Shown here: positions 1 to 64,000 of the stretch, piece after piece
How positions within the stretch are numbered: position 1 is the stretch's first letter
Layout: every line of letters begins with the position of its first letter
Assembly: GCA_947625555.1 (NCBI GenBank)
Contig: CANQOT010000008.1
Location: 1 to 64,000 of the forward strand
Origin: an uncultured Clostridia bacterium
Lineage (GTDB): Bacteria > Bacillota > Clostridia > Christensenellales > Borkfalkiaceae
DNA length: 64,000 nt
Reading direction: 5' to 3'
Program-made: the position numbers and the translations under genes
Notes under the pieces: generated by a model
What the model saw: only the letters and a program-made list of their open reading frames with translations
Database searches by the model: none
What the model was told of the DNA's origin: nothing

Positions 1-2023
1 CAAACAAAAATGGCTCATTGTGGGATTGTCGCTCGCGATGGCCGCGACCCTCGGCGTGGGCATCTCCGCCTGCGGCGAAAAGACGCCCGACACGCCCGAA
101 CACACGCATACCTACGACGCGTGGGACTACAACGAGACCCAACACTGGAAGTACTGCGATGAGCACGGGACGGACAAGTCGAACATCGACGAGACCACCA
201 AAGCAAATCACGACTTCACCAATGGCGACTGCGTCTGCGGTGCGAAGAAGCCCGGCGAAGGCGGCGATGAAACTCCCGACGCCGACCTCGACACCCGCGA
301 GTTCTACGTTGTCGGCGGTGGCATGGGAACATTGAAAAACGGCACGTGGGACGGCCCCAAGACGGGTTTCCAATTTGCCAAAGCGCCCCACAAGGACGCA
401 AACGGCAACACCGTCTACACCTTCACAATGGAACTGTATTCCGCCGATGAATTCAAATTCATCGAAAAGAACGCGATCACCCAAGAGACAGATGAGAGCG
501 GCAACAGCAAGGCGGTTTGGCACGACGAGCTCGTGTTCACCCTGCCCGACCTCGATGTGAGCGCAGTTACGGGCGCATTCGCCCGCGCGTCCGAGACCTC
601 GGATAACATCACCGTGCAAAAGGGCAAGGACGGCGAGTATGAGTTCACCATTCGTACGACGAAGGACGGCGATATGAAGGCCAACAAAGTGGAAGTTCGC
701 CTCATCAAAGAGCTCGAACCCCTCGGCGTCGAGTCGCAGTATGAGATGTACCTCGTCGGAAAGATCGCTTCGAAGGCTACCTCCGATTGGCCGTCTATGA
801 TCGGCGTTGCAAACGTCCCTTCGAAGTGCTACAAAATGGAGTTGCAGGACGATGGGGAGACCTTCGCGATCGAGGTCGAACTTTCCATCTATGACCAGTG
901 GAAGGTCTGGAACTACAAGGTAGGGAACGTCAACGCCGGCTACTATCCCACGGGTATGGATGGCAATCTCTCCACGGGCGGTGGGCCGAACGGTTGGTAC
1001 CGCGTGACTTGGAAAGTGGGCGATTCCGACGTGGCAATCGCGCACGCACATCGCTATACGGTTTGGGATTACGATACCGAGGAGCACTGGAAGAAGTGCC
1101 CGCAGGACAACGAGAAAGACCAAACGACCGTTGCGCCGCATGACTTCGGAAGCGGCGACACCTGTGAATGCGGCTACAAGCAAGAGGCAGATCCGGATTG
1201 GAAAATCGCTCCCGACGGAACATTCCAGGAATACACGGGCGATTTCGAAAACCTCGTCATTCCCGCCAATCTCAAAGTGTTCCCCGAAGCGCTCGGCGAC
1301 TTGTTCGGCAAGCTCGACGACGCAAGCAATTATCCGAACGAAACGAATTGGAAAAAAGTGAAGTCGGTGACAGTCGCGCCCGGGAACAAGAATTTCAAAA
1401 TGGAGAACGGTGCCCTACTCTCCATGGACGGCAAGACGCTCTATGCTTACTTCTATTATAATACCGCAACAGAGGTAACCTTTGATAGCGTGGAAACAGT
1501 GGGGAACTCAGCATTCTGCTACAACGATAAACTGCAAACGATCAATTTGCCGAATGCCATTACATTAAACTCGTATGCGTTTAGGAGTACGACGACGCTT
1601 GGAAACGTTGCTTTCCCCAAGGTAGAGACGCTGGGCAGCGCCGTTTTTACGAGCTCCTCGATCGTATCCGCTGAATTTGAAAGTTTGAAAACGATGGCAG
1701 GCGTATCTTTCATGAGTTGCACGCGGCTTACGAGCTTGGTATTCGGCGATAAATTCGAAAGCCTTCTAAGAGGCATCGCAAGTATGTGCTCGCAATTAAA
1801 AACGATCACGATCAAGGCGGTGACGCCGCCCAAGGCAGGTTCGACTTCACTTTTCGTGATGTGTAATGCGCTTACAAATATCTACGTGCCCGCGGAGAGC
1901 GTGGAGGCATACAAGACGGCCAACAAGTGGAGTGCCAAGGCAAGTATCATCTCCGCGATCCCCACCGAGGCGGTTACCGTTGCCCCCGTCGAGGTTGCAA
2001 TGTTGCCCGAAAAGAAAGACTAA
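1..2023 (+). CDS. BspA/LRR_5-type surface lipoprotein, 5'-truncated by window edge
   Basis: Frame is open from the window start (...KQKWLIVGLSLAMAATLGVGISAC): signal peptide with lipobox ISAC; two H..W..HW..C...HDF..C.CG modules; C-terminal leucine-rich repeats. Listed ORF start at 20 is internal. Confidence 0.85.
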   Translation, partial: KQKWLIVGLSLAMAATLGVGISACGEKTPDTPEHTHTYDAWDYNETQHWKYCDEHGTDKSNIDETTKANHDFTNGDCVCGAKKPGEGGDETPDADLDTREFYVVGGGMGTLKNGTWDGPKTGFQFAKAPHKDANGNTVYTFTMELYSADEFKFIEKNAITQETDESGNSKAVWHDELVFTLPDLDVSAVTGAFARASETSDNITVQKGKDGEYEFTIRTTKDGDMKANKVEVRLIKELEPLGVESQYEMYLVGKIASKATSDWPSMIGVANVPSKCYKMELQDDGETFAIEVELSIYDQWKVWNYKVGNVNAGYYPTGMDGNLSTGGGPNGWYRVTWKVGDSDVAIAHAHRYTVWDYDTEEHWKKCPQDNEKDQTTVAPHDFGSGDTCECGYKQEADPDWKIAPDGTFQEYTGDFENLVIPANLKVFPEALGDLFGKLDDASNYPNETNWKKVKSVTVAPGNKNFKMENGALLSMDGKTLYAYFYYNTATEVTFDSVETVGNSAFCYNDKLQTINLPNAITLNSYAFRSTTTLGNVAFPKVETLGSAVFTSSSIVSAEFESLKTMAGVSFMSCTRLTSLVFGDKFESLLRGIASMCSQLKTITIKAVTPPKAGSTSLFVMCNALTNIYVPAESVEAYKTANKWSAKASIISAIPTEAVTVAPVEVAMLPEKKD

Positions 2024-2310
2024 CCCGCATTTTACCCCTGCCCCCTCCATGGGAGGGGGGTAGGGGTGTGGGGGACCTACCCCTGTTTTCCGTCCTCATT
2101 CCGAGGGGCGCAGCCCCGAGCGAATCTTGCCCTCTCCATGGGAGGGGGGTAGGGGGTGGGGTGACCTGCCCCTGTTTACGGGGGCGGGTGGCGAACGCAG
2201 TGAGACAGGTGGGGGTATTGCTTCTAATTACGTCATGTTGAGCTTGTCGAAACATCTCCTTATATAATAAGGTCATTCCTCGACTACGCTCGGAATGACG
2301 GAATAGAACA

Positions 2311-2640
2311 CGCCCCACCTCAGTCACGCTCACGCGTGACAGCTCCTCCCACGGAGGAGCCAAGATTCACTCGCTTCGCTCGGAATGAGGCACCCTCATT
2401 CGTCACGCCGCACGCGACGTGACACCTTCCCCCGTAGACGGGGGAAGGCTTGGAACAGTTCACCCTCCATAAATTCCCTCGTCGGTGCGGGGGTCCCCAT
2501 CTCCGCACCGACCCCCGCAAGGGGGTAGGGGAAGTTATGAGAACAAAGTAAAAATACAAAAAAACCGAGGTCTCCTCGGTTTTTTTGTTATTGCGCCCCC
2601 TCCATGGGAGGGGGATCAAGGGGGTGGGGTGACATTCTAA
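2311..2640. repeat. Non-coding duplicated block, copy A
   Basis: Near-identical to 2797-3125 over ~330 bp; contains several hairpins including a terminator-like one. Confidence 0.9.
2558..2586. terminator. Bidirectional intrinsic terminator-like hairpin
   Basis: AAAAAAACCGAGG-TCT-CCTCGGTTTTTTT. Confidence 0.75.
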
Positions 2641-2796
2641 TTACGTCACCCTGCCCCGACCGCGGCTTCTATTGATTATCCAAGGTCGGCACGAGCCGAA
2701 GGCGAAGTAGCCTGTCGAAGGGTCTCCGCATTATAAAAATAAGGAGATGTTTCGACACGCGCGTACCGCGCGGCTCAACATGACGAAATGATAGCT

Positions 2797-3125
2797 CGCC
2801 CCACCACAGTCACGCTCACGCGTGACAGCTCCTCCCACGGAGGAGCCAAGATTCACTCGCTTCGCTCGGAATGAGGCACCCTCATTCGTCACGCCGCACG
2901 CGGCGTGCCACCTTCCCCCGTAGACGGGGGAAGGCTTGGAACAGTTCACCCTCCATAATTTCCCTTCGTCGGTGCGGGGTCCCCATCTCCGCACCGACCC
3001 CCGCAAGGGGGTAGGGGAAGTTATGAGAACAAAGTAAAGTACAAAAAAACCGAGGTTCCCTCGGTTTTTTTGTTATTGCGCCCCCTCCATGGGAGGGGGA
3101 TTAAGGGGGTGGGGTGACGTTCTAA
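2797..3125. repeat. Non-coding duplicated block, copy B
   Basis: Near-identical to 2311-2640. Confidence 0.9.
3043..3073. terminator. Bidirectional intrinsic terminator-like hairpin (second copy)
   Basis: AAAAAAACCGAGG-TTC-CCTCGGTTTTTTT. Confidence 0.75.
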
Positions 3126-3521
3126 AACACCCCCCACCTCAGTCACGCTGCGCGTGACAGCTCCTCCCCAAGGAGGCGCTTTACCCTCATCAGTCACCTG
3201 CGGTGACAGCTTCCCCCCCTTGGGGGGAAGCCTTTCGTGCTTCGCGAATGGAATAATTGTGCCCGAAATCTTGAATTTTCTCATCAATAAAAATTGCATA
3301 AATTCATTTTTAAGTCAATTTTCACATCATTTTCAAAAATTCATACACAAAAAAATCCCCGCTTTCACGATGGGTCGGCCGCGCGGAATAACAATTTTTC
3401 AAATGATTCACATTATAATCGTGAAGAAAACGGTACAAAAATGCAAAGTTTTTACGCAATTCCACTCTAAAATGTGAATAAATTACAAAATATTGTAATT
3501 CGAATCGGGCGCGGTTTTCGT

Positions 3522-3550
3522 TTGACAAGCCGCACTTCGAATGGTATAAT
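3522..3550 (+). promoter_or_regulatory. SigA-type promoter upstream of the subtilase
   Basis: TTGACA (3522-3527) - 17 bp - TATAAT (3545-3550). Confidence 0.85.
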
Positions 3551-3672
3551 TTATTCACGAATGAAGGGCACAGATATGTGTCATATTTTTTTCGCGCGTC
3601 CAAAACGCGCCCGTTTTCGTGTAGAAGAAATTTTCGGGCGGGGGACGGGCCGCGGAAAGTGAGGAAAGTATC

Positions 3673-6600
3673 ATGGCAAAATTGGGAAGCATATTGAGAA
3701 AAACTACGATCTGTGCGGCGGCCGCCCTGATGGTCGGCTCCTTTACGGCCGCGCAGCTTATTTCCGTCGGGAAGAGAGGGGAGCCCACTTTGGCGGCTTC
3801 CGCAAGCAAGGGCGAGACGATCACCGATGTGACGGATAAGGTCGCCTCCAACCTTGCGGACTCCTTCAATTCCGATGTGGTGCGCAAGCTCCCCTCGGGC
3901 ATCGACGCCGACAGAGAGATCTCCGTCATCGTCCGCACGACGGATACCACCCTCATCACGGCATACGAGGCGCAGAACGCCCTCTCCCGCTATGGGAGCA
4001 TCTCCGCCTTTGCCGATTCCGAAGCGGGCGGCAAGGTCGTCGCGAAAATTTCGCGCGCGAACGCGAAGGCGCTCTCCCGCATCCAAAACGCCGGCGTGAA
4101 GTATGAACTCGGCGCGAGCTACGATACCGTTCTCGGCGGGTTCGAACTCGTCGTGAAGGCGCAGGAGTACGAGAAGATCGTCTCCGCCCTCGACGGGACG
4201 GACGCCATTCCCTCCATCAGCGAAGAATACGCCCCCGCAGAGGCGACCCTTGTCGAGAACAAGGTCAACGTCTACGATACGGGTATCTTCAACAGCGCCG
4301 ATTCCCCTTACAGGGGCGAGGGCACGCTCATCGCCGTCCTCGATACGGGCTACGACTACACCCACTCCGTGCTCGACCCCGAAGTTTTCGCGCGCGAAGT
4401 GGACGAGAACAATCTCTACATGACGCGCAGCAAGCTCGACGGGCTCGTCGGCGACCTCCAAGCGGCGCAGTACACCCGCGGGCTCTCCTCCGAGAAGGTC
4501 TATGTGAACGACAAGATCCCCTTCGCCTACGACTATGCCGACAAGGATACCGACGTCTATCCCCTCGATAGCGAACACGGCACCCATGTCGCGGGCATCA
4601 TCCTCGGCGACAACAGGGGTTCCTCCAAGAACAAGGAGGGGGATCCCACGATCGTGGGCGTCGCGCCCCTCGCACAGCTCGCCGCGATGAAGGTGTTCTC
4701 GGATACGGCCACGGGCGCAAAGCAATCGTGGATCACGGCCGCCATCGAGGACTGCGTCAAGCTCGGCGTCGACGTCATCAACATGTCCCTCGGCATGTCC
4801 GCGGGCTTCACCGTAGAGGACGACGAAGCCCAGCGCACCGCCTACGAGAACGTCGGCAAGGCGGGCATCAGCCTCGTCGCCGCCGCTTCCAACGACTACA
4901 ACTCGACCTTCGGTTCTGCGAAGAACGGGAATTTGGGCCTTACCTCCAACCCCGACTCCGCGACCGTCGGTACGCCTTCCACCTATTCCTCGGCGCTCTC
5001 CGTCGCCTCCATCAGCGGCGTCAAGACGTCCTATCTCAAATACGGCAAGGAGATCATGTACTTCACCGAGGCGGCCGACTCCGCCTCCGAGCCCATGGAT
5101 TTCGTCGACGAGATCCTCAAACCTTACGGCGTGGACTCCAAGGTCTTTGAATACGTCACCATCCCCGGCATCGGTTCTTATGCCGACTATTCGGGCCTCG
5201 ACATGACGGGCAAGATCGCCCTCGTGCGCCGCGGCAGCAATTCCTTCGAGGAAAAGGCGCGGGTCGCCATCGAGGATATGCACGCCGCAGGTATCATCGT
5301 CTACAACAACGTCTCGGGCGATATCTCGATGACGGTGGGCGGCGTCAAGGGCGCCATCTGCTCCATCTCGCAGGACAACGGCGAGATCCTCGCAAAGAAC
5401 AAGACGGGCAAGATCACCATAAGCCGCGACCAGGTCGCCGGGCCCTTCATGTCCGACTTCTCGAGCTGGGGTCCCACGCCCGATCTCCGCATCAAGCCCG
5501 AGATCACCGCACACGGCGGCGAGATCCTTTCCGCCGTCCCCGGGCAGAAGTACGACCGTCTCTCGGGCACCTCGATGGCTTCGCCCAACCAGGCGGGCGT
5601 CTCGGCCATTCTTCGCGAATATGTGAAGGAGAAGTTCGGCCTCACGGACGATTCCGACGAGACGAGGCGGGAAGTGACCGCACGCGTCAACCAGATCCTG
5701 ATGTCCACGGCGGACATCGCCTATAACACCAACGGGCTGCCCTATGCCGTCCGCAAGCAGGGCGCGGGCCTTGCCAACCTCACCGAGGCGCTCAACACGC
5801 CCGCATACCTTACGACCTACGAGCGCAACGACGAGCACCTCTACGACGGTTCGCCCCGCTTTATCGTCGACGACGAGCATGTGATGGATAAGGCCAAGCT
5901 CGAATACGGCGACGACCGCGACAGGACGGGCATCTACGACCTCGTCTTTACCATCAACAACGTCTCGGATAAGGCGCTCACCTACAAAGTGGGGGCCCTC
6001 GTGCAGACCGAAGGCGTGAGCGAGACACTCACCGTCCGCGGCGACAGCACCGTCACCGAGAAGGGCTACAAACTCTCGCCCGATGTGACCGTCACCGAAG
6101 TGGACGGCGCCGCCCATAAAGGCAACTCCGTCACCGTGCCCGCGAAGGGGGACGTCACCGTGACCGTCCGCATCGCGCTCTCCGATTCGGATAAGCAATA
6201 TCTCGAACAGAGCTTCGCAAACGGCATGTATGTCGAGGGCTTCATCACCCTCGATGCGAAGAAGAATACGAATATCGACCTCAACGTTCCCTTCCTCGCC
6301 TTCTACGGCGACTGGACGGAAGCGCCCCTTTTCGACCTCGACTACTTCGAGACCAATCCCGATGAGCTCGACAACGCCATCGACCCCGACGACAAGAAGA
6401 TGCCCGACGCCTATGCGACCCAGCCCATCGGCTCGATGTATTCCGACTATATCATGTATCTCGGCTCCTTCCCGTTCTTGCAGGATCCTTCGACGAAGCA
6501 GATCGCGGCGTCGCGCGAACACATCGCCCTCACCAACCAGCAGAACAGCAACGGCGTCAATTCCCTCTATGCCGTCTGGGCGGGCATGCTCCGCGCCTCC

Positions 6601-9600
6601 AAGTACGTCGATATCACCATCACGGATACGTCGACGGGGGAGGTCATTTGGAGCAAGACGGAGACCAACATCCGCAAGACGTACGGCTCGGGCAGCAGCT
6701 TCTACAACTCCACCGTGGATATCGGGTTCAGCATTCCCGAACACGACCTCAAAAACAACACGAAGTACATGGTGCGCCTCGAAGGGTACCTCGACTACGG
6801 CACCAGGGATTCGCAGAACAACAAGCGGAACGTGTTCGAGTTCCCGTTCGTGACCGACTTCCAGGCTCCCGCCGTGACGGGCGTGGAGTTCTACACCGAA
6901 CTCGACAGGTCCGATCCCTCCGCGCCCAAGACGCGCACATACGCGCGCATTTCCGTATATGATAATCATTATGCGGCAGGCGCCTTCCTCGGCTATATGA
7001 AGCTCGCCGGGCCCGATTCCGATTATTTGCTCGACATGCCCGGTTTCAGCAACTATCCCGTAGCCATCTCCGCTTCGTCCGCCAACACGACGACGGATAT
7101 CATCCTTGAACTCACCGATCACATGAAGGAGATCGCGACGGCGGCGCATCCCAACACCTTCACCGTCCAGCTCTTCGACTATGCGCTCAACATCTCCACC
7201 TTCGAGATCAAGGTCCCCGATAACGTGCAGAGCGTGGAATTTACGGGCGACATGGTGACGACGGACGATAACGGCATTCAGACCATCACGTTGAGCCCCA
7301 ACCAAAAGTATATCCTCGATCCCACCGTCTATCCTACCACGGAGTGGGCGAGCGCGCTCGAATATACCATCGCGGAAGGCGGCGAGAACGTCGCCAAGAT
7401 CGTTGGCAACAGGCTCATCGGTATCACGAAAGGGGAAACGACCCTCCTCGTCACGCGGAAGTTCAACAACTCGGAGACCGATCTCGAAGATCTCGGCTCT
7501 AAGCAGATCGCGTCCGTGAAGGTCGTCGTTCTCGGTCCCGGCGACGAGGGCTATAAGCCGCTCGACTCCGCGGGCATCAGCAGTTTCCGCCTCACGAGCT
7601 ACAAGACGGACAACGCCTTCTATATGCTCCGTTCGGAGGACCGCAGCATCGGCGAGACGGGGGACGAGACGCTCTTCCCCGCGAACATCTCCAACGATTC
7701 CTACTATCTTTCGATGTATCCCTCCGAGAAGGTGACGCTCACCTATGAGCTCCTCTCCTTCGAGAGCGGCGTCGAGGTGGTATTCAGGAGCAACAACGCG
7801 CGTATCGCGACGGTGAACGCAGATGGGCAGATCGAAGCGCTCCGCGAGGGCGGCACCTCCATCGAAGTCAGCGTCAAGCTGAACGGCACGACGCTCATCA
7901 GCGCCTATGTCACCATCAACGTCAAGGATCCCTACGAGCGCAACGGTCCCTTCCTTACGGGTTACCGCGGCATCGGGCAGATCGTGGACGGCGTTCCCAA
8001 CGGCGTCGTGGATATCGGCGCGGACCTCGGCGAGGACCACGGCCTCACCACCATCGAACAGTTTGCGTTCTCGCACTATGACCTCGTCCCGAAGGGACCC
8101 GACGACATCATCGACGAAGAGGATCCCTATTACACCAAGATGTGGTTCGTCGGCGAGAACGACCATATCAAGGAAGTCATCATTCCCGAAGGCGTCGAGA
8201 TGATCAATATGTACGCGTTCGCGGGCATGGATGGCCTCGAAAAGGTCGTCCTTCCCTCGACGCTCAAACAGATCGGCGTGGGCGCCTTCATGGATTGCCC
8301 CAAGCTCAAAGAAGTGCAGGGGCTTGAATACGTCCAGCTCATCAACCAGGATGCCTTCCGCAATACGGGCCTCCAAGAGGCAAAGCTCTCCAACGTGATC
8401 GCAGTCGGGAACTACGCCTTTGCGAACAGCCGCCTCGGCGGACGTCTCGAACTTCCCGCGACGGCGCAGTCCATCGGCGCGTATGCCTTCTCGGGCATCC
8501 GCGACATCGATACCCTCGTGATCAAAGCCTCTACCGTGAAGCTCGGCGAGGGCGCCTTCGCGAACGACGAGAGCCTTACGAACATCCCGACCATCAACGC
8601 GGCGAACATTCCCGAGGGCCTCTTCCTCGGCGATAAGAACCTCTCGACCATCGTCCTTGGCAAGGACGTCGAGAGCATCGACCGTAACGCCTTCAAGGGC
8701 ACGGGCATCGCGACCTTCGGCGTTGCGGAGGGCAACAAGACCTTCGCCGTGAGCGACGATCACAGGAGCCTCTACCGCATCGGCGAGGGGAACGAGAAGG
8801 AACTCCTCTGCGTCGTTCCCACGCTCACGGGCACCTATTCCGATGCGAACATCACCAAGGTGGGCGCGGGCGCCTTTGCGGGGCTCGGCCGCCTCACCAA
8901 CGTCATCCTCAACAACGTGACGGAGATCGGCGAGAGCGCCTTCTACGATTGCCCGACGCTCACGTCCGTCACCCTCGGCGACGTGACGAATATCCCCGAA
9001 TACGCCTTCTACGGTACGGCTATCAGGAGATTTGATTTCTCCAAGGTCACATCGATCGGCGCATACGCCTTCTACGGCAGCCAGCTCACCGCCGTCGAGA
9101 TCCCCGACGGGGCCACCATCGACGCCTATGCCTTTGCGGGCGCGACGAGCATCGCGACCGTCAAGATCGGCGACAACGTCACGATCGGCAATTACGCCTT
9201 TGCGAACAGCGCGGCCTATGGCGGCTACGAATCGTACAACGTCAGATACCCCGACGGCACGACCACCACGATGTACGAGGTCGGCTACCTCACCGAAACG
9301 AGCAGGCTGAACACCCTCACGACGGGCGACAACGTCGCCATCGGCAACTATGCGTTCGCCTTCCAGACGGCGCTCCGCACCGCGAAGCTGGGCGACAACG
9401 TCACCATCGGCAACTATGCCTTCTTCCTCTCGACCGCCCTCACGAACGCCGAGCTTTCGGGCGTGACGACCATCGGCAACAACGCCTTTGCGGGCATTCA
9501 GACGGGCCTCGCCGTGTTGGATGATGGGGCATACGATTACTATACAGAGAGCCATGGGGTGCAGGCGGGCGGTCTGAGGACCATCGACCTCACGTCGGCG

Positions 9601-11247
9601 ACCCGTATCGGCGAGAGCGCGTTTGCCTTCAACACCGCGCTCGCGACCGTGAAGTTGGGCGAACATCTCAATGAGATCGCGCCCCGCGCCTTCTTCGGCA
9701 CCAGGATCTCCTCGATCAACCTCGAAAATGTCGAAAAGATCGGCGATTACGCCTTCGGTTCCTATTCGACCGATGCCTTCTTCGACAACGAAACATCGAC
9801 GACCTATGCCGCGGCGATGTCCTCCATAGACCTTTCGAAGGTCGTCTCCATCGGCGTCCATGCCTTCGAGAATGCGGCTTCGCTCACGACGGTGACCCTT
9901 CCCGCTCCCGCAGAGGAGGAGCCCACCGCTACCGCCGCGGCGACGGAGACGATCATCGGCGACTATGCGTTCGTGAACAACGCCAACCTTTCGGAGGTCA
10001 ACAATCTCAAATATGTCCGCTCCGTCGGGGCGCATGCCTTCGAGCACGCGGCGCTTACGGGCGAACTCGACCTCGGCAGCGTCACCTCCGTCGGCGATCT
10101 CGCCTTTGCCTATAACGAGGGCATCACGGGCGTCGTGCTCGGCGAGAGCCTCTCCGACCTCGGCGATAATCCCTTCGCGGGCGATCCCACCGTATTCACC
10201 CGCAAGGACGACAAGGGCAACGACGTCGATACCTACGATATCGGCGATACCGTATCCGTCATCGGCGGCGTCCTCTACCGCAAGACGGAATTTGCTGGCG
10301 GCGATCTGCGCGGGTTGCGTACGGTCAACGGCCAGAAGCAGTACTACCTCTATGGGCTCGAACTCATCGCCTATCCCGCGACTTCGGAGGCCAAGTCCTA
10401 CACGGTGGAAGAGGGCACCGTCCGTATCGCGGCGGGTGCGTTCATGAACACCCAGCTCGAGCGGGTCGATCTTCCCACCTCCCTCGCCGCCATCGGCGAC
10501 AAGGCCTTCTACGGCGCGAACAAGCTCAAGATCGTCGTGTTCACGAGCCTCAGCGCGCCCATCCTCGAAGAGCAGTACGACGTGAACTATCAGATCGAAG
10601 GCGGCGAGAACAACAATCTCCCCGGGCACTATATCCAGAGTTCGCTCAACGGCTACAACTACGAGGACCTCGGCATTCTCAAATATGACATGTGGTTTGT
10701 CGATGCGACGAGTTACTTCTATGGCGCGAACTTCGTCGATTATATCGGCAAGACGAAGGGCGACCTCATCATGGTCCGCCCGAAGAACGGAACGGGTTAC
10801 GAGAACTTCATCTACGGGCAGTACTTCGACACCGTGCTCAACGGCGCCGCGGCTCCCGACGCAACGACCCGCGCCGTCATCCGCGCGATCAGCGTCCTTC
10901 CCGATGCAAGGGATATCACGGAGGAGACGCTTGCCTCCTACAAGGCCGTCATCGATGAGGCCCGTGCGCTCTACGACGCCATCTCGTCCGATGAACAGCG
11001 CGCCCTCATCTCCAACTATCAGAAGCTCCTCGACGTCGAAGAGAGCGTCAACAAGGTCACGGGCGGGCTCGATCCCGTCACGCCGCCCGAGCCCGAGAAG
11101 GGCGGTTCGGATATCACCACGGTCGCACTTGCGGTCGTATGCGGCGTCCTCGGCGCGGCGGTCATCGTCATGACGGCGCTCCTGCTCTCCCGCAAGAAGG
11201 GCAAGGACGGCGCGGACGAAGGCGACGACGGCGAGACCAACGAATAA
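3673..11247 (+). CDS. Large cell-envelope S8 subtilisin-like serine peptidase with C-terminal LRR array and C-terminal TM anchor
   Basis: Catalytic motifs DTGYDYTH, HGTHVAGI, GTSMASPNQAG; long BspA-type LRR region (NYAFANS.., AYAFYGS..); C-terminal TM helix followed by RKKGKDG. Confidence 0.93.
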   Translation: MAKLGSILRKTTICAAAALMVGSFTAAQLISVGKRGEPTLAASASKGETITDVTDKVASNLADSFNSDVVRKLPSGIDADREISVIVRTTDTTLITAYEAQNALSRYGSISAFADSEAGGKVVAKISRANAKALSRIQNAGVKYELGASYDTVLGGFELVVKAQEYEKIVSALDGTDAIPSISEEYAPAEATLVENKVNVYDTGIFNSADSPYRGEGTLIAVLDTGYDYTHSVLDPEVFAREVDENNLYMTRSKLDGLVGDLQAAQYTRGLSSEKVYVNDKIPFAYDYADKDTDVYPLDSEHGTHVAGIILGDNRGSSKNKEGDPTIVGVAPLAQLAAMKVFSDTATGAKQSWITAAIEDCVKLGVDVINMSLGMSAGFTVEDDEAQRTAYENVGKAGISLVAAASNDYNSTFGSAKNGNLGLTSNPDSATVGTPSTYSSALSVASISGVKTSYLKYGKEIMYFTEAADSASEPMDFVDEILKPYGVDSKVFEYVTIPGIGSYADYSGLDMTGKIALVRRGSNSFEEKARVAIEDMHAAGIIVYNNVSGDISMTVGGVKGAICSISQDNGEILAKNKTGKITISRDQVAGPFMSDFSSWGPTPDLRIKPEITAHGGEILSAVPGQKYDRLSGTSMASPNQAGVSAILREYVKEKFGLTDDSDETRREVTARVNQILMSTADIAYNTNGLPYAVRKQGAGLANLTEALNTPAYLTTYERNDEHLYDGSPRFIVDDEHVMDKAKLEYGDDRDRTGIYDLVFTINNVSDKALTYKVGALVQTEGVSETLTVRGDSTVTEKGYKLSPDVTVTEVDGAAHKGNSVTVPAKGDVTVTVRIALSDSDKQYLEQSFANGMYVEGFITLDAKKNTNIDLNVPFLAFYGDWTEAPLFDLDYFETNPDELDNAIDPDDKKMPDAYATQPIGSMYSDYIMYLGSFPFLQDPSTKQIAASREHIALTNQQNSNGVNSLYAVWAGMLRASKYVDITITDTSTGEVIWSKTETNIRKTYGSGSSFYNSTVDIGFSIPEHDLKNNTKYMVRLEGYLDYGTRDSQNNKRNVFEFPFVTDFQAPAVTGVEFYTELDRSDPSAPKTRTYARISVYDNHYAAGAFLGYMKLAGPDSDYLLDMPGFSNYPVAISASSANTTTDIILELTDHMKEIATAAHPNTFTVQLFDYALNISTFEIKVPDNVQSVEFTGDMVTTDDNGIQTITLSPNQKYILDPTVYPTTEWASALEYTIAEGGENVAKIVGNRLIGITKGETTLLVTRKFNNSETDLEDLGSKQIASVKVVVLGPGDEGYKPLDSAGISSFRLTSYKTDNAFYMLRSEDRSIGETGDETLFPANISNDSYYLSMYPSEKVTLTYELLSFESGVEVVFRSNNARIATVNADGQIEALREGGTSIEVSVKLNGTTLISAYVTINVKDPYERNGPFLTGYRGIGQIVDGVPNGVVDIGADLGEDHGLTTIEQFAFSHYDLVPKGPDDIIDEEDPYYTKMWFVGENDHIKEVIIPEGVEMINMYAFAGMDGLEKVVLPSTLKQIGVGAFMDCPKLKEVQGLEYVQLINQDAFRNTGLQEAKLSNVIAVGNYAFANSRLGGRLELPATAQSIGAYAFSGIRDIDTLVIKASTVKLGEGAFANDESLTNIPTINAANIPEGLFLGDKNLSTIVLGKDVESIDRNAFKGTGIATFGVAEGNKTFAVSDDHRSLYRIGEGNEKELLCVVPTLTGTYSDANITKVGAGAFAGLGRLTNVILNNVTEIGESAFYDCPTLTSVTLGDVTNIPEYAFYGTAIRRFDFSKVTSIGAYAFYGSQLTAVEIPDGATIDAYAFAGATSIATVKIGDNVTIGNYAFANSAAYGGYESYNVRYPDGTTTTMYEVGYLTETSRLNTLTTGDNVAIGNYAFAFQTALRTAKLGDNVTIGNYAFFLSTALTNAELSGVTTIGNNAFAGIQTGLAVLDDGAYDYYTESHGVQAGGLRTIDLTSATRIGESAFAFNTALATVKLGEHLNEIAPRAFFGTRISSINLENVEKIGDYAFGSYSTDAFFDNETSTTYAAAMSSIDLSKVVSIGVHAFENAASLTTVTLPAPAEEEPTATAAATETIIGDYAFVNNANLSEVNNLKYVRSVGAHAFEHAALTGELDLGSVTSVGDLAFAYNEGITGVVLGESLSDLGDNPFAGDPTVFTRKDDKGNDVDTYDIGDTVSVIGGVLYRKTEFAGGDLRGLRTVNGQKQYYLYGLELIAYPATSEAKSYTVEEGTVRIAAGAFMNTQLERVDLPTSLAAIGDKAFYGANKLKIVVFTSLSAPILEEQYDVNYQIEGGENNNLPGHYIQSSLNGYNYEDLGILKYDMWFVDATSYFYGANFVDYIGKTKGDLIMVRPKNGTGYENFIYGQYFDTVLNGAAAPDATTRAVIRAISVLPDARDITEETLASYKAVIDEARALYDAISSDEQRALISNYQKLLDVEESVNKVTGGLDPVTPPEPEKGGSDITTVALAVVCGVLGAAVIVMTALLLSRKKGKDGADEGDDGETNE

Positions 11248-11262
11248 CTTGAAGGATCGGAT

Positions 11263-12954
11263 ATGAAAAACAGGACGAAAACCATCATTATCCTCTCCTG
11301 TGCGCTCGGGGCGTGCCTTACGCTCGCCCTCGGAGCATGCGCGGGAGCGGATACGCGTGAGGGCACGCTCTCCCGCCTCGTCAAACAGGGGAGGAACGTC
11401 ATCGTTCACTACGATAAGAACGGCGGCATCGTCGGCGGCGACGAGAAGTACGATTTCTTCGACGCGCTCCGCTACGACGATGTGGCAGACGGCGGCGTGA
11501 AGCTCCTCGAGCCCGGCGATCCCGACCGCGGGAGCAACAACGCCGGCACGAGCACGGCGACGCGCAGCGGCTACACCCTCGTCGGTTGGTACCGCGAACG
11601 CTTGCCCCGCGTCGACAAAGACGGCAATCCCTTGGACGATGAGGGCAATATCTGCTACATTCCCCGCGTCGTCACCGAGAACGGCGTGGCCGTCAGGGAC
11701 GAAGAGGGGAACCTCTGCTTCGAATATGTCTCCGATGCGGGCAAACCGCAGGCCTATTCCTATGAAGGGCTCTGGGATTTCGGCAAGGACCGCGTGACCC
11801 TCGACGACCTCGAGGACGAGGAATACGACAAGGGCAAGACGGTGAAGGCCTTCCGCCTGTATGCCGCATGGGCGCCCAACTACACCTATGATTTCTACCG
11901 TCTCAACGAGGCGAACGAGTGGGAGCAGTATGCGACCCTCACGAAGCCTGCCGCCGTCGACCAAATCGACATCCCCACATGGGACGATGCGACGGGGAGC
12001 ATCGACTACGGCTCGGTGCCCCGCTACGCGATCGAGGCGGACGAGAAGAAGGGCATCCCGGCCCAAAACTTCACCCTCACGGCCCTCTATGCCGACCCGG
12101 AGTGCAAGCAGCCCTATGCCGACGGCGACATGCTCAACGTCTATGAGCGGAGCATCCCGCACCACGGCATCACCGACTACGAGACCGGCACGGCGACGGG
12201 GACTTCCGTCAAGCTCTACACGACGTGGAAGGAGGGGAACTGGTTCCGCATCTCCAACGCCTCCCAGCTCGCGACCAACGCCTACCCCGACGGATGCTAC
12301 GAGATCCTTTCCGACCTCAACTGTTCGGAGATCTTATGGAACTTCTCGAACTTTACCTTCACGGGAGCCTTCCAAGGGAACGGGCACACGCTCTATAACA
12401 TCACCTCGCGGCAGACCGACGCCCGCTCCGAAAATCCCCAGCTCGTGCACGGCGGCCTCTTCGGGACATTTACGGAAGAGGCGCACCTGCAAGACATCGC
12501 GTTCGAGAACGTCTCCTACACCATCGAGGCGGGGGCGCGCCCGAGCAAGGGCGGGTCGAAGAAGGGAAGTTTCGGCCTCTTTGCGGGCGAAGTTTCGGAT
12601 AAGGTGACAGCGGCCAATTTCGAAGGGGTAAAAGTGAGCGGCAACCTCTATGTCGGCGGACGCGACCTCATCTCGGTGAGCGGCGCGAAGGCGGGCACCC
12701 CCATAAAGACCTTTACCGTCGGCATCGTTGCGGGGAACGTCCTCGGGGAGGACCTCGAAGCCTTCCTGAACTTCGACATCGAGGCGAAGATCGACGCGCA
12801 AGCCGCGACCCATATTTACAGTCAGGATAAGTACGGCAATCCCATCTACGGCAAGACGCTCTCGGTCAGCTGGGCCAAAGAATCAAGCGAGGACTTCGAA
12901 TACGGGCAGGTCATCATGACCGTTCTCGAAGAACCCATACAAGAAGAGGCATAA
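11263..12954 (+). CDS. Secreted lipoprotein with Listeria-Bacteroides (InlB B-repeat)-like segment
   Basis: Signal peptide with lipobox (LGAC); 'SGYTLVGWYRE' motif. Confidence 0.7.
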   Translation: MKNRTKTIIILSCALGACLTLALGACAGADTREGTLSRLVKQGRNVIVHYDKNGGIVGGDEKYDFFDALRYDDVADGGVKLLEPGDPDRGSNNAGTSTATRSGYTLVGWYRERLPRVDKDGNPLDDEGNICYIPRVVTENGVAVRDEEGNLCFEYVSDAGKPQAYSYEGLWDFGKDRVTLDDLEDEEYDKGKTVKAFRLYAAWAPNYTYDFYRLNEANEWEQYATLTKPAAVDQIDIPTWDDATGSIDYGSVPRYAIEADEKKGIPAQNFTLTALYADPECKQPYADGDMLNVYERSIPHHGITDYETGTATGTSVKLYTTWKEGNWFRISNASQLATNAYPDGCYEILSDLNCSEILWNFSNFTFTGAFQGNGHTLYNITSRQTDARSENPQLVHGGLFGTFTEEAHLQDIAFENVSYTIEAGARPSKGGSKKGSFGLFAGEVSDKVTAANFEGVKVSGNLYVGGRDLISVSGAKAGTPIKTFTVGIVAGNVLGEDLEAFLNFDIEAKIDAQAATHIYSQDKYGNPIYGKTLSVSWAKESSEDFEYGQVIMTVLEEPIQEEA

Positions 12955-12991
12955 CGCATAAAAAATCTAAAATAAAACGGAGGAAACGTTT

Positions 12992-15826
12992 ATGAAAAAA
13001 AGCAGAAAGGCAGTGCGCATTACAAGCGTCGCGCTCGGCGGCGTGCTCATGTGCGGCGCCCTCGCGGCCTTTGCCGGCTGCGGCGGCAAGAAGGATGCGC
13101 TCGTCCTCATGTCCGAGGAATTGAACGGTCTGTTCAATCCCTTCTATTCCACAGCGGGAACGGATATGAGCGTTGTCGGGCAAACACAGATCTCCATGCT
13201 CTCCACCGATGAAGAGGGCCACATCGCCTATGGCGACAAGGAACCCGTCGTCGTCAAGGACTATTCGGAGAAATCGGAAAACGGCGAGACGGTCTATACA
13301 TTCGTCCTCAAAAACGGCATCAAGTTCTCGGACGGCGTGCCGCTCACGATGAACGACGTCATGTTCAACCTCTACGTCTATCTCGATCCCGCCTACACGG
13401 GTTCGACGACGATGTATTCCACCAAGATCAAGGGCTTGCAGGAATACCGTTTGCAGACCAACAACTCCGATAGCACCGCCGAGGACAATCTCACCATCAC
13501 GGCGGGCGGCCGTGCGCGCAGCCGTATCGACGCGCTCGTCAAGCTCTTCCAGGGCGTCGGCAGACGCAACCAGACGAGCGAGGACTTCCATGCCGACGTC
13601 GCGAAGATGCGCAACAAGATCACGACCCTCACCAAAGAGGATATCGAGAACTACAACATCGGTTGGGAAGCCTATAAGCTCGCCATCGCGCCCTTCGGCG
13701 ACGCCGGCGATTCGGGCAAGGGCTACGTGGCCGTCACCGACGAAGAGGCGAAGAAGCAGCTCCTCGAAGACTACAACAAGGTCGTCGGCACGGAGGGCCA
13801 TCCCGAAGAGGGCCTCTTCTGGAAGGAACTCGAAACGGATTGGGCTTCGGCGCAGTCGCAGTTCGCGGAAGCTCCCTACACCAACCAGCCCGGTCAGGAA
13901 GAGACCAACTCTTCCGGCTTCAAGTTCGACGAGGTGAGCTCCTTCATGGCATACGAGAATTATGTCACCTACGAGTACGAGAAGGTCAACGGGAAGGACA
14001 ATTTGAACCACATCACCAAGGTCACCCTCGGTTACGATGAGAATCAGATCAAGACGAAGCAGCAGGCTCTCCAACGCGTCTACAACGATAATGTCGAGAA
14101 CAAGTTCCACGAGATCATTACCGGCTGGCAGACCGCGCAGCAGCTCCTTACCGATTTCACGGGTCTCGCAAGGGACGTCCTCATGCACGAGCAAGTGGGC
14201 AAGAACCAGCTCCAATATTCGCGCATCGAAGGCATCGTCTCCCTCGGCCATACCACCGCGCAGCAGACGGTCGAGCTCACCGATGCGGACGGCTCCAATG
14301 CCCGCACCTACAACGTCGCGCAAGAGCACGACGCGCTCGGCAGGCCCGCCGACCCCGATACCTACGACGTGTTGCAGATCACCGTCGAGGGCACCGACCC
14401 CAAGGCCATCTGGAACTTCGGCTTCACCGTCGCCCCTTGGCACTACTACTCCGATCCTTCGCAGACCGACCTCGCGGTGGATATCGAAAAGGATAAATTC
14501 GGCGTCCGTTGGTCGGATTTCGACTTCCAGACGAGTGTCTTGCAGGGCAACGCCAAGACCTACACTTATAGGGACGAGAGCGGCAATAACGTCACCCTCA
14601 ACTTCAACAATGTCACCAAGAACGGCGTGCCCCTCGGCGCAGGCCCCTACGTCGCGACCGACCGCGGCAACAACGATTACCCGAGCTATGCGGGCTTCAT
14701 GAACAACAACATCGTCTACTACAAGGCCAACCGGAACTTCTTCCAGGATGTCGAGGACGCGGACGAGAGCCTTCATGCTCCCTATATCGAGAAGATGCGC
14801 TACCAGGTCGTTTCCTCGGCCAACGCCATTCCCGCCCTCAAACAGGGTAGCGTCGACTACGTCGAACCCCAGCTCACGCGCGAGAACTACGATACCCTCA
14901 GTGGGATGAAGGGCGTCACCCACCTCGAAACGTGGCAGCTCGGCTACGGCTACATCGGCATCAATGCGGGCAAGGTCCCCAACATCTATCTCCGCCGCGC
15001 CATCATGGCGGCCATGGATACCGACCGTGCAAAGAGCTACTACCGCCCGGGCACCGTCGAGACCATCTATTGGCCGATGTCCCTCGTCAGCTGGGCATAT
15101 CCCCGCACCGAGGGCAACAAGATGAACCCCCTCAACTATCCTCAATACAAAGAGGACGAAAACGGCACCAATTACGCGACGAAGAAGAGCGACGCCGCGG
15201 CAAAGACCCTCATCCGTAACTTGATGGCGCAGGCCAACGTCCAAGAGGGCAATCCCGCCCTCAGCGTGACCTTCACGATCGCGGGCGCGAGCCTCACCGA
15301 GCACCCTTGCTACGCCGTGTTCCAGCACGCCAAGACGTTGCTCGAAGAATGCGGTTGGAAGATCACCATCTCGCCCGACGTCAACGCCCTCACCAAGCTC
15401 TCCACGGGTTCGCTCGCCGTCTGGGCGGCAGCATGGGGCTCCACGATCGACCCCGATATGTATCAGGTCTATCATAAGAACTCCACGGCGACCTCCGTCC
15501 TCGCATGGGGCTATCCCGAGATCCTTGCCGATCCTACGAACTACTCCGAGGAGAACAGGATCCTCAAAGATCTCGCCGTCTATATCGAAGAGGGCCGCGA
15601 GACGCTCGTCGAGGAAGATCGCGCCAAGTCCTACAAGAGCGCTATGGAACTCGTGCTCGAACTTGCAGTCGAGCTTCCCGTCTATCAGCGTCAGGTCATG
15701 TACGGGCTCAACACCAAGGTCATCGATATCGAGAGCTTGCCGCACAAAGACGGCGAACTCCTCAACAATCCCTTCACCTCGCCTCTTTCCAGGATCTGGG
15801 AAGTGAAAATGGTAGGAATGGATTAA
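12992..15826 (+). CDS. ABC transporter extracellular solute-binding protein, family 5 (oligopeptide type)
   Basis: Lipoprotein signal (FAGCGG); YTFVLKNGIKFSDGVPLTMNDVMFN; immediately upstream of Opp-type permeases. Confidence 0.88.
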   Translation: MKKSRKAVRITSVALGGVLMCGALAAFAGCGGKKDALVLMSEELNGLFNPFYSTAGTDMSVVGQTQISMLSTDEEGHIAYGDKEPVVVKDYSEKSENGETVYTFVLKNGIKFSDGVPLTMNDVMFNLYVYLDPAYTGSTTMYSTKIKGLQEYRLQTNNSDSTAEDNLTITAGGRARSRIDALVKLFQGVGRRNQTSEDFHADVAKMRNKITTLTKEDIENYNIGWEAYKLAIAPFGDAGDSGKGYVAVTDEEAKKQLLEDYNKVVGTEGHPEEGLFWKELETDWASAQSQFAEAPYTNQPGQEETNSSGFKFDEVSSFMAYENYVTYEYEKVNGKDNLNHITKVTLGYDENQIKTKQQALQRVYNDNVENKFHEIITGWQTAQQLLTDFTGLARDVLMHEQVGKNQLQYSRIEGIVSLGHTTAQQTVELTDADGSNARTYNVAQEHDALGRPADPDTYDVLQITVEGTDPKAIWNFGFTVAPWHYYSDPSQTDLAVDIEKDKFGVRWSDFDFQTSVLQGNAKTYTYRDESGNNVTLNFNNVTKNGVPLGAGPYVATDRGNNDYPSYAGFMNNNIVYYKANRNFFQDVEDADESLHAPYIEKMRYQVVSSANAIPALKQGSVDYVEPQLTRENYDTLSGMKGVTHLETWQLGYGYIGINAGKVPNIYLRRAIMAAMDTDRAKSYYRPGTVETIYWPMSLVSWAYPRTEGNKMNPLNYPQYKEDENGTNYATKKSDAAAKTLIRNLMAQANVQEGNPALSVTFTIAGASLTEHPCYAVFQHAKTLLEECGWKITISPDVNALTKLSTGSLAVWAAAWGSTIDPDMYQVYHKNSTATSVLAWGYPEILADPTNYSEENRILKDLAVYIEEGRETLVEEDRAKSYKSAMELVLELAVELPVYQRQVMYGLNTKVIDIESLPHKDGELLNNPFTSPLSRIWEVKMVGMD

Positions 15827-15940
15827 AAAACAGCCGCGCCGCCTGCCCCGCAGGGGGTGGGTGTGCGGGGAAGCGGGCGCATTGCGCGCCATACGCGGAA
15901 GTAATTCCTTCCGCGATGCAAACAACATCGGAGCGATCCT

Positions 15941-16933
15941 ATGCTAAAATATATCCTCAAAAGAATCGGGCTCGCCGTCCTTATCCTTCTCGGCGTCTCG
16001 CTCATCCTCTACGTTCTCGTAAGACTGATGCCCGTGGACTTCATCGAGCAGCAGATCATGCAGATGAACCAGGGGGGTGCGCAGATCCCGCAGGAGACGG
16101 TGGACGCGATGTACAAGATGTACGGCCTCGGCGACAACAGCTTCGTCGGTATCCTCTCGGGGTACGGCAGCTGGCTGTGGAGCCTTGCGCGTCTTGATCT
16201 CGGCACCAGCTTTGTCTATAAGCAGCCCGTGCTCAACGTCATCGCGCAGAAGATGACCGTCTCGTTCATCGTGGCGTTTATCGCGATCATCTTCGAGTAC
16301 CTCATCGCGATCCCGCTCGGCGTGACCGCCGCGACGCACCAATATTCCATTCGCGACTATGTCGTTACCGTCATCGTCATGCTCGGCATCTCTCTCCCGT
16401 CCTTCTTCTTCGGGAGATTCTTGCAGATCGTGTTCGCGCAGAGGCTCGGCTGGTTCCCTTACAGCACGCTCGGCGACGCGACAAAGACGCTCACGGGCTT
16501 CAACCTCATCGTCGATTATTTGTGGCATTTGGTGCTGCCTATCTTCGTCATGGTATTTTTGAGCGTAGGCGGAACGATGCGATACCAGCGGACCAATATG
16601 CTGGAAGTGCTCAATTCCGACTACATCCGAACGGCGAGGGCGAAGGGCCTGCCCGAGAGCAAGGTCATCTATAAACATGCCTTCCGCAATACGATGATCC
16701 CCATAGTCACCATGCTCGCGGGCGTGCTCCCGTCGCTCTTCTCGGGCGCCATGATCACCGAGCAGGTGTTCGACCTTCCCGGCATCGGGAACGTCGCCTT
16801 AAAGGCCATGCAGAGCGCGGATATCCCGTTCATCATGGGCTATAACATGTTCCTCGCATTTTTGAGCGTCATCGGGGTGCTCCTCACCGACCTCATGTAC
16901 GCCGTCGTTGACCCGCGCGTCAAACTCTATTAA
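15941..16933 (+). CDS. oppB: Oligopeptide ABC transporter permease, OppB-like
   Basis: MLKYILKRIGLAVLILLGVSLILYVLVRLMP; EAA-type loop TARAKGLPESKVIYKHAFRN. Confidence 0.92.
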   Translation: MLKYILKRIGLAVLILLGVSLILYVLVRLMPVDFIEQQIMQMNQGGAQIPQETVDAMYKMYGLGDNSFVGILSGYGSWLWSLARLDLGTSFVYKQPVLNVIAQKMTVSFIVAFIAIIFEYLIAIPLGVTAATHQYSIRDYVVTVIVMLGISLPSFFFGRFLQIVFAQRLGWFPYSTLGDATKTLTGFNLIVDYLWHLVLPIFVMVFLSVGGTMRYQRTNMLEVLNSDYIRTARAKGLPESKVIYKHAFRNTMIPIVTMLAGVLPSLFSGAMITEQVFDLPGIGNVALKAMQSADIPFIMGYNMFLAFLSVIGVLLTDLMYAVVDPRVKLY

Positions 16934-16948
16934 GGGAGGGAGAGAGAT

Positions 16949-18079
16949 ATGGAAGAAAACTTCGAAAAACTCGCCCTCGAAACGGCGGGCCCCGTCGCGG
17001 AGGAAGCCGTAGAGGAGAATGCCGCCCGGATTTCGGAAGAGATCGCCGAAGAAGAGGCCATAAAGGCCGCGCAAGACGAGGAGAACGCGCTCGATAAGAA
17101 CGTGCGCCTCCTTTCGCCCGCGCGCATGGTCGCCCGCCGCTTCTTCCGCTCCAAGCTCTCCATCGTCGGGCTCGTCATCATCGTCGCGCTCATCATCTTT
17201 TCGTGGCTCGGCCCCGTCGTCTATAACCGTTGGGGCGAGATCGAATACGATAACGGCGGCAGGGTGGATTGCGACACCGCGGAAGTGACGGTCTATGACG
17301 ACGACGGGTCGGAATATACCTTCACGCAGGTCGTCGAAAGTTCCCAGCCCGTCAACAAACTCGCACCCATGAACGGCGATCACATCCTCGGCACCGACGT
17401 GCAGGGCATGGACGTGTTCACCCGCCTCATGTACGGCGGCAGGATCTCGCTGTCTATCAGCTTCATCGCCGTCTTTGCCGTGACCTTCCTCGGCGTCCTC
17501 TTCGGGGGCATCGCGGGGTACTTCGGCAAGAAGGTGGACGAGGTCATCATGCGTATCTGCGATATCCTCATGTGTATCCCGTCGCTGCCCATCATGCTCA
17601 TCGTTGGCACGCTGTTCGATTCATGGCATATCGATCCGCAGTACCGAATATACCTTCTGATGCTGTTTTTGACCTTCATCTCGTGGCCGGGCACCGCCCG
17701 CCTCGTGCGAGGGCAGATCCTGTTCTTGCGGGAACAGGAATATATGGTCGCGGCGGAGGCGATGGGTTTCTCCACGTCGCGCAAGATCTTCAAGCACCTC
17801 GTTCCCAACGTCTTGCCCCAGCTCATCGTCTCGATGACGCTTTCTTTGGGCAGCATGATCCTCTCGGAGGCGACGCTCTCCTACCTCGGCCTCGGCGTGC
17901 AGGCGCCCTATGCCGCATGGGGGACGATGATCAACATCGTCACGGAGGATCCCAACGTCATGGCGAACTATTTCAACGTCTGGATACCGCCCGGACTTTG
18001 CATCATCCTTGCGGTGCTCGGCTTCAACTTCATCGGCGACGGTCTACGCGACGCGCTCGATCCCAAGGCAAGGAGGTGA
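16949..18079 (+). CDS. oppC: Oligopeptide ABC transporter permease, OppC-like, with acidic N-terminal extension
   Basis: LGTDVQGMDVFTRLMYGGRISLSISF; EAA loop; 3' of oppB. Confidence 0.92.
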   Translation: MEENFEKLALETAGPVAEEAVEENAARISEEIAEEEAIKAAQDEENALDKNVRLLSPARMVARRFFRSKLSIVGLVIIVALIIFSWLGPVVYNRWGEIEYDNGGRVDCDTAEVTVYDDDGSEYTFTQVVESSQPVNKLAPMNGDHILGTDVQGMDVFTRLMYGGRISLSISFIAVFAVTFLGVLFGGIAGYFGKKVDEVIMRICDILMCIPSLPIMLIVGTLFDSWHIDPQYRIYLLMLFLTFISWPGTARLVRGQILFLREQEYMVAAEAMGFSTSRKIFKHLVPNVLPQLIVSMTLSLGSMILSEATLSYLGLGVQAPYAAWGTMINIVTEDPNVMANYFNVWIPPGLCIILAVLGFNFIGDGLRDALDPKARR

Positions 18080-18082
18080 CGC

Positions 18083-19441
18083 ATGAGCTCGGAAGTCAAT
18101 GCGCCCAAGGCGGAAAAAAAGAAGAACAGAAACTATTTGACGGGCAAAGAGATTCGCGCCATCGTCAAGTCCAACAATAAAGTCACGCGCGCCCTCGAAA
18201 AGAAGAAGCGCCGCAAGGCCAAGGAAGAGGAATTTCTCACGACCTTGAAGGATGATAAGAACATCCTCGAAGTCGAAGATCTGCACACCTATTTCTTCAC
18301 CGAACAGGGCGTCGTGAAGGCCGTGAACGGCGTTTCCTTCGAGGTGCCGCAGGGTTCGACCGTCGGCGTCGTCGGCGAGAGCGGCTGCGGCAAATCCGTC
18401 ACGAGCATGTCCATCATGCAGCTCCTGCAAGGGCCTGCGGGGCAGATCGTCTCGGGCGAGATCCGCTTCAAATCGTACGATTTCAAGCTCGACGAGAAGG
18501 GCAAGCCCATTCCCATTTGGGAAACGGATGAAGAGGGCAACCCCGTCTTTGAAGAGAAGAAGGACAAAAAGGGCAGACCCGTCCTCGATAAAGAGGGCAA
18601 GCCCGTGCTCCAAGAAAAGCAAAAGCGCGACGAATACGGCACGCTTCAATACGAGATGGAGGAGAAGGTGTTCAACATCGCCGAGATGCCCATCAAGGAG
18701 ATGTACCGTCTCCGCGGCAGGCAGATCGCGATGATCTTCCAGGAACCCATGACCTCCCTCAATCCCGTGTTCACCATCGGCAACCAGCTCGACGAAGTGA
18801 CGTTTTTGCACTTCCCCGGTTCCACCAAGGCGGATGCGAAGCGGCGCTCCATCGAGATGCTCAACCTCGTCGGCATCGCCATGCCCGAGCGGGTGTATAA
18901 ATCCTACCCGCACGAGCTCTCGGGCGGTATGCGCCAGCGCGTCATGATCTCCATGGCGCTCGCGGGCAATCCCCGCCTCATCATCGCCGACGAGCCCACG
19001 ACGGCGCTCGACGTCACCATTCAGGCGCAGATCCTCGATCTTCTGCGCGACTTGAAGAAGCGCATCAACGGCTCCATTTTGCTCATCACGCACGATCTCG
19101 GCATCATCGCCGAGATGGCAGACTTCGTCGTCGTCATGTATGCGGGCCGCATCATCGAGAGGGGCACGGCATCGGAGATCTTCCATCACCCGATGCACCC
19201 CTATACCATCGGCCTGCAAAAGTCCAAGCCCGTCATGGATTCGGATAAGGACACGCTGTTCAACATTCCCGGCAACGTGCCCAATCCCATCGATATGCCC
19301 GATTATTGCTACTTCCGCGAGCGCTGCTCGAGCTGCAAGAAGGCATGCTTCGGCGATTATCCTGCCATGGTGCAGGTCAGCCCGACGCACTACGTCGCGT
19401 GCCATCTCTATGACGAAAACAAGGAGGGGGACGCAAAGTGA
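18083..19441 (+). CDS. oppD: Oligopeptide ABC transporter ATPase, OppD-like, with charged insertion
   Basis: Walker [10 protein letters not shown], signature LSGGMRQRV, Walker [13 protein letters not shown]; ~70-aa insertion before the Q-loop. Confidence 0.9.
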
Positions 19442-20715
19442 CAAACGCTTTACTTGCCGCCGTGAGCGGCGGACAGATCATTGCGGCCGGCGTGATGCTT
19501 GCCGTCGTCGCGCTCCTCATCCTTGCGGGGTTTGTACTCTTCCGCGTCGTCGTCAAAAAGCGCGAGCGGGAAGAGCAGGCCATCGTGGACAAAGTGCAGA
19601 CGCAGGAGGAGCTCGAAGCGAACTATGCGGAATGCGTCGCGACGGGCAACTTCGCGGGCTTCGACGATGTGCTGGAATCCAAGCGCGAGCATGCCCTGCG
19701 CGAGAGGAAGGCGGAAGCCGATAAGGACCTTCCTCCCGACGAAAACGTCCTTTTGGAAGTGCGGCACCTCAAAATGTACTTCCCGCTCAAAAAGACGATC
19801 GGCGGCAAAGTGACGCTCGCCCTCCGCGCGGTGGACGACGTCTCCTTCAAGCTGAAAGCGGGCGAAACGCTCGGTATCGTCGGCGAGAGCGGCTGCGGCA
19901 AGACCACGATGGGCAGGTCGGTCTTAAAGCTCTACCAGCCCACGGGCGGGCAGATCTTCTTCGAGGGGAAGGACATCGCGGCCTACAAACCCAAGGAGAT
20001 GCGCCCCCTGCGCACCCAGATGCAGATCATCTTCCAGGACCCGTATTCCTCCCTGCCGCCGCGCAGTACGGTGGGCGGTATCCTCTCCGAGCCCGTCAAA
20101 GTGCACAAGATCGTGCCCAAGGGGGAGATCAAGGATTACGTCATGCAGATTATGGAGCAATGCGGCCTGCGCGACTATTATTACGAGCGTTACCCGCACG
20201 AATTTTCGGGCGGACAGCGCCAGCGTATCTGCATTGCGCGCGCCCTTTCGGTCAAGCCCAAGCTCGTCATCTGCGACGAGCCCGTCTCCGCGCTCGACGT
20301 CTCCATTCAGGCGCAGATCATCAACCTTCTGAAACAGTTGCAGCAAGAGTTGGGGCTCACGTATCTGTTCATCTCGCACGACCTTTCCGTCATCAAGCAC
20401 ATCTCGGATAAGATCGGCGTCATGTATCTCGGCTCGATGGTGGAATTCGGCGATAAGAAGGCCATCTTCTCCCATCCCATGCACCCCTACACGCAGGCGC
20501 TCTTCTCGGCAGTGCCCAACCCCAACCCCGACGTGAAGATGGAGCGTATCGTTCTGAACGGGGATATCCCGTCCCCGGCGGATCCGCCCAAGGGCTGCAA
20601 GTTCAACACCCGTTGCCCGCACGCCATGGAGATCTGCAAGCACATCGCGCCCAAGTATAAGGAATACGAACCCGGCCATTTCGTGGCCTGCCATTGCTAT
20701 TCGCAGGAGGACTGA
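19438..20715 (+). CDS. oppF: Oligopeptide ABC transporter ATPase, OppF-like, with N-terminal predicted TM helix
   Basis: GTG start overlapping oppD stop; GESGCGKTTMGR, FSGGQRQRICIARAL; N-terminal IIAAGVMLAVVALLILAGFVLFRVV. Confidence 0.9.
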   Translation: MTNALLAAVSGGQIIAAGVMLAVVALLILAGFVLFRVVVKKREREEQAIVDKVQTQEELEANYAECVATGNFAGFDDVLESKREHALRERKAEADKDLPPDENVLLEVRHLKMYFPLKKTIGGKVTLALRAVDDVSFKLKAGETLGIVGESGCGKTTMGRSVLKLYQPTGGQIFFEGKDIAAYKPKEMRPLRTQMQIIFQDPYSSLPPRSTVGGILSEPVKVHKIVPKGEIKDYVMQIMEQCGLRDYYYERYPHEFSGGQRQRICIARALSVKPKLVICDEPVSALDVSIQAQIINLLKQLQQELGLTYLFISHDLSVIKHISDKIGVMYLGSMVEFGDKKAIFSHPMHPYTQALFSAVPNPNPDVKMERIVLNGDIPSPADPPKGCKFNTRCPHAMEICKHIAPKYKEYEPGHFVACHCYSQED

Positions 20716-20987
20716 TGAAGCGGAAGAAACGCGATGCGGAGGCGTCCGCCGAAGAGGGGACGCCCAAAAAAGAGCAGAAGATCGTGTATATCGACGACGG
20801 TTCGCAGATCGCGGACATGAGTGCGACGCGCCGCCACGGGAACGTGCCGCGGCAGAAGTCCACCGCCCGCGAGAAGATCAGAACGTACTTTGCCGTCGTC
20901 AAGCGCATGCTCATCCCGATGTTCTGCACCCTCTTCGCGTTTGCTTTGGTATTCGTCATCGTGCTCGCCATCACGGGCAACCTATAA
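20715..20987 (+). CDS. Small basic single-TM protein, translationally coupled to oppF
   Basis: TGATG overlap with oppF stop; MKRKKRDAEAS...MLIPMFCTLFAFALVFVIVLAITGNL. Confidence 0.7.
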   Translation: MKRKKRDAEASAEEGTPKKEQKIVYIDDGSQIADMSATRRHGNVPRQKSTAREKIRTYFAVVKRMLIPMFCTLFAFALVFVIVLAITGNL

Positions 20988-21012
20988 CCTTTTCACCCTT
21001 TTGGAGGATCTC

Positions 21013-23271
21013 ATGAAACGCAAACTCTTGCTTGGAATGCTCACCGCGGCGGGCGCGCTCTGCCTTTCCATGGGCCTTGCCGCATGCGGCGGCGGAGACG
21101 ACGGGCAGGTCGGACTTTCCTTTGAATACGACGATGAACGGGAGGCCTATGCCGTGACGGGGATAGTTCTCCCCATGGACAGCGAGGGCGCGATCGATAC
21201 CGCCCGCCTCCCTTCCTCGGTCACCGTTCCCGCCGAGCACAGCGGATCGCCCGTCTATATTGCGGACGGCGCCTTTGCGGGTTACGGCTTTTTGGAGAGC
21301 GTGGAGCTCGAAGCGGGCGTCCTCTCGATCGGGGATAACGCCTTTTCGGGCTGCAACGCCCTTGCGACCGTCAATTTCCCCGCGGGCCTCGTCTCCATCG
21401 GCGAAGGCGCATTCGCGGATTGCGCGCTCAAAGACGTCTCTCTTCCCGCGAGCCTTACCGAAGTGGGCGGCGGAGCCTTTATGGGCTGCGTCTCCCTCGG
21501 GAAGGTCACGGTGGACGCGTCGAACACCTCCTTCACCGTGGCGGGAGGTATCCTCTATAATCAGGCGCAGACGGAGCTCGTGTGCGCCCCCGCCGCGCTC
21601 GAAGGGGAAGTCACCCTTCCCGCGACGCTCAAAGAGGTCCCCGCGGGTGCATTCTACCGTTGCGGCCTTATCACCAAGGTGACGGTGGGCGGCGGAAACG
21701 CCATCGGCGCGAATGCCTTTTCGGGTTGCACGTCGCTCGAAAATGTTTCCCTTCCCGCCTCTGTCATCGAGATCGGGGACGCCGCCTTTGCGAACTGCAC
21801 CGCCCTGAAAGCGATCGCACTTCCCGACGCGGCGAGGGTCATCGGCGCAGGCGCGTTTGAAAATTGCGATACGCTTACCGAGATCGCCATTCCCGATGCC
21901 CCCGCAGACCAAGTTCCGACGGTGGGGGCGCGGGCACTTGCCTCCTGCGACAGTCTCGAAAGGGCGACCCTTCCCGAAAGCCTCACAAAGATCCCCGACG
22001 GCCTGTTTGCGGAATGCGGCAACCTCAACTCGGCAGAGCTCCCCGCGCACATCACCGAGATCGGCAGCTACGCCTTTTTCGACTGCGTGAGCCTCGGCTC
22101 GGTCGCCATCCCCGCATCCGTCGTTACCATCGGCGAGAGGGCATTCTTCGGTTGCAGCGGCCTTAAAAGCATCACCGCAGAGGGCAATGCCGAATACGAA
22201 GCCGCGGCGGGCTGCCTCATCGAAAAGGCGACGGGCACCGTGCTCTACGGCAGCGACCAGACGGCCGTCACCCTTCCCGCGACGGTCAAAAAGATCGCGC
22301 CCTACGCCTTCCGCTTCATGAAGGACATCCAAACCGTCGCCCTTCCCGCGGGTCTCGCCGAGATCGGCGAGGGGGCCTTCCTCGGTTGCAACAGCCTCGA
22401 AAGCATCACCGTCGAGGAGGGGAACGAAGCCTTCTTTGCGAAGAGCGGCGTCCTGTACTCTGTCGCGACGAAGAAGGTGTCCAATAATACTGTGACGGTC
22501 TATACCTTCTTTACCGTACCCATTGCCTTGACGGGCAAGGTCGAGATCCCCGCAGGCGTCGAAACGATCCCCGCAAACACCTTCGAGTACTGCACGAAGA
22601 TCCGGGAAGTCGTGCTCCCCGCAGGGCTCACCACCGTCGGCGCCAATGCCTTTGCGCACTGCGAAGGGCTCGAAGGCATCACGCTCACCGGAGACGTCAC
22701 GTCGATCGGCGCGAATGCTTTTGCCTACTGCACGTCGCTCGCCTCCTTCGAGGTCCCCGACGGCGTGCGTCAAAATGAGGAGGATAAACTCCCCAACGCC
22801 ACACTCGCCAATTATGTGTTCTACAATTGCACCGCGCTCGAAAACGTCACGTTCGGCGAACGCGTCTCCAACGTGAGCGCCAACGCCTTTGAGGGCTGCA
22901 CAGCCATGAAGAGCATCACGGTCGCCGAGAAGAACACATACTTCAAGAGCCAGAACGGCATCCTCTACGCGCTCCGCACCTCGGGCGAAAAGACGACGGT
23001 CACGGGCATCGTGCACGTTCCCATGCAGGTCGAGGGCGCGGTCAGCATTCTCGCGGGCTTCGATACCATCAACGCAGAGGCTTTCTACGGCCGCACGAAG
23101 ATCACTTCGGTCACGCTCACCGCCGACATCAAGAAGATCGGCAGCTACGCCTTCTACGGGTGCAGCGGCCTCACGGCTGTGCACTTCGCGGGCGACGAGG
23201 CCGCATGGGCGAAGGTCGACGTCGCCTCGGGCAACGAGGCCTTGACAAACGTTCTCGATTTCGGAACCTGA
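21013..23271 (+). CDS. BspA-type LRR lipoprotein
   Basis: MKRKLLLGMLTAAGALCLSMGLAACGGG lipobox; repeated IG..AF.GC..L..V.LP. Confidence 0.9.
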   Translation: MKRKLLLGMLTAAGALCLSMGLAACGGGDDGQVGLSFEYDDEREAYAVTGIVLPMDSEGAIDTARLPSSVTVPAEHSGSPVYIADGAFAGYGFLESVELEAGVLSIGDNAFSGCNALATVNFPAGLVSIGEGAFADCALKDVSLPASLTEVGGGAFMGCVSLGKVTVDASNTSFTVAGGILYNQAQTELVCAPAALEGEVTLPATLKEVPAGAFYRCGLITKVTVGGGNAIGANAFSGCTSLENVSLPASVIEIGDAAFANCTALKAIALPDAARVIGAGAFENCDTLTEIAIPDAPADQVPTVGARALASCDSLERATLPESLTKIPDGLFAECGNLNSAELPAHITEIGSYAFFDCVSLGSVAIPASVVTIGERAFFGCSGLKSITAEGNAEYEAAAGCLIEKATGTVLYGSDQTAVTLPATVKKIAPYAFRFMKDIQTVALPAGLAEIGEGAFLGCNSLESITVEEGNEAFFAKSGVLYSVATKKVSNNTVTVYTFFTVPIALTGKVEIPAGVETIPANTFEYCTKIREVVLPAGLTTVGANAFAHCEGLEGITLTGDVTSIGANAFAYCTSLASFEVPDGVRQNEEDKLPNATLANYVFYNCTALENVTFGERVSNVSANAFEGCTAMKSITVAEKNTYFKSQNGILYALRTSGEKTTVTGIVHVPMQVEGAVSILAGFDTINAEAFYGRTKITSVTLTADIKKIGSYAFYGCSGLTAVHFAGDEAAWAKVDVASGNEALTNVLDFGT

Positions 23272-23293
23272 CAGACAAATAAAAAAGAGCAAC

Positions 23294-23318
23294 GCCCTCC
23301 CGTATGGGAGGGCTTTTT
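23294..23318 (+). terminator. Intrinsic terminator
   Basis: GCCCTCC-CGTAT-GGGAGGGC-TTTTT. Confidence 0.85.
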
Positions 23319-23364
23319 CGCGCCCTTCGCGGGAGAAAATTCTCGGGAAATTGCCCCCAAAGTA

Positions 23365-23393
23365 TTGTGTTTTTTTCGTCAAAATGGTATAAT
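23365..23393 (+). promoter_or_regulatory. SigA-type promoter upstream of plsX
   Basis: TTGTGT-17 bp-TATAAT. Confidence 0.65.
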
Positions 23394-23437
23394 CATTTCG
23401 TGTACTATTGTAAATAAACACTTCTTTTGGAGAAAGT

Positions 23438-24466
23438 ATGCTCAAAATCGTTGTTGACGCGATGGGCGGCGACAATGCGCCCGCCGAGATCGTGAAGGGC
23501 GCCGTCGAAGCGCTCGAAAAGAGGAAAGATCTCTCCATCGTGCTGACGGGCGACGAACATCTCGTCGGGCACGAGCTTTTGAAATATCATTACGATGCGA
23601 GCCGCGTGGAGATCGTACACTGCTCGCAGGTCATCACGGGCGACGATATCCCCACGCAGGCCGTCCGCGCGAAGAAGGACAGTTCCCTCGTCGTAGGCAT
23701 GCAGCTCCTTCGCTCCCGCGACGACGTGGGCGGTCTCGTCTCCGCAGGTTCCACGGGGGCGGTGCTCACGGGCGGGATCATGCTCGTCGGCAGGATCAAG
23801 GGCGTCATGCGTCCCGCGCTCTGCCCGGGCATTCCCAACGTGCGCGGCGGGGCCACCCTCCTTTGCGACTGCGGCGCCAATGCCGAGTGCAAGAGCGCCT
23901 ATCTCGCCCAATTCGGCGTGATGGCTTCCGCCTATGCGAAGGCCGCCTACGGCATCGAAGATCCCCGCGTCGGCCTCCTCAACAACGGGACGGAGGCGCA
24001 CAAGGGCGATCCCCTGCACCAAGAGGCCTACGCCCTTCTCAAAGAGACGGAGGGCATCAACTTTGTCGGGAACGTCGAGGGCAGGGACCTCATGTTCGGC
24101 GATATCGACGTCGCCGTTGCCGACGGCTTTTCGGGCAACATCGCCTTGAAGGCCATCGAGGGCTGCGGCAAGACGGTCACTACCGTATTGGAGAGGGAGT
24201 TCAGGCGTTCGTTCGGGAGCAAGCTCTCCTACCTCTTCGCCAAGAAGCCGATCAAGGGGCTCAGATCGATGCTCGATTACGCCCGCTTCGGCGGTTCCGT
24301 CTTTTTGGGGCTCAAAAAGGTGGTCGTCAAGTGCCACGGCGAGGCCAAGGCGCGGACGGTCACGGCTTCCGTCTTGCAGGCTGCGGACGCCTTCCGCGGC
24401 GGCCTTATCCAAAACATTTCGGAGATGCTCGAACACTCGCCGCTCTCCGCGGAGAAGGGCGAATGA
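23438..24466 (+). CDS. plsX: Phosphate acyltransferase PlsX
   Basis: MLKIVVDAMGGDNAPAEIVKGAVEAL; GSTGAVLTGG. Confidence 0.95.
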   Translation: MLKIVVDAMGGDNAPAEIVKGAVEALEKRKDLSIVLTGDEHLVGHELLKYHYDASRVEIVHCSQVITGDDIPTQAVRAKKDSSLVVGMQLLRSRDDVGGLVSAGSTGAVLTGGIMLVGRIKGVMRPALCPGIPNVRGGATLLCDCGANAECKSAYLAQFGVMASAYAKAAYGIEDPRVGLLNNGTEAHKGDPLHQEAYALLKETEGINFVGNVEGRDLMFGDIDVAVADGFSGNIALKAIEGCGKTVTTVLEREFRRSFGSKLSYLFAKKPIKGLRSMLDYARFGGSVFLGLKKVVVKCHGEAKARTVTASVLQAADAFRGGLIQNISEMLEHSPLSAEKGE

Positions 24467-25140
24467 ACCGCCCCCGGCCCTTCGGCGAGGCGGAATATTG
24501 CGCCATCGAGCAGACGGTCGGCTACACCTTCCGCGATAAAAAGCTCCTATTGACGGCGTTTACCCATTCTTCCCTCGCCAAAGCGGAAGGGGAGAGGGAC
24601 AACGAGCGGCTGGAATTTCTCGGCGACGCCGTTTTGGAACTCGTCGTCACCGAGATGCTTTTTCTCTCCTCGCGCGCCGACGAGGGGAAGCTCACCGAAC
24701 TGCGCAAGCAATATGTCTCCCAGCCCGCCCTCGAACAGGCGGAAGCGCGCCTCGGCCTCATGCAGTATCTCCGCTATACGGGCGGGGAGAACAACATCGC
24801 GGGCAAGACGCGTTCCAACCTCTTCGAAGCGGTCGCGGGGGCCATCTATCTCGACGGCGGGCTCGATGCGGCAAGGAAGTTTTTGCTCGCAAACCTCGTC
24901 GAGATCGAATCGGAAAACTATAAAACGCTCCTCCAAGAATATGTGCAGGACCGCGCGCACACGACGCCGCACTACGCGACCGAAGAGGACGGCGACGCAT
25001 TCATGTGCACCGTAACGGCGCTGGGAAAGCACGCCACGGGGCGGGGCACGGGCAAGAAGGCCGCCGAGACGGAGGCCGCGAAGAACTTGCTTTGCATATT
25101 CAAAGAACAGGACAGCAAACCAACCAAAGGGGAAAGATAA
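24463..25140 (+). CDS. rnc: Ribonuclease III
   Basis: NERLEFLGDAVLELVVTEMLF; C-terminal dsRBD; ATG overlaps plsX stop. Confidence 0.95.
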   Translation: MNRPRPFGEAEYCAIEQTVGYTFRDKKLLLTAFTHSSLAKAEGERDNERLEFLGDAVLELVVTEMLFLSSRADEGKLTELRKQYVSQPALEQAEARLGLMQYLRYTGGENNIAGKTRSNLFEAVAGAIYLDGGLDAARKFLLANLVEIESENYKTLLQEYVQDRAHTTPHYATEEDGDAFMCTVTALGKHATGRGTGKKAAETEAAKNLLCIFKEQDSKPTKGER

Positions 25141-28100
25141 GTGAACTTTAAGGAAGTCAGGCTTGTAGGATTCAAATCTTTTGCCGATAAAACGACCATC
25201 AAATTCGAGGACGGCGTCACCTGTATCGTCGGGCCCAACGGCTGCGGAAAATCCAACGTCGCCGATGCGGTGCGCTGGGTGCTCGGCGAACAGTCCGCAA
25301 AGACGCTCCGCGGCTCCAACATGCAGGACGTCATCTTTGCGGGCACCGAGACGCGCCGCCAACTCTCCTTCTGCGAAGTGACGCTCGTCTTTGATAATTC
25401 GCAGCGCCTCTTCGATATCGAATACGAAGAGGTCGCCATGACGCGCCGCCTCTACCGTTCGGGCGAGAGCGAATACCTCCTCAACATGCAGCCTTGCAGG
25501 CTCAAAGATATCGTCACCCTCCTGCACGGCGTGGGCATCGGCAAGGAGGGCTACTCCATCATCGGGCAGGGCAAGGTCGCCCAGATCATGAACAGCAAGC
25601 CCGAGGAGAGGCGCAACATCTTCGAGGAAGCGACGGGCGTCATCAAGTTCAAGACGCAGAAGGGGGAGATCGAGCGCAAACTCGAAAACGCAAAGGATAA
25701 TCTCACCGTGTTCGTCCAGCGTATGGACGAGGCCGAACGCCAGCTCCGCCCCCTCGAAAAGCAGGCGGAGACGGCCAAAAAATACCGCGAATATTCGGGT
25801 CAGCTCAAATACGAGGAAGTCAACGCCTACCTCGTTCGGAGCGACAGCTTCGAACAGGAATCGGAAAAATACCGCAGTAAGATCGCACAGGCCGAGGCCG
25901 AGCTCGCGGGCATCGACACCCGCCTTTCCCTCGCCGACGGCGAGGAGGAAGCGGGGAGGGTCCGCATTGCACAGGCGGACGACCGTCTCCGCAAGCTCCA
26001 CGACCGCCTCCTCTCCTTCGAGGTCGGCATGGCGAACAAGACGGGCGACGCAAAGGTCCTTAGCGAGAGGATAAACAACTACCGCCGCCAGCTCTCTTCG
26101 GCGGCCGAGGATATCGCCGTCTCCCAAAAGCGCATGAAGGATATCGACGCGACGGTCGCCGGCAGCGCGAAGAAATCGGAGGGCGACGAGAAGCGCGTCC
26201 GCGAGATCGAGAAGGAATGCCGCGAACTCACCGCGAAGCTCGCCGAGGCGGACGCCCGCGTTTCGGCATACGAACGTCTCTCCGACGAAAAGCGCGCGAA
26301 CGAGATCTCCTCCGTCGAGAACCTTGCCGACCTTCGCGCCAACGTCGGGAGCCTTACCGCCAAGCGCGACGCCGCGCAGGACAGGATCGGCGAAGTGCGC
26401 GAGGCCATCAAGAAGGCGGAGGGCAGGAAGGCGGAATATACCCGCCAGCTCGGGGAATGCAGGAAGGAGAAGAAGGCTTGCGAGGCCTTTTTGGACAGCA
26501 AGCCGCAGCGCGAAGAGGAACTCCTCGGCATCGTGGGCGACCTCGCCCGTTCCAGCCAGAAGATCTCCGAGGAGATCGTCAGCTGCAACACCTCCATCGC
26601 CAATTTCAGCAACAATCTCGAACTTTACATAGGGCTCAAAAACCGCTTCGACGGCTACCGCGATTCGGTGCGCCGTTTGCAGCTCGACGCCAAGGAGAAC
26701 CCCGAACTCGGCAGGCGCATCAAGGGCGCCATCGCCGACATCGTGCGTACGGACAAGCAGTACGAAGTCGCCATCGAGACGGCCTTCGGCGCGGCAATGC
26801 AGAACCTCGTCACGGCCACGGCGGACGACGCGCGCTATCTCATCCAATACCTCAAAGACCACCACGGCGGCATCGTCACCTTCCTGCCCGTCGACCAAAT
26901 GCGCCCGCGTCCCGATACGCGGGAGGTGGAGCGCGCTTTGAACGAAAACGGCGCGCTCGGCCTTGCGAACGACCTCGTCCGTTACGACGAATACTACGAA
27001 AACATCATCAAAAATTTGCTCGGGAATACCCTCATCTGCGATAACATTTCCAATGCGACGCGCATCATGAAGAAGTACCCCCGCGCCTTCCGCCTCATCA
27101 CCTTGGAGGGCGACGTCATCGCGTCGAGCGGTTCCATGACGGGCGGTTCCCAGCGCAAGGACAGCGGGAACCTGCTCGCAGGGGAGCGCAAGATCAAGGA
27201 ATGCGAGGAAAATATCGCCCGCAAGAAGGGCGCGCTCGAAAAGTTCCGCGCCGCGCTTGCAAATTGCGAGAAGGAGCTCGAAGAGGCCCGCGCCGACTAC
27301 GAGGCCTTCCGCGTGAAGGTGCAGGAAGAGACGGCGCACTTTGCCGCCATCGCCCAGAAGGAGATCGCCCTCGAAGGGCTCGTCTCCACCGCCGAAGCCG
27401 ACGCGAACGAGTATGCCGCCCTCTTGGACCGCCTCACCCGTCAGGCTTCCGATCTCGAAACGGAGGTGCTCTCTTCCGCCGAGAACGAGGAGCTGTTGAG
27501 CAAGATCCGCCTCGAAGCCAAGAGCGAATCCGAGCTCCGCGCGACCGAGATCGAGAAGATCAAGGAGGAGCGCGACGCGCTCGCGAAGAAGCTCTCCGAT
27601 CTCCGCGTCGAGGAAGCGTCCGTCTCGTCCGTCCGCACGGCGGAGGAGGAAAATCTCAAAAGGCTCAAAGAGGAGAAAGAATCCCTCCTTATCAGGATCG
27701 ACGAGACCCGCGCAGGCATCCGCAAGATGGAGGCGCAGATCGAAGAGCTCAAACGCGAAGAGGAGAAGGTCAGCCTCACCGAAGAGGAACAGCTCGCCGT
27801 CTCCAAGATCCGCGAGGAGATCGCCTCCGTCGAGGCTCTCAAAAAGGAGGAGAACGAGAAGCAGGCCCGTCTCGCCGAGGAAAAGCGCGCCCTCATCGCC
27901 CGTCAGACGTTGAAGAGCGAGGAAAAACACGCCGCCGAGAACGAGATCACCCGCGCCGAGACCACCCTCGAGAACATGCGCCAGCGCCTCGACGAGATGT
28001 ACGGTCTCACCTACGAGAGCGCACAGGAGCTCCGCGATCCCGCCTACGATTTCTCGCAAGCCAATGCCAATATCAATTCCCTGCGCCACAAGATCGCAGC

Positions 28101-28737
28101 GCTCGGAAGCGTCAATATGAACGCCGTCGAGGACTACGAGGAACTCCTCGCCCGCTATACCGAGATGCAGACGCAAAAGGAGGACCTTGACCGCGGCATC
28201 GTCGATCTCACGGGCGTTTTGAACCAACTCCGCGAGGAGATGCAGAAGCAATTTGACACGGGCTTCGCCGAGATCAACGCCAATTTCACACAGATCTTCA
28301 AGGAACTCTTCGGCGGCGGCAGGGCGGAGATGCAGCTCGACTACACCGATTGCGACGATCCGCTCGAAGCGGGCGTCGAGATCGTCGCCTGCCCTCCGGG
28401 GAAGAAGCTCACGAAGATCTCCCTCCTCTCGGGCGGCGAGCAGGCCTTCACGGCGATCGCCATTCTGTTCGCCATTTTGAAGTCCCGCCCGATGCCCTTT
28501 TGTATCCTCGACGAGATCGAGGCGGCCCTCGACGAGGCCAACGTCGACCGCTTCGCGAAGTATTTGAAGAAGTTCTCCAAGGATACGCAGTTCATCGTCA
28601 TCACGCACAGGAAGCCCACCATGGCGCAGGCAGACGTGCTCTTCGGCGTCACGATGGAGGAGAAGGGCGTGTCGAAGATCGTCTCCGTAAAGCTGTCCGA
28701 GGTAGAAAGCAGGTTGGGCGGCGATACTATTTTGTAA
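25141..28737 (+). CDS. smc: Chromosome segregation protein SMC
   Basis: VGFKSFADKTTIKF, GPNGCGKSNVADAVRWVLGEQSAKTLRG, hinge, LLSGGEQAFTAIAILFAI...LDEIEAALDEAN; GTG start. Confidence 0.97.
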   Translation: MNFKEVRLVGFKSFADKTTIKFEDGVTCIVGPNGCGKSNVADAVRWVLGEQSAKTLRGSNMQDVIFAGTETRRQLSFCEVTLVFDNSQRLFDIEYEEVAMTRRLYRSGESEYLLNMQPCRLKDIVTLLHGVGIGKEGYSIIGQGKVAQIMNSKPEERRNIFEEATGVIKFKTQKGEIERKLENAKDNLTVFVQRMDEAERQLRPLEKQAETAKKYREYSGQLKYEEVNAYLVRSDSFEQESEKYRSKIAQAEAELAGIDTRLSLADGEEEAGRVRIAQADDRLRKLHDRLLSFEVGMANKTGDAKVLSERINNYRRQLSSAAEDIAVSQKRMKDIDATVAGSAKKSEGDEKRVREIEKECRELTAKLAEADARVSAYERLSDEKRANEISSVENLADLRANVGSLTAKRDAAQDRIGEVREAIKKAEGRKAEYTRQLGECRKEKKACEAFLDSKPQREEELLGIVGDLARSSQKISEEIVSCNTSIANFSNNLELYIGLKNRFDGYRDSVRRLQLDAKENPELGRRIKGAIADIVRTDKQYEVAIETAFGAAMQNLVTATADDARYLIQYLKDHHGGIVTFLPVDQMRPRPDTREVERALNENGALGLANDLVRYDEYYENIIKNLLGNTLICDNISNATRIMKKYPRAFRLITLEGDVIASSGSMTGGSQRKDSGNLLAGERKIKECEENIARKKGALEKFRAALANCEKELEEARADYEAFRVKVQEETAHFAAIAQKEIALEGLVSTAEADANEYAALLDRLTRQASDLETEVLSSAENEELLSKIRLEAKSESELRATEIEKIKEERDALAKKLSDLRVEEASVSSVRTAEEENLKRLKEEKESLLIRIDETRAGIRKMEAQIEELKREEEKVSLTEEEQLAVSKIREEIASVEALKKEENEKQARLAEEKRALIARQTLKSEEKHAAENEITRAETTLENMRQRLDEMYGLTYESAQELRDPAYDFSQANANINSLRHKIAALGSVNMNAVEDYEELLARYTEMQTQKEDLDRGIVDLTGVLNQLREEMQKQFDTGFAEINANFTQIFKELFGGGRAEMQLDYTDCDDPLEAGVEIVACPPGKKLTKISLLSGGEQAFTAIAILFAILKSRPMPFCILDEIEAALDEANVDRFAKYLKKFSKDTQFIVITHRKPTMAQADVLFGVTMEEKGVSKIVSVKLSEVESRLGGDTIL

Positions 28738-28740
28738 GTT

Positions 28741-28990
28741 CACAAATTTTGTTTTGCGCAGGGGTTACGTTCGTCATTCCGAGACCCCAACGGGGTCGAG
28801 AGAATCCCCTTATACGAAGTCCTTTTACCGCAAAACAAAATTTCGTGAGGGGTTAAAAATCAACATCTCAAAGCCCTGTCGGCCGCTGTGCTTGTATGTT
28901 CTCAAAGACATCAAGCGTGCGGTGGCGTGGCAAATGGGGACGCCCACGGCGGAAATCAATTCCGCCTAAGGCAAGTAATTGGAAGCAAAG
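28741..28990 (+). repeat. 3'-flanking repeat unit 1
   Basis: 15-bp arms AAATTTTGTTTTGCG (28744-28758)/CGCAAAACAAAATTT (28829-28843), then GTGAGGGGTTA...TCTCAAAGACA...GGCGGAAATCAATTCCGCC. Confidence 0.9.
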
Positions 28991-29026
28991 ATGTTTTAAC
29001 GCGAACCGAGGGGGGACCTACTCGGG

Positions 29027-29113
29027 TGCGGTGGCTTGGCAAATGGGGACGCCCACGGCGGAATTCCGCCTAAGGCAAGGAATTGGAAGCAAAGATGGTT
29101 TAACGGGAACCGA
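29027..29113 (+). repeat. Tandem partial copy of the distal part of repeat unit 1
   Basis: GTGCGGTGGCTTGGCAAATGGGGACGCCCACGGCGGAATTCCGCC... parallels 28917-29013. Confidence 0.9.
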
Positions 29114-29135
29114 GGGACAAGAAAAAAGGAGCCGT

Positions 29136-30032
29136 ATGGGATTTTTCGGAAAAATCAGGGACGCACTCAAAAAGACGAAGGAAAGCGTCGCCCACAAGAT
29201 GCGCCAACTTTTTTTGAAGGATAAGATCGGCGACGCCTTCTACGATGAGCTCGAAGAGATCCTCATCTCCGCCGACGTCTCCGTACGCACCGCCGAAGAC
29301 ATCGTCGACGAGGTCAAGGAAGAGGCCATCGGGAACAAGATCAAGGACGAGCAATTCGTTACCGACCTTCTTAAAGATATTTTGGAAGATACGTTAAACG
29401 AGGCACCCATGCCCGCGATCGAGTACCCCTGTGTGATGATGTTCGTGGGGGTGAACGGCGTCGGAAAGACGACGACGATCGGCAAGGTCGCGAATTATTT
29501 CGTGCGCAATAAAAAGTCGGTCACCGTGGCGGCGGCCGATACCTTCCGCGCGGCGGCCATCGACCAGCTCGGCGTTTGGGCGGATAGGGCCAAGGTGCGC
29601 ATCGTCAAGCACGAAGAGGGGAGCGACCCCTCCGCCGTGGTGTTCGACGCCGTCTCCTCGGCCAAAGCGCGGCAGACGGACGTTTTGCTCATCGACACGG
29701 CGGGCCGCCTTCATGTGAAGGAAAACCTCATGAACGAGCTCAAAAAGATGGACAGAGTGGTCGAACGGGAGTTTCCCGAAGCGCACTTCTATAAATTTTT
29801 GGTGCTCGACGCCACCACGGGGCAGAACGCCTATTCGCAGGCGAAGGTGTTCAAGGACGCCGTCTCCCTCGACGGGATCGTGCTCACCAAACTCGACGGC
29901 ACGGCCAAGGGCGGGTTTGTGTTCTCGCTCTGTGGCGAGCTGCATATCCCCGTCGTCTTCGCGGGCGTGGGGGAGAAGATCGAAGATCTGGAACTCTTCG
30001 ACGCCGAACAATTCGTAGAGGGATTTATCTGA
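29136..30032 (+). CDS. ftsY: Signal recognition particle receptor FtsY
   Basis: GVNGVGKTTTIGKVA, DTFRAAAIDQL, DTAGRLH, TKLDGTAKGG. Confidence 0.96.
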   Translation: MGFFGKIRDALKKTKESVAHKMRQLFLKDKIGDAFYDELEEILISADVSVRTAEDIVDEVKEEAIGNKIKDEQFVTDLLKDILEDTLNEAPMPAIEYPCVMMFVGVNGVGKTTTIGKVANYFVRNKKSVTVAAADTFRAAAIDQLGVWADRAKVRIVKHEEGSDPSAVVFDAVSSAKARQTDVLLIDTAGRLHVKENLMNELKKMDRVVEREFPEAHFYKFLVLDATTGQNAYSQAKVFKDAVSLDGIVLTKLDGTAKGGFVFSLCGELHIPVVFAGVGEKIEDLELFDAEQFVEGFI

Positions 30033-30037
30033 TAGTT

Positions 30038-30290
30038 CACAAATTTTGTTTTGCGCATGGGAACCCTCCTCATTCCGAACCCCTGAAAGGGGTGAGTGAA
30101 TCCCCTCATACGAAGTCCCAATTCCGCAAAACAAAATTTCGTGAGGGGTTAAATTCTAACATCTCAAAACTCCGTCGGCCGCGGAGCTTTTTTTGTTCTC
30201 AAAGACATGAAGCGTGCGGTGGCTTGGCAAATAGGGACGCCCACGGCGGAAATCAATTCCGCCTATGGCAAGTGATTGGAAGCAAAGGAA
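30038..30290 (+). repeat. 3'-flanking repeat unit 2
   Basis: Arms 30041-30055/30125-30139 identical to unit 1; terminator-like CTCCGTCGGCCGCGGAGCTTTTTTT. Confidence 0.9.
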
Positions 30291-30371
30291 ATTTGAAAGC
30301 TGCCCGATATTACCCGTTATTCCGAGGGCGCAGCCGCCCCGCGTACCCCTCAAACGAAGTCCATAAATGAA

Positions 30372-30404
30372 ATTCCCGCCCGCGCAGGTTGCGCGGGCGG
30401 GAAT
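30372..30404. terminator. Strong GC hairpin between convergent transcripts
   Basis: ATTCCCGCCCGCGC-AGGTT-GCGCGGGCGGGAAT. Confidence 0.65.
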
Positions 30405-30408
30405 GCTT

Positions 30409-32064
30409 TTATGCCAAGCGGATCCGTAGGGTGGGTACGATCCCCGTGAGGTAATGGACTTCGCCGCCGCTACTCTCTGTCCCGTCATAATTGACGATAT
30501 GAACGCGGCTGTTTTTGCTGTAATCGGGAGAGCGTAAATACCACGTTCCGAAGGCTTCGTCCTTCGGCGGAGAGATGCCCATCGAAGGGACGAAGGAGCT
30601 TGCCCCTTGCACGTTTGCATAGTCCGTCGTTTTCAACATTCGCGCATCGGAAAAGACGGTCTTTGCAAACCCATATTCGGCGCGGTAAATGTCTTGATAG
30701 CTCAAAAGGAATATATGATCGGTCGTATTTTCGCAAATAAAGCTATCAAAACGATCGTCCTTTGTCGTAGCCGCGCTGTTGTCCACTTCCGTCGTCTCGA
30801 CGAGGGCCTTTGCGGCCTCGTCGAATGCCGCAGAATAGAAAGTTCCGTTGAGCCATGCGCGGATATCGCTCTCCTTATAGTTGTTGGGATAGACCGTCTT
30901 TCCGTCGATCGTGCGGGTCCCGCTCTCTTCGTGATACCATTGTTGGTTGTCCAATACGAAGTTTGCCAAAAGGAGTGCGGTATTGTCTTTTTCTTCCAAA
31001 ACGCGCCACTCGATGGGTTCATATCTGAACCAATATGCCGTGCCCGTCTCATATCCGTTGTCATCTTGGCGGCTGTTTGAGTCCGAACTGTCCCGCGTCG
31101 TATATTTCGGACGATACTCCGTAAAGAATACGCCGCGGTAGCGGTGATCGCCGTAATTGACGTCGATATACCACATATAGCTCCGCACGCTGCCCTCCGC
31201 ATAATAGTTGTAGTCCGTCCACTTGCCTGCGTTTGTGCCCGTGGGCCGGCTCCCCGCCGCCATATTCAGGCTGTTGCGGAGGGAGCTATCGGTGTCGTTT
31301 TTGTCGGAGATCTCCGTTTGCGGATATTCCCCGAAGTAGATCTTTGTCCCGTCCTCGCTTTGGGTATAGGGCGCTTGTTGTGCGCCGCAGACTTCGCACG
31401 TATGATCGGCGCCGTAAGTATGATGGACATGCGCGTACTCGCAGTCCGCACACACGCCGTTTTGGTAGTTGTGCGGAACCGTTTCTACCTTATGGCAGAC
31501 GGAACAAGTCGCGGTATGCCCGGTCTCCGTCTTTTCGGAGAAGGAAAATTTATGCTCCGTATGGGCGTAATGGCAGACGGTGCACGTGCCGTTTTCGTAG
31601 TTGTGCGAACTGATTTCGACCTTATGACAGACAGAGCATGTCGCAGTATGCCTCTTTTCCGTCATCAAAGAATAGGTGAAGGTATGCTCCGCATGCTCAT
31701 AGCCGCAATCCGCGCAGACGCCGGTATCGTAATCGTGCGGCTGTGTTTCTACCTTATGGCAGACGGAACAAGTCGCGGTGTGCCCGGTCTCCGCCTTTTC
31801 GGAGTAAGAAAAATTGTGCTCCGTATGGGCGTAATGACAGACGGTGCACACGCCGTCTGCATAGTCATGCGCGGCCTCTCCGCTCCGCTCCAAAGTGTGC
31901 TCGCACGTTGCGGCATGCCAATGATTTTCTTCATCGTGCGACCATTCCTCCGCAAAGCGATGGGTGTGTTCCGTGACCTTCGCTTTGCCGCATGCGGCGA
32001 GCCCCGCCGCCACACAGAGGACGGCAACGCCCGTGAGGGCGATCGTCCAAAGTTGCTTTTTCAT
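30409..32064 (-). CDS. Lipoprotein with three 44-aa Cys/His repeats and C-terminal DUF6273-like domain
   Basis: Start MKKQLWTIALTGVAVLCVAAGLAACGK; repeats EH.F.YS.....HTATCSVCHKVE...H.Y..G.C..C.Y.H; C-term FGEYPQTE...WLNGTFYS...WYLRSPD. Confidence 0.82.
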   Translation of the reverse strand: MKKQLWTIALTGVAVLCVAAGLAACGKAKVTEHTHRFAEEWSHDEENHWHAATCEHTLERSGEAAHDYADGVCTVCHYAHTEHNFSYSEKAETGHTATCSVCHKVETQPHDYDTGVCADCGYEHAEHTFTYSLMTEKRHTATCSVCHKVEISSHNYENGTCTVCHYAHTEHKFSFSEKTETGHTATCSVCHKVETVPHNYQNGVCADCEYAHVHHTYGADHTCEVCGAQQAPYTQSEDGTKIYFGEYPQTEISDKNDTDSSLRNSLNMAAGSRPTGTNAGKWTDYNYYAEGSVRSYMWYIDVNYGDHRYRGVFFTEYRPKYTTRDSSDSNSRQDDNGYETGTAYWFRYEPIEWRVLEEKDNTALLLANFVLDNQQWYHEESGTRTIDGKTVYPNNYKESDIRAWLNGTFYSAAFDEAAKALVETTEVDNSAATTKDDRFDSFICENTTDHIFLLSYQDIYRAEYGFAKTVFSDARMLKTTDYANVQGASSFVPSMGISPPKDEAFGTWYLRSPDYSKNSRVHIVNYDGTESSGGEVHYLTGIVPTLRIRLA

Positions 32065-32095
32065 AAAAACCTCCATGAGTAATTTTGTAATTCTC

Positions 32096-32124
32096 ATTAT
32101 AGTTAAATATAACCACATTGTCAA
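32096..32124 (-). promoter_or_regulatory. SigA-type promoter for the DUF6273 lipoprotein
   Basis: On minus strand TTGACA (32124-32119)-17 bp-TATAAT (32101-32096). Confidence 0.85.
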
Positions 32125-32185
32125 CTCAATTTTAGAAATTTATAGCTAAAAATTGGAGTAAAATAGAGGTAAGGGAGGTGTAAAA

Positions 32186-32503
32186 ATGGACGTTATCGGA
32201 AGATTGAACGAACTGAGGTTGAAAAGGAACATGAGTGTCTATCGCCTTGCAGAGCTTTCGGGCATCAACCAATCCACGCTTGCGAACACCTTTTCCCGCG
32301 GGACGCCGCCCTCTTTGAAGCATCTCGAAATGATGTGCGAGACGCTCGGCGTGACGCTTTCGCAATTTTTCGCAGAGGACGAAACGCCCATGCACCTCAC
32401 GCAGGAAGAGGGCGAACTCGTCGCCAATTACAGGCGATTGCCCGAGGAACTCAGGCGCGCCGTATCCGAGATCGTCAACACTGTCCCCGCTTTAAGAAAC
32501 TGA
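32186..32503 (+). CDS. XRE-family HTH transcriptional regulator
   Basis: RLNELRLKRNMSVYRLAELSGINQSTLANTFSRGTPPSLKHLEMMCETLGVTLSQFF. Confidence 0.9.
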   Translation: MDVIGRLNELRLKRNMSVYRLAELSGINQSTLANTFSRGTPPSLKHLEMMCETLGVTLSQFFAEDETPMHLTQEEGELVANYRRLPEELRRAVSEIVNTVPALRN

Positions 32504-32518
32504 AAGAATAATTTTTCG

Positions 32519-32555
32519 CCCGTCAAGTGAAAAAGCTTGACGGGTGTATTTTTTT
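32519..32555 (+). terminator. Terminator-like hairpin overlapping the ylxM -35 box
   Basis: CCCGTCAAG-TGAAAAAG-CTTGACGGG-TGTATTTTTTT. Confidence 0.7.
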
Positions 32556-32565
32556 CTGCTATAAT
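32537..32565 (+). promoter_or_regulatory. SigA-type promoter for ylxM-ffh
   Basis: TTGACG-17 bp-TATAAT. Confidence 0.8.
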
Positions 32566-32604
32566 CGAGCAGAGGGTCAAGCGGAAACGCTTGACGGTGC
32601 AAAG

Positions 32605-32901
32605 ATGAAGGATCTCAAAGACGTACAGCTTTTCGACCTATACGGGGCGCTCCTTACGGAGGGCAGGCGCGAAGTGTGCAAGCTCTACTATCTTTGCGAC
32701 CTCTCGCTCTCCGAGATCGCCGAGGAGAAGGGGATCACCAAGCAGGCCGTTTCCGAATGCGTGAAGAAGTCCCGCTCGCAGCTCCTCCTCTATGAAAAGC
32801 GGCTCGGGTTTTCCAAGATCCTGCAACAACTCACGGCGGCGCATCCCGAACTCGAAGGGGAGATCGCCGAGCTCATCGCCTCGGGCGGAAGGGAGGAATA
32901 A
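32605..32901 (+). CDS. ylxM: YlxM/p13-family HTH protein
   Basis: MKDLKDVQLFDLYGALLTEGRREVCKLYYLCDLSLSEIAEEKGITKQAVSECVKKSRSQL; upstream of ffh. Confidence 0.87.
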   Translation: MKDLKDVQLFDLYGALLTEGRREVCKLYYLCDLSLSEIAEEKGITKQAVSECVKKSRSQLLLYEKRLGFSKILQQLTAAHPELEGEIAELIASGGREE

Positions 32902-34218
32902 ATGGCGCTATTTTCTTCGCTCTCGGAGCGGCTCAACCACATCTTTTCCAAACTTACAAAGCGCGGCAAGCTCACCGAGCTCGAGATCCGTCAGGCCATG
33001 CGCGAGGTGCGCATCGCCCTCTTGGAGGCCGACGTCAACCTCAAAGTCGCCAAGAACTTCATCGCCGAGGTGAGCGAGAAGGCGGTGGGGCAGCAAGTTC
33101 TCGCGAGCCTTAACCCCGCCCAACAGGTCATCAAGATCGTCAACGAAGAGCTCATCGCGCTCATGGGTCCCGGCAACGCCAAGCTCGAGGTCGCCTCCAA
33201 GCTCCCGACCGTCATCATGATGTGCGGGCTTCAAGGCGCGGGCAAGACGACGATGTGCGCCAAGCTCGCCGTCCAGCTCAAAAAGCAGGGCAAGCGGCCC
33301 CTCCTCGTCGCGGGGGATATCTACCGTCCCGCGGCCATCGACCAGCTCAAAGTCGTCGGCGGGAAGGCGGGGGCGGAAGTCTTTGAACGGGGCACCCAAA
33401 ATCCCGTCAAAACCGCCCGCGAGGCCGTGGATTATGCGCGGAAGATGGGCTTCGATACCGTCGTCATCGATACGGCGGGGCGCCTCCACATCGACGAAAA
33501 GCTCATGGAGGAGCTCGAAAACATCAAAAAAGAGGTCGAAGTCACCGAGACGCTCTTGACCGTCGACGCGATGACGGGGCAGGATGCGGTCAACGTCGCC
33601 GAGACCTTCAACCAAAGATTGGAGATCACGGGCATCATTTTGACGAAGCTCGACGGCGATACCCGCGGCGGCGCATGCCTCTCCATCAAGGCGGTCACGG
33701 GCAAGCCCATCAAATTCATCGGCGTGGGGGAGAAGATCGGCGATCTCGAACCCTTCTATCCCGACCGCATGGCGAGCCGTATTTTGGGCATGGGGGACGT
33801 TTTATCCCTCATCGAGAAGGCGCAGGAGGCCGTCTCCGAACAGGAGGCAAGGGCGCTCGAAAAGAAGATGCGCGAAAATTCCTTCACCCTCACCGACTAT
33901 CTCGCGCAGTTCGAGGCGCTCAAAAAGATGGGCGGCGCAAACGCGCTCCTTGCCATGCTCCCCGGGGCGGGCAAACTCAGGCTCAAAGAGGGCGACCTCG
34001 ACGAGAAGAAGATGGAGCGGATACGCGCGATCATTCTCTCGATGACGCCCAAGGAGCGGGATAATCCGCAGATCATCAACTCTTCGAGAAAGCGCAGGAT
34101 CGCTTTGGGCTCGGGCACGACGGTGCAGGAGATCAACCAGCTCTTGAAGCAGTTCGAGCAGACGAAGGTGATGATGAAGCAGATGAAGGGCGGCAAGGGC
34201 CGAAGATTTCCGTTCTAA
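32902..34218 (+). CDS. ffh: Signal recognition particle protein Ffh (SRP54)
   Basis: GLQGAGKTTMCAKLA, DTAGRLHID, TKLDGDTRGGA, C-terminal M domain. Confidence 0.96.
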   Translation: MALFSSLSERLNHIFSKLTKRGKLTELEIRQAMREVRIALLEADVNLKVAKNFIAEVSEKAVGQQVLASLNPAQQVIKIVNEELIALMGPGNAKLEVASKLPTVIMMCGLQGAGKTTMCAKLAVQLKKQGKRPLLVAGDIYRPAAIDQLKVVGGKAGAEVFERGTQNPVKTAREAVDYARKMGFDTVVIDTAGRLHIDEKLMEELENIKKEVEVTETLLTVDAMTGQDAVNVAETFNQRLEITGIILTKLDGDTRGGACLSIKAVTGKPIKFIGVGEKIGDLEPFYPDRMASRILGMGDVLSLIEKAQEAVSEQEARALEKKMRENSFTLTDYLAQFEALKKMGGANALLAMLPGAGKLRLKEGDLDEKKMERIRAIILSMTPKERDNPQIINSSRKRRIALGSGTTVQEINQLLKQFEQTKVMMKQMKGGKGRRFPF

Positions 34219-34471
34219 ATAAGCGAATCGCGTATAGGCGGCGAAATACTGCGTCGAAGGTGCGCTTTCCTTGGTCACGTACGATAAAGTACGCTCCCTG
34301 CGGAAATGCTCCTTCTCCTTGTCTTTCTTGCCTCTCCGCGATTGAACGGTGCCGATTATATGGGTACCATGCCCATGGAATCCCCCCTCATTCCGAGGCT
34401 CTGAAAGAGCCGAGTGAATCTTATCAATAGCAACAAAAATAAAATCGTAACAATATACGGAGGTAACAACT

Positions 34472-34765
34472 ATGGTCAAAATGAGATTGGTGAGAATGGG
34501 CGACAAGAAGTCCCCCGTCTACCGCATCGTCGTTGTGGACGCGCGCAAGGCTGCCACGGGCGAGTACATCGAGAAGATCGGCTTCTACGATCCCAAGTCC
34601 AATCCCGTCACGCTCGAAGTGGACGTGGAGAAGGCGAAGGAATGGATCGCGAAGGGCGTCCAGCCCACCGAGACCGTCAAAAATCTTCTCGTCAAGACGG
34701 GTGCGCTCGAAAAGAGCGAAAAACTTTCCCCCGCCAAGACCAAGGGCAAGAAAAAGAAGAAGTAA
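34472..34765 (+). CDS. rpsP: 30S ribosomal protein S16
   Basis: MVKMRLVRMGDKKSPVYRIVVVDARKAATGEYIEKIGFYDP. Confidence 0.96.
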   Translation: MVKMRLVRMGDKKSPVYRIVVVDARKAATGEYIEKIGFYDPKSNPVTLEVDVEKAKEWIAKGVQPTETVKNLLVKTGALEKSEKLSPAKTKGKKKKK

Positions 34766-34771
34766 GGGTTT

Positions 34772-35000
34772 CGCAAATTTTGTTTTGCTTTTGGATAACC
34801 GTGTCATTTCGAGGCTTCGTAGAAGCCGAGAGAATCCCCTGATACGAAGTCCAGACTTCGCAAAACAAAACTTTGCGAGGGGTTAGTCCTGCGCATCTCC
34901 GAGCCGTATCGGCCGCTGTGCCTGAATGTTCTCAAAGACAGTAAGCGTGCGGTGGCTTAGCAAATGGGGGCGCGCAGCGCAGGGGGACCCTGCTCGCACA
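34772..35000 (+). repeat. 3'-flanking repeat unit 3
   Basis: CGCAAATTTTGTTTTGC ... GCAAAACAAAACTTTGCG, then GAGGGGTTA...TCTCAAAGACA. Confidence 0.8.
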
Positions 35001-35133
35001 GTAATTGGAAACGAGGGCACCGACATGGTACCCACGAATTCCCTCATTCCGAGCGAAGCGAGCGAATCTTTTCGCCCTTCAAACAGGCATATTCCTCTTA
35101 CCGCAAACACACCTTAAAAAGGAGGAGACAAAC

Positions 35134-35373
35134 ATGTTGGAACTTATCAAGTATATCGTGGAGCAGTTCGCCGAGGACAAGGAACACATCGAATACAAGG
35201 TGGAGGAGACGGAAGATTGCATCAACGTCACCATCCTTCTCGTAGATTCGGATATGGGCAAGGTCATCGGCAAGCAGGGCAAGATCGCCAAGGCGCTCCG
35301 CACGCTCGTGCGCGCCGCGACTCCCCGCGATTCCAAGAAGTACAACGTCGAAATCAAAGAACGCGAAGAGTAA
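35134..35373 (+). CDS. khpA: KH-domain RNA-binding protein (KhpA/YlqC-like)
   Basis: MLELIKYIVEQFAEDKEHIEYKVEE...GKVIGKQGKIAKALRTLVRAA; downstream of rpsP. Confidence 0.9.
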   Translation: MLELIKYIVEQFAEDKEHIEYKVEETEDCINVTILLVDSDMGKVIGKQGKIAKALRTLVRAATPRDSKKYNVEIKEREE

Positions 35374-35386
35374 GTTAAAAAAGCAA

Positions 35387-35415
35387 AGTCCCCCGCCGTA
35401 TGGCAGGGGATTTTT
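35387..35415 (+). terminator. Intrinsic terminator
   Basis: TCCCCCGCC-GTAT-GGCAGGGGA-TTTTTTT. Confidence 0.8.
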
Positions 35416-35689
35416 TTGCGCCGTGCATATGCCGCCATGCGCATGTTTTTGCCATATGTTCGCATATGAAAACGAGCGGGATTTTCGTCAAAATTCACAT
35501 GCAAACACATGCTTTTGAGGGCATATGTTTCGGACATGGGTGGGGGGATTGCGTCTCATCATGAAAAGTGAATAGAAAAGCTCCTCCTTGGGGAGGAGCT
35601 GTCGCGCGCAAGCGTGACTGAGGTGGGGTAATCATCATTTCCTTTGAAATAATGCGGGCAATGGGGACTCCCCACCCCCTTCGATTCCC

Positions 35690-35827
35690 CCTCCCCAAGG
35701 AGGGGGTTTGCGGACAGGCTGTCTTTGAGAACAAAAAAGCTCCGTGGCCGACAGGGCGGAGAGATGTCGATATTTAACCCCTCACGAAATTTCTTTTTGC
35801 TTACCAAAAAGGAATTTGTGAACCCGT
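35690..35827 (-). repeat. 3'-flanking repeat unit 4b, shortened
   Basis: Minus-strand order: short IR (35783-35820), GTGAGGGGTTA, terminator-like GGCCACGGAGCTTTTTTG, TTCTCAAAGACA. Confidence 0.8.
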
Positions 35828-36068
35828 TCCCAATTGCTTGCCATAGGCGGAATTGATTTCCGCCGTGGGCGACCCAATTTGCTACGCCACCGCACGCTTG
35901 ATGTCTTTGAGAACATATAAGCACAGCGGCCGATAGGGCGGAGAAATATTACTATTTAACCCCTCACGAAATTTTGTTTTGCGGTAAAAGGACTTCGTAT
36001 AAGGGGATTCTCTCGACCCCGTTGGGGTCTCGGAATGACAGGTTATCCCAAGCAAAACAAAATTTGTG
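35828..36068 (-). repeat. 3'-flanking repeat unit 4a, full length
   Basis: Arms 36052-36068/35965-35982; starts immediately after the pgi stop on the minus strand. Confidence 0.9.
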
Positions 36069-36071
36069 AAC

Positions 36072-37499
36072 TCAGATGATATAGTCCTCATCGGGCGAGG
36101 CGTTGTCGAGGTCGTGGCGTTGCAGCTCGTACCCGGGTTTGCCGAGAAGGGCAAACGTCGCCTTCTTGCCCGCCTCCACGCCGGGCTGGTTGAAGGTGTC
36201 GATGTTGAACATGGCCCCCGCGTACGCCGTTTGGAGCTCGAAGAAGAAGAGGAGCTGGCCGAGGGTAAATTCGTTCACCTCGGGGAGGTTGATGGTATAG
36301 TTGAGCCTGCCCGCCTTGGTGAGGGCATAAGCGGTCGCCTTGTTCTCCGCTTGAATGAGTTCCTCCATCGTATGTCCGCCGAGGAAAGCGACGTCGGGAA
36401 TGTTCTCGCAACCGTGGGGAATGGGCGTCTTTTCCTTATAGGAACCGACGGAGAGGAAGGTGACGACCTTATCGTAGGGTCCCTCGGTGTAGAGCTGGAC
36501 CTGCGAGTGCTGGTCGGTGACGCCGAGCGCCTTGACGGGGGTCTGGCCGACATGGCAGGGCTTGCCGTCGAGGGTGACGTTCTTGCCGAGCGATTCCGCC
36601 CAGAGCTGGGCGTACCAATCGGAGACGTACTTCAAATTATCCGAATAGGGCATGAGCACGCCGATATTCTTGCCGTCCTGCATGGCGATGTATTGCAATG
36701 TCGCCGCCATGAGGGCGGGATTTTTGTAGACGTCGGACGACTTGCACAGTTTATCCATGAAGGCCGCGCCCTTCAAGAGGGCCTTGATGTCGATCCCGCA
36801 GACGGCCGCGGGAAGGAGCCCCACGGGGGAGAGTTCGGAAAATCTTCCGCCCACACCGTCGGGAAGCACATAGGATTTCACGCCGCCGAGTTCCTTGGAG
36901 ATCTTCACGAGGTTCCCGCGCTTTGCGTCCGTCGTGAAGATGACATTCTCGCGGATATTGACGCCCGCCTTCTTCAAGAGATCGGAGATGATGAGGTACT
37001 GCGCCATCGTCTCGCTCGTCGCACCCGACTTGGAGATGACGTTGAAGCAAGTCCTCTCGACGTCGATGACGTCCAAAAGTTCCTTCATGCGGACGGGGTC
37101 GACGTTGTCCTCCACATAGAACTTGGGCCCCTTGCGCTTGGACTTCGGAAGGTCGTTGTAATGCAGGTGGCAGAGCGCGGCGTGCGCCATGGAGGGACCG
37201 AGGGCCGAACCGCCGATGCCGAGGACGACGAACGCATCGAAGTTTTTGCGGATGAATTTCGCCGTCAAAAGAATGTCGGCAACGATCTCGTTTTGGTTGT
37301 AGGGGAGTTCCGTCCAGCCCATGAAGAGCTCGTCTTTGCCGCGGTTGCCGTGCACGTAGGCATGCGCCGCCTTGGAGAGCTTTTTATGGGCGGCGATGGT
37401 CTTTTCGGAGATCCCCTTGCCGCCGAGGTATTTATCCGTCATATTGGTGTAATCGAGCGTCACGCGAAGTTCTTTGCGCTTTTCGTCCGTCAGTTTCAT
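36072..37499 (-). CDS. pgi: Glucose-6-phosphate isomerase
   Basis: FVVLGIGGSALGPSMAHAAL; SKSGATSETMAQYLI; VGGRFSELSPVGLLPAA. Confidence 0.95.
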   Translation of the reverse strand: MKLTDEKRKELRVTLDYTNMTDKYLGGKGISEKTIAAHKKLSKAAHAYVHGNRGKDELFMGWTELPYNQNEIVADILLTAKFIRKNFDAFVVLGIGGSALGPSMAHAALCHLHYNDLPKSKRKGPKFYVEDNVDPVRMKELLDVIDVERTCFNVISKSGATSETMAQYLIISDLLKKAGVNIRENVIFTTDAKRGNLVKISKELGGVKSYVLPDGVGGRFSELSPVGLLPAAVCGIDIKALLKGAAFMDKLCKSSDVYKNPALMAATLQYIAMQDGKNIGVLMPYSDNLKYVSDWYAQLWAESLGKNVTLDGKPCHVGQTPVKALGVTDQHSQVQLYTEGPYDKVVTFLSVGSYKEKTPIPHGCENIPDVAFLGGHTMEELIQAENKATAYALTKAGRLNYTINLPEVNEFTLGQLLFFFELQTAYAGAMFNIDTFNQPGVEAGKKATFALLGKPGYELQRHDLDNASPDEDYII

Positions 37500-37529
37500 T
37501 TTGTCCCTCCGATTGAAAAATTCTTATTC

Positions 37530-37558
37530 ATTATAACACGCTTTCCGTGAAATGGCAA
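37530..37558 (-). promoter_or_regulatory. SigA-type promoter for pgi
   Basis: Minus strand TTGCCA-17 bp-TATAAT. Confidence 0.7.
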
Positions 37559-37592
37559 ATAAAGGAAAGGACAAAAATTGATTTCTTCTCCA

Positions 37593-39140
37593 TCATGCGG
37601 GCGTTTTTTCGCCCTGCGCCTTTCGCCCCTTTGCGCGGGGCGTGCGCTTGCGCCTTCCGATAAATTTTTTGAAGAAGGCGGCGGGATAGAAGAGCTTGAA
37701 GAGACGGAGCGCGCCGAGTTCCGCAAGGCCGATCAAGAGGAGCGTCAGAACATGGGCGAGAATGTAGTTCATGCAGATCATGAGGAGGGTCCTCAACCCG
37801 TATCCGAGGAGGGAACAGACGGCCGTCACGATGCAGAGGCGCAAAAAGTAGGAGCCCGAGCGCAACCGCCCCGTCTTTTTCACGAGGAGGAAGAGGGAGC
37901 ATACCGCCGTGACGACGTATTCTGCCGCCATGCCCACGAGGAGCGCCCCGCTGCCGAGGTAGGCGGGGAGGAACCACACGCAGGCGAGCATGCACGCCGC
38001 GCCGAGGAGGAAAAAGAGGAGGGTCTGTTTTTCGCACCCCATCGAGTTGAGCATGCTCGTCGCAATGAGGGAGACGCTCATGGGAAGGAGGATGAGGGCG
38101 CTGCTCGCGATGAGTTTGCCGCTCTCGGCGTTCCCGAACAGGAAGATGCCGACCCCTTCGCCGCAGGCAACGAAGAGGGGGATGAGCGCCCCCGCGATGA
38201 GGAGGGCGGCGTTCAAGGCCTTTTTAACGAGTTCGGCGAGCTTTTCGTGTTCCTTTTTATAATAGCATTCCGCCATTTCGGGCACGAGCACGAGGGCGAT
38301 GGAGCTGATAAAGGAATTGGGGATCATGAGCACGGGCATCACCATGCCGCCGATGATGCCGTAGGCGCTCATCGCACGGGAGGGCGACATGCCGGCCGCC
38401 ATCATGCGCATGGGGAAGAGGACGGAGATGAGGGAGCCCACGAGGGAGGAGAAGGTGCGCATCGCCGTGACGGGCGCGGAGGAGCGCAGAAGGGGCATGA
38501 GCTCGCCGCGCGGCGAGAGGAACTTCCCGCCCTTCGCAACAAAATAGACCATGGCGATGGTAAAGGAGCACAGGTACGAGATGAGCACGGCCGCACCCGC
38601 CTTGTTGACGTCGGCGATCCCGCCCGCCGAAAAGACGAGCATGGAGACGCCCGCGATGATCATGACGATCTCCTCGATGAGCTCGATGAGGGAATAGGCG
38701 AAGAAGCGCTTGTTCCCCCAAAAGCTCCCGCGGATGATGGCGTACACCGAGGTGAACGAGAGGCCGATGAGCACGATATAAAAGACGTCGGCGCAGCGGG
38801 GATCGGAGAAGATCTGCGAGAAGGGCTCGCGCAGGAGGAAGAGGATGAGGGTGAGCGCTCCGCTCGTGGCGGCGGCGAGCAGGATGGCCGCCGTCGTCGC
38901 CTTGTGTTCGCCCGCCCTGTATCCGTGGGCGCGGTGCTTGGAGATGGTGCGGGAGAGCGTGATGGGAAGCCCCGAAGAGGAGATCGTGAGAAAGACGGCG
39001 AAGACCGTGAGGGCGACCTGATAGATGCCGAGGCCCTCGGAGCCGAGCGTGCGCGAGAGGATGATGCGGTAGACAAAGCCCAGCGCGTGTTCGAAGATGG
39101 TGAACGCCGTGACGAGCGCAGTCGTCTTATACAAGTTCAT
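37593..39140 (-). CDS. SpoVB/MurJ-like polysaccharide flippase (MOP superfamily)
   Basis: MNLYKTTALVTAFTIFEHALGFVYRIILSRTLGSEGLGIYQVALTVF; multi-TM. Confidence 0.85.
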   Translation of the reverse strand: MNLYKTTALVTAFTIFEHALGFVYRIILSRTLGSEGLGIYQVALTVFAVFLTISSSGLPITLSRTISKHRAHGYRAGEHKATTAAILLAAATSGALTLILFLLREPFSQIFSDPRCADVFYIVLIGLSFTSVYAIIRGSFWGNKRFFAYSLIELIEEIVMIIAGVSMLVFSAGGIADVNKAGAAVLISYLCSFTIAMVYFVAKGGKFLSPRGELMPLLRSSAPVTAMRTFSSLVGSLISVLFPMRMMAAGMSPSRAMSAYGIIGGMVMPVLMIPNSFISSIALVLVPEMAECYYKKEHEKLAELVKKALNAALLIAGALIPLFVACGEGVGIFLFGNAESGKLIASSALILLPMSVSLIATSMLNSMGCEKQTLLFFLLGAACMLACVWFLPAYLGSGALLVGMAAEYVVTAVCSLFLLVKKTGRLRSGSYFLRLCIVTAVCSLLGYGLRTLLMICMNYILAHVLTLLLIGLAELGALRLFKLFYPAAFFKKFIGRRKRTPRAKGRKAQGEKTPA

Positions 39141-39195
39141 GCGATATCGTATGAGAAAAAGCAACTTTTTATGAGGGCGCGCATACAATGAAGGC

Positions 39196-39480
39196 GTGAA
39201 ACTTTCGCTCTGTCGGCCTAAATACTACCGCGTGAAGAAGGGGCAGACGCTCTCTGCCGTCGCAAAGGCCTTTGGTCTGCCGCCCCGCATCCTTGCCGTG
39301 GAAAACGCCCTTAAAGAGGAGCTCTTCGAAGGGCAGATCCTCACGATCCCCCCGTGCGAGGGGAATCTCTACACCGTGCAGGGGGGCGAGAGCAAGACCC
39401 TCCTCTGCGGCTCGGCGGAAAATTTCGAGAAAAAGAACAAGACGGCCTGCCTCTATATCGGGCAGACCGTAGTGCTGTAA
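39196..39480 (+). CDS. LysM-domain protein
   Basis: YYRVKKGQTLSAVAKAFGLPPRILAVENALKEELFEGQILTIP; GTG start assumed. Confidence 0.75.
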   Translation: MKLSLCRPKYYRVKKGQTLSAVAKAFGLPPRILAVENALKEELFEGQILTIPPCEGNLYTVQGGESKTLLCGSAENFEKKNKTACLYIGQTVVL

Positions 39481-39535
39481 GTGCATTTTATCGTGAAAAA
39501 TCTATTATTTTTACGATAAAAGTTTAATTTTCGAC

Positions 39536-39559
39536 TTATTTCGATAAATATCGAAATAA
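39536..39559. repeat. Palindrome TTATTTCGATAAATATCGAAATAA
   Basis: 11-bp perfect arms, AA loop; near-identical copy at 62306-62328. Confidence 0.85.
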
Positions 39560-39665
39560 AATTTTGCGCCTCATATGGGCGCAAAAAACGCGCCTGTGAA
39601 CACTTTTCCCGCCCGCCTTCATACAATGCAGTAAACCGACAAGGTTTTTTATACGGAGGTAACCA

Positions 39666-40319
39666 ATGTCATTTTTTTCCAATTTTTCATCGGACCACTG
39701 CCCCGGAACCATCTCGGGCAATCCGTTGAACGGTCTTTGCGAAAAGGTGTGTATCCAGGCGGAGAAGATCTTCGACGCGGGCATCATCCAGACGCGCCTC
39801 GAAAATTATACCGCCGTGCCTGTAAATCCCGTTCCCGCCAATCCTACATATCCGCTCACCTTCGTGAGCGCCCGCTCGACCTCATCGGTGGGGACGGTCA
39901 CAAACGTCAACGTCGACCGTCAGGGGGACGGGTGCCTCTCCCGCGTGCAGGCGACGGTCACCATTCCCATCGAGATCGCCTACGTCGACGCGAACGGCGT
40001 GGAGGGGATCGCGACGAGCTCCATCGTCCTCAATGAAGATGTCCTCATGTACGTACCGCCCGCATCCGTCATGCCCTTCACGGTGACGAGCGTCGCATCG
40101 TGCGTCTCGCCCGAGGGGACCTTCGACCCCACGACGGGCGCTTTCACCATCTCGGCGTGCGTCACCTGCATTTTGAAGGTGGCGATGCAGGTCGAACTCC
40201 TCGTCCCGAGCTACGGCTATTCGGCCATTCCCCCCGCACAGGAATACACGCAGGAAGTCTGCACGGGCTTCTTCGAGCTCCCGCTCTATCCGCAGGGCAG
40301 GGCTTGCAGCAAAAAGTAA
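39666..40319 (+). CDS. Cys-containing exported or coat-like hypothetical protein
   Basis: MSFFSNFSSDHCPGTISGNPLNGLCEKVCIQAEKIFDAGIIQTRLENY; RBS ggaggt; coat assignment by general resemblance only. Confidence 0.6.
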   Translation: MSFFSNFSSDHCPGTISGNPLNGLCEKVCIQAEKIFDAGIIQTRLENYTAVPVNPVPANPTYPLTFVSARSTSSVGTVTNVNVDRQGDGCLSRVQATVTIPIEIAYVDANGVEGIATSSIVLNEDVLMYVPPASVMPFTVTSVASCVSPEGTFDPTTGAFTISACVTCILKVAMQVELLVPSYGYSAIPPAQEYTQEVCTGFFELPLYPQGRACSKK

Positions 40320-40346
40320 CGCGGAACCTCTCTACGGAATCGGAAA

Positions 40347-40371
40347 AACGACCCCTCGGGGTCGTTTTACT
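40347..40371 (+). terminator. Intrinsic terminator
   Basis: AAAACGACCCC-TC-GGGGTCGTTTT. Confidence 0.8.
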
Positions 40372-40380
40372 TTGCAATGC

Positions 40381-40409
40381 TTGACAGATTTTCCTAACTC
40401 GCATACAAT
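40381..40409 (+). promoter_or_regulatory. SigA-type promoter for cysK
   Basis: TTGACA-17 bp-TACAAT. Confidence 0.8.
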
Positions 40410-40434
40410 ATAGGTGAAATTTTCGGAGGCAATT

Positions 40435-41358
40435 ATGTTGTATCATTCCATCACCGAGACGGTCGGGCACACGCCCCTCGTCGAACTTGCAAACTACGAA
40501 AGGGCGCACGGCCTGAAAAGTAAACTTTACGCAAAACTCGAATGTTTCAATCCCGCAGGCAGCGTGAAAGATCGGATCGCACTCGCCATGATCGAGGACG
40601 CCGAAGAGAAGGGCCTCTTGCAAAAAGGGGCGACCCTCATCGAACCGACGTCGGGCAATACGGGTATCGGAATTGCGGCGATCGGCGTCGCAAAGGGGTA
40701 CCATGTCGTGATCGTCATGCCCGAAACGATGTCTGTCGAGCGCAGGAAGTTGATTTCGGCATACGGCGCTGAGCTCATTCTCACCGAGGGCGCAAAGGGC
40801 ATGAAGGGCGCCATCGCACGGGCGGAGGAACTCAAAAACGCCACCCCGGGCAGCGTCATTTTGGGACAGTTCACGAACCCCGCCAACCCCGCCGTCCACT
40901 ATCGGACGACGGGCCCCGAAATTTGGGAAGATACCAAGGGGGGTGTGGATATTTTTGTCGCAGGCGTCGGAACGGGCGGCACCGTTACGGGCGTGGGAAA
41001 GTATCTCAAAGAAAAGAACCCCGCCGTGAAGATCGTCGCGGTCGAGCCCGCCTCTTCGCCCGTTCTTTCCAAGGGCGTCGCGGGCGCACATAAGATACAG
41101 GGCATCGGCGCGGGCTTTGTGCCGGACACCTTGGATACGAGCGTGTACGACGAGGTGATCGCCGTCGGGAACGAGGACGCTTTTGCGGCGGGCAGGGAGA
41201 TCTCGAAAGAAGGTTTTCTCGGGGGGATTTCCTCGGGCGCGGCGCTCTACGCCGCCACCATGCTCGCGATGCGGCCTGAAAATCAAGATAAGACCATCGT
41301 CGTCCTCTTCCCCGACGGCGGCGAAAAATACCTTTCGACAGCCTTGTTTGAAGGATAG
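40435..41358 (+). CDS. cysK: Cysteine synthase (O-acetylserine sulfhydrylase)
   Basis: ITETVGHTPLVEL; NPAGSVKDRIALAMI; EPTSGNTGIGIA; GTGGTVTGVGKYLKE. Confidence 0.95.
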   Translation: MLYHSITETVGHTPLVELANYERAHGLKSKLYAKLECFNPAGSVKDRIALAMIEDAEEKGLLQKGATLIEPTSGNTGIGIAAIGVAKGYHVVIVMPETMSVERRKLISAYGAELILTEGAKGMKGAIARAEELKNATPGSVILGQFTNPANPAVHYRTTGPEIWEDTKGGVDIFVAGVGTGGTVTGVGKYLKEKNPAVKIVAVEPASSPVLSKGVAGAHKIQGIGAGFVPDTLDTSVYDEVIAVGNEDAFAAGREISKEGFLGGISSGAALYAATMLAMRPENQDKTIVVLFPDGGEKYLSTALFEG

Positions 41359-41395
41359 GGTCTGCGCTTTCCCACGAGAGAGGAAGATTTTTGCA

Positions 41396-43036
41396 TCAAA
41401 CCTTCGAAGGGTCGCCGAGGAGGGTGGAAAAATTCGTGTAGACGACGAACCCCGCCTTCGCCTTGGGCGGCTTTTTCACAAATTTGACGAGGCAGTAGTC
41501 GACGGGGATCTTATCGCCGTTTGCATCGGAGTACTTCGCACAGACATTGGCGGCAAAGGCAAGTACCATGTCCGAGGGAGAATGCCCGTTTGTGCGAATG
41601 ATGACGTGGCAGGAATGGTACCTTTGGGCGTGCAGCCAGATATCTTCGGGCGCGGCACGGCGCAACAGGGCGTCGTTTTGCAGGTTGTTTCGCCCCGCAT
41701 ACACTTGGAACCCGCCGCATTCGAAGGTGCGGAAGGGGATCTCGGGCTTGGCCCTTTTGCGCTTTTCCTCGCGGACCTTCAACAGGCCGGCCGTTTCGAG
41801 TTCTTCGGCGCAGGAGAGAAGGTCCACCCCGCTCTCCGCCGAGAGGATGGCGGCCTTCAAACTTTCGAGATATTCGAGTTCGGCCTCCGTTTCCGCCTCC
41901 TGCGGGGCGAGCATTTCGAGGGTACGCTTTTGCTTTCGGTAGCGCTTGAAGTAGCTTTGCGCGTTTTGGGAAGGGGTAAGCTGTGCGTCGAGTTTGATCT
42001 TGACCGTCCCGCCCTTTTCGTCATAGAAGTCGGGAAGTTCGCACCCCTCCATGCCGCGGGTGAGGGCATAGAGGTTGGCGGTGAGCAGTTCCCCCTTGAT
42101 GCGCAGGCTCTCGCAGTCGGCGCACTCCTTTTTCTTTTCGAGGATCTGGGCGAGGCGTTTTTCATGTTTTTTGACCGCCGTCTGCACGGCGGTAAGGAGC
42201 CGCCGCCTCTCTGCATCGTCCCGTTTGAAGGCGCGCCGCCGCGCATAAAAGTAGGTCTGCGCCTCCGAGAGGGTGGGGAAGGAGATCCCACCCTCGACGC
42301 TCCGCGCATAAAAATCGACGGGCTTTCCGTCCCGTTCGACGACGCACGGGCATACCATGTCCGAGAAGATATACCTCTGAACGTGTTCGCAGAGGCCTCC
42401 GCCCGCATAGCTTCCGGCGATCGCCTCGGCCGTCGAGAGGGCAAGGCCCGAGATCCGCGTGAAGAGGAACTTGCCGAGATCGCCGCTCGCCCCTTGGAGC
42501 ACGGCGCGCAGGGCTGCCCCATCGGAAGGGTCGGCTTTATCCTGCGGGGCGGGGAGGACGTATTTCGCCCCCGAAAATATGGTGCGCCGCGCGCCGCCGT
42601 CGAGCGCCGTCGTTTTGAGCGCACCGAGGATGATCCCGTTTTCCACCAGAATGAGGTTGGAATATTTGCCCATCACTTCGAGATAGAGGTCGCGTTCGGC
42701 CTCCGTAAAATCCGAGAAGGAGCGGAGTTTGAAGCGCAGGATGCGTTCGAATCCCACGAGTTCCACGCCGCAGATCTCCGCGCTCTGCAACCGTTTGCGC
42801 AGCAGCATGCAGAAATTGGGCGCGACGAGCGGGGGTTCCTCCCCGTCCTCCCCGAAGTAGGCCCCGCAGTCCTGCGCATTGGTGTTCAGAATGAGTTTAA
42901 CGGTGCGCTTTCCCGTGTATATAATGAAAAAGACCTCGTCCTTCGAGGGTTGGACGATCTTATTGATGCGCCCTCCCGTGAGCGTGCCACACAGTTCCTT
43001 TGCGTTAAGGCGCAGGGTAAAAGCATCTTGCGGCAT
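41396..43036 (-). CDS. rqcH: NFACT/Rqc2-family protein (RqcH, fibronectin-binding-like)
   Basis: MPQDAFTLRLNAKELCGTLTGGRINKIVQPSKDEVFF; C-terminal 'YAGRNNLQND...DIWLHAQRYHSCHVII'. Confidence 0.9.
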   Translation of the reverse strand: MPQDAFTLRLNAKELCGTLTGGRINKIVQPSKDEVFFIIYTGKRTVKLILNTNAQDCGAYFGEDGEEPPLVAPNFCMLLRKRLQSAEICGVELVGFERILRFKLRSFSDFTEAERDLYLEVMGKYSNLILVENGIILGALKTTALDGGARRTIFSGAKYVLPAPQDKADPSDGAALRAVLQGASGDLGKFLFTRISGLALSTAEAIAGSYAGGGLCEHVQRYIFSDMVCPCVVERDGKPVDFYARSVEGGISFPTLSEAQTYFYARRRAFKRDDAERRRLLTAVQTAVKKHEKRLAQILEKKKECADCESLRIKGELLTANLYALTRGMEGCELPDFYDEKGGTVKIKLDAQLTPSQNAQSYFKRYRKQKRTLEMLAPQEAETEAELEYLESLKAAILSAESGVDLLSCAEELETAGLLKVREEKRKRAKPEIPFRTFECGGFQVYAGRNNLQNDALLRRAAPEDIWLHAQRYHSCHVIIRTNGHSPSDMVLAFAANVCAKYSDANGDKIPVDYCLVKFVKKPPKAKAGFVVYTNFSTLLGDPSKV

Positions 43037-43163
43037 AGCGGCCTCCTTGTTTCCGATACCATGATTATAACGGAAAAAAGCAAAATTGTAAATAAAAACG
43101 CTTTTCTTTTCGGGCGCGATATGGTAAAATATACCGTGCAAAAAAGCATTGCAGGAGTAAAAT

Positions 43164-44471
43164 ATGAAATACGAAGTTGTTACCGCAGAAAAGAGCACCG
43201 TTAAGATCACGATGACCTTCACCTCCGAGGAATGGACGGAGGCCAACACGAAAGCCTATCTCGAAAATAGGCACAAATACGCCGTAAACGGCTTCCGCAA
43301 GGGCAAGGCGCCCAAGTACATCCTCGAGAGCTTCTACGGGAAGGGCCTCTTCTACGAAGCTGCGCTCAACATCCTTTTTTCGGAGAATTACGATAAGATC
43401 CTTGAAGCGGAGAAGGAGAACTTCACGGCGGTGGGCGAACCCGAACTTTCCCTCATCGACGAGTTCTCCGAGACCAACGTCGGCATCGTCGCCGTGACGC
43501 CCGTAAAGCCCGACGTCACCCTCGGCGCCTACAAGGGTATAAAAATTCCGAGGTATGAGTATAATGTTACGGACGTCGACGTCCAGAACGAGATCGACAA
43601 GCACCGCGAACAGATCGCGCAGAGCATCGAGGTCACCGACCGCCCCGCCGCGCTCAACGATACCGTCAATATCGACTTTTTGGGCACGATCGACGGGACG
43701 CCCTTCGACGGCGGCAGCGCAGAGGGCTTCGACCTCACGCTGGGCTCCGGGCAGTTTATTCCCGGGTTCGAAGAAGGCGTCGTCGGCATGCAGCTCGGCG
43801 AGAAGAAGGATATCGAAGTCACCTTCCCCGAGGACTATCAGGCAGAAAATTTGCGCGGCAAGCCCGCCGTCTTTACCGTGACGCTTCACAAGATCACGGG
43901 CAAACAGCTCCCCGCGCTCGACGAGGAATTTGCCAAGAAGATGGGCGCGGAGAGCGTCGAGGCCTACACCGCCAAAGTGCGCGAACGCCTCGTAAAGAAC
44001 GCAAAGTCGCGCGGCACCAACGAGACGGAGAACGCCATTCTCTCCGAGATCGCCAAGACTTCCTCCGCCGAGATCCCCGATGCGATGGTGGACGCCGAGG
44101 AGGAACGCTCCCTGCAACGCGTGGAATATAACCTCATGTATCAAGGCGTCAAGCTCGACGATTACCTCAACTACCTCGGCACGACGCGCGAGGAGTATAA
44201 GAAGCAGTTCGAAGCGGACGCCAGGGCGGCCGTCTTGCAGCAGCTCATCCTCGAAAAGATCATCAAAGTGGAGAAGATCGAAGCGAGCGAAGAGGAGATC
44301 GAAGATAAGATCGCGGAGCAGGCGGCGTCCGTCGGCAAGGAGGCCGAGGAATACAAGAAAACGATGGATCCCCGCCAGAGGGAATATATCGAAAACGACA
44401 TCAAAGTGACGAAGGCATTCGACTTCCTCATGCAAAATAACGAAATGGTAACAACGGAGGAGAACGCATGA
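43164..44471 (+). CDS. tig: Trigger factor
   Basis: [30 protein letters not shown]-type domain; followed by clpP-clpX. Confidence 0.94.
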
Positions 44472-45061
44472 ACGAAAAGAACGTACTCATTCCCTACGTC
44501 GTCGAGCGCACCTCGGGCGGCGAGCGGAGCTACGACCTCTATTCGAGACTTTTAGAGGACAGGATCATCTTCCTCTCCGGCGAGATCGACGATGCGACGG
44601 CGAACACCGTCGTCGCCCAGCTCATCTACCTCGAAGGGAAGGACCCGACCAAGGACGTCATGCTCTACATCAACAGCCCGGGCGGTTCGGTGACGGCGGG
44701 CATGGCGATCTACGATACGATGAACTATATCAAGTGCGACGTCTCGACGATCTGCATCGGCCTTGCCGCATCCATGGGCGCATTTTTGCTCGCGGCGGGG
44801 ACGAAGGGCAAGCGCTATGCGCTCAAAAACAGCGAGATCATGATCCACCAGCCCCTCGGCGGCGCGCAGGGTCAGGCGAGCGACATCAAGATCCAGGCGG
44901 AGCACATCTTGCGCATCAAGGATAAGATGACGCGCATCCTCGCCGAGAACACGGGCAAGCCGTACGAGACCATTGCCCGCGACACCGACAGGGACAACTA
45001 TCTCTCCGCCGACGAGGCCTTAGCCTACGGCCTCATCGACAGGGTCTACACCAAGCGGTAA
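44468..45061 (+). CDS. clpP: ATP-dependent Clp protease proteolytic subunit
   Basis: [55 protein letters not shown]. Confidence 0.96.
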
Positions 45062-45133
45062 AAACGCATCAGACGCAAAACGGGCATACCATGTCCGAAA
45101 GCGCCCCCCTCTAAAACGTAAAGCAGGTTTCCT

Positions 45134-45194
45134 CGTAAATTTCTTTGCCCATGATTTGCCCCGCAGGGAGCTTCTATATGGAAGAAATTTACGA
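45134..45194 (+). promoter_or_regulatory. Inverted repeat in clpX leader
   Basis: TCGTAAATTTCTT (45133-45145)/AAGAAATTTACGA (45182-45194). Confidence 0.6.
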
Positions 45195-45210
45195 AACAAG
45201 GGAGTTATAT

Positions 45211-46443
45211 ATGGCAAAATACGAACAGCGTTGCTCCTTCTGCGGGAAGGAAAAGAACAAGACGAAGAAACTCATCGCAGGGCCCGACGGCATCTTCATC
45301 TGCGACGAGTGCATCGAGCTGTGCAACGATATGATGGCAAAGACGCCTTCGAACAGCCCCGCAGAACAGATCGAACTCAAAAAGCCCGCCGAGATCAAGA
45401 AGGAGCTCGACGAGTATATCATCGGGCAGGACAAGGCCAAGCGGGTGCTCTCCGTCGCCGTCTATAACCATTATAAGCGCATCAACGCCATGCTTGCGGG
45501 CGAAAAGGGCGACGACGTCGAGATCGAGAAGAGCAACATCCTCCTTCTCGGCCCCACGGGAAGCGGAAAGACCCTTCTCGCGCGCACGCTCGCCAAGATT
45601 CTCAACGTGCCCTTTGCGACCTCGGACGCGACGACGCTCACCGAGGCGGGCTATGTCGGCGAGGACGTCGAGAACATCCTTTTGAAGCTCATCCAGAATG
45701 CCGACTACGACATCGAACGCGCCCAGCGCGGCATCATCTATATCGACGAGATCGATAAGATCGCGCGCAAGGGGGAGAACGTCTCCATCACGCGCGACGT
45801 CTCGGGCGAAGGGGTCCAGCAGGCCCTTCTCAAAATCATCGAGAGCACCGTCGCCAACGTTCCCCCGCAGGGCGGCAGGAAGCACCCCCAGCAGGATTGC
45901 ATGCGCATCGATACGACCAATATCCTCTTCATCTGCGGCGGGGCGTTCGTCGGGCTCGATAAGATCGTCTCCGCCCGCAAGGACGATTCGGGGCTGGGCT
46001 TCGGCGGAAAGGTCAAGCTCGGCGCCAACGAGGTGGACTATACCCTCCTCGAAGATGTAAAGCCGCAGGACCTCACCAAGTTCGGGCTCATTCCCGAATT
46101 CGTGGGGCGCATTCCCATCGTCGTGAGCCTGCAAGCCCTCGACGAGGACGCCCTCGTGAGCATTCTGACGCAGCCCAAGAACGCCATCATCAAGCAGTAC
46201 CAGAAGCTCGTCGGCATGGACGGCGTGAAGCTGACGGTGGAGGACGAAGCCGTCCGCGAGATCGCCAACACCGCCATCCGCTTAAAGACGGGCGCGAGGG
46301 GACTGCGCACCATCATCGAGGGGCTGATGACGGACGTCATGTACGATATCCCCAGCGAGAAGAACGTGGAAGAGGTCATCATCACCCGCGATTGCGTCGC
46401 AGGCGGCGCCAAACCCAAGCTCGTCTATAAAAAGACGGCTTAA
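45211..46443 (+). CDS. clpX: ATP-dependent Clp protease ATPase subunit ClpX
   Basis: N-terminal Cys4 zinc domain CSFCGKEK...[23 protein letters not shown]. Confidence 0.96.
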
Positions 46444-46446
46444 AAA

Positions 46447-46600
46447 GCTCACATGTTTTGCACGGGATGTTGCTGTCATTCCGAACCCACGCAGTGGGTG
46501 AGAACAAAATTTCGTGAGGGGTTAGCTCTTAATATCTTTCAGCTCCGTCGCCCGCGGAGCTTTTTTTGTCCTCAAAGACATTGAGGCGACAGTCGTCCCC
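46447..46600 (+). repeat. 3'-flanking repeat unit 5, degenerate
   Basis: TCATTCCGAACCCACGCAGTGGGTGAG..CAAAATTTCGTGAGGGGTTA..CTCCGTCGCCCGCGGAGCTTTTTTT..CCTCAAAGACA, directly after clpX stop. Confidence 0.8.
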
Positions 46601-46648
46601 CTTTCTTTGCCTCCCGAGAATTATTTCCCAAAAAGATAGCGGTTTTGA

Positions 46649-46677
46649 TTGAAATTTTTTGCCCGTTCGTGTACAAT
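46649..46677 (+). promoter_or_regulatory. SigA-type promoter
   Basis: TTGAAA-17 bp-TACAAT. Confidence 0.7.
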
Positions 46678-46705
46678 AGAGATATTCAGACCATCGGAGA
46701 AAATT

Positions 46706-47773
46706 ATGGCAGGAGCAGCCCTTAAAAACGTCAACAAAATCTATCCCGGCGGCGCGCAGGCGCTGTTCGATCTCGACCTCACGGTCAAGGACGGAGAATT
46801 TCTCGTCTTGCTCGGGCCCGAAAAATGCGGAAAGTCCTCCGTACTGCGCGTGCTTGCGGGGCTCGAGGAGGCCTCCACGGGCGAAGTGGAGATCGGCGGC
46901 GCGGCGATGAACGGCGTCGCACCCAAGGACCGCGATATCGCGATGGTCTTTCAGAACGCCGCGATCTATCCGCAGATGTCCGTGGCAGACAACATGGGCT
47001 TCGGGTTGAAGCTCCGCAAGGTGCCCCAGCCCGTCATCGACGTGCGCGTGCGGGAAGCGGCGGCCCTTTTGGGGCTTACCGACGTTTTGGGGAAGAAGGT
47101 CAAACAGCTCACGGCCCTGCAACGCCAGCGCACGGCGCTCGGCGCGACGATCGTGCGCGAGCCCAAGCTCGTCCTTCTCGACGAACCGCTCTCGGGTCTC
47201 GACCAGAAGCTCCGCGTGCAGATGCGCGGCGAGATCGCCAAGTTGCAGGCCCGCCTCAAAAACACCTTTGTCTATGCGACAAAGGACCCCGTCGAAGCCG
47301 TCGCGCTTGGCTCCCGCATCGTCGTCATGAAGGACGGATTCATGCAGCAGGCGGACACCGCACAGAACCTCTATGACTATCCCGTCAACCTGTTCGTGGC
47401 AGATTTTCTCGGCTCCGATCTCGAGATCGTTCGCAATGCCGAACTTGTCGAGGAGGAGGGGAATGTCGTCCTCAAACCCGAGGAGGGCGCGGACATGGTA
47501 CTGCCCGAGACCGTCAAGGCGCGTATCAAGGAAGGGTACATCGGCACGGGCAAGAAGGTCACCTACGCCTTCCGTCCCGAGGATAAAAAGGAGGAGGGCG
47601 ACCTTTCGCGCATTCTCCTCTTCGACGGCGAGACCGACTTTACCGTCCTCGGCCGCGACGACGGCTATGAGACGGACGAGGACAACGCGGAGCGCGACTT
47701 TCTCCCGCCCACGCCGCAGGAGATGAAGGAGCGTTCGGAGCGTCTCTTCAAGCACGGCAAAAAGAAGAAATAA
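46706..47773 (+). CDS. MsmK/UgpC-family ABC ATPase with degenerate signature and H-loop
   Basis: Walker A GPEKCGKSS, Walker B LVLLDEPLSGLD; signature LTALQRQR; H-loop region VYATKDPVEAV. Confidence 0.88.
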   Translation: MAGAALKNVNKIYPGGAQALFDLDLTVKDGEFLVLLGPEKCGKSSVLRVLAGLEEASTGEVEIGGAAMNGVAPKDRDIAMVFQNAAIYPQMSVADNMGFGLKLRKVPQPVIDVRVREAAALLGLTDVLGKKVKQLTALQRQRTALGATIVREPKLVLLDEPLSGLDQKLRVQMRGEIAKLQARLKNTFVYATKDPVEAVALGSRIVVMKDGFMQQADTAQNLYDYPVNLFVADFLGSDLEIVRNAELVEEEGNVVLKPEEGADMVLPETVKARIKEGYIGTGKKVTYAFRPEDKKEEGDLSRILLFDGETDFTVLGRDDGYETDEDNAERDFLPPTPQEMKERSERLFKHGKKKK

Positions 47774-47787
47774 GCATCGAGATACCA

Positions 47788-47819
47788 AAGAGCGTTTCCG
47801 TCGGGGGACGCTCTTTTGA
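47788..47819 (+). terminator. Intrinsic terminator
   Basis: AAAGAGCGT...ACGCTCTTTT. Confidence 0.7.
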
Positions 47820-47834
47820 TTTTGCGCGAATGGG

Positions 47835-47863
47835 TTGACAAAACACAAAAAACGCGCTACACT
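47835..47863 (+). promoter_or_regulatory. SigA-type promoter
   Basis: TTGACA-17 bp-TACACT. Confidence 0.75.
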
Positions 47864-47896
47864 TATCGCTGAAAGATCTTGAAGGAGGAAAGGCTC

Positions 47897-48883
47897 ATGT
47901 GGGACGTCGCTTTGGATGCGCTCATCGATACGTTGAAACTTTTCCCCTTCCTCTTTCTCTTGTATATCCTCATCGAGCTCATGGAGCACAACACCAAGGT
48001 GGGGAAGCCCTCGAAGGCCCTGACGGGCAGGTGGGCGCCCGCCCTCGGCGCCGCGACGGGCATTTTGCCGATGTGCGGGTTCTCGGTGATGGCGGCCAAA
48101 CTCTACGAGCACAGGCACGTCACGATCGGGACGCTCATCGCCGTCTTTATCGCAACGAGCGACGAGGGGCTCCTCGTCCTGCTCCTCTCCGACGGGATCG
48201 CATGGGGGCCCAAGCTCTATTCCCTCCTCGCGATGATCGGCTGCAAGCTCGCTTTGGGCATTGCGATGGGGTATCTTCTCGACGCGATATTCAAGCGCCG
48301 CCTCGCGCCCCTGCCCGAACAAAAGCACGCCCACATACACGTCGGCCACGACGAAGAGCACACCCATGTCGAGGAAGAGCACGAAGGGCATACCCATGTC
48401 GGCGATGAGGAACATGAAGATCACGACCACGGGGCATGCGCATGCGACGAGCTCTCCGCATGCGAACATAAAAAGACGAGCACGTTGCGGCTCTATCTTC
48501 TCTCGCCCCTCTTGCACGCGCTCGAAGTTGCGGCCTTCGTCCTCGCCGTCAACCTCGCCTTCGGGTATCTGTTCTACGCGCTCGGGGAGGAGAACGTCAT
48601 TAACTTTTTGCAGAATGCGGGATATTGGCTCCAACCCGTCATCTGTCCGCTCATCGGCGCCATCCCCAACTGCGCCTCCTCCGTGGTGCTCGCGGAGGTC
48701 TACGCCCTCGGGGGCATCGGGTTCGGCGGGTTCCTTGCGGGTCTCACCGTGAATGCGGGCCTCGGCTATCTCGTCCTTTTGAAGCGGGCGAGCTGGAAGA
48801 GGGGGCTCGTCATCTTCGGGTGCATGCTGCTCTTCTCCGTTGCGGTGGGGTATGCGGCGAGCGCCATTGCTCTTGCGATCTGA
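47897..48883 (+). CDS. Putative heavy-metal/arsenic-type permease with His-rich cytosolic loop (ArsP_2-like)
   Basis: Two TM bundles with GILPMCGFSVMAA and GAIPNCASSVVLAEVY motifs; linker HAHIHVGHDEEHTHVEEEHEGHTHVGDEEHEDHDHG. Confidence 0.8.
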   Translation: MWDVALDALIDTLKLFPFLFLLYILIELMEHNTKVGKPSKALTGRWAPALGAATGILPMCGFSVMAAKLYEHRHVTIGTLIAVFIATSDEGLLVLLLSDGIAWGPKLYSLLAMIGCKLALGIAMGYLLDAIFKRRLAPLPEQKHAHIHVGHDEEHTHVEEEHEGHTHVGDEEHEDHDHGACACDELSACEHKKTSTLRLYLLSPLLHALEVAAFVLAVNLAFGYLFYALGEENVINFLQNAGYWLQPVICPLIGAIPNCASSVVLAEVYALGGIGFGGFLAGLTVNAGLGYLVLLKRASWKRGLVIFGCMLLFSVAVGYAASAIALAI

Positions 48884-48904
48884 AATTATCCATACGAGGT
48901 GAAT

Positions 48905-49972
48905 ATGCGGCAAAACGCGATTTCCCTACCGAAGAAAAGGCCCATGGACGGGCAGGCGGGGGAGTTGCGATTTGGCACAGCCTCCGACGCGATCGAGGCA
49001 TACCATGTCCGCACTGCGGGCAAAGTTTTGCTCATTTCGGACGGGGAGGACCTCGCCCTTCTCGCACCCTTTTCGACCTCTCCGCGGGCGCTCTCCGTCG
49101 TCCTCACGGACGGCGACGCCCTTCCGCTCTTCACCATGCCCGACGGCGTGGGCGGCGTGATCGCCGCGGGCGGACGGGACGTTTTATGCGCCGCGCGCCT
49201 CTTTGCCCAAGTGCATCGGCTTCGGCCCCTCCTCCTTCCCTCCGACGGGGCGCTCGACGGGGCTTGCGAGCCGCACGGGCGGGTCACGGTGGACGGGGAG
49301 GAGCAAGATTTTCCGCTCGCTTCGGGCGAGATCGTCTGCGACCTTGCAAGGATGGGGCGCAGTCTTGCGCGGGCATATGCGCGGCTGCTCCTCGTGCGGC
49401 TTTCGGCGTTCGAGGCAAAAGTCCTCTCGCGGTTCGGGCTCGCCGCCTATCCCAACCTTTGGGAGGAGGCCGTTTTGGCCGCGGCGGGCGCAGGGGACGG
49501 GGAGAGCGTCGTCCGCGCCAATGCGAAGCTCCGCTTGTTAGGAGCGCGGGGGCTCCCGCGCGGCGAGGGGGAAACGCTCGCGGCGATGTATCCCTTGGAC
49601 GGGGAGATCGCAGCCTACCGCGCGCTCTGCGCGCTCTATAAGACATTTTTCGAGCTCGGGAAGCCGCGGAAATACTTCTGCCCCGACTATCTCGCCCGCG
49701 CTCAAACGGCGGGGATCTCCTATGCGAGCCTCCGTATCCCGACGAAGGAGGAATACGCCGCCCGCGCGGCCGCACTCGAACGCATGCGCAAGACCTGCCT
49801 CGACGAGCTCACCTCCATCATGCGCGGAGACAGGACGCATATGCGCAATTTCCGCGCCCTGTGCGGGGATCCGCCCGCGCGCATTCCTTCGGCGCAACTG
49901 AAAAAATTGCCCGAAATGTGCCCCGTCGGCCTCACCGCCGTCATTCGCGATTTCGGGCTCATGGAGTTTTAG
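48905..49972 (+). CDS. Hypothetical protein paired with HAD phosphatase
   Basis: Long ORF with RBS, stop immediately upstream of the next ATG; family not recognised. Confidence 0.75.
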   Translation: MRQNAISLPKKRPMDGQAGELRFGTASDAIEAYHVRTAGKVLLISDGEDLALLAPFSTSPRALSVVLTDGDALPLFTMPDGVGGVIAAGGRDVLCAARLFAQVHRLRPLLLPSDGALDGACEPHGRVTVDGEEQDFPLASGEIVCDLARMGRSLARAYARLLLVRLSAFEAKVLSRFGLAAYPNLWEEAVLAAAGAGDGESVVRANAKLRLLGARGLPRGEGETLAAMYPLDGEIAAYRALCALYKTFFELGKPRKYFCPDYLARAQTAGISYASLRIPTKEEYAARAAALERMRKTCLDELTSIMRGDRTHMRNFRALCGDPPARIPSAQLKKLPEMCPVGLTAVIRDFGLMEF

Positions 49973-50755
49973 ATGACGAAAGAGGAAGTGCTCCAAACTA
50001 CCGCGCTCTTTTTGCTCGACCTCGACGGCACGGTCTATATCGAGGATAACCCCATCGGCAGGATGAAGGAGACGCTCGCCCGCCTCCGCGCGATGGGAAA
50101 ACGCCTCGTCTTTCTCACGAACAATTCCTCGAAGGCGGAGTGGGAGTACCGCGAAAAGCTCGCCCGTATCGGGCTTCTGGAAGGCGCAGACGGGGTCTAT
50201 ACCTCGGGCATGGCAGCCGCGGAATACCTCAAAGAGCATTTTGCGGGCCGCCGCGTCTTTCTCGTCGCAACGCGGGCTGTGCGGGAGGAATTTGCGCGTG
50301 CGGGCATCGCTCTCGATGACGCGGACCCCGAGGTCTGTCTGCTCGCATACGATACGGAGCTCACCTTCGCCACGATCAAGAAGCTCGACGGATTTCTCCG
50401 CAGGGGGCTTCCCTTCCTTGCGACCCACCCCGACGACGTCTGTCCGACGGCCGACGGGTCGATGCCCGACGTCGGATCCTTTCTCGCGATGTTCGAACGG
50501 TCCTCCCGCCGCACGCCCGATTTGATCGTCGGCAAGCCCTATACGGCGATGGGTGACGCGCTTACGGCGCGATTTTGCGTGCCGCATGCGCAGGTGTGCA
50601 TGGTCGGCGACAGGCTCTACACCGATATCCGCTTCGCGGCCAACAACGGCTTTTCGAGCATCCTCGTCCTATCGGGCGAGACGACGCGGGCGATGTTGGA
50701 CGCCTCCTCGGAGCGGCCCGACCTCGTGCTCCCTTCGCTCAACGATCTTGTTTGA
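49973..50755 (+). CDS. NagD-like HAD-IIA phosphatase
   Basis: FLLDLDGTVYIEDNPI; FLTNNSSKAEWEY; VGKPYTAMGDAL; MVGDRLYTDIRFAANNGF. Confidence 0.9.
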   Translation: MTKEEVLQTTALFLLDLDGTVYIEDNPIGRMKETLARLRAMGKRLVFLTNNSSKAEWEYREKLARIGLLEGADGVYTSGMAAAEYLKEHFAGRRVFLVATRAVREEFARAGIALDDADPEVCLLAYDTELTFATIKKLDGFLRRGLPFLATHPDDVCPTADGSMPDVGSFLAMFERSSRRTPDLIVGKPYTAMGDALTARFCVPHAQVCMVGDRLYTDIRFAANNGFSSILVLSGETTRAMLDASSERPDLVLPSLNDLV

Positions 50756-50777
50756 GGGCTTTTCTTGCGGCGGCCGT

Positions 50778-50803
50778 GTTTATTCGCGCGCCGCACGCGG
50801 TAT
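50778..50803 (+). promoter_or_regulatory. Candidate SigB-type promoter
   Basis: GTTTAT-14 bp-CGGTAT vs consensus GTTTAA-N12-15-GGGTAT (two mismatches in twelve). Confidence 0.5.
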
Positions 50804-50837
50804 ATAGTTATAGATAAGGTAACAGTGAGGTAGCCAT

Positions 50838-51146
50838 ATGCAGGAACTTACCCTTCTTTCCCGCACGCCCGAGCTCATCTTCGGGCTTTCGGGCGAGATC
50901 GACTCGCAGAACGCCGACGAATTTTATACCGAGGTCATCGAGGCGTACGAAAACGCCCCCGCCGATCTCATCTTCGACTGCGCCAAACTTGCATTTATCG
51001 ATTCGACGACGCTCGGGACCTTCGTCAAGATCCTCAAAAAATTGCAGGCTGACGGCCGCCGCATGAAGATCAGGAACCTCCAACCGAGGCTCAAAAAGCT
51101 CTTCGTCATCTGCGCGCTCGATACCATTATGGAGATAGAGGGATGA
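50838..51146 (+). CDS. STAS-domain anti-sigma factor antagonist (RsbV/SpoIIAA-like)
   Basis: LTLLSRTPELIFGLSGEIDSQNADEF...LIFDCAKLAFIDSTTLGTFVKI. Confidence 0.9.
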   Translation: MQELTLLSRTPELIFGLSGEIDSQNADEFYTEVIEAYENAPADLIFDCAKLAFIDSTTLGTFVKILKKLQADGRRMKIRNLQPRLKKLFVICALDTIMEIEG

Positions 51147-51505
51147 AAGGGCTTCTTTCGATGCGAATCCCTCTGGGGAGCGAACTTATGACGACGGTGC
51201 GGCTCACGACGGGCGGCGTCTGCGCCCTCAAAGGGCTGGATATCGATGCGAGCGAGGATTGCAAGGTGTGCGTGACGGAGAGCTTGCTGCTTTTGCGTCA
51301 TGCGGGATACGGAGAGGCCGCCGTCGATTTTTCCGACGACGACGGGCTCATGGTCGCGATCGAAGGCGCGGGGCGGCGCAAAAAGGCATCTCCCGCACCC
51401 GAGGACGAGATCTCGGCGGCACTTTTGGAAGCGCTCGCGGAGAGCGTTCGCATGGAGAAGAAGGAGGGCGCGATTTTTTCCGTCTCCTTCCGCTTTGCCC
51501 TGTGA
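51143..51505 (+). CDS. RsbW/SpoIIAB-like anti-sigma protein with degenerate N-box
   Basis: ATG overlaps upstream stop; MRIPLGSELMTTVRLTTGGVCALKGLDIDASEDCKVCVTESLLLLRHAGY. Confidence 0.7.
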   Translation: MKGLLSMRIPLGSELMTTVRLTTGGVCALKGLDIDASEDCKVCVTESLLLLRHAGYGEAAVDFSDDDGLMVAIEGAGRRKKASPAPEDEISAALLEALAESVRMEKKEGAIFSVSFRFAL

Positions 51506-52230
51506 TGGAAGAGCGGGAACTCTTTGAACGGTACAAGCAAACGGGCGATGTCGCCCTGCGCAATCAAATCGTCGAGAAGTACCTGTATATCGCCGCGGTG
51601 ATCGCGAAGAAGTTCGTGGGGCGCGGCGTCGAGTACGACGACCTGTATCAGGTCGCCGCGCTTGCGCTTATCAAAGGGGTGGACCGCTACGACGTAGATA
51701 AGGGCATCAAATTTTCCACCTTCATCACTCCCACCGTGACGGGGGAGATCAAGAACTATTTCCGCGACAGATCCCGCCTTGTGCACCTGCCTCGCAAGGT
51801 CGCGGAGCTTCGCACGGCCATCAAGAAGGCGACCGAGGAGCTCACGCGCGAGACGGGGCGCACGCCCACCGCAAGGGAACTCGCGGCGCGGCTCCACGTC
51901 TCGGAGGAAGAGATCGTCCAAAGCGCCGAGGCGGGCACGACCGTCTCTCTCGACCGCCCGATGGAGGAGGGGGAGGGGAGTTTTTACGACGTTCTCGCCA
52001 CGGGTGCGGAGAGCGATTTCGAGAAATTCGAAAACCGCGATGCGATGCGCGATGCGCTATCCACGCTCTCGGAGGCGGAACGGACGCTCGTCCGCCTGCG
52101 CTTCGGCGAGGAGCTCTCGCAGGTCGAGACGGCCAAGCGCATGAACGTCTCGCAGATGTACATTTCCCGTCTCGAACGCAAGGTCCTGCTCAAACTCAAA
52201 GAGACGATGCAGGGGGGGACGGCGCAATGA
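51505..52230 (+). CDS. SigB/SigF-family sigma factor
   Basis: YDDLYQVAALALIKGVDRYDVDKGIKFSTFITPTVTGEIKNYFRDRSRLVHLPRKVAEL; region 4 LRFGEELSQVETAKRMNVSQMYISRLERKVLLKL. Confidence 0.93.
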   Translation: MEERELFERYKQTGDVALRNQIVEKYLYIAAVIAKKFVGRGVEYDDLYQVAALALIKGVDRYDVDKGIKFSTFITPTVTGEIKNYFRDRSRLVHLPRKVAELRTAIKKATEELTRETGRTPTARELAARLHVSEEEIVQSAEAGTTVSLDRPMEEGEGSFYDVLATGAESDFEKFENRDAMRDALSTLSEAERTLVRLRFGEELSQVETAKRMNVSQMYISRLERKVLLKLKETMQGGTAQ

Positions 52231-52586
52231 AGATCTCAGACCATGCAACGCTCAAAGCGGAAGTCGCCCGCATGTGCGCGGCGCTCGGGGAGATGGGCGT
52301 GCCCGAAAATGCAGTCTTTTCGAGCAGGGTCGTGGCGCACGAGCTGCTCACCAACGCCTTGCAGTACGGCGGCGGGGTGGCGCAGTTCTCCTTCCGCATG
52401 ACGGGCGACGAGATCGCGATCTCCGTCCGTGCGGAACGCGCGTTCGAGCCGCCCAAGACGATCGCGCGGGCCGACCTCTATGCCGAACGCGGCAGGGGGC
52501 TCTACCTCGTCGACGCCCTCTCAAAGCGGCGCGAATATACGAGGGAGGAGGGCGTGTGCGCCTTCATCCCGATCATGGTCCGATAA
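52227..52586 (+). CDS. HATPase_c_2-type ATP-binding protein (RsbW/RsbT-like)
   Basis: N-box HELLTNALQYGGG; GRGLYLVDAL; ATG overlaps sigma stop. Confidence 0.85.
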   Translation: MKISDHATLKAEVARMCAALGEMGVPENAVFSSRVVAHELLTNALQYGGGVAQFSFRMTGDEIAISVRAERAFEPPKTIARADLYAERGRGLYLVDALSKRREYTREEGVCAFIPIMVR

Positions 52587-52662
52587 CAAAAAATATGGGT
52601 GCCCTGCCGAGCAGCAAGGCGCCTTTTTCGTACCCCTGCCTGAATTGGGGGCGAAAAGGTAC

Positions 52663-52696
52663 AAAAAAACAGGAGCCGCAGGGCTCCTGTTTTTTT
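52663..52696. terminator. Bidirectional terminator between convergent genes
   Basis: AAAAAAACAGGAGCC-GCA-GGGCTCCTGTTTTTTT. Confidence 0.88.
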
Positions 52697-52705
52697 ATGT
52701 GCGAT

Positions 52706-54604
52706 TTAGCCGTTGATGTACTTGAACACTTTGCCGAGGACGGCCGAGGAGATGTAGGGACGGAACTTGCCGAGGTAGACGAAGAACGTCTTGAAGAAGG
52801 TCGTATTGTCGCCGCCGATCTTGTAGGTGGGAAGGCCGAAGTCGCCCTTCTTCTTGCCGATGAACAGATCGCCGAACTCATCCTTTTCCGCAGTCGTGAG
52901 GCTGTTGAAGAAGGGATCGTAGACGTAGTTCGCGTTGCTTTCTTCCGTCGGTTCCGCAGGCGTCTCCGCTACGGGCGTTTCCGCAGGGGTAGCGACGGGT
53001 GCGGGAAGTGCTTCGGTTTCGGCCGCGGGCGTCTCCGCAGGCGTCTCCGTCGCGTTGCCCCTGACGAGTTCGAGCATCCTGCGCTCGAAGTCGCTCATCT
53101 CGGATTCAGCCGCAGGATCCGTCTCGGCGCTTTCTGCGGAGGTCCTTTCCACGGTGGGCTGGGACTGGCGGACGACCGTGTGCACGGGTTGCACGACGGG
53201 TTGGGTGACGGGCTGGATCACGGGCTGCAAAACGGGCTGAGGCACAGGCACGGCAACGGGTACGGGCACGGGAACATGCTGTACGATGGGCTGCTGGTAG
53301 TAAGGGTAGGGTTGCTGCTGCGCCTGAGGCACCTGGAAGAGCACCATGTTGGGCGAAGCGGGCTGCTGGGGCTGCTGAGGAGGATAGACCACCGTCTGCT
53401 GGGGCGCGCCGGCGGGAGCGGGCGCGGTAGCAGGAGCTGCCGTATAGGGAGCCGCATAGGGAGCGGGCGCGGGAGCCGCCGCGGGCGCATTGTTGATGTT
53501 GGTGACATAGGTGGGCGCGAAGTTGTTCTTCTGGGCGAAGGCCTCGCGTTCCGCTTTCTCCTGCTGTTCCTTCTCTTCGAAGAGGGCATCCTCGCGCTCT
53601 CTGCGCGCCTTGTTCCTGAGACGGATCGCAACGACGAGGAATACGATGAAGCCGATGAGAAGGGAGGCGAGAAGAAGGATGTTGGCGATGAGCCAGCCCA
53701 AGTTGACGCCCTTGGTGCCCTTGACGGTGCCGGCGAATACGAAGGAGAAGTCGCGGTATTGGATGAAGGCGACGACATAGAAGGCAACGGCGCCGAGGAA
53801 CAGGACGCCGAAGCGGATGGCGTCGAACGTGTAGCCGCGCTTGCCGGCAAAGCGGCAAACGGAGATAATCACATTGATGAGAAGGAGGTAGTAGAGTATA
53901 AAGCCGATGATCGTGTAGGTCTTATCGCCGAACTTGGTCACGCCTTGAAGCGCAATGCGGGAACTCTCCGACATGAGCGAACCGGGATAGGTCATCGCAA
54001 AGAATGCAACGATCGAGAAGAGGAACACGAAGATAGCGCCCGCGCCGTGGCCCTTATTGACGGCGCAACCCGCGATCGCAAGGATGATGACGCAGAGCGC
54101 CGCAACGAGGCAGATCGCGAGGTCGAACGTTTTGAGGCCGAGCGTGCCGGAGGTCATACCGATCGTGGAGGTCACCATGGCGAAGAGGACATAGGTGACG
54201 GTGACGAGGACGGCGCTCGTGAAGGCGCAGGCCTTGGCCGACTTCTTCGTGCAGAGCGCGACAATGAAGCACACGAGGGAGACGATCACGGCAATGACGA
54301 GCAGGAAGGCAAGGACGAGTTCGAGATATTGCCAGATACCCGTCAGTGTGCCCGAGTTGCCCTTAAAGAGGTTCTCAAAGACCACCCAGATGAAGCCGAA
54401 GAGCGTGCCCTGCAAGATCTTGGGCGTAGAGAGCCAGTCCAAGACGCCGAGCTTGCTCGTAAAATACGTGCTGGAAGCCCTCGAAAGCAGACCGATGAAG
54501 AGGCCGCCCGCAGCGAGCAGGAAGAAGATGATCCCGAGCGCGCGATAACCGCCTACGCGGGGCTGTTCTTCTTCGAGGTCCTCGTTTTCCAAGTTGTATT
54601 CCAT
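52706..54604 (-). CDS. Multi-TM membrane protein with long Pro/Gln/Val-rich linker and conserved-looking C-terminal domain
   Basis: Several TM helices; linker PAPAPYAAPYTAAPATAPAPAGAPQQTVVYPPQQPQQ...VPVPVPVAVPVPQPVLQPVIQP; tail EKDEFGDLFIGKKKGDFGLPTYKIGGDNTTFFKTFFVYLGKFR. Confidence 0.85.
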   Translation of the reverse strand: MEYNLENEDLEEEQPRVGGYRALGIIFFLLAAGGLFIGLLSRASSTYFTSKLGVLDWLSTPKILQGTLFGFIWVVFENLFKGNSGTLTGIWQYLELVLAFLLVIAVIVSLVCFIVALCTKKSAKACAFTSAVLVTVTYVLFAMVTSTIGMTSGTLGLKTFDLAICLVAALCVIILAIAGCAVNKGHGAGAIFVFLFSIVAFFAMTYPGSLMSESSRIALQGVTKFGDKTYTIIGFILYYLLLINVIISVCRFAGKRGYTFDAIRFGVLFLGAVAFYVVAFIQYRDFSFVFAGTVKGTKGVNLGWLIANILLLASLLIGFIVFLVVAIRLRNKARREREDALFEEKEQQEKAEREAFAQKNNFAPTYVTNINNAPAAAPAPAPYAAPYTAAPATAPAPAGAPQQTVVYPPQQPQQPASPNMVLFQVPQAQQQPYPYYQQPIVQHVPVPVPVAVPVPQPVLQPVIQPVTQPVVQPVHTVVRQSQPTVERTSAESAETDPAAESEMSDFERRMLELVRGNATETPAETPAAETEALPAPVATPAETPVAETPAEPTEESNANYVYDPFFNSLTTAEKDEFGDLFIGKKKGDFGLPTYKIGGDNTTFFKTFFVYLGKFRPYISSAVLGKVFKYING

Positions 54605-54651
54605 AAGATACCTCCGACGCTTTCTTTTGCGAAAGCCTTTATTTCTGCATT

Positions 54652-54680
54652 ATTATATCATGAAAGGATACAGGTGTCAA
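54652..54680 (-). promoter_or_regulatory. SigA-type promoter for the multi-TM protein
   Basis: Minus strand TTGACA-17 bp-TATAAT. Confidence 0.85.
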
Positions 54681-54794
54681 CACGCAATGCGAAAAAAATA
54701 CCGCGCAAAATGAAAAAAACGTAATATTTTTTGTGGCGCGCGCGCACCGCCCGTGCCGAAAATGGTAAAATCAGACAAAATGCGGGCGATAAGG

Positions 54795-54823
54795 TTGAAA
54801 ATCACGTCGCAGCGTGGTATAAT
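54795..54823 (+). promoter_or_regulatory. SigA-type promoter for the S41 peptidase
   Basis: TTGAAA-17 bp-TATAAT. Confidence 0.8.
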
Positions 54824-54863
54824 TTGGGATATGCGGGGGTACTCTCCCGCAAAGGAGGCCGTT

Positions 54864-56195
54864 ATGGCAAAGCAGAACACACCCCGCGGGGAAGAGGCGG
54901 AGGGGGGAGCGAACAGCGCAAAGAAGCGCAAGGTATGGCTCTTCGCCCTCGGCGCGACCGTCCTCGCCGCACTCTTTTTCGTGATCGGATGGTTTTCGAG
55001 ATGGTTCGCCCTCGGCGAGAGGACGCGCGGGCTCTTGTGGGCGGTGGAGACGGCGCAGGATCGCTACTACCGCGACGTCTCCGAGGAGGAACTCTTCGAT
55101 GCGTTTTACGACGGATTCACGACCGCTCTCGACCGCTATTCGCAATATTTCCCCAAGGCCGACTATCAGACGGAGCTCGACCGCACCGCGGGGAAGAGCT
55201 CGGGCTACGGATTCACCATCTGGACGAGCGGCGGCCACGCGCAGTTCTATGCCGTCGCGGGCAATTCTCCCGCCGAGCGGGCGGGTCTGCGCAGGGGCAT
55301 GTACATCTTGGGATACGGCGAGAGCGAGGAGAGCGTCGTCGCGGGCACGCGCGATGAGATCACGGCCTTCCTCGACGAGACGGAGGGCCCCGCCGTTCTC
55401 CGCTGCGGGTATCTTGCGGACGGTTCGGACGCCCAAAATTACACCGTTTCGCCCGCCGCTTTTCAGACTTCTTACTGCCTGTATCGCGACATGGGTGGGT
55501 CGTATCGCTTCGACCCCAACGATTTAGACACCCTCTTCGACCTCGGCGAGCCCCTCGAGGGAGCGGACGGGGATACGGCCTACATCCGCCTCGAAAAGTT
55601 CTATGGGAAGGCGGCGGCAGAGTTCGAGGCCTGCCTTTCGCTCATGAAGGAGCGGGGGCGCAAGCACCTCATCATCGACCTCCGCGGCAACGGCGGCGGG
55701 TATCTTTCGGTGTTCTGCGACATCGCCTCCCACCTTTTGAAGGAGGCAGAGGGGAGCCGTCCCGTCGTCGCGACGGCAAAGTACCGCGACGGTTCGGTGG
55801 ATAGCTACCACGCGCCCGGGAACGACTATCGTAACTATTTTGGGGAGGATTCCGAGATCTATATCCTCGCGGATGAGGACACGGCCTCCGCGTCCGAATG
55901 CCTCATCGGCGCCCTCGTCTCCTACGGCACCCTTCCCTACGACCGTATCTACCTGCGGGGAAGCAACGACTCGGCGAGGACGTACGGCAAGGGCATCATG
56001 CAGTCGACGTACACCGATATCTCGGGGAATGCCCTCAAACTCACCGTTGCCGAGATCTTTTGGCCCGACGGCACGACCATCCACGGCAGGGGCGTCACGC
56101 CGGCAGACGGCGCCGTCGCCGTCGAGGCGGAGCTTGTCCCCGCGGCGGGGTCGGATACGATGCTCTCCGCCCTTTTGGGCGCCCTCGCGCAATGA
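54864..56195 (+). CDS. S41-family C-terminal processing peptidase
   Basis: LIIDLRGNGGGYLSVFCDIASHLL; ADEDTASASECLIGAL (Ser); TYGKGIMQ (Lys); N-terminal TM. Confidence 0.92.
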   Translation: MAKQNTPRGEEAEGGANSAKKRKVWLFALGATVLAALFFVIGWFSRWFALGERTRGLLWAVETAQDRYYRDVSEEELFDAFYDGFTTALDRYSQYFPKADYQTELDRTAGKSSGYGFTIWTSGGHAQFYAVAGNSPAERAGLRRGMYILGYGESEESVVAGTRDEITAFLDETEGPAVLRCGYLADGSDAQNYTVSPAAFQTSYCLYRDMGGSYRFDPNDLDTLFDLGEPLEGADGDTAYIRLEKFYGKAAAEFEACLSLMKERGRKHLIIDLRGNGGGYLSVFCDIASHLLKEAEGSRPVVATAKYRDGSVDSYHAPGNDYRNYFGEDSEIYILADEDTASASECLIGALVSYGTLPYDRIYLRGSNDSARTYGKGIMQSTYTDISGNALKLTVAEIFWPDGTTIHGRGVTPADGAVAVEAELVPAAGSDTMLSALLGALAQ

Positions 56196-56198
56196 TCT

Positions 56199-56441
56199 TC
56201 AACCCAAACGGTTGAGATATTCTTCCAAGATCTTTTCCGCGCCGACCTCTTTAACGGGTCGGCGTTCTTCTTTTTCGGCGCATTTTTTCCCTTCCGTTTC
56301 GGACATGGGTGCGTCGTTTTTTGCGAGAAGGGCAATAAAATCGCGGTTCTCGCGGTAGAAGGCGAGGAAGGAGCGGAGCTTTTCGGAGAGGTTGGGGTCG
56401 CTGCTCGCGGAAAAGAGCACAAAGAGAAGAAGGATTTCCAT
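56199..56441 (-). CDS. Small hypothetical protein
   Basis: MEILLLFVLFSASSDPNLSEKLRSFLAFYRENRDFIALLAKND; divergent from 56506 ORF. Confidence 0.6.
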   Translation of the reverse strand: MEILLLFVLFSASSDPNLSEKLRSFLAFYRENRDFIALLAKNDAPMSETEGKKCAEKEERRPVKEVGAEKILEEYLNRLG

Positions 56442-56443
56442 AG

Positions 56444-56492
56444 CATCATGGTATGCGGCGAACAAAAGGCGCGTTCCCCGCATACCATGATG
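56444..56492. promoter_or_regulatory. Long perfect inverted repeat between divergent small genes
   Basis: CATCATGGTATGCGG (56444-56458)/CCGCATACCATGATG (56478-56492); stem extends with GAAC/GTTC after one mismatch. Confidence 0.85.
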
Positions 56493-56505
56493 ACGTGAGG
56501 TGAAT

Positions 56506-56778
56506 ATGAGCGATTTTGCAAGCTATACGCCCAAGGGCGGCAAAAAACAGGAAGAGCCCGTCGATGTGCAGAGCGTGCAGGAGGTGGTAGACGCCTTCCG
56601 CGGCAAGAGCGACCCCGAGATGCTCAAAGCGATCTTCGACCGCGCCGTCGAGGGGAAGCGGAACGGGACGCTCACAAACGACCAGATCGACGCGTTCTAC
56701 GCGCAACTTTCCCCCCTCTTGGACGGGTTGAGAAGGCGGAAACTCAAAAAGATCGTGGAAGATCTCAAAAAGCTCTAA
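56506..56778 (+). CDS. Small hypothetical protein
   Basis: MSDFASYTPKGGKKQEEPVDVQSVQEVVDAFRGKSDPEMLKAIFDRAVEGKRNGTLTNDQIDAFYAQLSPLL; upstream AGGTG. Confidence 0.7.
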   Translation: MSDFASYTPKGGKKQEEPVDVQSVQEVVDAFRGKSDPEMLKAIFDRAVEGKRNGTLTNDQIDAFYAQLSPLLDGLRRRKLKKIVEDLKKL

Positions 56779-57890
56779 ATTTTTTTGAGCGCCCCGACGA
56801 GCGCGTTGACCTCCCGCATGCTCTGGAAGGGGGAGAAGGACGCGCGCACGAGCCCGCCCGGGAAGGTCCCGAGCGCCTTGTGGGCGAGGGGCGCGCAGTG
56901 GAGCCCTCCGCGCACGGCGATATCGAAGCGGTCGGACAGGATGCCCGCGACCTCTTCTGAGGGGAGCATGTCGTGGGAGAAGGCCACGATCCCGCATCCG
57001 TTGGGCTTGGAATATGCCTTATAGCGCGGCATGGCGGAGAGCGCGGAGAGCAGGGCGGAAGTGAGGCGGACGAGGTTTTCCGCCCCCTCGCGCCTCTGCG
57101 CCTTCACCGTGAGGAGACCCTCGAAGAGGGAGGCGATCGCCGGGTAGGAGAGCGTGCCCGCTTCGAGGCGGTCGGGATAGAAGTCGGGCATATCGAGCCG
57201 AAAGCTCTCGCTGCCCGTTCCGCCGAAGAGGATGGGGTCGGGGTCGACGCGGTCGGAAAAGAGGAGGGCCGCTGCGCCCTGGATCGCGTGGAGCCCCTTG
57301 TGTCCGGCGAGGGCGAGGGCGTCGATCCCCGTCTTTTTCATATGGATGGGGAGATGCCCGCCCGCTTGCGCGCCGTCTGCAAATAAAAGGATGCGTTCGG
57401 GGATCGCCCTGCGGATGGCCGCAAGATCGGGCGCGTACCCCGTCACGTTGGAGGCGGCGGTCACGCAGCACACGCGGGTGTTTTCCCTGACGAGGGCGGC
57501 GACCGTATCGGGAGATATCGTCCCGTCCTCGCCGAGGGGAACGACGTCATATTCCACCCCCTGTGTCCTTTTCAGATGTTCGAGGGGGCGGAGAACGGAG
57601 TTGTGTTCGAGGCAGGTGCAGATGGCGTGGTCGCCCGGTTTGAGCGTCCCGAGGAGGGCGAGGTCAAGGGCCTCCGTGCAGGAGCGGGTAAAGACGGCGC
57701 GCTCGTATCCGTAGCCTCCGAACGTCTCGGAGAGAAGGTTGCGGCAAGCGAGGACGCGTTCGGCGAGCGCGAGCGAGAGTCTGTGCCCGCTGCGGCCCGG
57801 GTTCGCGCACACGCGCATGGCGGCAAGGACGGCGTTTTGCACGGAGGCAGGCTTAAAACCGCCCGTGGCGGCGTTGTCGAGATAGATCAT
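56775..57890 (-). CDS. Cysteine desulfurase-like class V aminotransferase
   Basis: MIYLDNAATGGFKPASVQNAV; TRSCTEALDLAL; EHNSVLRPL; LAGHKGLHAIQG; VRGGLHCAPLAH. Confidence 0.92.
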   Translation of the reverse strand: MIYLDNAATGGFKPASVQNAVLAAMRVCANPGRSGHRLSLALAERVLACRNLLSETFGGYGYERAVFTRSCTEALDLALLGTLKPGDHAICTCLEHNSVLRPLEHLKRTQGVEYDVVPLGEDGTISPDTVAALVRENTRVCCVTAASNVTGYAPDLAAIRRAIPERILLFADGAQAGGHLPIHMKKTGIDALALAGHKGLHAIQGAAALLFSDRVDPDPILFGGTGSESFRLDMPDFYPDRLEAGTLSYPAIASLFEGLLTVKAQRREGAENLVRLTSALLSALSAMPRYKAYSKPNGCGIVAFSHDMLPSEEVAGILSDRFDIAVRGGLHCAPLAHKALGTFPGGLVRASFSPFQSMREVNALVGALKKI

Positions 57891-57942
57891 ATTCTACTCC
57901 GGGATCGAGAATAATGTATTATACGCAGGAAGGGAAACAAAC

Positions 57943-58179
57943 ATGACGGTTTTCGCGGTATTCCGCTCCCGCGCGCAGACGCTGGATTACATCAATACGG
58001 TCAAATCGATGGGCGTGCCCGCACAGGCCGTCTCGACGCCCAAGGAGGCGGGGGTGGGGTGCGGGATCTCGGCGAGATTCGACGCCCGCTTTCTCGAAAA
58101 GGCGAAGCGCGCCCTAAGTAGCAAACCATATTCCTCGTTTGCGGGATTTTTACGGGACGGGCGCTATCTCGGCGGCTGA
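57943..58179 (+). CDS. DUF3343-like small protein
   Basis: MTVFAVFRSRAQTLDYINTVKSMGVPAQAVSTPKEAGVGCGISARFD; divergent from cysteine desulfurase. Confidence 0.78.
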   Translation: MTVFAVFRSRAQTLDYINTVKSMGVPAQAVSTPKEAGVGCGISARFDARFLEKAKRALSSKPYSSFAGFLRDGRYLGG

Positions 58180-58220
58180 ATTTTCTTGCAATTTCCGCCC
58201 TTATGCGCTATAATGGACAT

Positions 58221-58850
58221 ATGGACACGCGTGCAATTTTAGAGGAACTCAAAGCGCTCTATCCCGACGCAAAGCCCGCCTTGAAGTTCAAAAGCCCGTA
58301 CGAACTGCTCGTCGCCGTCATTCTGTCGGCACAGTGCACCGACGAGCGCGTCAATAAGGTGACGGAAAAACTCTTCGCAAAATACAACACGCCCGAGGCG
58401 ATGATCGCCCTTTCCCAAGAGGAGCTCGAAGGCTACATCTACTCGTGCGGGTTCTACCGTAGCAAGGCGGCGCATATCCTATCGTGTTCGCGGGATATCG
58501 TCGAAAAATTCGGAGTGCAGGTGCCTTCTTCCCTCGATGAGCTCCAAACGCTGGCAGGGGTGGGAAGAAAGACGGCCAACGTCGTCTATTCGGTGGCCTT
58601 CGGCGGGGACGCCATCGCCGTGGATACTCACGTTTTCCGCGTAGCCAACCGTCTGGGCCTCGCCGACGGGAACACGCCCGCGAAGGTCGAACAAGATCTC
58701 ATGCGGGTGATCCCCAAGGAGGAATGGTCGCGGGCGCACCACCTCCTCATCTACCACGGGCGGCGGGTATGCCATTCGCAAAAGCCCGCATGCGACAGAT
58801 GTACGCTTGCCAACCTGTGCAAGTACAGACGTGAACATATCGACGGTTGA
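58221..58850 (+). CDS. nth: Endonuclease III
   Basis: LLVAVILSAQCTDERVNKVT; LAGVGRKTANVV; DTHVFRVANRLG; C-terminal FeS CHSQKPACDRCTLANLC. Confidence 0.96.
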   Translation: MDTRAILEELKALYPDAKPALKFKSPYELLVAVILSAQCTDERVNKVTEKLFAKYNTPEAMIALSQEELEGYIYSCGFYRSKAAHILSCSRDIVEKFGVQVPSSLDELQTLAGVGRKTANVVYSVAFGGDAIAVDTHVFRVANRLGLADGNTPAKVEQDLMRVIPKEEWSRAHHLLIYHGRRVCHSQKPACDRCTLANLCKYRREHIDG

Positions 58851-58881
58851 GCACGGGAAGGTCGCCTTCCCGCCATGTATA

Positions 58882-58925
58882 AAAACCTCCTTTGCGGCCG
58901 AAACTTACCGCAGGAGGTTTTTTTT
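58882..58925 (+). promoter_or_regulatory. Terminator-like hairpin that includes the ribosome-binding site of the next gene
   Basis: AAAACCTCC-TTTGCGG...CCGC-AGGAGGTTTTTTTT directly before ATG 58926. Confidence 0.75.
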
Positions 58926-59123
58926 ATGACCGATCTCACGGCAAAGGATCTGGACGTGCTCGTCCAAGTACTCACGGGAGAAGAGATGGCGTGCAAGAAG
59001 GCGAGGATCTTCGCGAACACCTTGACGGACGCCGCCCTTGCGCAGGAAATGGAGCGCATCGCAATGCAACACGAGGAGCGGTTCAACGCCCTCTTCACAC
59101 TTCTGGAAGGAGGCAGATCATGA
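58926..59123 (+). CDS. Small protein upstream of CotF-like gene
   Basis: MTDLTAKDLDVLVQVLTGEEMACKKARIFANTLTDAALAQEMERIAMQHEERFNALFTLLEGGRS. Confidence 0.75.
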   Translation: MTDLTAKDLDVLVQVLTGEEMACKKARIFANTLTDAALAQEMERIAMQHEERFNALFTLLEGGRS

Positions 59124-59413
59124 AGCAATCCAAAAAAGACATTACGCTTTCCGAAAAAGATGCCCTGCAAGACCTTCTCGACCAGGAGAAGCTGCTCATG
59201 ACCTACTATGCGGGGGCGTACACCGAGGGCAGCTCGCAGGCCTTCCGCAAGGCCATCTTGAAGAACTATACGGCGCACGCCGAGACGCAGTTCGACGTGT
59301 TCGAACAGATGCTCTCCCGCGGCTATTACGAGGTCCAGCCCGCCGCGAAGATGATGATCGACCAGAACATGGAAAAGTTCGAAAAGATCAAAAAGCAGAT
59401 CGCGGCGAATTGA
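59120..59413 (+). CDS. CotF-family spore coat-like protein
   Basis: LSEKDALQDLLDQEKLLMTYYAGAYTEGSSQAFRKAILKNYTAHAETQFDVFEQMLSRGYYEVQPA. Confidence 0.85.
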   Translation: MKQSKKDITLSEKDALQDLLDQEKLLMTYYAGAYTEGSSQAFRKAILKNYTAHAETQFDVFEQMLSRGYYEVQPAAKMMIDQNMEKFEKIKKQIAAN

Positions 59414-59432
59414 GCCGTGCGCGGAGGGAAAG

Positions 59433-59549
59433 ATGGGGAAGAAGAAAAAGAAAGATCTCGAATATGCGCACAATCCGCGCTATTGCATGATCTTGCCCGA
59501 CGCCGCAAAGAAGGACGAAGAGGATATCTCCTCGACGGGACAGTCCTGA
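59433..59549 (+). CDS. Unlisted 38-aa basic small protein
   Basis: RBS ggaggg, ATG, MGKKKKKDLEYAHNPRYCMILPDAAKKDEEDISSTGQS, stop, then terminator; shorter than the supplied ORF cutoff. Confidence 0.65.
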   Translation: MGKKKKKDLEYAHNPRYCMILPDAAKKDEEDISSTGQS

Positions 59550-59555
59550 TCGCTG

Positions 59556-59592
59556 AAAAAAAGAGCCGAGGCCCGTGCCTCGGCTCTTTTTT
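59556..59592 (+). terminator. Strong intrinsic terminator
   Basis: AAAAAAAGAGCCGAGGC-CCGT-GCCTCGGCTCTTTTTT. Confidence 0.9.
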
Positions 59593-59641
59593 GTGCGGTT
59601 TTTGCATGTCGTTTCCCGACATGGTACCCCCGTTTGCCCTG

Positions 59642-60607
59642 TTAAACGGAAGTTTTCGTGTACGGCGTGCCGTCGACGGTAAAGGTGCCGCCCTCCGCGA
59701 TGGAGATCGTTGCGCCCGTGGAATTATCCCCGTGGACGACGGCCTCCGCCGTGAGTTTGGAAGCGCGCACGGTGCCGGCAATGGTCAGCGTGACGTCGGT
59801 CTTGAAAGCGCTCTCGCAGTTCGTGATCTCGAAGGTGCCCGAGGAGATATCGATGGTCCCCGTGCTCTTCGAAGTCGTGCAATCGAAGCCCTGCGAGAAG
59901 GCGTAGAGGATCTTGACCGTTCCCGTGAACGCCTCGAAGTCGATCGCGAGCGCTTCCTCGTTGTCGGTGACGAAATGCGCCGCATGGATGCCGTCGTGAC
60001 CCGCGACGATGTCGACCGTCGTGGCGTCGTAAAATCTCACGGTATCTTCCGCATTCAGCGCATGCCCGGCCGCCGCATTGATATGCAGGGTGCCCTTTCC
60101 GTCCACTTCGAGGTTGTTGTGCGATACCACCGCGTCGCCCACTTCCGAGGTGTTGATGATATGATTTTCGGTCTCCCGTTTGGCCACGATCTCGACGTTC
60201 TTCTTATCCGGGAGGTACTCGATGGCCGTGCCCAAGGTAGAGACGATGCAGGCATTGTCCAAGTGCAGTTTCACGCCCTTATAGGTGGCGAGCCCGTCCT
60301 TGTTGTCGATGATGATGCGCCCTTCGAAGTAGCCGCTCAACGTGTACGAACCCTTCTCGGCGCCGACGGAGATGGTGCACACTTTCCCGTCGTCGGAAAG
60401 GACGTAGTCGGTCCCCCTTTCCGTAACGATGGAGAAGGTACCGTATTTCTTCTTCAACGCTGCGAGATCGGGCTTTTGGTCCTGCGGAGTTTGGCCCGTT
60501 TCGCCCCCCGGTTGGGTGCCGTCGTCCTGCGTGCCGCACCCCGCTCCGAGGCAGCATACGCCCGCCAGCAGGGCCGCGGATAAGATCAATACAAACAACT
60601 TTTTCAT
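59642..60607 (-). CDS. Lipoprotein with Cthe_2159-like carbohydrate-binding beta-helix domain (DUF4353-like)
   Basis: Lipobox LGAGC; ...VEIVAKRETENHIINTSEVGDAVVSHNNLEVDGKGTLHINAAAGHALNAEDTVRFYDATTVDIVAGHDGIHA. Confidence 0.78.
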   Translation of the reverse strand: MKKLFVLILSAALLAGVCCLGAGCGTQDDGTQPGGETGQTPQDQKPDLAALKKKYGTFSIVTERGTDYVLSDDGKVCTISVGAEKGSYTLSGYFEGRIIIDNKDGLATYKGVKLHLDNACIVSTLGTAIEYLPDKKNVEIVAKRETENHIINTSEVGDAVVSHNNLEVDGKGTLHINAAAGHALNAEDTVRFYDATTVDIVAGHDGIHAAHFVTDNEEALAIDFEAFTGTVKILYAFSQGFDCTTSKSTGTIDISSGTFEITNCESAFKTDVTLTIAGTVRASKLTAEAVVHGDNSTGATISIAEGGTFTVDGTPYTKTSV

Positions 60608-60638
60608 ACCCGTTCCTCCATTTTTATGGTTTCCCGTT

Positions 60639-61334
60639 TTATAATTGATCCTTGTCCTCGACAAAAGGAAGGATGCTGATCTCCAAATTTCCGTTCCGCA
60701 CGCGCAGTTCGTCGATGAACTGTTTTTCTTCCTTGGGATCTTTCATGATCATGCGGTAGGTGAGCTTATACATCGACCCCATGCCCGTGGTCTTGACCCC
60801 CGTGAGCTCGCATTGCTTCAAGAAGCGGTCGAAGAGATCGGTGAAGGCGTCGTCATAGTCCAGCGATTCGGGGATGGTGATCTTCAACGTCTTTTCTTTG
60901 GCGAACCGCTTTCCGTTAAAGACGGGGAGGAAGGACAGGGCGAGGTAGATCCCCGCGATCGCGACCGCGAGCAGGAAAGCGTACGCCAAATACCCGAGCC
61001 CGCAGATGAGCCCGATCGCGATTGTCCCGAAGAGGAGCAACATCTCTTCCGCCTTGCCGTTGTTGGAGCGGAAGCGAATGAGCCCCAATGCGACTGCGAT
61101 CGTGACGATGCGCGCCGTCGTGCTCGTGGCGCCCGAGAGCGAGACGCCCATGATGGCGATGACGAGGGAGACGATGAGGGGCATGAGGGAGGTCGTGATG
61201 AAGAACCCCTTGCTCGTCCTCAGCCGCAGCGAGACCGCAAACGAATATGCGATGCCCGCTACCAGTGCGACGGCCGCAACGATCGCGACCGAAGCCGCCG
61301 CGCTCAATTTCGTATCAAAGATAGATCCAAACAT
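60639..61334 (-). CDS. DUF4956-family membrane protein
   Basis: MFGSIFDTKLSAAASVAIVAAVALVAGIAYSFAVSLRLRTSKGFFITTSLMPLIVSLVIAIMG...LGLIRFRSNNGKAEEMLLLFGTIAIGLICGLGY. Confidence 0.85.
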   Translation of the reverse strand: MFGSIFDTKLSAAASVAIVAAVALVAGIAYSFAVSLRLRTSKGFFITTSLMPLIVSLVIAIMGVSLSGATSTTARIVTIAVALGLIRFRSNNGKAEEMLLLFGTIAIGLICGLGYLAYAFLLAVAIAGIYLALSFLPVFNGKRFAKEKTLKITIPESLDYDDAFTDLFDRFLKQCELTGVKTTGMGSMYKLTYRMIMKDPKEEKQFIDELRVRNGNLEISILPFVEDKDQL

Positions 61335-61335
61335 A

Positions 61336-62043
61336 TCAACTTGCTTTCCTTATTTCATTTTGCATCTTGTATGTAAACGCCGTCCCGTATTTGGAGAAAC
61401 TCGTTTTCCTGATCTCTCCTTCATCGAGGACATGGCAGAGCCATAGGGGGATCGCGTCGAGCGTCTTGATTTCGAGGATCGACTCTCCCATTCCGAGGAG
61501 GGGGATCCCGTCGAGCGACTTCGTAAGATCGAGATTGTCGAAGCGATAGCGCGGGTTCCGGTCGATCGTCACCCGCAAGCCGTGCTCGGGAGCCGTAAAG
61601 GCGGTGCGGTCGTAGAGAATGAGGCAGGAGGGCTGCAACACGCCGTAGAAATCGCGGAAGTAGGCGATCTCGCGCGCGATCTGGGAGTCGGCGAGGCCTT
61701 GCTTCGCCTCGATAAAGTTCTTCGCAGCCTCGATCGTCGTCTCGATCCTCCGCTTATACACGATCCCCCGCGCCTTCCGCTTCAATTCCAGAAAGACAGG
61801 AGAAAAGGCCGTAGCGAGACCGTACGACCGTAACCTGATCTTTTCCTTAAATTCGGGTTTTTCGAGGGAGGCGCGCACCAAGCGATGATTGGGCGTATCG
61901 TAATAGAGCGACAAAATGGAAGTCAGGCCGAAGGCATCGGCCTGTACACGATCGGCGATCGCGTTTTCGAAGTATTCCGTTTGCGCCTTGGTAAGAATAT
62001 ACTTATATTCCGTCCGCAGCATCTTATCGACGAACTCACCCAT
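61336..62043 (-). CDS. VTC-domain protein (polyphosphate polymerase-like)
   Basis: RTEYKYILTKAQTEYFENAI; LYYDTPNHRLVRASLEKPEFKEKIRLRSYG; FLELKRKARGIVYKRR. Confidence 0.88.
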   Translation of the reverse strand: MGEFVDKMLRTEYKYILTKAQTEYFENAIADRVQADAFGLTSILSLYYDTPNHRLVRASLEKPEFKEKIRLRSYGLATAFSPVFLELKRKARGIVYKRRIETTIEAAKNFIEAKQGLADSQIAREIAYFRDFYGVLQPSCLILYDRTAFTAPEHGLRVTIDRNPRYRFDNLDLTKSLDGIPLLGMGESILEIKTLDAIPLWLCHVLDEGEIRKTSFSKYGTAFTYKMQNEIRKAS

Positions 62044-62181
62044 TTCCCTTTCCCGTTTGCCGAACAGTTGTCATTGCGAAATAAATCCTTATTATTATAT
62101 CATAAAGTTTTCGTAAAAGCAAGTCATATTTGAAATTAAGGAAAAGAGACGAAAAATTTTCCCCGCCGCATAGGATAGAAC

Positions 62182-62826
62182 ATGCAACACGAGGAGCTTT
62201 TCAGCCGCAATCTATTTGACCTTTCGCATACGCTCGCAAAAAAACTCTTTGACAAATTTCTCTATCCTTGGGAGGTTTTACCACATATTTTTGAGGAAAT
62301 TTCGCTTATTTCGACAAATATCGAAATAGGTTTTCGAGAAATTTCCGAGGGCGTTTTCGTGCATGAAACGGCCGAGATCGCCCCTTCGGCCGCGATCGGT
62401 GCACCCTGTATCATCTGCGCACATGCCCGTGTGCGCCACGGTGCATTTCTCCGCGGCGGCGTGCTCGTGGGGGAGGATTGCGTCGTCGGAAATTCCACCG
62501 AACTCAAAAACTGCATCCTCTTCGACGGGGCGCAAGTCCCGCACTTCAATTATGTCGGCGATTCGATCTTGGGGCATAGGGCTCACCTCGGCGCGGGGGC
62601 GATCGCTTCCAACCTGCGCGGCGACAGGGCGCCCGTCTCCATTTGTTGCGGAAAGGAGCGCATCCAAACGGGCCTCAAAAAATGCGGAGCCTTTTTAGGC
62701 GACCGCGCCGAAGTCGGGTGCAACGCCGTGCTCAATCCCGGGACCGTGGTCGGACCGAACGCCCGCATCTACCCCCTCGTCTCCGCCCGCGGGTCCTATC
62801 CTGCGGGGAGCATCGTAAAGGGATGA
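62182..62826 (+). CDS. Left-handed beta-helix hexapeptide-repeat protein (UDP-GlcNAc pyrophosphorylase-like)
   Basis: LFDLSHTLAKKLF...YPWEVLPHI; GAPCIICAHARVRHGAFLRGGVLVGEDCVVGNSTELKNCILFDGAQVPHFNYVGDSILG. Confidence 0.85.
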   Translation: MQHEELFSRNLFDLSHTLAKKLFDKFLYPWEVLPHIFEEISLISTNIEIGFREISEGVFVHETAEIAPSAAIGAPCIICAHARVRHGAFLRGGVLVGEDCVVGNSTELKNCILFDGAQVPHFNYVGDSILGHRAHLGAGAIASNLRGDRAPVSICCGKERIQTGLKKCGAFLGDRAEVGCNAVLNPGTVVGPNARIYPLVSARGSYPAGSIVKG

Positions 62827-62868
62827 GGGGAAAGGGCCGGAGCCTTTGATAGAAACGATCAAAAATAA

Positions 62869-62895
62869 GCCGCCGACGGCATTGCCGTCGGCGGC
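62869..62895. terminator. GC hairpin between convergent genes
   Basis: GCCGCCGACGGC-ATT-GCCGTCGGCGGC; T-run on the minus-strand side. Confidence 0.75.
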
Positions 62896-62915
62896 GAGCG
62901 TATCATTTTTCCAAG

Positions 62916-64000
62916 TTATACATTGAAGCGGAAGAGGACGACGTCGCCGTCCTTCATCACATAGTCCTTGCCCTCGGAGCGCACCTTGCCCTTTTCGCGG
63001 GCGCCCGTGAGCCCCCCGCAGCCAAGCAGCGTCTCGTAATCGACGACTTCGGCGCGGATGAAGCCCTTTTCGAAGTCGGTATGGATCTTCCCCGCCGCTT
63101 GGGGCGCCTTGGTGCCCTTGACGATGGTCCATGCGCGCGTCTCCTTCTCGCCCGCGGTGAGAAAGGAAATGAGCCCCAAAAGGGAATAGGAGGCCTTGAT
63201 GAGCTTGGAAAGTCCGCTCTCTTTCAGGCCGAATTCTTCGAGGAAGAGGGCCCTGTCCTCCTCGTCCATCTGGGCGAGTTCGTCCTCCGTCTTGGCGCAG
63301 ACGACGATCACCTCCGCGCCGTGCGCTCTTGCATAGTCCTTGACTGCCACAACGAGGGGCAAGAGCTCTTCGGGGGTACCCATGTCGCGCTCCGCGATGT
63401 TCGCGCAGTATATGACGGGCTTTGCGGAGAGCAAGAAGAGGTTGTCGAGAAGGGGCTTTTCGTCCTCGCCGATCGCAAGGGAGGAGGCGGGTTTTTCTTC
63501 TTCGAGGTGCGCTTTGAGTTTTTCGAGGAAGGCGTATTCGGCGGCCGCCGTCTTGTCTTGCCCGCCGCGCGCTGCGTTGCGGATGCGGTCCTGCCGCTTT
63601 TCGACGGCCTCGATATCGGCGAGAATGAGCTCCAAGTTGATGGTCGCAATGTCGCGGACGGGGTCGATGGAATCTTCCACATGGGTGATATTGGGGTCGG
63701 CAAAGCAGCGCACGACGTGCACGATGGCGTCCACTTCGCGGATGTGCGAGAGGAACTTATTCCCGAGCCCCTCGCCGCGGCTCGCGCCCTTCACGAGGCC
63801 CGCGATATCGACAAATTCGACGACGGCGGGCGTCACTTTTTTGCTCTGATAGAGGGCGGCGAGCTTATCCAGCCGCTCATCGGGGACGGCGACGACGCCG
63901 ACGTTGGGTTCGATGGTGCAGAAGGGGTAGTTGGCGGCCTCCGCGCCCGCATGGGTAATTGCGTTGAACAGGGTGGATTTTCCGACATTGGGAAGTCCCA
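62916..64000 (-). CDS. ychF: Redox-regulated GTPase YchF/OLA1, truncated by window edge
   Basis: Frame is open to the window end: GLPNVGKSTLFNAITHAGAEAANYPFCTIEPNVGVVAVPDERLDKL...VEFVDIAGLVKGASRGEGLGNKFL; listed start at 63836 is internal. Confidence 0.95.
   Translation of the reverse strand, partial: GLPNVGKSTLFNAITHAGAEAANYPFCTIEPNVGVVAVPDERLDKLAALYQSKKVTPAVVEFVDIAGLVKGASRGEGLGNKFLSHIREVDAIVHVVRCFADPNITHVEDSIDPVRDIATINLELILADIEAVEKRQDRIRNAARGGQDKTAAAEYAFLEKLKAHLEEEKPASSLAIGEDEKPLLDNLFLLSAKPVIYCANIAERDMGTPEELLPLVVAVKDYARAHGAEVIVVCAKTEDELAQMDEEDRALFLEEFGLKESGLSKLIKASYSLLGLISFLTAGEKETRAWTIVKGTKAPQAAGKIHTDFEKGFIRAEVVDYETLLGCGGLTGAREKGKVRSEGKDYVMKDGDVVLFRFNV

Follow-up and report, generated by a model that had tools for sequence, protein, structure and literature searches.

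The four-gene operon at positions 50,838–52,586 of the window (the whole 64,000-nucleotide stretch of DNA that was analyzed) probably encodes a SigB-type partner switch in which the two jobs of RsbW are divided, with one protein (W, a degenerate RsbW) predicted to hold the sigma factor and another (K, a second HATPase_c_2 protein) predicted to act as the kinase of the STAS antagonist. Viewed across the class Clostridia, these operons appear to represent a variant of partner switching with anti-sigma and kinase duties on separate proteins, a reading for which their anatomy and co-occurrence argue strongly.

The window comes from a 1.65 Mb genome that is 99% complete. The four genes lie on the plus strand with successive overlaps of 4, 1, and 4 bases (ATGA, TGATG, and ATGA). 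The first (50,838..51,146) encodes a 102-aa RsbV-like STAS anti-anti-sigma factor (PF01740, 2.6e-18) with a predicted phosphoacceptor, Ser56 (codon 51,003–51,005), and it is followed by the genes for W (51,143..51,505; 120 aa), a 241-aa RNA polymerase sigma factor of the SigB/F/G type (51,505..52,230), and K (52,227..52,586; 119 aa; PF13581, 2.9e-8). The sigma factor contains Sigma70 regions 2, 3, and 4, and its best NCBIfam model is SigBFG (5.4e-66), with a score of 222.5 bits that is slightly under the cut-off of 234.35; its gene adjoins an anti-sigma gene in the family loci, and its closest named relatives are from Candidatus Gallimonas and uncultured gut Clostridia. Coordinates, overlaps, and Pfam and NCBIfam matches thus bear out the initial annotation, which had read this segment as an operon of STAS, RsbW-like, SigB/F-like sigma, and HATPase genes. 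Upstream of the operon, a SigB/SigF-type promoter, GTTT-N17-GGTATA (50,778..50,804, plus strand), is the sole match to this pattern in the window, where 0.06 would be expected, and sites of this type precede 77 of the 88 family operons versus 1.3 in shuffles, making autoregulation by the operon's own sigma factor probable. An intrinsic terminator (52,663..52,696, plus strand) ends the operon (fold of 52,655–52,705: −27.8 kcal/mol, z −7.8). The gene beyond it (52,706..54,604, minus strand) converges on the terminator and encodes a 632-aa protein with Pro/Ala-rich stretches and no Pfam match. Farther upstream of the operon (47,879..48,883) lies a gene for an ArsP_2-type exporter of heavy metals that contains a His-rich stretch.

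In the window's family, W was found by search in 93 of 201 genomes. The initial annotation had named a neighborhood survey as a check on the four-gene order, and the survey found the identical set, in identical order and mostly with 4- or 1-bp overlaps, in 110 of 112 family loci, so that the arrangement is not a product of chance. The remaining two are the spoIIA locus and a locus cut by a contig end. Because the 112 loci include some places that were fetched twice, the alignment comprises 89 distinct W proteins.

Sequence and structure models both place W within the RsbW fold as a degenerate member. It matches PF13581 at only 0.051, its match to the RsbW model (2.5e-6) covers the first ~50 residues (4–49), and with the curated RsbW model it scores 27.0 bits, below the cut-off of 155.05. 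An AF2 model of W (pLDDT 95.4) has RsbW, UsfX, and SpoIIAB as its best PDB folds. The residues of the N, G1, and G2 ATP motifs (N50, D81, G107, and G109) are lost in all 21 family representatives. As the initial annotation had observed, the N-box Asn is missing, its site being occupied by Leu50 in the window and by Leu in at least 90% of family sequences; the absence of a clear ATP lid, also pointed out there, agrees with the model, in which a short helix comes straight after the strand following the G1 position, leaving no room for a lid. Class-wide, too, degenerate W proteins no longer have N50 and D81. At the same time, R20, D39, K41, T45, and E46 do not vary among 79 family sequences, and class-wide R20 is found in 142 of 143 W proteins, E46 in all, and D39 and K41 in all or nearly all. 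In the RsbV-RsbW structure, Arg23, Asp42, Lys44/Ser48, and Glu49 of RsbW touch RsbV, and Glu49 reaches the phosphoacceptor Ser56 (PMC7340262). These RsbV-contact residues are the invariant positions of W, and the STAS contacts are likewise kept, with F53, D55, S56, and K87 in 89/89 family sequences and I91 in 88/89, which argues that the antagonist-binding surface is preserved on both sides. Judging from these residues, W is an RsbW-fold protein with a retained antagonist-binding surface and no ATP site, and its STAS partner has the conserved phosphoacceptor Ser of a partner-switching antagonist in every one of the 89 sequences.

Order-wide and class-wide profile searches gave 134 evaluable loci, after exclusion of several apparent K-less loci in which the sequence ended or was masked downstream of sigma. 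Where W is degenerate, K directly follows sigma in 76 of 103 loci (24 of 28 families; family codes, such as f4 and f31, are those of the genome search tool). By contrast, adjacent K was found in none of the 17 loci with an intact W (10 families), a group that is under-sampled because the loci were collected with a degenerate-W profile, and in none of the 14 SpoIIAB loci. When four genomes with an intact W were searched with the K profile, W itself was the sole match. Exceptions, with a degenerate W but no K next to sigma, come from f4, f23, f63, f78, and one genus of f31. Despite this, f63 and f78 carry a K with every motif at an unlinked locus, and so does f195, a family outside the class that likewise combines a degenerate W with no adjacent K; in both f63 and f78 (L314–L317), the unlinked K gene lies between engB-like and typA-like GTPase genes (named by eye). 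In f4 and f23, the operon is without STAS too, and no K was found in six genomes searched; these loci (L146, L149, L156–L158, L160–L164, L166–L169, and L172) consist of a W and sigma pair, and in most of the genomes sampled a single STAS gene is present at another site. In the f31 genus g102 (L165, L170, L171, and L174), the loci contain STAS, degenerate W, and sigma, but the two genomes searched (G332 and G396) yielded no K. In two other f31 genomes (G230 and G252; operons L178 and L179), the sole STAS gene is that of the four-gene operon, and no SpoIIAA was found. On the sigma tree, whose deep branches are weak, a minimum of three changes accounts for W degeneration and five for K. With so few changes, the counts represent an old, maintained association rather than many independent trials, and we therefore set aside the Fisher p of 1e-14 calculated by locus.

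A PAS-PP2C phosphatase encoded elsewhere in the genome (P0005), with the usual Asp motifs present by eye, has homologs that agree with W in 196 of 201 family genomes (both in 89, neither in 107) and are discordant in five (W only in four, phosphatase only in one), making P0005 a candidate phosphatase for the operon's STAS protein. The genome encodes two STAS proteins and two PP2C phosphatases (one SpoIIE-like), and its only three HATPase_c_2 matches are SpoIIAB, K, and one histidine kinase.

The evidence on K is less uniform. E39 and N43 of the N-box and G89, R90, and G91 of the G2 GRG motif are invariant in 80 family sequences, confirming the N-box (ELLTN) and GRGL motif for which the initial annotation had singled K out; the loss of the G1 Asp, which is Ala69 in the window, escaped that annotation. 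In the GHKL ATPase fold, this Asp is the usual adenine contact. It is replaced by Ser, Gly, Ala, or Cys in all 21 K representatives of the window's family, which makes ATP binding by K there uncertain. Among 76 K proteins class-wide, 50 keep N, G1, and G2, 24 are without the G1 Asp only (21 of them from the window's family), and two are without other motifs; the N-box Glu is found in 76/76 and the Asn in 75/76, while R20 is found in only 10/76. The AF2 model of K (pLDDT 91.0) has SpoIIAB and RsbW as its best PDB folds, and with the RsbA family NF041045 K scores 32.8 bits, below 210. One K homolog in f22 (L150:1184–1561) is the reverse of the window's K, keeping the G1 Asp without the N-box Asn and GRG. 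The kinase/holdase split that the initial annotation had put forward is largely supported: W keeps its contact residues and has lost its ATP motifs, K shows the reverse, and these two conditions are paired class-wide, but the motif set of K is incomplete in 21 of 21 family representatives. Against the split count this missing Asp, the few independent events on the trees, and the f31 genus g102 without detected K.

Neither W nor K of the window's family keeps the adenine-binding Asp; W has no ATP site, and that of K would be a remodeled one with the N-box and GRG still in place. K could then take up nucleotide by a novel mode, or exert its regulation without any, while the Ser56 phosphoswitch is kept, a possibility that we regard as rather doubtful. 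We consider it unlikely that K in this family has ceased to be an ATP-dependent kinase altogether and modulates W or STAS by binding, with the Ser phosphorylated by cross-talk from SpoIIAB, by an unrelated kinase, or never. The 21 substituted G1 positions would fit such a protein, and there is a precedent in RsbW3 of Mycobacterium smegmatis, a non-kinase RsbW homolog that binds RsbW1 (PMC7693655). However, the invariance of Ser56 and of the remaining K motifs, together with the co-occurrence of W with a PAS-PP2C phosphatase that has its own motifs, argues that phosphorylation persists. For the window's own copy of K, we infer from these motifs a role as STAS-Ser kinase.

An obligate heterodimer of W and K, jointly holding sigma and phosphorylating STAS, is highly improbable, even though RsbW and SpoIIAB are dimers (PMC7340262), the models of W and K both fit the RsbW/SpoIIAB fold, and most families have the two genes in tight linkage. 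K forms a single clade apart from all W and SpoIIAB (SH-aLRT 100) and so is no recent copy of W; a profile-profile comparison of the two gave E 3e-4 with a probability of just 39%, and what relates them is the match of both models to the RsbW/SpoIIAB fold. Moreover, K does not keep R20, and three families have it at an unlinked locus. When 143 concatenated operons (effective number ~105) were analyzed by mean-field DCA, W-K couplings showed no enrichment, but the test had little power, since even the STAS-W interface, which served as positive control, did not stand out. The heterodimeric anti-sigma suggested in the initial annotation thus gained no positive support, given the separate clades and the missing conserved R20 of K. 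It is hardly credible that W is an ordinary bifunctional RsbW with merely divergent motifs and K is functionally unrelated, because, although W keeps E46, whose RsbW equivalent contacts the phosphoacceptor Ser, it has lost N, G1, and G2 and its model has no space for an ATP lid, and none of the 17 loci with an intact RsbW has an adjacent K.

Under the division of labor between a holdase and a kinase, W would bind and hold sigma and would be unable to use ATP. Unphosphorylated STAS would bind W via the usual RsbW surface, thereby releasing sigma, and K would switch STAS off by phosphorylating Ser56. The PAS-PP2C phosphatase P0005 would undo this phosphorylation upon a signal sensed by its PAS domain. 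Released sigma would then drive transcription of its own operon from the GTTT-N17-GGTATA promoter, and probably also that of a small set of stress genes. Gene order, the loss and retention of motifs, the co-occurrences, and the conserved promoter are observations, whereas the binding and phosphorylation steps, the way in which the switch runs, and its role in stress are what we infer. With the strict promoter pattern, the genome has five sites versus two in the reversed-pattern control. One is that of the operon, two belong to genes for Hsp20 and a CobW-type GTPase, one to a gene for a ~122-aa protein that falls in no known family, and the fifth has no clear gene. These sites are suggestive only of a small stress regulon that may include the Hsp20 and CobW-type GTPase genes. 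A first, looser pattern was rejected, as its eight matches versus six in the reversed-pattern control showed no clear enrichment.

The distribution of these operons suggests that much of the Clostridia, including gut lineages, divides SigB-type control between a holdase and a distinct kinase instead of relying on the textbook bifunctional RsbW. Such a split makes it testable how holding and kinase duties separate and are tuned independently. It also serves as a warning that labeling RsbW-like genes as "anti-sigma kinases" without exception would often be wrong.

Among known systems, the RsbV-RsbW-SigB module of Bacillus has a STAS protein, an RsbW-fold anti-sigma factor, and a SigB-type sigma factor in the same order, as well as a SigB-type promoter and a PP2C phosphatase in the genome. 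It differs in that RsbW does both jobs, whereas W in the window is without ATP motifs and sigma is followed by K as a fourth gene. The SpoIIAA-SpoIIAB-SigF system of the window's own genome, encoded at a separate locus on another contig (C36, L001), is a homologous three-gene partner switch; unlike W, its SpoIIAB has all ATP motifs. UsfX of M. tuberculosis (PDB 8jzt and 8ih8) is a solved RsbW-fold anti-sigma factor to which the W profile matches at 6e-5, in an alignment that shows UsfX without an N-box Asn. It belongs, however, to another phylum than the window's Clostridia. We know of no adjacent K gene in the UsfX system.

A parallel in function is the SigF system of M. smegmatis, where anti-sigma and kinase duties have been shown experimentally to lie on separate RsbW homologs (PMC7693655). 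There, RsbW1 binds SigF and has no kinase activity. RsbW2 carries the N, G1, and G2 motifs and phosphorylates RsfB without binding SigF, and RsbW3 antagonizes RsbW1, to which it binds. The split in the window is, by comparison, a prediction from sequence. In addition, RsbW2 has all three motifs, whereas the window's K is without the G1 Asp, although 50 of 76 K homologs have the full set. The M. smegmatis RsbW homologs are encoded at three separate loci, in contrast to the Clostridia, where both W and K lie within one overlapping operon. A literature search of open-licence papers retrieved no description of a split switch as one operon or in Clostridia or Christensenellales. Overall, one actinobacterium was already known to divide the labor in this way, with the genes scattered over the genome, and the one-operon version, as predicted here for the Clostridia, appears to be newly noted.
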